From Syncephalis plumigaleata (Eukaryota; Zoopagomycota; Zoopagomycetes; Zoopagales; Piptocephalidaceae), in contig JAIXMF010000150.1 in NCBI GenBank assembly GCA_025201365.1, forward strand, positions 1 through 30,698: a stretch of 30,698 nt of DNA, in the 5' to 3' direction. A model generated the notes under the pieces. It worked only from the letters and a program-made list of their open reading frames with translations. It was not told where the DNA came from and made no database searches. The stretch's first letter is position 1. Each line of letters begins with the position of its first letter. Shown here piece by piece: positions 1 through 30,698 of this stretch. A program made the translations under genes and the position numbers.

Positions 1-462
1 ATTGCTTGTAGACATTAATACAAAGAAATAATACGCAAATTGGATGCACCAGACATTATATGGGGATTGCCTAACTATGCAATGGTTGGTATGCTATGTA
101 ATTCCAATAGCATGTATATGCAAACAATGCAAGAATACGGTGAACTATAACAAGCATCAATAAATCATACTATACTGTTATTGATCACATTAAAGCGAGC
201 AATATGTTTTTATTAACTAATAATGAGGAATAACTATTATTTATTATCACAGATTGCAATAGATGATATCGCGATCATTAACATGTCCCTCAACTGCTAG
301 GATCATGACAACTACTCAATAATAATAGCAATGCGATAATGATGTTAACAACTGAGCATAGTTATTTATTAATAAACAAAAAAGACTAGCTGTGTTAATC
401 AGTTGGAAAATTCTGTATTTGTCTACTTGTCAATTTTTCTTTTTTTTCCCGTTAGTTTTGAC
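1..462. other. Intergenic and 5' leader upstream of RRP40
   Basis: AT-rich sequence with no convincing coding frame. Near its 3' end a T-rich tract runs into CCCGTTAG at about 439-454, just before the RRP40 start codon. This looks like the acceptor of a short 5'-UTR intron, but I cannot place its donor with confidence. The DNA probably holds the RRP40 promoter; no clear TATA element was found. Confidence 0.4.
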
Positions 463-1496
463 ATGACCAAGATTATTTTACCAGGTGAATTAGTTGATGT
501 GTACACCGTAGATGAATCCATAGACGATTCACTACCCGTGTGTCTTGGTCCAGGCCTGTCACAAACTGAAACGAATGTACGCGCCATACAAGGTGGTATA
601 CTTCGTAGTCAAGAAACGGCACGTAGCTGGTGGATAGAATCAAACAAGAAGCGTGTAAGTAGACGAGTTACAATAGCAGTGTATTTGTTCATAGTACTCA
701 CCGCCTACCATATAGTATGTTCCTGCTTTGGGTGAACCGGTTATTGGACAAATTACCTCGCGACATGCCGAGGAATATCGCGTTGATATTGGCGGTGCTC
801 ATATGGCCGTGTTATCAGCACTAGCATTTGAAGGTGCCACCAAGAAGAATCGACCCAATCTAAAGGTAACCATTAGCTTACTACTACTAATAGTATAGTA
901 TATATATATATATATATATATATATGAATACTAATGATGATCATTCTCCATTCTAATGGATAGGTAGGCGCACTGATCTATGCGCGTATTTCTCTGGCCG
1001 ATAAAGATATGGAACCAGAGTTGGAGTGTATCAATCCATCTACAGGTAAAAGTGAAGGCTATGGCGAATTAACCGATGGATTTATGGTAACTTGCAGTCT
1101 AGCTCATAGTTTACGGTAAGCAATCATCTATAGTCAGTGATATCATGTAATGATTCATGTAACCACTCCCATTTCACATCTACTAGATTACTACGACCGA
1201 ATGCTGCTGCATTAACTGCCCTCGGTCAACATATTCCATTTGAAGTGGCAGTTGGCATGAATGGACGTGTCTGGATTAGAGCAGACACCATTGCTCATAC
1301 AATTCTAGGTGCCAATATGATTACTCGATCTGAATCAATCTACGGCAGTATCATACCACCATCCGTGTTAGCATCAGGCACTACTGTTAAAGAAGAGGAT
1401 GACAATGCAATGCAAGTAGATTCACGACCAAATTATACGAAATTGGAATTGGATGCTTGTCGACAATTAATCAAACAATTAATACAACAATTCTAA
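463..1496 (+). CDS. RRP40: Exosome complex component Rrp40 (EXOSC3), S1/KH RNA-binding cap subunit
   Basis: Four exons: 463-654, 716-865, 964-1115 and 1187-1496. They join in phase to 267 residues and end in TAA. Rrp40 is one of the three S1/KH cap subunits of the RNA exosome and guides RNA into the nine-subunit barrel for 3'-to-5' decay and rRNA, snoRNA and mRNA processing. Family hallmarks are visible: VGGILRS-like text before the first junction, then LAFEGATKKNRPN and DKDMEPELECI in the S1 part. The KH-like domain carries GMNGRVW, matching the GxNG signature of this subunit. The start is the ATG at 463; the frame is open further upstream without an ATG. All introns are GT-AG and 61-98 nt long. 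Family length is about 240-275 residues, so the gene looks complete. The exosome cofactor C1D lies in the same window but is not adjacent. Confidence 0.95.
898..925. repeat. (TA)n microsatellite in RRP40 intron 2
   Basis: About 14 uninterrupted TA dinucleotides inside the second RRP40 intron. It does not disturb the splice sites and is probably length-variable between strains. Confidence 0.9.
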
Positions 1497-1741
1497 GCAT
1501 TGACTAAAGTACTACTTGTATTTATTAAGTGAATGAATATAGAAGACATGTCTACACTCATACATCATAGGATGATAATAAATGTATGATGATGATGATA
1601 AAGAATGAATCACAATCATTAATGCAAAGGTGTTTTTTCTTGTTCTCTTTTCTTTGTCCTATATTCATTGAGATCATACTGAACCACACACACACACATA
1701 TATATACATACATATATACATATATACATACATATATACCA

Positions 1742-4025
1742 ATGGCAGCTATATTCGCACCTGGTACACCTGGCGCTAATGAATTACAGGTACTATTATG
1801 TTTGTCTCTATTATAGGATAGTTATTAATCTGATAGGATAGAGTGCGATTCATGATCAATTGGTAGAATTCGGTTATGTAGAAGTGAACGGCAAGTACAT
1901 ACACACACAGTCAACGAGGGATTACCCTCATATATATACAAGGATCAATTAAATAACCGTTTATATAGATCGAGCACTAGCAGAATACATTGGTGTATGT
2001 AGTATACGCATCGTATTAGATATACACAGACTAACTAGTTACTGTTATAGGTTATGATTGCCAATGAACGTACAATCGATGATGTTGCTAATGAACTACG
2101 TGAATGTAAGTGACTATTGTACGAGTACTAGATTATACAATACTAATACTATATCTATATATCTATATATATCTATATATCTATATCTATCTATATATCT
2201 ATATAGTAATGGGAGAGGGCTATAATCATCAATTTGTTATTTGGCTATTTCAATGGGTTGACACGTATTTAAAGAGTAGTACTGGCAATGGTGTTCCTAT
2301 GCAAGGTGCATTAACGGCATTACCTTCAATAACAAATGATAATATGCCACAACAACAACAACAACAACAACAACAAGAAACACAATCCATTATGACTGAT
2401 CATATGAATAAAGAGACAAGAAGGTAAGCTAATTGTTTATTGATATATATATATATATACATTAATGAACTATTCATATATGATAGAGAAAGAAAGCCAC
2501 AATCTACAGCATCACGTTTATTACAAACAGCATTGAGTGATGCTAGTCGAGATACAAAGCGATCTAATCGATCTACAAAACATGGTAATGCTAATGAGAT
2601 GGATTATCATTCTGTATTTACTTATATATATACATCTATACATCTATATATATTGTTTAGATCGACATCGAGGTATTAGTAGTAGGGAAGCATCGGCATC
2701 ACCGCATAGACGAGCACGGGCTGCATCTTCACCGTATGATACTGATCGTAGATCAAGATCAAGCTCTGATCGTTCTAAATCACCCGGTCGAGTGAGTAAT
2801 GTCAAATTTACGGTTAATCTAGGTAATGTCCTATTACTAGTCTCCATGCTTTATTTTATAGCTTACTTATTATATGTATGTATGTATGTATATGTATGTA
2901 TATGTATATGTATACAGGTCCTCGTACTAGTGCAAATACTTTTAAATCAACATCTAAAAAGGGAAAGACAACATCATCGGTTGAAGATCAACAACGTGAA
3001 GCGATAAAGACACAAGCACTTGAAGATGCCACGATTAACACGAATAAAACACGATGTAGTTTCTGGCCACAATGCGCTAAGGGCTCAGAATGTCCCTATC
3101 ATCATCCTAGTACACTATGCCCGTAAGTGAGATATTCCTTTATTGTTATAATAGATATATACATATAGTAGTAGTAACCATATTGAATATGATTAGACTA
3201 TTTCCTAATTGCCCTAAACCAGCTGATCAATGTCTCTACATTCATCCGGCAACTGATCATGGCATGACTAATGGCAATACAACGAGTACTAGCACTATTC
3301 CGTGTAAATTTGGATCCTATTGCACGAATAACAAATGTCCATTTGCTCATTCGAATGCTTCAAACTCTCGTAAGTGTAATACACATCACTCTATATATTA
3401 GTAATACTGATAATAATAATACTGATTAGTGGCAGAGACACCATGTCGTTATTATCCTAATTGTCTCAATCCAGCTTGTCCCTATAAACATGGTGATAGT
3501 GCATCCACAACAACATCAGATATTGGGTAAGTAGATGATAGATTATACTTGTTAGAAACAATCAACTTATTCATTAATTATTGTATGGAATGATATACAG
3601 TGAAATGCTATCTGCACCATCCACTACCGTCACACGTAGAGTGCCAATTCAATGTAGAGATGGTGCCGAGTGTAAGCGACCAGGTTGTCATTTCCTACAT
3701 CCAGGTGATGAATCTGAGAATGTAGCCAGCATTCCTGTAAGTAGTATACCATAATATAATGATTGGAAGATATAACGATTTAACTCGTTACTAGTGTAAG
3801 TTTGCTCAAAATTGTACACGACCCGATTGCAAGTTCTTCCATCCATTCAAGAACAAATCAATTCGATTCCAAGATGGTCAGCCTATTCCCGAGTCTAGTC
3901 AACATATTAGTGAGCGTAGTTTTGCCATCAACGAAGCGAGTGAACACATACCCGTTAGCAATAATGGTATGGGTAGTGCGCGACCTACTACTATTCTATC
4001 CGATGCTACTGATATGGAGTTATAG
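1742..4025 (+). CDS. NAB2: Nab2/ZC3H14-like polyadenylated-RNA-binding protein with six CCCH zinc fingers
   Basis: Twelve exons join in phase: 1742-1789, 1842-1890, 1969-1994, 2051-2105, 2207-2423, 2487-2584, 2661-2822, 2918-3122, 3197-3369, 3430-3526, 3601-3736, 3795-4025. The product is 498 residues. The N-terminal ~100 residues (IANERTIDDVANEL, FVIWLFQWVD) match the PWI-like fold of Nab2. A run of nine Gln follows, as in yeast Nab2, then an Arg/Ser-rich linker. Six C-x5-C-x4/6-C-x3-H fingers lie in the C-terminal half, beginning CSFWPQC, CPLFPNC, CKFGSYC, CRYYPNC, CRDGAEC and CKFAQNC. Family members bind poly(A) in the nucleus, limit tail length and couple 3'-end formation to export. Yeast Nab2 has seven fingers and animal ZC3H14 five, so six is intermediate. 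Intron 2 (1891-1968) has a GC donor. Introns 4 and 7 are filled with TATC and TATG simple repeats. Confidence 0.93.
2150..2206. repeat. TATC/TA simple repeat in NAB2 intron 4
   Basis: Pyrimidine-alternating low-complexity DNA (CTATAT and CTATCTAT units) that runs directly into the acceptor ATATAG. Similar tracts occur at 1683-1738 (before the NAB2 start) and 2876-2914 (intron 7). Confidence 0.8.
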
Positions 4026-4286
4026 GACATATAACTAGCACGTTTATCGTCCATTCAGTCAATCATTTGACTGGCTATTTCTTACTTGAATCGTAGTTCA
4101 TTATTTGTTGGAAAAGAGAGAAAACGAGAAAGATACAGTATATAATAATGCGTACATCACACCATAGGATAGAAGTATTACATACATGAATAAATAAATA
4201 AACAGATATGGTTTTCGTTATTGACTTGTTATTTAGCATAATCATTGATGAGTGAACTTTATTAAACAAAGCAAAGCAAAAGAATA
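4026..4286. other. Convergent 3' intergenic region between NAB2 (+) and NPC1 (-)
   Basis: AT-rich spacer with AATAAATAAATAAA at about 4189-4202 on the plus strand, a likely NAB2 poly(A) signal. No gene is seen here. Confidence 0.55.
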
Positions 4287-7200
4287 CTATCGATTCATGA
4301 TAACAATACGATCATCATCCGGTTCTAGTAGATCTTCATCGTCCATCTCTGCATCTAGTGTTCTATTGCCAACAGCATGTACATCCCTCCTATCTGCATC
4401 CATATCATCTGTAATGGATCTGGAACGGGATCGTGGACGTCGTGTTGATTGCGATTGTTTAACCAAATGACGACGACGTGATGGCATTTGGAATGCTACT
4501 GGCTCATGTTCACTGGATGTACCGCCGTCATTGTGCACACCATTACTAGTATGCCATAGGATAGGACCATTACCGCCTGCTAAGCTTAGTAGCACGGGTA
4601 GTAGGACAAGTCCATGTAATGCACCCAGTGCTACGATGGCTAAATAAACGCGGAAATAGTAGATGACAAATATTTTACTACGAGAGAAGGCCAGAATACC
4701 AATACCTATTAGTTTCGTAATGGTAATACCCGAGAATACCTGATATATACACGAATATTAGTAATAGTTGATTATAACATAAGTAGACTTACCGAACTGC
4801 CTACGTCAACGAGTGCACGATGAGCTCGTTGATTCCTGCCACCTGATTCGATGAGGAATGCTCGTGCCAAATGACAGCAAAACTCGACACTGATACCAAT
4901 GCAGATCATGAGATTGACCAGGCTAACGGCATTGAGACTAACATGCCATAAGGACATGACACCGATAACATCGACGACAATCATCACGACACACGTCATG
5001 ACAATGAGTGCCGTGGAAAATGAAGCGAGTAGCCACCAAGTCACTAGACCGATAATAATGACGGCAACACTCAGTAGTTGCACGGTTAGTGACACGATAT
5101 CGATGTATTGTGCGAAGAACAGGTAGAACACCGAGTAGGGGAAGACGGGATAGCCGATCTCTTGTGATATATCATCGGCTATACGACGTGCCGATCGATA
5201 TGCCTCGATATAGTCGGATTGCGATCGGACTGGCGTGTGGAAGGTGCGGAAATGCGAGGCAATCACCGTTTTACTCGTACGATCAATGGTGATGGCATCT
5301 TTATAGGCAGCCGCACCCGCCAACGGACATTGCTCGTCGGGTATGGAGTTCAACCAATGATCCAAGTAATGTAGGAATTCATCGCCTACCGGCATGCCAT
5401 CAAGGGTGATATTCCAGGCTGGTTCGCGTGATTGGAAGCATGGCTCACATTCCTCCTCGTCGTCCCAAGCCGTGCAGAATTTACGAGGATTGTCACGCTT
5501 TACGCGACAACACATATCGGCCACCGGGTTCAACCAGTGGAAGAAGTCATCTAGCCAAATGGCTGCCGGTTGTGCAATATTCGATACGTCCGATCGTTTC
5601 CTCTCTTGCTCGAGTGTATTGGCCAGTGATAACGTGTCGCAAGAGGAGAATCGACCGCATAACTTTTGTTGTCCCGCTCGTTCCATGGGCTGACCGCCCT
5701 CAACTACAAAGTAAACGGGCGGACCAGTACGGAAATAGGTGTCGAGATTGTTGAAATAAGAAATCAAATAGGAGTTATCGGGTAGTGCCACTCGTTGATC
5801 GAGACCCAGTTCAAGGTAGGGGATCTGCGCGATACATACGAAGAACATGGCGATGAATCCTAGGATAACCGAAAGTTTAAATCGACGTTGTAGCAGGAAT
5901 GGCGCGTAAGTTAAACGGAAGAATTGCTCGATAATTCCTTCATCGTCCGGTTTATCCGTACCCGCCACTTGTATACAAGGGAAACAATCGATACGATCCT
6001 CCTAAATAAGATAAATGAGATAAATATACATTTACTCGTAGTTATGTAATATCATCCACTTACCTCGGTTCTTTGTGCATCAAGCGATAGGAATGCGATA
6101 AAGCATGTCACTTGTAGCATGAAATCGATCCATACGGCCAATGCCGCGTACATGGCAAATGAACTGACCGCGGGCATGTCAACGAATCCACCTAATCCAA
6201 AGGCGAGTGTCTCCGCTAATGCCGACAACAAGATACCAGGTCCCATTCGTGCTAGGGTGCGAGCACATCGTTCAGGTATCGAGGCATCGTCATTCTCATA
6301 GATGGCATCATCTGTTTGACGTTGGAATTCCTGCACGAGTATGAAGACATTATCGACGCCTACCGCCAATACAAGGAACGGTATCACCTCGGCGATAATC
6401 AAGGTGCAACGACGTCCCATGAAGGAGAAGAAACCGACGGATGCCATAATCGAGGCGAGAACAATGAGAATACCGCCGACACCGAGTAGAAACTTGGATT
6501 CCACCGCTAGTCGACGTATGGAACCAGCACGGAATAGTCGACCCAATGCCAATGACACGTAGAGAAGCATGGCCAAATAGCTGATAATCACCGTTCTAAT
6601 GTCCGTGTTACTCGATTGATTCAATTCTTGTTCAATCGATATCTAATTGTAATTAATAATGAGCTATTTTCATATAAATATAAATAAATAGATTAACTTA
6701 CTTCCGATGAGAAATCTATATTGACATTTGTAGTGTTGAATGCGGAATTATCATCAAGTCCACGCATGAAATCAACGAATGCTTGTTCCCATTTAGTTGC
6801 TCGTTCCAAATACGCTTCATCAAGCGAGTTGTGCAGCACGTAAGTCACGAATAATGCCTTAGCTTGTTGATAATCGGTGTCATTGAAACCGCCTAATATC
6901 ATGTCAGGTTTAATGGGCTGTTGGAAATCCGGTAGACAACTTGATGGCTGATGCGTGCAACCGTTGAATTCACTTTGCCATTCATCCGACGTGAATCTAT
7001 CTTCATCGTTCGACCAGTAGCCCGTTACCGATTGAATGACACAGCCTTGATCGGTCGGTTTCAAGCATAGATCAGTCAGGGTGATGTTACTACTAGAGGA
7101 AGAAGTAGGAACTGCCACTGCTAATTCTGAAATGGCTTTCTCTAATCTAAATAATAAACGTAGATTATCCTCAGTAATCACTGATCCATTGCTATTATCA

Positions 7201-8692
7201 TTGTCATTATCAGATGTTATGATAATCTGTTGTGTTCGATAGAATGGTGTAAAGTGTTCATCGAAGAATGCCTTCTGTCGTGCCACTGTCGATTTGGGAC
7301 CCACCCATAACTTCTCTGGTGATGTATCGACTGCGAATCGTGACCATCCCAATGATAGGAATCCCGTAACTAATAGTGAGCCTAGAATGACTTGCGCTGG
7401 ATGAGAGGCACAATAGAAACCAATTCGATAAAAGTAGCGCTGACTACGGGCATGCCAATTATCGAGATTATCATCTTCGTCTAGTCCATCGTGATCGGTA
7501 CCACCACCGATGCCTGTAGATTGCGTGTCCGTCGATAGTTGGACAGCTTCCTCGGAACTATAAGGAATTCGCTCAAATCCCTCGGAATCCCTACCGAAAC
7601 AACCACGACGTATGGCGGCACCACCCACTAGAACACTTAGTAGAATAATGCCATAGACACCGACTAGTCCTACACTAAGACACGACCATCGTCCTAGTTG
7701 ACATTGATGATGTGTATCGGGAAGTGGCTCCAATACTGGACATACCGCTCCACAGTCAATACACGAGCAGCGTGATGTAACACTCGTGTCGTTGCAATGA
7801 TGCGCCTTAGGACCGAGTGATCGCATGGGACGTGGTGGCGATTGACTCGGGAAATCCAACTGAAAAGGAGAGCCGCCAAATCGTTCCTTACCCATAAACG
7901 CGAGCATTTCCTCGTAGTTCTTGGCACCTCCACCGATTAGATCCATAACGAATAGATTATCGGCAGGGAATTTCACCTCTTTACACGAATCATAGAAGGC
8001 ACGACCGAAAGTGGGATCGACGAATATATCAGTCCTGGTAACAACCTCCTTTTTAGTTTGCGGTGATATTTGCGTAGCGGTAACATTAACGAATGCCGAT
8101 TGATCGGGCGAACAAGTGAACTCGCAAAAGAACGAGAGCATATTGTTCCAACAAGCGGGACAAGCATTCACGACATTTTGTGCCACTTTAATTTGTGACT
8201 GTAACGCATTCAGTTGGTCAATGTCACAACAAACAGCTCGATCACGAAATGCTTCACCACATACTTCGATTAAACGAGATCGATGCATACTAGTAGGCTA
8301 ATAGGATTATTGCTTAATGTTAGCAATAGTGGAATATTGTATGTTATAGTTGTAGTACTTGCCTGGACTGCATGTCGATCAGTAGGACAGTTGAGAGGTG
8401 GTGCAAATATACTTGGTGATTTGGCACCGCATTGCCCGTACATGGCACAACGTCCAGGTGCATGTCTCGCTTCTGACAAGTCGGTAATATCACTCGAGTG
8501 ACTATGAATAGTAGTAGTAGTAGTAGTGAATGCTGGTCGAACTCGAGTAGCAGTAACACTACTAATAGTGGCAGTGATAGTACTAATAATAACAGTACAT
8601 ACAGTCATTAAAGCTACGGTAAGCCATAATGAACGTCGAATATGTTTCCATTTTAGTGGAAGCCATAGCCAATATGCTATGGACGTGTACAT
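4287..8692 (-). CDS. NPC1: NPC1/Ncr1 Niemann-Pick type C sterol transporter
   Basis: Five minus-strand exons: 8692-8363, 8297-6702, 6642-6064, 6001-4793, 4739-4287. All junctions are phase 0 and the product is 1388 residues. NPC1 moves sterol from the lumen of the lysosome or vacuole into its limiting membrane. Order of parts: a hydrophobic signal-like segment near residues 25-45, then the Cys-rich N-terminal sterol-binding domain ([29 protein letters not shown]). Next come a membrane segment, a luminal domain, and the sterol-sensing/Patched domain from about residue 655 ([20 protein letters not shown]). A second luminal domain and the second RND half follow ([25 protein letters not shown]). 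Intron 1 (8362-8298) has a GC donor. The chosen start (8692) gives a signal sequence; an upstream in-frame ATG would add a low-complexity stretch. A poly-Thr run comes from a TAG/CTA microsatellite near 8504-8527. The C-terminal tail is hydrophilic and Arg/Ser/Asp-rich. Fungal and animal orthologues are about 1170-1280 residues long. Confidence 0.95.
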
Positions 8693-9111
8693 GATACAAA
8701 CAATAGTAGTGCTAGTAGTTGAAGTAGTTGAAGTAGAAGTAATAGAGTAGAAGTAATAGTAGAAGAATAGGTGAGATATGGATAGACTAGTGTGTGTTTT
8801 ACAAGAGGCCCACGCGATGCATAAAAAGGGGCAGTAATAAATGAACGATGAACGATGAATGATGCTCATTAATGTAATTCGATTGTAAATTTACAGGTCA
8901 CCTGATTCACCCTTTCAGGAAATACAGGGTTATTCCATCCAATTTGCGCAGTTAGTCTTTAACTTTTTCTGTTTATTAATAAAGATTTGCACAATTGTTA
9001 TCACCATTATCACCGAAGTGCCAATTGACACAGCGTGATAATGTTCAGCAATGTAAGAATAGAAGATCAAAAGTAAGCTTTATTCCTATTGATCAACAAA
9101 TAATCCATGTA
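8693..9111. other. Upstream region of NPC1 with a perfect inverted repeat
   Basis: No coding frame is supported. At 8700-8760 TAGAAGTAATAG-type low complexity forms the NPC1 leader. At 9006-9042 an 8-bp perfect inverted repeat (ATTATCAC / GTGATAAT) encloses a shorter GTG/CAC pairing around CCAATTGA and could form a hairpin. AATAAA lies on the minus strand at about 9086-9081, placed as the poly(A) signal of the candidate gene ending at 9112. Confidence 0.45.
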
Positions 9112-9390
9112 TTAAGCAGAATTCAACAACTTGATTGTCTTTCCTAGCTTGCTAATAGCATACGATAATTTAGCGACGTATTTAGTAGGGGATGAATCAT
9201 CTAGAATGGCTTGTTAGTATACAGCATACATATGCTACGTTGCAATTGCTTACCCTGTTCCTTATCATCTCATTCCAGCATAACAATTGTACGTGGATCA
9301 GTGCTGCTATTTGCACTTTGAGCACCATCTATCGTAAATGGCATTAGTTAGTACGAATTAATCAATAGACCGATTGACCATTCATACTTG
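9112..9390 (-). pseudogene. 3' exons of a small spliced gene, possibly broken (one in-frame TGA)
   Basis: Two textbook introns are visible on the minus strand: 9387-9329 (GTATGA ... TACTAAC ... GATAG) and 9253-9201 (GTAAGC ... TACTAAC ... TCTAG). They flank exons at 9328-9254 and 9200-9112. In the frame that ends at TAA 9114-9112, the last exon reads like protein (KYVAKLSYAISKLGK). The preceding exon reads DPRTIVMLE, then TGA at 9272-9270, then DDKEQ. The TGA could be a nonsense mutation, for example from Trp TGG. It could also be avoided by a weaker donor at 9292 (GTACAA), which keeps the frame, or it could be recoded. Another frame is open across both exons but looks less protein-like. Upstream exons near 9390-9620 are unclear. 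I do not recognise the family. Confidence 0.4.
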
Positions 9391-9717
9391 TCCAATTCTC
9401 GTATATCATCAGTCAATACAATGATGATTAAGGATTGATGTTGATACTAGTGTATACATGTACTTGTGCATAATGAATAAACTGCTATCAATAATGCTGA
9501 TTAGTTGTGTCTACACAATCATTCAAACACTAGTGTACACCAATGCGGTAGATGTATGCGACGAGCAGCAGAACATCTAGATCCAATTGTTAATGGTGTC
9601 ACGATGTGCTATTGAAGAATACGTATCCATTGCGATTACCTCTCACTCTTTCTCTCTTCCCTTCTCACATTTGACTACGTCCTCCGTAATCACTTGTATG
9701 TGTATCGAATCGTGTTT
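9391..9717. other. Unresolved stretch, possibly 5' exons of the preceding gene
   Basis: On the minus strand there are further intron-like pairs, for example an ACTAATCAG branch-like site followed by GATAGCAG near 9500-9480. There is also an ATG near 9620 with a donor-like GTATTC a few bases later. I cannot assemble one consistent frame from them, so no CDS is called. Confidence 0.3.
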
Positions 9718-9969
9718 TCACCAATCCCATTGATCACTGTTGTCATTACTCGCTTCCATGCTGTTGTATCGTGTAAGCATTAAAGTATAGAAACGTAGAC
9801 GTTGTCTTGTTCCTAGCATTACAGCAACACTAGATATAGTTATGACATGTTGTAATCCAAGTGTAATGACAATATGTAGGAAGCATAGTTCTAAGGATAC
9901 TGACATATGTGATGAAATAGCAGTCGTGTAATCAATATTCGACGACCTCACTCGATATGCAATGCTCAT
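9718..9969 (-). CDS. Hypothetical small membrane protein (83 aa)
   Basis: An uninterrupted minus-strand frame of 83 codons. It has one hydrophobic stretch (about residues 26-52, with LELCFLHIVITLGLQ) that could span a membrane and an acidic, Trp-ending C-terminus. The leader directly upstream is CT-rich. No homologous family is recognised, and the frame could have arisen by chance in this AT-rich DNA. It lies about 90 nt downstream of the poly(A) signal of the micro-exon gene, so it would be a separate transcription unit. Confidence 0.3.
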   Translation of the reverse strand: MSIAYRVRSSNIDYTTAISSHMSVSLELCFLHIVITLGLQHVITISSVAVMLGTRQRLRFYTLMLTRYNSMEASNDNSDQWDW

Positions 9970-10069
9970 TCATGGTACATGATAAGTAATAAGCATAGTT
10001 GGAGTAGAAGAAAGAATCAAACGACGAATAGAGTAGAAGAATGCCCTATAGCATTACATATTTATTCAA

Positions 10070-10246
10070 TCAATGATTAATATTTATGTAATAGGACCAT
10101 GGATGAATAGACGGAAGGGACTTGTAGATATATTTCTTGGTCCAAGGAATAATGACTTGAATAGCGTGGACACTAAAGGGTCTTGCACCAATACATTCTT
10201 GACTTGAATACCTATAATATCTACTTGATGATATCCTTGTCTTGTC
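10070..10246 (-). CDS. Terminal exon of the micro-exon gene: 3' UTR or alternative C-terminal extension
   Basis: It starts at 10246 after CTACAG. If exon 69 is used, this is 3' UTR. If exon 69 is skipped, the phase continues without stop for 58 codons to TGA at 10072-10070, with several Trp, Tyr and basic residues. AATAAA follows at 10066-10061, four bases after the stop. A later acceptor, ATTATAG near 10213, could shorten this exon. Which form is real cannot be decided from DNA. Confidence 0.45.
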   Translation of the reverse strand, partial: DKTRISSSRYYRYSSQECIGARPFSVHAIQVIIPWTKKYIYKSLPSIHPWSYYININH

Positions 10247-10298
10247 CTGTAGTCATAATGGATTAGTATGGGTATGGTTATTGTGGATTATTACTTAC

Positions 10299-10307
10299 TG
10301 CTTAAGC
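10299..10307 (-). CDS. Micro-exon gene exon 69: 9-nt exon with the stop codon
   Basis: Minus strand GCT TAA GCA between acceptor GATAG and donor GTAAGT. In phase 0 it adds Ala and then stops (TAA at 10304-10302). The following 52-nt intron (10298-10247) has a CATACTAATCC branch site and a CTACAG acceptor, so the stop would sit upstream of a last intron. Skipping this exon joins exon 68 to an open 58-codon frame. Confidence 0.65.
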
Positions 10308-13300
10308 CTATCATTCGATTAATGTGAGTTGTATTGCCATTGGTACTTCATTTCTTGTAAACGAGAATACTAGCTTACCTTCTATTATACACAAACATAT
10401 GTAATTAGTACTGGATGCATTACAATAATAGTGTCAACTTACAGGTCTCTATAAGTAAACATACGTGGATCGTGTGTCATATTGTTATTAGTATTTATAG
10501 ATTACGGACAGAATGGTAACTTACACGTGGCTATAGGTAAACATACGTGGATAGTGTGTCATATTGTGATTAGTACTCATAGGTTACGAACAGAATGGTA
10601 ACTTACAGGCTGTTTATACACCAGTATACGTGGACCGAATGTCATATTGTGATTAGTACCCAAAGAGTACGAACAGAATGGTAACTTACACGTGGCTATA
10701 GGTAAACATACGTGGACCGAATGTCATATTGTTATTAGTATTTATAGATTACGAACAGAATGGTAACTTACGCGTGGCTATAAGTAAACATACGTGGATC
10801 GTGTTTCATATTGTTATTAGTATCCATAGATTACGAACATAATAATGACTTACAGGCTGTTTATACATCAGTATACGTGGACCGAATGTCATATTGTTAT
10901 TAGTACCCAAAGAGTACGAATAAGATGGTAACTTACGGGATTCTATAGGTAAACATACGTGGACCGGATGTCATGTTGTGATTAGTACCCATAGATTACG
11001 AATATAATAATGACTTACAGGCTGTTTATACACCAGTATACGTGGATCGTGTGCCATATTGTGATTAGTACCCATAGAGTACGAACAGAATAATGACTTA
11101 CGGGTTTCTATAAGGAAGCATACGTGGATCGTGAGTCATGTTGTGATTAGTACCCATAGATTACGAATATAATAATGACTTACAGGCTGTTTATACATCA
11201 GTATACGTGGATCGTGTGTCATATTGTGATTAGTACCCATAGAGTACGAACAGAATAATGACTTACAGGCTGTTTATACATCAGTATACGTGGACCGAAT
11301 GTCATATTGTTATTAATACACATAGGTTACGAATAAGATGGTAACTTACGGGATTCTATAGGTAAACATACGTGGACCGGATGTCATATTGTGATTAGTA
11401 CATTCATAGATTACGAACAGAATGGTAACTTACAGGATTCTATAGGTAAACATACGTGGATTGTGTGTCATGTAGTGATTAGTATACATAGGTTACGAAC
11501 AGAATGGTAACCTACACGTCTCTATAGGTAAACATACGTGGATCAGGTGTCATATTACAGTTAATATTCCACGTATTACAACAATAGCAGTGTTAACTTA
11601 CGCGCTGTTTATACACGAGCATATGTGGATCGTGTGTCATATATGATTAGTACCCATAGATTACGAACAGAATGGTAACTTACAGGCTGTTTATACACCA
11701 GTATACGTGGGATCATATGCCGTATTGTGGTTAATACACATAGGTTACGAATAAGATGGTAACTTACAGGTGTCTATAGGTAGACATACGTGGATCGTGT
11801 GTCATACCGTGATTAGTACACATAGGTTACGAATATAATAATGACTTACGCCCTGTTATATACAAGCATACGTGGATCGAGTGTCATATATGATTAGTAT
11901 CCATAGAGTACGAATAAGATGGTAACTTACAGGTGTCTATAGGTAAACATACGTGGATCGTGTGTCATATTGTGATTAGTACATTCATAGATTACAAACA
12001 GAATGGTAACTTACTTTCTATCATAAAGAAATACATGCGAGTCATATGCCGTATTGTGATTAATACACATAGGTTACGAACAGAATAATGACTTACAAGT
12101 TTCTATAGGTAAACATACGTGGATCGTGTGTCATATTGTGATTAATACACGTAGGTTACGAACAGAATGGTAACTTACGGGTTTCTATAAGGAAACATAC
12201 GTGGATCGTGTGTCATATTGTTATTAGTATCCATAGATTACGGACAGAATGGTAACTTACACGTCTCTATAGGTAAACATACGTGGATCATGTGTCATAT
12301 TGTGATTAGTACCCATAGAGTACGAACAGAATGATAACTTACACGTGTCTATAGGTAAACATACGTGGGTAGCGTGCAATATTGTGATTAGTAACTAATA
12401 GGCTACGAACAAGATGGTAACTTACATGTGGCTATAGGTAAACATACGTGGATTGTGTGTCATATTGTTATTAGTACTCATAGATTACGGACATAATGAT
12501 GACTTACGTCCTATTTATACACAAACATAGGATGAGCCGAATGTCATATTATAATTAGTACCCATAGATTACGGACAGAATGGTAACTTACAACTTCCTA
12601 TAGGTAAACATATGCGGATCATGTGCCGTCTTATGATTAGTACCCATAAGTTATGGACAGAATGATAACTTACGAAATCCTATAGGTAAACATACGTGGA
12701 TCGTGTGCCATATAGTGATTAGTACACATATATTGCAAACAGAATGGTAACTTACGTCCTATTTATACACGAGTATAGGGTAAGCCGAATGACATATGCA
12801 ATTAGCACTTCAAGAACAACAACAACAACAACACAACTTACAGGCTGTTATTCGTAAGCATACGTGGATCGTGTGCCATATATATGATTAGTATTTCATT
12901 CATTATGGTCAGAATAATGACTTACAAACTATCATACAAAAATATATGTGCATCATGCCCATACTGTAGTTAGTACGTCATTCATTGCCGTTAGAACGGT
13001 AACTTACCCACTATCATAAGAGAACATAGGTAGATCATATACCGTAGCATAATTAGTACCTTATTCATTACAATCAGAATGGTAACTTACGCACTGTTAT
13101 CCACAAATGTATGGATATCATTTGCCACATTATCATTAGTACTCATTCATTATCATCAGTAATATTGACTTACATGCTGTTATAGACAAATATATGTGGA
13201 TTATGTGCCGATACTGTAGTTAGTACGTCATACATTACGATTGAAATGATAACCTACCTCCTATCATACACAAGCATACATGAATGATGAGTCATACTAT

Positions 13301-15946
13301 CATTAGTACCTCATAGGTTACAGCCAGAATGATAACTTACCATCTATCATACGGAAAGTCATGTGTCACGCTACAATTAGTACATTCATTCATTGCAGTC
13401 AGAATGATAACTTACATTCTATCATGCAAAAACATACGTGGATAATGTGCCACGTTAATTAGTACAGCATTCATTGCAATCAGGATGATTACTTACGAGC
13501 TATCATACAGGAAATCATGTGCCATAACGTAGTTAGTACTTCATTCATTACAATTGTAATGATTACTTACTATCTATCATACAAGAACATAAGGAATACA
13601 TATGCCACATTATACTTAGTACGCCATTCATTACGGTAAGAATGGTAACTTACAGTCTATCATACACAAACATACAGGATCATGTACCGTATCGTGATTA
13701 GTATCTCGTTCATTACAGTCAGAATGATAACTTACGTCCTATCATACAGGAACATACATGGACCATGTGCCGTACTGTTGTTAGCACATTCATTCATAGG
13801 TTACAACCATGATAGTAACTTACCCACTATCATACACAAGCAGACATGGATAATGAGCCACGTTGTTAGTAGTACATCAGGTATTATGGTCAGAATGATT
13901 ACTTACGGTCTATCATACGAGGACATAGACGGATCGTGTGCGATATCATAGTTAGTACATCCATTCATTACGACCATAATGATAACCTACACACTGTTAT
14001 AGACAAGCGTATGGATTGTGTGGCAAATTGTGGTTAGTACACCATAGCTTATAATTGGAATGATAACTTACACACTGTTATACCGGGACATATGTATGGA
14101 TCGTGTATCATATTGTGATTAGTACGCCCATAGATTACAATTAAGATGACAACTTACGGGCTATTATTCGTAAGCATACGTGGATCGTGTGCCATATATA
14201 TGATTAGTTTCTCTTTCATTACGGTCAGAATAATGACTCACTGGCTATTGTCCAAAAACATGTGGATCATGTCATATTATTGTTAGTGCATTCATAGATT
14301 GAAATCAGAGTGATGGCTTACATTCTATCATACGAAAATAAGTATTGATTATGGATCATATCGTAATCAGTATATCGCTCATTACTGCCAGAGTGATAGC
14401 TTACATTCTACCATATAGGGAAATGCGTGAATCATACGCCATAATGTGGTTAGTTTCTCTTTCATTACGGTCAGAATAATGACTCACTGGCTATTGTCCA
14501 AAAACATGTAGATCATGTCATATTATTGTTAGTGCATTCATAGATTGAAATCAGAGTGATGGCTTACATCCTATCATACATAGACATATTAGAATTAGTA
14601 CTTCATTCATTACGGCCAGAATGATTACTTACATCCTATCATATACGGAAATGCGTGAATCATACGCCATAGTATGGTTAGTATTGCATACGTTGCAGTC
14701 AGAACGATAACTTACGCGCTATTGTCCAAAAACATGTGTGATCGTGTGCCATGTTAGAATTAGTATTCCATAGATTGTAGCCAAGACGTTAACTTACAAT
14801 CTACCATACATAGACATATTAGAATTAGTGCTTCATTCCTTGCGGTTAGAATGATTACTTACATACTATCATACACAAACATACGTGGGTCATGTGCCAT
14901 TTTATAATTAGTACGCCATTCATTATGATCAGAAATGATAACTTACCCACTAGCATACACGACATATGTTAATTGTGTGCCACGTTGTAATTAGTACTTC
15001 ATTCACTACGGTCAGAATAGTAACCTACAAACTACCATAGAGGAATATACAGGACCATACGCCATAGCATGATTAATGCCTCATTTATTACGGTTAGAAT
15101 GGCAACTTACATCCTAGCATACAGGAGCATGGGTGGATCGTGTGTCATACTGTAGTTAGTACTCATTCATTGTAATCAGGATGATAACTTACATCCTATC
15201 ATACAGGAAACCATGTGCCATATCATAATTAGTATTTCGCTCATTACGGTCAGAAGGCTAACTTACCATCTACCAATACAGAGACATACGTGGATCATGT
15301 TCCATACTATAGTCAGTATCCCATTCATTACGGTCAAAATGATTACTTACAGGCTGATATACGGGGACGTATGTGGATCGTGTGTCATAGCGTGATTAGT
15401 ACATTCATTCATTACAATCACAATGATAACTTACGCACTGTGATGGACAAGTATATGGATTGTGTGACAGATTGTGATTAGTATTTAGTTTATTACGATC
15501 AGAATGATAACTTACATCCGCTTCAAATAGTAGTCACATATAATTTTGATTTACATTACTATTAGCATAGTACTTGTTATGGTCAATAGAGTAGCTTACG
15601 AACTATAGTTAGCAGATCAATATATGAAATAACCATTATGATATGATTAGCATAGTACTTGTTATGGCCAATACACTAGCTTACGGGCTATTATTAACAA
15701 ATCAATATGTAGAATAAACATTACAGTGTGATTAGTATGTCAGAACAACCATTAATATACATGAACTTACGAGCTATCGGTAATCATCGGTGGACAATGA
15801 AACAATAGACTACGATTAGTACATCAATTGATAGGGTCATGGCCAGACGTACCACGACGGACCAAGGCGGGATTAGCTTCAACGGCGACCAGACTGGTAG
15901 CAGCGACGACGGCGACGGCAATAGCGGTAAGGGCAAGGAGCCTCAT
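10302..15946 (-). CDS. Micro-exon gene: secreted 118-aa protein from 69 coding exons, most of them one codon long
   Basis: On the minus strand, 5.6 kb resolves into 68 consecutive introns of 61-85 nt, each bounded by AG and GT. Donors are mostly GTAAGT (some GTAAGC, GTAGGT, GTGAGT, GTACGT). A (T/C)TAAT branch-like site lies about 45 nt before most acceptors. The exons between them are 94 nt (signal peptide), 3, 3, 3, 5, then 34 of 3 nt, then 18 of 6 nt interleaved with 11 of 3 nt, and a 9-nt exon with TAA. Coding length is 357 nt (119 codons with stop), about 6% of the span. The single 5-nt exon exactly restores phase 0 after the phase-1 first exon, so every later micro-exon is one or two whole codons. 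None is a stop. The product would be a signal peptide, a dibasic site, an acidic segment with four Cys and three Trp, and a cationic Pro-rich tail. The family and function are not recognised. A non-coding satellite is the alternative, but phase, stops, promoter and leader argue against it. Confidence 0.85.
10379..12679 (-). CDS. Micro-exon gene exons 40-68: one- and two-codon exons, Pro/Arg/Lys-rich tail
   Basis: Lowest coordinate and minus-strand codons: 12674 GAT TTC; 12592 GAA GTT; 12508 GAC; 12426 CCA CAT; 12343 ACA CGT; 12261 AGA CGT; 12179 AAA CCC; 12097 AAA CTT; 12015 AAA; 11931 ACA CCT; 11850 GGC; 11768 ACA CCT; 11684 CCT; 11602 CGC; 11516 AGA CGT; 11434 AAT CCT; 11350 AAT CCC; 11267 CCT; 11184 CCT; 11102 AAA CCC; 11019 CCT; 10937 AAT CCC; 10854 CCT; 10772 CCA CGC; 10690 CCA CGT; 10607 CCT; 10525 CCA CGT; 10443 AGA CCT; 10379 AAG. 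Of residues 71-118, 18 are Pro and 15 are Arg or Lys. Arg runs at 79-81 and 93-95 are further possible Kex2 sites. The introns here are nearly identical to one another. Confidence 0.8.
12756..15437 (-). CDS. Micro-exon gene exons 6-39: 34 single-codon exons, Cys/Trp/Asp-rich segment
   Basis: Each exon is 3 nt and phase 0. Lowest coordinate and minus-strand codon: 15435 TGC; 15351 CCT; 15267 ATG; 15193 GAT; 15111 GAT; 15029 TTT; 14947 TGG; 14863 TAT; 14798 ATT; 14716 CGC; 14633 GAT; 14568 GAT; 14488 CCA; 14405 AAT; 14322 AAT; 14242 CCA; 14158 CCC; 14072 TGT; 13991 TGT; 13907 ACC; 13824 TGG; 13736 GAC; 13654 ACT; 13571 ATA; 13497 CTC; 13416 AAT; 13341 ATG; 13258 GAG; 13174 CAT; 13091 TGC; 13008 TGG; 12926 TTT; 12842 CCT; 12756 GAC. 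This part (residues 37-70) has four Cys (37, 54, 55, 66), enough for two disulfides, three Trp and many acidic residues. The flanking introns are moderately diverged from one another, and many end in GTATGATAG. Confidence 0.8.
14204..14567. repeat. Recent three-unit duplication inside the array
   Basis: About 118 bp at 14204-14321 recurs almost exactly at 14450-14567, 246 bp away, i.e. three units. The exons in the two blocks are AAT, AAT, CCA (19-21) and GAT, GAT, CCA (16-18). The blocks differ by the same first-base change in both leading codons. Confidence 0.85.
15516..15773 (-). CDS. Micro-exon gene exons 2-5 (3, 3, 3 and 5 nt), phase correction
   Basis: Exon 2 at 15773-15771 (CTC), exon 3 at 15687-15685 (CCC), exon 4 at 15602-15600 (TTC) and exon 5 at 15520-15516 (CGGAT). 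Read from the phase-1 end of exon 1 they give Ala, Pro, Leu, Pro, Asp, directly after the Arg-Arg site. Exon 5 is the only micro-exon whose length is not a multiple of three, and it brings the message to phase 0. Introns 1-4 are 79, 83, 82 and 79 nt and differ most from the rest of the array. Confidence 0.8.
15853..15946 (-). CDS. Micro-exon gene exon 1: signal peptide and dibasic site
   Basis: ATG at 15946-15944 in the context CAACATGAGG. It begins MRLLALTAIAVAVV and continues as a hydrophobic, Ala/Val-rich core of about 20 residues, with a likely signal-peptidase site after residue 24 (VEA). NPALV and then Arg-Arg at residues 30-31 follow, a Kex2-type processing site. The exon ends in phase 1 (last base G at 15853) before the donor GTACGT. 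Without splicing the frame would run only nine more codons to a TGA. Its GC content and codon choice are much higher than those of the array that follows. Confidence 0.85.
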
Positions 15947-15979
15947 GTTGATGTTGGCCTAGTGGAATCGATAGATAAG

Positions 15980-16052
15980 CTGAGTAGAACGAGAGTAGTA
16001 AGTGTAGAGCAGTGTAGAAGAGTGAGTGTAGAGTAGAGTAGAAGAGTAAGTA
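15980..16052 (-). promoter_or_regulatory. CT-rich 5' leader of the micro-exon gene
   Basis: On the minus strand the region between TATA box and ATG is built of CTCTACACT and TTCTACTCT-like units. Pyrimidine-rich leaders between TATA box and ATG are also seen for the small candidate gene at 18.2 kb. Confidence 0.5.
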
Positions 16053-16088
16053 TGAAGATAACAAGTTGAGTGTCTATCAACAGCGTCT

Positions 16089-16096
16089 TATTTATA
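16089..16096 (-). promoter_or_regulatory. TATA box of the micro-exon gene
   Basis: TATAAATA on the minus strand, 143 nt upstream of the ATG. A start site about 30 nt downstream would leave a leader of roughly 120 nt. Confidence 0.7.
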
Positions 16097-16104
16097 GCTG
16101 AGAT

Positions 16105-16347
16105 GATGCTAAACATCTAGATGGAAAGCATGATGATGATGGCTATCGTGGTGTCATTCATGCTCCACGCCAGTAATTCCCCTAAGCATCCACTCCACAT
16201 GCCGACATGTTGTAACGACACGAGATTATGCTAAACATCTAGATGGAAAGCATGATGATGATGGCTATCGTGGTGTCATTCATTATCCACGCCAGTAATT
16301 CCCCTAAGCATTCACTTCACATGCCGACATGTTGTAACAACACGAGA
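16105..16347. repeat. 122-bp direct tandem dimer upstream of the micro-exon gene
   Basis: Two copies (about 16105-16225 and 16227-16347) differ at only a few positions. Each contains the palindrome CATCTAGATG, GATGATGATGG and GCCGACATGTTG. The dimer lies 10-250 bp upstream of the TATA box, where upstream activating sequences would be expected. Confidence 0.85.
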
Positions 16348-18040
16348 TGACATTATAACGCTGCATTACACATCCTATTAGATTGATTTAGCTCTAAGAG
16401 GCCTTCTCTCCTTATTTCTCCATCCGGAATCTTTTGCACGAGACCTTGTAATTTAATTCTATGCTGCTACCCACTATTTCCTCCATACTCTCCACTCTCA
16501 TTTCTCTTTTACCTGCTATTTCCGAGGAGAAACATTCGCATTGGGATTATTTTGGTGGTGATGGTGTGATAGGAGTTGCCATTGTCCAAAAATAGCAGGA
16601 CTGGTATTCGGATAGGCTAGTTTTGAAAGAAGAAAACCGGAATGCACCAGCACCATGGCGTTTGTCCATATGTTTTGCCAACCCCATATGCGGGAACTGC
16701 ATGGCCATTTGCTGGTTAAGGATTAAGCAATTAACCTCAGTTCGAGTAGAACAGGTCAGTTCAACAGAACGTGTTACAGCCATTTCGTTTTGGAATAGAG
16801 GTCTGGGCTAAATCATTAGAATAGCCAATCATTTAATGAGGAGTGAAGTAACTGGTACATGCGACACATGGCACAAATGCAAGCATACAATAATGTATGA
16901 GTGTTCCACGATACCCGTTGCTTTCAAAGTAGTCGGATTGGTCAGTCCAATGTAAGCAAGCTGGAGAATATGAGCATTTGTCGAAGGAGGGAGTGTTTAC
17001 TTGCTTGGAATTATCGAATGCAACTATCATTAGTCTGGGAACTGATGTAGCTCGTTTACATCCACCTATTTGTTAGACATCATTCTTCCTGGTCAATAAA
17101 AGTACTCATTTCCATCTTCACTTGTTTTAACTCCTTAGTCGCACATTTCACTAACACTAGACATTATGCTATGCTCGGATTGTTATGCGTATTACATGCA
17201 TGTATAGTGAGGATAGTCGGCTGTTCGATGAAGTCGATTGAGAAGTAGATAGGTAAGGATAGGAAGCATGCCTGCCTAGTTGGACGGTGATGGCAAATCA
17301 AGTTGAGTAGCCGACATTGTGCTCTTTTAGCATAGAAATACGTGCGAATTACGAACAATACACGATAGCTTCCAATAATAGAGCGTGCATGTAATTATTA
17401 TTCTGACTTGATTGTCACATTCATACAAATGCCATCCATTAGCATGACATCTACATGACATGTTCATTTGTATGTCATCTATCATTGCTCATTCCATTGT
17501 CAGTTGACGTGATCGATACTGATTGCAATCTATCACGACATGTCATCGAATGATCCCACAACCATATGGACATATCAATAAAGCATGAGCATACTCAATG
17601 GTATCTATAATGCGATACGACATTCATCCTATGAATATGACCAATTATCATTATTAATTACGCTGTATAAACCAGCATACTTACGATCTAATAAATTCAT
17701 TCATTTATTTACATACACATGTAGTTTACTCTACCGACAACTTCCCTAATTGCTCATAGACTTGTGTAGCACATACTGAATCCTACTAGTATAATTACTA
17801 GCAATACTCAACGTTATACCATCGTCCTTTGTCACTTTTATCTGTTTATTGCTAAGCTATAGGCGGCATTATATCATTGCAGCAAAGTTACAATGGTATT
17901 AAATGATACGAATCTTACTGTATTGTATTGTCAATGACACTGCTTGTCACAATAGTTCATCCTTTCTATATGTATCTGAATAAACGGTTTCACTCTTGCG
18001 CAATAGATCCATGCTGCTAGTGCTACTAACATGCCACAAA
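16348..18040. other. Unassigned region
   Basis: No gene is recognised. Open frames of 60-80 codons exist on both strands near 16547-16811, 16833-17030 and 17164-17358. None resembles a known family and they overlap each other. 16380-16820 has more even base composition than its surroundings and could be a mobile-element remnant, but no terminal repeats or transposase motifs are seen. CATACAAATG near 17424 and CATTTGTATG near 17465 form a 10-bp inverted repeat. Confidence 0.4.
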
Positions 18041-18048
18041 TATAAAAA
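18041..18048 (+). promoter_or_regulatory. TATA box of a small plus-strand candidate gene
   Basis: TATAAAAA followed by a pyrimidine-rich leader of about 120 nt to the first ATG (18175), the same layout as the micro-exon gene promoter. Confidence 0.5.
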
Positions 18049-18199
18049 GACGCATATATTATCTTCACCTTCCAGTTCAATCGTCCCTATTACACTCTAC
18101 TCACATTACCTTATTGTATATCGCCTACACATTGTGCTCGAGCAAATCGAGCAACCATAGCTCCCACACTATCAATGAGAAAGTGTCCTACTACTTGTC

Positions 18200-18392
18200 A
18201 TGATCCCTTACGGTAAGTATACCTCATTACACTTTGATATTTATTACAATATACTAACTCATTATTCTACTAGATGCACGCATCAAAAAATATAAAGAGG
18301 ACATGCAAGTTAAAGGATTCGAGTATCATTTGTGGAATCGGGGTTATGGTTGCTCGTCTGGATTTCATTCAAATCACCAACTGCCTTCGTAG
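18200..18392 (+). CDS. Small two-exon candidate gene, function unknown
   Basis: A clear intron lies at 18213-18273 (GTAAGT ... TACTAAC ... ACTAG). Three readings compete. The ATG at 18200 spliced to exon 2 gives 43 residues with a protein-like segment (GFEYHLWNRGYGCSSGF), ending in TAG at 18390-18392. That same frame then stays open for about 52 more codons with a Cys- and Arg-rich composition. The first ATG (18175) gives only 19 residues. The ATG at 18274 gives an unspliced 76-codon frame ending at 18504. I cannot choose securely and do not recognise a family. Transcription is supported by the TATA box and intron. Confidence 0.4.
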
Positions 18393-18504
18393 TGGAACCG
18401 ATGTTCCAACACACCCTCATCCAAGTGTCGTTGCTTCCAATCATTCAAGACAAGGAGGACAAGGACATCAAGGAATCAAACAACAAATAACAATTCATCC
18501 GTGA

Positions 18505-18760
18505 TAGTTATCGCTATCTATACATCTAAATACCTGTAAGCGTTAACATAGCTATCATTTATTCGTAAAGACAAAAGATTAATAGTGCAAATTGGTTGGA
18601 AAAGGACTGTACTGAAATTGTTACAATGTAATGTGGTTGCTCCTATTGTACACGCAAGTAGTATAAGTATATATAGAATCATATACACTAGCATTCAATA
18701 GATGAATTAGTTTGACATAGACTTTATAATGTAACTATTAATAATAGTAGTAGTAGTAGC

Positions 18761-18804
<44 letters not shown>

Positions 18805-18877
18805 CAGTAGCAGTAGTAGTAATAATGGGACATGAATATTAGATAGTAATCAATATATGTATTAGAACAAATCATTC
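18505..18877. other. Intergenic with (TAG)n microsatellite
   Basis: Between the small candidate gene and the C1D stop codon. Positions 18742-18824 are an imperfect (TAG)n/(CAG) repeat of about 27 units. Nothing else is recognised. Confidence 0.8.
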
Positions 18878-19770
18878 TTATTTTTGAGTCTTCCTTGCTT
18901 TACGCTTGTTTGCTCCATTTTCTGTGTATGATCGTTACAATTAACAAGCTGTTCGTTTATAATTCATGTTAGCATAGCTTACTATTCTTCTTCTTTTGTT
19001 GTGTTGATTTACTCGTTTCACTATCAGTCGTTGAATCTTCATCTGTTTTTTGCTTCTTTGGATTTCTCCCTTCTACTGATTCATCCTGACCAGGTGTTGT
19101 CTCCTCATTACTCGCATCTTAATATTAATGATTATACTTAGTCTATTATTAAATACACTCATTAATCGATTAATAGTTACCTTTACTTTTCTCTACTAAT
19201 TGTGGTAGATTATGCTTAATAAATCGTGCAGCTGCCTCTTTATCAATAGTCATGGTGGCTATAATGGAGATAGTACACAATGTTAGAAATACTACTATCG
19301 CCTCCTTAATAATACTCTGTTTACTTACGTTTCGGTGGATTCTCCGTCTCTTGTATCTTTACAATATACGATCTAATACGATCCTAATAATAATAGTAAT
19401 AGTAATCAATCACGTATTAGTATCAAGTAATATGTACGATAATCACTACTATTATGTACCAATTCACGTTTTACTGAATGTTTCTCTGGTGCATCACCTT
19501 GCATCTTCAAGTAAACTAATATCAATATAGCAATTAGATTAAAATGGTTACATTATCTGCGGGATAGCAAGCGTACATACCCCAAAAGAGTGAATTAAGT
19601 GTATAGGCTAGCATAACCTGGAATTTAGCACGGTCTGAAGCTTGAAGTCGACCAGAAACCTCATTGTATGGTGTTTGCAACAATGCCGCTAATTGCTGTT
19701 GAATACTCTCAACAGTAGCAGACAAATCGTTGGCTGTCTTGACAAGTGGAGCTGTTGTTGCGTCCGACAT
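18878..19770 (-). CDS. C1D: C1D/Lrp1 (Rrp47) family exosome cofactor
   Basis: Six minus-strand exons: 19770-19581, 19515-19460, 19383-19329, 19258-19181, 19117-18983, 18921-18878. They join in phase to 185 residues. The Sas10/C1D domain occupies residues 1-125. Its hallmarks are LAYTLNSLFW, then YLKMQG across the first junction, VKRELDRIRSY, and DKEAAARFIKHNL. The C-terminal third is acidic and then Lys-rich (QKKKNK), typical of the RNA-binding tail of Lrp1 and C1D. In yeast Lrp1 stabilises Rrp6 and helps the nuclear exosome mature 3' ends of snRNAs, snoRNAs and 5.8S rRNA. The last intron (18982-18922) was placed because the unspliced frame would stop three codons later, whereas splicing extends the basic tail. 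Confidence 0.92.
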
Positions 19771-20116
19771 GATTATTCAGCGTCAATTAGACAACTATAT
19801 TGTGATTAAGAGGAATGAATAGCAAATATCGATAAAGAGAAGGAGATAATCGATGATATGAATTAAACAAAAATAAAAAAATAAAAAAATGACATCCAGT
19901 AATTAGCACAGACTAGTATAACTAATAGAAACAGACATGCTCTTAATTGATGTTTATGTTTATTCTAAGTAATATTTGTAATAATAGCAATAGTCAATGG
20001 TAAGCAATAATGCATCAAGTAAACTGATATAATTTTGTAATAGAAAAAAAATGGATTCCTTAGGATAGTAATTACATTAACGGTGACCACCATCATCATC
20101 ATCATCATCATCATCA
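19771..20116. other. Intergenic: C1D promoter and NVJ2-like 3' region
   Basis: AT-rich, with runs of AAAAATAAAAA near 19870. An (ATC)n/(GAT)n microsatellite at about 20088-20117 abuts the stop codon of the NVJ2-like gene. No gene is seen. Confidence 0.6.
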
Positions 20117-23100
20117 TTAATGAGTAGTCGTCGACCAGGCTGATGACTCGTGTCCCCATGTATCGGATAGTTCAGTTGGTCTTAGTGTACCGGTAGCTTC
20201 ACCACTACCATCAATGACGTAGCTACTCGTGTCTAGAAGACCGCTTAATATACGACTTTTACGCTTGCTATTCGTCGATGAATTGGACGAGTTCTTTGGT
20301 GAATTGGTTAAGCCTGTCGAGGTGGATGATGACACCGGTGTACTCACTGCAGTACGTGTTTCTTCATTCTCCCATGATGACGCCGATGATGATGTAATGG
20401 GCATGGCAGCGATAGATACCGCAGGTGAACGTGTCAATATACGTTGCGTTCTTGTATAAACAGAAGGTGAAGATGAAGAAGAAGAGGTGGTGGCAGTAGT
20501 GGCAGCAGCAGCATTGGTGATAGTAGTGGCAGTAGTAGCAGTTGGTTCACGAATACTAAATGATGGCTGTGCTGCTGCATTGGCTAGTGTGGCTGTCCTA
20601 GTAGGAACTGGACGAGAACTGCCATCGTTTCCTGTCGATCGAGAGCGTATCATTGATGCCGATATGGTTGGTGTCGTGGATGCATGCTGCATAAGACGAG
20701 ATAGTCCAGCTAGACCACCATCAGGTTTCTTCGCTGCTAGGAATAATGAAGGTGATGCCGTTAACTTGGATGAATCATCATATTTACTAGTATTGTCAAT
20801 AGTCGGTGATTCTGGTGTAATACTACTGTTGATTGTATCAGAAGAAGGTGTTTCTACATGTAATTCCGGTACTTTATGTGCCGATAACAGTGCTGCAGCA
20901 GTAGTAGATGTGGTCAGATTTGTAGGCTGCGGTGCTTCTATTATCTTATTCATTGCTGATTCGATATCATCCTGACTACTATGATTCAATGTTTCTTCCG
21001 TATTATTCTCGTGGTCATTCTCGTGGTCATTCTCGTGGTCATTCGCATTATCCTCTGACAATGATGATTCCTGCGTAGTCTCTTCATTCTTTTCTGTTGC
21101 TTCACTTGGTGTTGATTCTTCTGTAGTAGTAGATGGACTACTAGGTGCCTCTGCCACTATTATGGTCTCTTCCGATTGTACTACATCAGGTGGATGGCGT
21201 ATGTCACTACCGAAAATACCACCTGTGCCATAAGTGTTAAAGAATGGCATATCATCCATGTTGGGTAGTACGATGGTCTCGCGCATCATGTCACGTACAC
21301 GATTCAAGATCGCTTTAGTGATGACGGGATACTTGAGCGACTTCGTACTTACTACCGGTTCCATTGATATATCCATGTCGGGCATATCGAAGAAACCGAT
21401 CCATAATCGATTCGATGGTGGTGGCTTGATCTTTACGAGCATTCGACCTTCGAAATGCTTAACCAAAGCGGATAACACGACCGGAACGTGAATGGAACGA
21501 ACACGCGAGGACACACTTATGATGGCGCCCGTTTCAATTTCTACTCGAAATCCACCCTCGTAGCGAATACGCACCGAGATACGCAATGTTCCATCGGGCG
21601 ATAGTTCAAGTAAACGTGGATCCCATATATGTGGTGCTTGATTACCGACATCGAGATCTCGTACCTTGATATCATCAATAAAATCCGGTTTACGTAGTCT
21701 TTTCGTCTTCTTGATAATCTTATTGATGAAGTGTTGTCGCAATTCCGGTGTTTTATACACGCTAAGGAACAATCGACCCAGCAGTGCATTGAGCCATGGC
21801 ACGGAATGATCGGCGTCAGCATCCGAGTACACCTGACCGATAACACGACGCATGGCAGCCGTGTCAAAGTTCAACTCGGTCAATGGATTGACAGGTTGGC
21901 GCGACTGAGGAAGAGCAGAATGTGCATCCGTATCATTTGGACTTGTGACCGTCGTGGGATCGTGTATTTCCGAGGCAATAGTCGTGGAGGCCGGTGTAGT
22001 GGCCGTCGAGTTATCATGTGCATCCACCATGTCCATGAGACTACCGTGTCGTGATGATTTCAGTAGGGCGAAATACCAGTCCTCCTTTTCTACAGGCGCA
22101 TTGATAAATAGATAATAATCGCGCGACTCCTCCTCTTCCTCCATAACATCGTCGTGTGGCGTAGGACGACGTGCCAAACGGATCGGTGTATCCTTGAGGA
22201 ATATCTCATTGTCCGGTAGTCCAGGTGGATAGATGCTTACATCGTGCATGGATGTTAGAATAACGCCACGACAATCAAGTTGCTCGTCGGTATCGTAAAG
22301 GAAAAGCGTGTCATACTTTAGAACGGCAAAGAACGTGTCGATTTCAGGATGATCATGATGTTGCTGATGCTGTTGTTGCTGATGCGCATCATCTCGCTCC
22401 ATTTGTTTTTGCATAAATGAGAATGGCTGATACGGTGGCGGTGTATTGCCATCAGTGTCAGTCGGGTGATTACGACCTCGTAAACGACGATAGAGCGATG
22501 TTGCATACGTATTGGCCGTGGATACAATGGACGATGTTCGTGCTGACAATTTGTTACCACCATTATGTGGACTATGATTATCACTGCCAACATCACTGGT
22601 GTGTTCATGAGCGAGTGTATCTTTCTCTGCTAATAGTTCGCTATTATTATTAACATCATTCGCATCATTCGTGTTGTCTTCTAGTGGGATATTCCTGAAA
22701 TTCTGGTGCTTTTGTTGACTAATTATACGTGCACGATTATCCTTGCGTAACTTTAGGCTTTGTCGTACTATGGCGCCCCAGTCTGAAAAGTCTATTGTAA
22801 GGCCACGTGGATTAGGTGTACGAGCTACTCGCATCCAGCCTACACGATAATAGTGTTCATTATCTTCTTCCTCGTCGTCGTCGTTGTTGTTGTCGTCGCT
22901 TTCCACTTCACTATGGGTATTGCCCGTATTATGTTCACGAGTGTTTTTAGTTTCTATGCCTAATCCTAACGGATCAGTACGAGTACTTTTGTTGAGACTA
23001 CGAATACCACGACGATATCGGTGTCCAGTTGATTTTTTATGGTCGGGAAGTCGTGTAAATACAAAGTATGCTATGACACCAACTAAGCCAAGGAAAGTGG

Positions 23101-23152
23101 TAATCACAAAAACAATGCCTGCTAAGAAACCGGCAGCAAATGCTACTGCCAT
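20117..23152 (-). CDS. NVJ2: NVJ2/TEX2-like SMP-domain lipid-transfer protein at membrane contact sites
   Basis: Single-exon minus-strand gene of 1011 residues. An N-terminal hydrophobic anchor (residues 5-33; FAAGFLAGIVFVITTFLGLVG) is followed by a basic, then acidic, linker. A PH-like region lies at about 267-367 (FFAVLKYDTLFLYD ... DWYFALLKSS). The SMP domain spans about 450-635 (WLNALLGRLFLSVYKTPEL; FRVEIETGAIISV; WIGFFDMPDMDISMEPV). The last ~370 residues are low-complexity Ser/Thr/Asn-rich. Yeast Nvj2 and animal TEX2 share the order membrane anchor, PH, SMP. They shuttle lipids such as ceramide between the ER and vacuole or Golgi. The disordered tail makes this protein longer than yeast Nvj2 (about 770). 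The lack of introns contrasts with its intron-rich neighbours. Confidence 0.9.
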   Translation of the reverse strand: MAVAFAAGFLAGIVFVITTFLGLVGVIAYFVFTRLPDHKKSTGHRYRRGIRSLNKSTRTDPLGLGIETKNTREHNTGNTHSEVESDDNNNDDDEEEDNEHYYRVGWMRVARTPNPRGLTIDFSDWGAIVRQSLKLRKDNRARIISQQKHQNFRNIPLEDNTNDANDVNNNSELLAEKDTLAHEHTSDVGSDNHSPHNGGNKLSARTSSIVSTANTYATSLYRRLRGRNHPTDTDGNTPPPYQPFSFMQKQMERDDAHQQQQHQQHHDHPEIDTFFAVLKYDTLFLYDTDEQLDCRGVILTSMHDVSIYPPGLPDNEIFLKDTPIRLARRPTPHDDVMEEEEESRDYYLFINAPVEKEDWYFALLKSSRHGSLMDMVDAHDNSTATTPASTTIASEIHDPTTVTSPNDTDAHSALPQSRQPVNPLTELNFDTAAMRRVIGQVYSDADADHSVPWLNALLGRLFLSVYKTPELRQHFINKIIKKTKRLRKPDFIDDIKVRDLDVGNQAPHIWDPRLLELSPDGTLRISVRIRYEGGFRVEIETGAIISVSSRVRSIHVPVVLSALVKHFEGRMLVKIKPPPSNRLWIGFFDMPDMDISMEPVVSTKSLKYPVITKAILNRVRDMMRETIVLPNMDDMPFFNTYGTGGIFGSDIRHPPDVVQSEETIIVAEAPSSPSTTTEESTPSEATEKNEETTQESSLSEDNANDHENDHENDHENNTEETLNHSSQDDIESAMNKIIEAPQPTNLTTSTTAAALLSAHKVPELHVETPSSDTINSSITPESPTIDNTSKYDDSSKLTASPSLFLAAKKPDGGLAGLSRLMQHASTTPTISASMIRSRSTGNDGSSRPVPTRTATLANAAAQPSFSIREPTATTATTITNAAAATTATTSSSSSSPSVYTRTQRILTRSPAVSIAAMPITSSSASSWENEETRTAVSTPVSSSTSTGLTNSPKNSSNSSTNSKRKSRILSGLLDTSSYVIDGSGEATGTLRPTELSDTWGHESSAWSTTTH
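21005..21044. repeat. 12-bp tandem repeat in the NVJ2-like coding sequence
   Basis: Three copies of a 12-bp unit (plus strand TTCTCGTGGTCA) encode repeated Asn-Asp-His-Glu in the disordered C-terminal region. Confidence 0.85.
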
Positions 23153-23592
23153 TATATATATATATGCTTGTTATACTGTGCAATAGATGAATTCAATCAA
23201 TCAATATATGTGTATATATATGTAACGTATAACAAAGAACACTAATCAGTAATGCAACATATGAAGAAAAGAAAAGGAGCAGTAAAGATGAGAAACGTGA
23301 GTATGTATGCTACTTTCAGTGGATAATAGTAGTAAAGACTATCATATGATAAAAGCGCACATGTGCGATAGTAGGATGAGAGTGTGTAATAATAGCTTGC
23401 GTGTGCGAGTACGCGAGTGAGTGAGTGAGTGAGTGGATGATTGGATGTGACCGTGAATGATGTAGATGATAAAGAGTAGTGTGCGTATGTGCGTATATGT
23501 GTGTGTTGCTAAACGATGTGATGTGATGTAATGTGACGGGTATCATTTATAATTATGTTGTAGATGGAAGAAAAGTGACATCTAGCCATTAT
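23153..23592. other. Intergenic between PSTK 3' end and the NVJ2-like start
   Basis: Simple repeats dominate: (TA)n at 23153-23166 and 23210-23222 next to the NVJ2-like start, (GAGT)n at about 23415-23435, and GATGTGATGTAATG around 23515. No supported gene. The (TA)n may serve as core promoter. Confidence 0.55.
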
Positions 23593-24863
23593 TTAGTACG
23601 GATTACTCATAGATGATGCTTGTATTATTTGATTAAACTGCTCCTCAACCATAGGAAATGATGGACGTTCATTGTTGGTTAGCGATTTGATATGCGTATA
23701 CAGCTGCTGTTTAGCAAGGCGTAGTCGTTGAGACCATACAGATTGTGGTAATGAGGCAATGGCAGAGGGAGGCATTTGCATATATCGATTAACTAGCCGG
23801 TTCAACACGATGTTCAGTTGGTGTAGATAATCTTGAGCAATACGTTGTTGCTCTTGTCTCTATAATATGCTTGTTGATTAGTAATGACATTAGTAAATAA
23901 ATAAATAAACAGATAATACCATTTCTCTATTAGCAATTGTTTGTATTTGTTCATATTCATATTGTTGCTTTGCATAATGCTGCCAACCAGGCAAGAAGCA
24001 TTCGTGTATCCATGTGTTAATGCTATATGTCAATAATAAATGGATTGTTACAATGATTACGAGTAGTAAAACTTACCGGTTAGTATCAGCGTATTCTTTA
24101 GTAGATTGCCATGTCAATGTACTAGCTTGCCATGTCTCAAATACTTGCATAGATTGATTATTAGTGTTATGATTACTATGTGCATTGTACGAGGCTTGTG
24201 TGATTAGTGGTGGTTCAAATTGTTCAGCCATTCGACGAATGATAGGTTCAGGTACATGCAGCTGAGGGTTGCTGTTAAGGCGTTGAGCATTTCGAAGGAT
24301 TACGAGTGCTACATCACATTGAACCCATAGCTGCATAAATGTAACCTTATCTAAAGATAGATCAAGAAGGGAAGAATATTGTTTACTGTCAACATACCAT
24401 TATATTAACGTATTATCATCATATGCTTACACTGTTGAGCCAGCTGGTAATAAGCGTGTCGCATACTCGTATAATACATGTTGTCATCGATTAGTAAAAT
24501 GTGACCAGTTGATGTACAAGTAGGAGATGTACCACTATTGGAAACAAGCTCTTGCAGCTGCATCTCCACCTGTGCTTGTATACTAGCGCGATCCTGCTTG
24601 AACGACCGCATTGGTTCTGCTAATAATGGGGTGGCAGTATCCGGTGCATGCCATTGAGGCATTAATTCATCAAGTGACCATGTATGCACCTCGCACTTTG
24701 TCCAACTGGCAGTACTCAGTGGACAATCAGGATAGACTCTGTTTAAATGCGTTTGCAGTCTAGCTACTAGTGTTGACTTGCCACTAGCCGGTAGACCACA
24801 TAGTACTACAAGTAGTATGTTATAGTAATGACCAGTCATGAGTGTTCTGTTTTGAGTACTCAT
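23593..24863 (-). CDS. PSTK: PSTK-like L-seryl-tRNA(Sec) kinase
   Basis: Four minus-strand exons: 24863-24431, 24350-24077, 24022-23920, 23859-23593. They join in phase to 358 residues; animal PSTK is about 350. PSTK phosphorylates Ser-tRNA[Sec], giving the substrate that SEPSECS turns into Sec-tRNA[Sec]. Evidence: P-loop LCGLPASGKST at about residues 21-31, the LIDDNMYYTSMRHAYYQLA block diagnostic of PSTK, and a mid-domain FMQLWVQCDVALVILRNAQR. The related Kti12 proteins have a different sequence at the DDNMYY position, so PSTK is preferred. Most fungi lack this pathway; a few early-branching fungi keep it. No other selenocysteine gene is seen in the window, so function in Sec synthesis is inferred from the family. 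Confidence 0.87.
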
Positions 24864-25259
24864 TAGAATAAATAAACTATAGAAGAAAAGGAAGCGTAGT
24901 AATCAGTTAGGTTAATTGATAGCACACTTGTTATTATAATCCACATGGCATTTACATATTAATGACAATACAGCACATATAATGTGTTGCTAACAGTTAT
25001 AGATTGTAATATAGATGTTTAATTCGCAAAAAAGTAAGCATCTAAGTGTAGATAGAGAAATAAGCAATATAAACGCGCAGTATCAATGTGCTTAGCAACG
25101 AAAAGCTAGAGAAAAAGCATACACACACACACACAAAGGTGAGACTATAAATGATTTGCGATAGTATCATTTTGTCTCCTTCATATCATGGCCAGTATAA
25201 TGATGATAGTGGTGATGATGATGATTATGGCCATATATGACAAGCTGCTAGGTTATTGC
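24864..25259. other. Intergenic between H3 3' end and PSTK start
   Basis: AT-rich with a short (AC)n at 25121-25135 and GATGATGATGATGA near 25200. No gene and no obvious histone-type hairpin recognised. Confidence 0.55.
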
Positions 25260-25682
<423 letters not shown>

Positions 25683-25867
25683 CTAGTGTTCAGTAACAGT
25701 GGAGTCGGTCAGATCCAAGGTGTAAAAAGTAAGTGAGAAAGTAAGTGAGAAAGAAAGAGGGGAAAAACAAGTCCAAACGAAGTGTCGCACTCGTGGGGTG
25801 AAGTGATGTAAAAGAGAAAGAGAAAGAATAAGTGTACTAAGGCCGTCGACGTGAAAGGGGCCTCCCA

Positions 25868-25875
25868 TTTATATA
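25868..25875 (-). promoter_or_regulatory. TATA box of histone H3
   Basis: TATATAAA on the minus strand, about 200 nt upstream of the ATG. The intervening leader is GA-poor and TC-rich on the minus strand (TTTCTCTTTCTCTTT). Confidence 0.65.
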
Positions 25876-26324
25876 TGAGTCATCGTTATCATCATTCTAC
25901 ACCTTAGTTAGTCGGATTCATATTCTTCCTCTTCGTAATAATAGCAATAGCAGCAGTAGTTTTCTATTTGTCATTCACTGTCGTCGTGACTACATGTTCA
26001 CAGTCTTGTAACAAATCATATAATGATGACATATCAAGTATTTGTAGTGCTGTTTTATTAGCAGTAAATGAGGTTTGATCACCATTATCAATAGGGTAGT
26101 AAATCCAACAGGATTATTGTGATTCATTGCATGAATACTGAATAATGTCGATTGTCTATTGGCTCGGTAGCATTACTCATAGTTTCAAATGAATGGAACA
26201 ACATTGATAATGCGGTATATCAAACAAATTATGAATGAAATGCTAACAGCAACATAAACAACTAGCAACATTTAATATCAATGGGAGAATACACCAGTTT
26301 AATTGAAAACTGCTAGCTAATCAT
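25876..26324. other. Intergenic upstream of H3 and downstream of the first reductase
   Basis: No coding frame supported. It probably holds H3 upstream elements and the 3' region of the reductase that ends at 26325. Confidence 0.55.
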
Positions 26325-27271
26325 CTAGTCAAAGATACCGTCAGTCCATGGTGGAAATTCACAAATGCGTTTGCGTTGTTTGATCTGCGCAATCTGCTTG
26401 ACGTCATCCTCATCGAGCTTGACTTCCTTAAAGTTGGATTCAATACGGCCTGGATTGGCTGATTTGGGAATTACTGACGTGTTACGCTCGACTGCCCAGT
26501 TGATAAGCACTTGTGCTGGTGTACATTTATGCTTCTCGGCAATCGATGTTATAATCTGCTCTGATTGCAATGGTGCACCGGTGGAACCAAGTGGACTGTA
26601 AGCTGTAACATGAATTCCTTTACTTTGGCAGAATTCAATCAGCTCATCCTGTGGCAAGTATGGATGTAGTTCAACCTGATTGACAGCAGGAACGATCTTG
26701 GCATTATCAAGTAAATGCTTTAGATTGGCAATATTGAAATTGGCTACGCCGATTGCCTTTACTTTACCAGTATTCAATAGATCCTAGTAATGATTATATT
26801 AGCACGAGTAAGATGTGTAATAGTTTTGCTAGCAATACATACCTCCATGGCTTTCCATGTTTCTGTGAAATCAATTTTTTCTACATGATCCATGGTGATT
26901 TTGTCAATCGATACATTAGTATTCTTCTTGAATGCCACTGGCCAGTGCATCAAGTAAAGGTCAAGATAATCAAGACCGAGATCCTTGAGCGTTTTGTTCA
27001 ATGCCTCTGGGACATCCTTGGGATCGTGCATGGTATTCCACAACTTCGATGTTACGTGCAACTGATCGCGAGGTACTCCACAATTGGCGAGTGCTTCACC
27101 AACCTCGGTCTCTTGTCCGTAAATTGCTGCTGCATCAATGTGGCGGTATCCCGTTTTGATTGCATGCTGGACTGCTGCTTTCACCTCGCCTTGTGGTGAT
27201 TGCCAGGTACCAAGACCAATGGCTGGCATAGAGGCGCCAGTGTTCAATTTGAAACTATCGTGAAGATGCAT
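26325..27271 (-). CDS. Aldo/keto reductase, tandem copy A
   Basis: Two minus-strand exons, 27271-26843 and 26783-26325 (295 residues), separated by a 59-nt intron in phase 0. Cytosolic NADPH-dependent AKR of the fungal Gcy1/Ypr1-like type that reduces aldehydes and ketones. Catalytic tetrad: Asp and Tyr in HIDAAAIYGQE, Lys in TSKLWNT, His in YLMHWP. The cofactor segment IPKSANPGRIESN is intact. Start chosen at MHLHDSF. An upstream in-frame ATG at 27331 would add a hydrophobic stretch, but it lies only about 20 nt below the TATA box, probably outside the transcript. The C-terminal loop ends FPPWTDGIFD, different from copies B and C. Confidence 0.93.
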
Positions 27272-27350
27272 GGTGAATGACGGTAGTAATAATAGTAGTA
27301 GAAAAAGCGATAACGACAAGCAAATGTCCATCTACGTCAAACAAGCGTAG

Positions 27351-27358
27351 TTTTTATA
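27351..27358 (-). promoter_or_regulatory. TATA box of reductase copy A
   Basis: TATAAAAA on the minus strand, 80 nt upstream of the MHLHD start codon. Confidence 0.7.
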
Positions 27359-27780
27359 TTGATCGTCATTAATGCAGTATCATTTTGCTTATTAGTTATT
27401 GTTTTAGTTGAGACCGCTTTAGAATTATGCAATGTTTAATACATGTGTTCTAAATATACATTGTGTTACTTTCATTAAGAATGTAAACAATGCATTTTTG
27501 GATTCAAGATAATGCCATCAATTGATATAGCTAGCAATGATGTCTAATCTATAAGTGACAGCATATATCATACGTCATTTACAGTAACAGTTTATAAACA
27601 GTAGACACAATTAGGGCACGCTACATAGAAATGGTTTAACTGATATGGTAATGGATGCAATAGCATAAGAATATCAAAAAACAACATACAGATGACTGAT
27701 GTATGACATATTGATGGAAATATTTTAGTAATCAAGCAAGTAGAGAAAAGAGCGCCAATATGTTTATATATCTCATGTAT
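27359..27780. other. Spacer between reductase copies A and B
   Basis: The half next to copy A (about 27340-27460) is nearly identical to the region upstream of copy C (about 30215-30330), sharing AATGCAGTATCATTTTGC and TTGAGACCGCTTTAG. It is a duplicated promoter. The remainder is AT-rich without a gene. Confidence 0.7.
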
Positions 27781-28727
27781 TTAGTCAAAAACATTAGTAT
27801 ACCATTGTGTGAAAGGGAAGTAACGTTTGCGATGTTTGATCTGCGCAATTTGCTTGACGTCATCTTCATCGAGCTTGACTTCCTTAAAGTTGGATTCAAT
27901 ACGGCCTGGATTGGCTGATTTGGGAATTACCGATGTGTTACGCTCGACTGCCCAGTTGATAAGCACTTGTGCCGGTGTGCATTTATGCTTCTCGGCAATC
28001 GATGTTATAATCTGTTCTGATTGCAATGGTGCACCAGTGGAACCGAGTGGACTGTAAGCTGTAACATGGATTCCCTTACTTTGACAGAATTCAATCAGCT
28101 CATCTTGCGGCAAGTATGGGTGTAGTTCAACCTGATTGACAGCAGGAACAATCTTGGCATTATCAAGCAAGCGCTTCAGGTGGGTAATGCTGAAGTTTGA
28201 CACACCAATCGCCTTTACTTTGCCAGTATTCAATAGATCCTAGTAATGATTATATTAGCACGAGTAAGATGTGTAATAGTTTTGCTAGCAATACACACCT
28301 CCATTGCTTTCCATGTATCTACAAAATCTATATCCGCGATATGCTCGATGGTCACATCATAGAATGGCATGTCTACATCCTTCTTGAATGCCATCGGCCA
28401 ATGTATCAAGTAAAGATCGAGATAATCAAGACCGAGATCCTTGAGTGTTTTGTTCAATGCCTCCGGGACATCTTTGGGATCGTGCATGGTGTTCCACAAC
28501 TTCGATGTTACGTGCAATTGATCGCGAGGTACACCGCAATTGGCGAGTGCTTCACCAATCTCAGCTTCTTGTTTATAGATTGGTGAGCAGTCGATATGTC
28601 GATATCCCGTTTTGATTGCATGTTGAACTGCTGCTTTCACCTCGCCTGGACCTGCTTGCCAAGTACCAAGACCAATGGCTGGTATCAATGCTGCAGTGTT
28701 TAATGTAAAACTATCGTGAAGATGCAT
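27781..28727 (-). CDS. Aldo/keto reductase, tandem copy B
   Basis: Exons 28727-28299 and 28239-27781 (295 residues), same intron position as copy A. The tetrad is intact: HIDCSPIYKQE, TSKLWNT, YLIHWP. Exon 2 is almost identical to that of copy A, whereas the region around residues 118-140 (KDVDMPFYDVT) and the C-terminus (FTQWYTNVFD) differ. These are the substrate loops in the AKR barrel, so the copies probably differ in substrate. Donor is GTGTGT rather than GTATGT. Confidence 0.93.
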
Positions 28728-28790
28728 GGTGAATAATGGCAATGAAATGACGACAATGGTTGTCATCAACTGTTGTTTTAAATCGGCTAG

Positions 28791-28798
28791 TTTTTATA
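28791..28798 (-). promoter_or_regulatory. TATA box of reductase copy B
   Basis: TATAAAAA on the minus strand, 64 nt upstream of the start codon. The flanking promoter is not shared with copies A and C. Confidence 0.65.
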
Positions 28799-29202
28799 GC
28801 CATCACTGCGAATGACGTGGCAGTTTTTAATTAAAAAGAAATGTAATTACAAGTTTCCCGCCGGGTTGGCCACTGCCATATACGTATGTGCTAAAAATAT
28901 ATATTGCTACTGTAAATAGATGATGATGCGAATGCGTTTGAATTAATCGTATGTGCTCCAAAGCCTTCCTATTTGAATCTAGACAAGAGAGTGAATGAAA
29001 AGCATGAGATGATAGAAGACGTATCATCCACCAGCTTAGTTATAATTATAGCTATACGTTACAAATCCAATTAATAGCAAGTCATTGCCATTTCGTTGAA
29101 AATATGTCTTTTAATGACTATAACTATTGAAATTGGGATATTGATATCTAGGCATATATGCCATCAAACTCGTATTGATTTATTTAATGTTACTGCTACT
29201 TG
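28799..29202. other. Spacer between reductase copies B and C
   Basis: AT-rich, no gene supported. It includes the short GC patch TTTCCCGCCGGGTTGGCC at about 28855-28872. Confidence 0.55.
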
Positions 29203-30149
29203 CTAATTAGTCGAAAAATATTTGTCCATCCATGGTGAGGCTTTGCCATAACGTGTGCGTTGTTTGATCTGCGCGATTTGCTTCATGTCATCTTCATCGA
29301 GTTTGACTTCCTTAAAGTTGGATTCAATACGGCCTGGATTGGTTGATTTGGGAATTACCGATGTGTTACGCTTGGCCGCCCAATTGATAAGCACTTGTGC
29401 TGGTGTACATTTATGCTTCTCGGCAATCGATGTTATAATCTGTTCTGATTGCAATGGTGCACCGGTGGAACCAAGTGGACTGTAAGCTGTAACATGAATT
29501 CCTTTACTTTGACAGAATTCAATCAGCTCATCCTGTGGCAAGTATGGATGTAGTTCAACCTGATTGACAGCAGGAACAATCTTGGCATTATCAAGTAAAC
29601 GTTTCAGCGCGGTAATGGTAAAGTTTGATACACCAATTGCCTTTACTTTACCAGTATTCAATAAATCCTAGTAATGATTGCATGAGCACGAGTAAAATAG
29701 ATACGATATGCAATACATACCTCCATGGCTTTCCATGTATCTACGAAGTCTATATCTATCACATCATCCATAGTGAGTTTGTTGGGTGGTTTATCCACTT
29801 CCTTCTTGAATGCTACTGGTGTATGCATCAAATAAAGGTCAAGATAGTCAAGACCGAGATCCTTGAGCGTTTTGTTCAATGCCTCTGGGACATCTTTGGG
29901 ATCGTGCATGGTATTCCACAACTTCGATGTTACGTGCAATTGATCGCGAGGTACACCACAGTTGGCGAGTGCTTCACCAACCTCGGTCTCTTGTCCGTAG
30001 ATTGCTGCTGCATCAATGTGTCGATATCCCGTTTTGATTGCATGTTGGACTGCTGCTTTCACCTCGCCTTGTGGTGATTGCCAGGTACCAAGACCAATGG
30101 CTGGCATAGAGGCACCAGTGTTCAGTTTGAAACTATCGTGAAGATGCAT
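29203..30149 (-). CDS. Aldo/keto reductase, tandem copy C
   Basis: Exons 30149-29721 and 29667-29203 (297 residues). HIDAAAIYGQE, TSKLWNT and the catalytic His are kept, but the residue after that His is Thr (YLMHTPV) where copies A and B have Trp. In aldose-reductase-type AKRs the Trp next to the catalytic His lines the active site, so substrate use may differ. No in-frame upstream ATG exists here, supporting MHLHD as the true start in all three copies. The C-terminus (ASPWMDKYFSTN) is again different. Confidence 0.92.
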
Positions 30150-30222
30150 GGTGAATGATGGTAGTAGTAGTAGAAAAAGCGATAATGACAAGCAAGCGAG
30201 TATCTATGTCAAACAAGCGTAG

Positions 30223-30230
30223 TTTTTATA
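30223..30230 (-). promoter_or_regulatory. TATA box of reductase copy C
   Basis: TATAAAAA on the minus strand inside a promoter nearly identical to that of copy A. Confidence 0.7.
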
Positions 30231-30384
30231 TTGATCATCATTAATGCAGTATCATTTTGCTTATTAGTTATTGTTTTAGTTGAGACCGCTTTAGAATTAT
30301 GCAATGTTTAATACATGTGTTCTATATATATATATAAAGTAGTAAATGTCATTTTTATTAAATATTCCTGTAATCGATCGTCAT

Positions 30385-30698
30385 CTAAATATCATCCGAC
30401 TCATCACTATCCATTCCTGCCATTTGTGCGTTATTCGCATTGTTAGCTTCATCGTCGTCGTCATCATCATCAGAATCGTCGCTTTCATTGTCCATGCCAC
30501 CTCCATCGGCAACGCATAAAATCGGTTTCTATAAAAATAGTCTCGGTTAATCATTATATCATTTAGTAGTACGTTACAACTTACATCCTTAATATCCTCC
30601 TCATTAGGGAATGTTGCACGGTCGCTAAATGTACGACGTATAGCACCATTGGTGGATACATCCCATATACGCAAGCCACCACTTGTACCGCAAGCGGC
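30385..30698 (-). CDS. WD40-repeat protein, C-terminal end (partial)
   Basis: Two exons are visible: 30698-30585 (open at the window edge) and 30528-30385, joined in phase across a 56-nt intron. The first has a WD40 blade end (GGLRIWDVSTNGAIRRTF). The second is very acidic (runs of Asp) and ends DSDESDDI before TAG. Several nuclear and ribosome-assembly WD40 proteins carry such acidic tails, but too little is present to name the family. Confidence 0.75.

Follow-up and report, generated by a model that had tools for sequence, protein, structure and literature searches.

Can a spliced gene be divided so finely that most of its exons hold a single codon? The question is raised by a locus on the minus strand of a 30,698-nucleotide stretch of Syncephalis plumigaleata DNA (hereafter the window), for which a gene of 69 exons, 48 of them 3 nt long, with a 118-residue secreted product had been proposed from the letters alone. 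A parse that is blind to reading frame, started from the ATG at 15946 (-), recovered the same 69 exons down to a TAA stop, the same 48 three-nucleotide exons and a predicted product of 118 aa. Judging from sequence, the window gene and its relatives very probably are spliced genes that encode hypervariable secreted disulfide peptides and consist of tandem intron-plus-codon units.

The parser relies on dynamic programming in which donor, branch site, acceptor and intron length are weighted by hand, and exon lengths that are multiples of three (3n) earn no bonus. Its donor model covers GTATGT/GTACGT-type donors and admits GC donors as GCAAGT only. Apparent exons of 7 nt or of 84-91 nt proved false and were caused by GC-AG introns and GTATGT/GTACGT-type donors that a narrower donor model had missed.

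All features of the gene lie on the minus strand. A TATA-box-like TATAAATA (16089..16096), with similar GCTATAAAT upstream of paralogues L042, L044, L047 and L067, precedes a 94-nt exon 1 (15853..15946; placed by the parse and by signal-peptide matches) that holds the ATG, a putative signal peptide and a dibasic RR and ends in phase 1. After intron 1 (79 nt, GTACGT...ATAG, 15774..15852), exons 2-4 (CTC, CCC and TTC; 15600..15773 with their introns) split codons in phase 1, and the 5-nt exon 5 (CGGAT, 15516..15520) returns the frame to phase 0. Then come 34 single-codon exons in a row, exons 6-39 (12756..15437; introns of 62-85 nt), which encode CPMDDFWYIRDDPNNPPCCTWDTILNMEHCWFPD, followed by exons 40-68 (10379..12679), a mixture of 6-nt (18) and 3-nt (11) exons that encodes a basic Pro-rich tail. 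The 9-nt exon 69 (GCTTAAGCA, 10299..10307), placed by the parse and by paralogue comparison, provides the final codon, the TAA stop and 3 nt of 3' UTR. Apart from its first and last exons, the gene thus has 48 exons of 3 nt, 18 of 6 nt and one phase-resetting exon of 5 nt. The original prediction had called all 48 three-nucleotide exons single codons; their number stands, with 45 of them whole codons and the remaining three, which precede the phase reset, splitting codons. Likewise, its intron lengths of 61-85 nt hold between coding exons and fail for the 3'-UTR intron (10247..10298, GTAAGT...CTACAG), which measures 52 nt. The end of this last intron was set by comparison with paralogues, the parser alone having chosen a later AG. 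Beyond it lies a 3'-UTR exon (10045..10246) that is conserved in the family: at least 41 matches are listed, counting the window's own copy and one place that appears in two pieces, and the best 40 of 235 candidates were scored. The TATA box and the AATAAA that had been claimed were found at 16096-16089 and 10066-10061 (-), respectively.

The pattern extends across the genome. Chains of three donors separated by 3-nt exons occur 1390 times (758+632), against 14+0 occurrences of the reversed pattern and a single chain each for 2-nt and 4-nt exons, and the 3-nt-exon chain is far above chance expectation. The signal peptide of the window gene has 147 matches in the genome; this family, the dibasic RR before the mature part and the existence of intronless members all go beyond what had been described. 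We sampled 34 parsed array genes (L045 was unparsed and L001-L008 were unused), and the counts they give are not independent, given the kinship of the genes and the likelihood that some loci are haplotype copies. Exon 1 measures 94 nt in 34/34, with L049, L050, L071, L072 and L074 parsed from base 90 of exon 1. Exons before the reset are all 3n except the resetting exon itself, which has 5 nt in 27 genes, 2 nt in three, 11 nt in two and 14 nt in two. Relatives with exon lengths other than 3n had been named as one of the observations that would speak against the gene, and the outcome was favourable: 799 of the 807 post-reset exons are 3n, 727 of them being 3 nt long. Four of the eight exceptions sit at a chain end or past a stop, and four lie inside L047, L057 (two) and L060.

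Stop triplets are nearly absent, with one among the 727 three-nucleotide exons; in an earlier 29-gene set the count was 1/660, where intron composition predicts 51. Of the 34 array genes, 20, the window gene included, end in a terminal stop exon that is in frame. Among the 14 without a clean stop exon, L049, L050, L052, L056 and L071 extend past the end of the fetched sequence and L041 has an ambiguous tail; in L047, L051, L054, L057, L060, L061, L063 and L068 there is a premature stop, an anomalous frame or an odd exon, which reflects either misparsing or decay. A 3'-UTR intron of 51-62 nt is present in 18/34. The array introns, mostly 60-90 nt long in the 29-gene set, carry strong GTAAGT, CTAAY and YAG signals nearly throughout and share a consensus beyond these signals. 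GTAAGT is the donor in 745/949 parsed introns, and other donors are commoner after an exon ending in G (50/106) than after other exons (119/808). A U1 snRNA gene is present in the genome.

What the arrays encode has the layout of a Kex2-type precursor, with a putative signal peptide, a dibasic site at which cleavage is predicted and then a variable mature part. The signal-like N-terminus and the RR hold a constant position across the parsed array genes, an arrangement that does not extend to every partly seen locus (e.g., C1_270k and L103). The four cysteines noted in the product belong to a family-wide framework: the order C-CC-C is found in 14/14 peptides with exactly four Cys, whereas shuffled peptides reach a mean of 0.72 and at most 4. 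All 14 come from array genes, and the 20/34 not counted as such include L050 and L071, near copies of counted genes whose tails are cut. Scanning three proteins against Pfam gave no family above cut-off, and a profile of 12 C-CC-C peptides chosen by motif (11 array, 1 intronless) gave no convincing match in the PDB (best E 1). The product is most likely a secreted interaction peptide, be it antimicrobial, effector or recognition.

Comparison of ten pairs of genes, covering 318 aligned units, revealed how exons and introns change. Cysteine codons are kept in 26/26 cases. Exon length changed in 2/318 units; the other exons amount to 1,129 compared bases, for which the intron rate (313 gap columns vs 25,036 aligned intron bases) predicts about 14 gap columns. 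Whole-unit gaps are present in some pairs. In L041/L056, 3/125 exon positions changed vs 230/3123 in introns (p 0.03), whereas exons evolve faster than introns in L053/L069 (p 4e-4), L042/L043 (p 0.011) and L042/L069 (p 2e-7). The four differing pairs thus point both ways, the other six of the ten show no difference, and just two of these p values would remain significant after correction for ten tests. At least some family members are most likely under diversifying selection.

Intronless paralogues offer a view of the joined product. In L101, 36 contiguous nucleotides, CGTCGTGCTGTTGTCGAACGCCGTGCTCCAAATCCT, are identical to the predicted spliced product of L074 from the end of exon 1 through six complete micro-exons and on into 8 nt of a seventh, crossing seven junctions. 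The last junction (TAAGC[AG] to the 3' exon) is already joined in seven intronless copies (L073, L075, L091, L097, L098, L101 and L111), which lack the 3'-UTR intron precisely. Paralogues that hold some of the same exons and this junction in joined form support the proposed reading of the locus as a spliced gene for a secreted protein. Their matches are limited to the last junction and to the phase-1 micro-exons adjoining exon 1; the long run of in-phase single-codon exons has no match among intronless copies. L080/L081 hold a C-CC-C peptide in one uninterrupted ORF and score 44/40 against L071/L052, within the 30-48 range of maxima from 20 shuffled sets. Comparing the intronless mature peptides (28/30 extracted) with the 34 array genes gave no true pair above shuffles, and the top-scoring matches came from 3'-UTR read-through of disrupted copies, not from peptide likeness. 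A six-frame search for an uninterrupted copy of one array peptide (L064) found none, and the intronless C-CC-C peptide used as a query retrieved its own two loci only. L059, L067 and L073 were found to be intronless. Both kinds of member have the signal peptide and 3' UTR in common, and L067 shares the core promoter as well. Since sequence upstream of the TATA box is common to L067 and array genes, a plain retrocopy origin of the intronless copies is weakened. At least four of these copies look disrupted (L073, L075, L101 and L107), and some, such as L086, are internally repetitive.

These observations suggest how such a gene may work. In the parsed genes a 94-nt exon 1, with the signal peptide ending in RR, is followed by a variable array of ~80-nt introns between exons mostly of 3 nt, sometimes 6, 9 or more, with a single phase-resetting exon, in most cases a TAA exon, a 3'-UTR intron of 51-62 nt and a conserved 3' UTR. 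Introner elements are numerous introns of common sequence origin scattered into many genes; the units described here resemble them in their probable common origin and differ in being tandem and in each carrying a codon. The array would have arisen by tandem copying of an intron-plus-codon unit, because its introns have a common consensus beyond the splice signals. Splicing would proceed by intron definition, with introns probably removed singly, e.g., 5' to 3', because neighbouring introns lie 3 nt apart and leave no room for two spliceosomes at once; each round would add one codon to the growing 5' exon. The precursor would then be cut after RR, and C-CC-C members may fold into a two-disulfide peptide. 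Gain, loss or exchange of a unit, seen in part, would add, delete or swap one residue and leave the frame intact. We give an even chance to a further proposal, a codon-cassette system in which each intron-flanked unit holds one amino acid. Homology among the introns would let recombination, slippage or conversion add, remove or swap single residues while the cysteines between which they lie stay fixed, and the spliceosome would act as a sequential assembly line, one codon per cycle. If true, intron homology would generate protein diversity at single-residue resolution.

Could the array instead be a satellite rich in splice signals, with no coding role and with triplets between AG and GT as mere spacers? 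Its units do have a common consensus, and the 3' half of the window is highly repetitive, but this reading is hardly credible against 3n exon lengths throughout the genome, the near absence of stop triplets, the C-CC-C order, the preservation of every compared Cys codon and the identity of joined micro-exons to intronless paralogue sequence. Just as implausible is excision of the whole array in a single step, as a large intron reaching from exon 1 (or exon 5) to the 3' exon, which would leave a very short peptide. An outer donor and acceptor exist, but the intron would exceed 5 kb, far above the usual size of parsed introns, and codon constraint and the intronless matches would be left unexplained.

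Two other readings accept the micro-exons. Variable subsets of them might be used, frame-safe skipping yielding many short isoforms per gene and the full chain being a minor product. Post-reset exons are nearly all 3n, so the frame survives skipping, and schistosome micro-exon genes (MEGs) are described, in the excerpted source, with alternative splicing of small symmetrical exons (PMC4350168). We nevertheless consider this unlikely: the predominance of GTAAGT donors gives no sign of optional sites, and a cysteine order conserved across genes suggests that full chains matter. Less probable still is that many arrays are decaying pseudogenes, e.g., intronless ancestors invaded by introner-like elements, few of which still work. 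The signal peptide, 3' UTR and, in L067, core promoter common to both kinds of member would fit, as would the anomalies in 8/34 arrays; yet the in-frame stop exons in the majority of arrays, the window's among them, cysteine codons kept and exon lengths nearly fixed while introns change, and the disruption of intronless copies as well argue against it. Because only 20/34 arrays end cleanly and the intronless matches miss the long single-codon run, we hold the spliced-gene reading at no more than very probable and allow decay a small residual probability.

Among known systems, aphid bicycle genes have a cysteine motif, and the window family resembles them in this and in being large, fast-evolving and made of many micro-exons in one phase. 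As excerpted, bicycle genes form a large, fast-evolving family of putative effectors with ~17 exons on average and mostly phase-2 internal exons, and a megacycle gene has >100 micro-exons for about 2000 aa (PMC9168663). The array exons are instead in phase 1 before the reset and phase 0 after it, and the mature part approaches a ratio of one exon to each residue. Schistosome MEGs, in the excerpts consulted, encode fast-evolving secreted proteins with a signal peptide and many very small symmetrical exons (PMC10526429, PMC4350168); S. mansoni has 35 such genes, with exons of 3-81 bp and introns up to 5 kb (PMC10526429). The window family is likewise putatively secreted and fast-evolving, with a signal peptide and most coding sequence in tiny 3n exons, which is the micro-exon gene architecture; its exons, unlike theirs, are mostly exactly one codon and its introns ~80 nt with a common consensus, the host is a fungus, and the likeness seen is one of architecture. 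Isolated ultra-small exons, in Arabidopsis APC11 (1 nt), Fusarium CYP621A (1 nt) and Drosophila homothorax (3 bp), indicate that 1-3-nt exons can be spliced, but these sources as excerpted describe one such exon per gene (PMC4674806, PMC12940212, PMC7392893), whereas the window gene has dozens in a row. For CYP621A an intronless relative served as a length marker, an approach we applied here. Fungal KEPs are outlined as proteins from which KEX2 frees repeated, near-identical peptide motifs (PMC6339444); in C-CC-C members the single mature region is free of motif repeats. At title and abstract level, the literature on single-codon, 3-nt or micro-exon arrays yielded no gene with many consecutive 3-nt exons.

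If true, this is exon fragmentation at its limit, one codon per exon, dozens consecutive and family-wide, in contrast to the published cases found at that level, where ultra-small exons occur singly or the micro-exons are longer. It would provide a natural test of how the spliceosome handles introns 3 nt apart (order, fidelity and U1 needs without help from exons) and of introns as recombination handles for residue-by-residue protein evolution. Annotation pipelines probably miss such genes, and therefore entire families of secreted proteins may go unseen in related genomes. The genes flanking the array gene are general eukaryotic ones and one for an MMM1-type protein, which with the compact genome and the short introns fit a fungal host; neither a PDB search with one of them nor a formin search (PF02181) added anything.

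A parser blind to reading frame, with hand-set weights, resolved the micro-exon gene on the minus strand of the window into 69 exons up to the stop, from 15946 to 10299. Exon 1 (15946-15853, 94 nt) is followed by three 3-nt exons (15773-15771, 15687-15685 and 15602-15600) and by exon 5 (15520-15516, 5 nt), which resets the phase from 1 to 0. Exons 6 to 39 are 3 nt each (first 15437-15435, last 12758-12756), exons 40 to 68 are a mix of 6-nt (18) and 3-nt (11) exons (first 12679-12674, last 10381-10379), and exon 69, GCTTAAGCA, lies at 10307-10299, ahead of a 52-nt 3'-UTR intron (10298-10247). Of the 48 three-nt exons, exons 2-4 split codons and the other 45 each hold a whole codon. The predicted product, MRLLALTAIAVAVVAATSLVAVEANPALVRR followed by APLPDCPMDDFWYIRDDPNNPPCCTWDTILNMEHCWFPDDFEVDPHTRRRKPKLKTPGTPPRRRNPNPPPKPPNPPPRPRPPRRPKA, is 118 residues long.

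The window, contig C58 in a 32.6-Mb genome of 383 contigs, holds one of many such loci. Genome-wide, 758+632 chains of three donors separated by two 3-nt exons were counted; reversing the pattern gives 14+0, and setting the exon length to 2 nt or 4 nt gives one each. The signal peptide has 147 matches in the genome (weakest E 0.13), and a 3' UTR search gave at least 41 rows among the matches listed; 40 of its 235 candidates were scored. Some of the loci behind both sets of matches were fetched. The 77 signal-peptide loci examined (34 parsed array genes, window included, 3 intronless loci and two batches of 20 short pieces) comprise 46 with chains of tiny exons, 30 intronless and one (L099) cut by a contig end, a ratio that is not representative because both batches were picked for long open frames. 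Twelve of the 46 were seen at their start only, two of them (L103, L112) by resemblance only; locus L045 was left unparsed. Overlapping pieces of contig C1 revealed five more arrays, four with a family-type signal peptide; none was found in the piece examined for the array near 1413 kb. If the 1390 chains are scaled by the 445 that fall in parsed loci (793 three-nt exons), the genome would hold roughly 2,500 such exons, probable haplotype copies included. Near copies of long-contig array genes were seen on short contigs (C58/C223, C346/C318, C323/C112, C189/C1), with an intron divergence of 1.5-9%; these are probably divergent haplotypes or duplicated regions, and some loci are probably haplotype copies.

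In each of the 34 parsed genes exon 1 measures 94 nt (five parsed from its base 90), and there is one frame-restoring exon, of 5 nt in 27, 2 nt in 3, 11 nt in 2 and 14 nt in 2. Beyond it, 799 of 807 exons are of length 3n; four of the eight others lie at the chain end or beyond a stop, and four inside L047, L057 and L060. Only one of 727 three-nt exons, in L061, is a stop triplet (in a 29-gene set, 1/660, where intron composition predicts 51). Twenty genes reach a terminal stop exon in frame, five parses run past the fetched piece, the tail of L041 is not settled, and eight genes (L047, L051, L054, L057, L060, L061, L063, L068) stop early or have frame anomalies or odd exons. Among 949 parsed introns, 745 have a GTAAGT donor and 796 contain CTAAT/CTAAC, with a median branch-to-acceptor distance of 43 nt. 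Donors of other types are some three times commoner after a G-ending exon (50/106 vs 119/808; the p value, 3e-13, is too favourable, as related genes have sites in common). Ten GC-AG introns, which the parser allowed solely as GCAAGT, lie within arrays, each after a G-ending exon; they include TGG|GCAAGT junctions in L041 and L056.

Thirty loci have the first exon of the array genes without the array. One of them, L101, reads unbroken CGTCGTG|CTG|TTG|TCGAAC|GCC|GTG|CTC|CAAATCCT, where bars mark the junctions predicted for array gene L074, and is identical to the predicted spliced L074 over 36 nt; shorter parts of this string recur in L059, L094 and L111. A Fusarium one-nucleotide exon is likewise backed by an intronless relative (PMC12940212). 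The L101/L074 match covers the phase-1 micro-exons adjoining exon 1. At the other end, seven intronless copies have the stop-exon sequence fused straight to the 3' exon, a junction that holds a 51-62-nt intron in 18 of the 34 array genes. Simple junction patterns matched 12 of the 30 copies and not the other 18. L080 and L081 (...RRAPQGLSCDKEKCCIMDSDICRPSSAKTHA) carry the four-cysteine order C-CC-C within a single ORF, with a similarity to L071/L052 not above shuffles. Intronless copies may stem from intron loss or may be the older state; L067 has promoter sequence in common with array genes. At least four copies (L073, L075, L101, L107) look disrupted. L077, otherwise intronless, has array-like remnants after its ORF (branch-site-like and GTAAGT-like stretches). 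Next to the intronless family member at L067, starting at L067:1425, lies another signal-peptide gene, also intronless and with a similar leader but more distant.

No intronless copy matched a long stretch of the in-phase single-codon exons, so support there comes from lengths, stops, completeness, cysteine order and unit-aligned pairs. The order C-CC-C (spacings 4-16 and 7-13) holds in each of the 14 peptides that have exactly four Cys, several of them in related pairs; 5000 shuffles gave 0.72 on average, with a maximum of 4. In ten gene pairs aligned by units, Cys codons were kept 26/26 and 2 exon length changes stood against 313 intron gap columns. Exon divergence was below intron divergence in L041/L056 (p 0.03), above it in L042/L043 (p 0.011), L053/L069 (p 4e-4) and L042/L069 (p 2e-7), and not different in the remaining six; only the last two p values would survive correction for ten tests.

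The array introns have a consensus extending past the splice signals, with a branch-centred TAATGATGTACTAATCACAATATGGCACAT. Among unit pairs pre-filtered by common 5-mers, units of different genes had the same codon in 71% of cases at intron identity of at least 95% (31 pairs; baseline ~3%) and in only 52% at 90-95% (63 pairs); within genes the figures were 56% (18 pairs) and 25% (79 pairs). This rise with intron identity suggests that units are shared as cassettes of intron plus codon, with a quick turnover of the codons. L053 is without a run of 11 units plus one more compared with L069, and L042 and L043 differ by one unit. Between the window and its C223 near copy, one unit differs in codon and in intron (63% identity), which looks like a cassette exchange.

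By architecture, the array genes group with schistosome MEGs (PMC10526429; PMC4350168) and aphid bicycle genes (PMC9168663), but they are unlike both in their one-codon grain, in phase, and in the size and kinship of their introns. The open-access literature searched yielded no gene with dozens of 3-nt exons in a row. Given ~80-nt introns and 3-nt exons, intron definition would be the likeliest mode of recognition. Neighbouring introns could presumably not be processed together, and we favour their removal one at a time, probably starting 5', so that the long first exon would be extended at each step. The products would be secreted, probably cleaved after the dibasic RR at the end of the signal peptide, and two disulfides are likely in C-CC-C members. 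Variable residues between fixed cysteines suggest that family members may be interaction peptides.

The flanking genes on the window contig encode NPC1, histone H3, Rrp40, KTI12, MMM1-type and aldo-keto reductase proteins; taken with genome compactness and intron shortness, they make a fungal source probable. A 122-bp tandem duplication (16100-16343; 95% identical) sits just upstream of the micro-exon gene's TATA box. On the minus strand at 26325-30191, three tandem aldo-keto reductase-like genes are much alike (Pfam match checked in one ORF), each broken into two ORFs in the same pattern.
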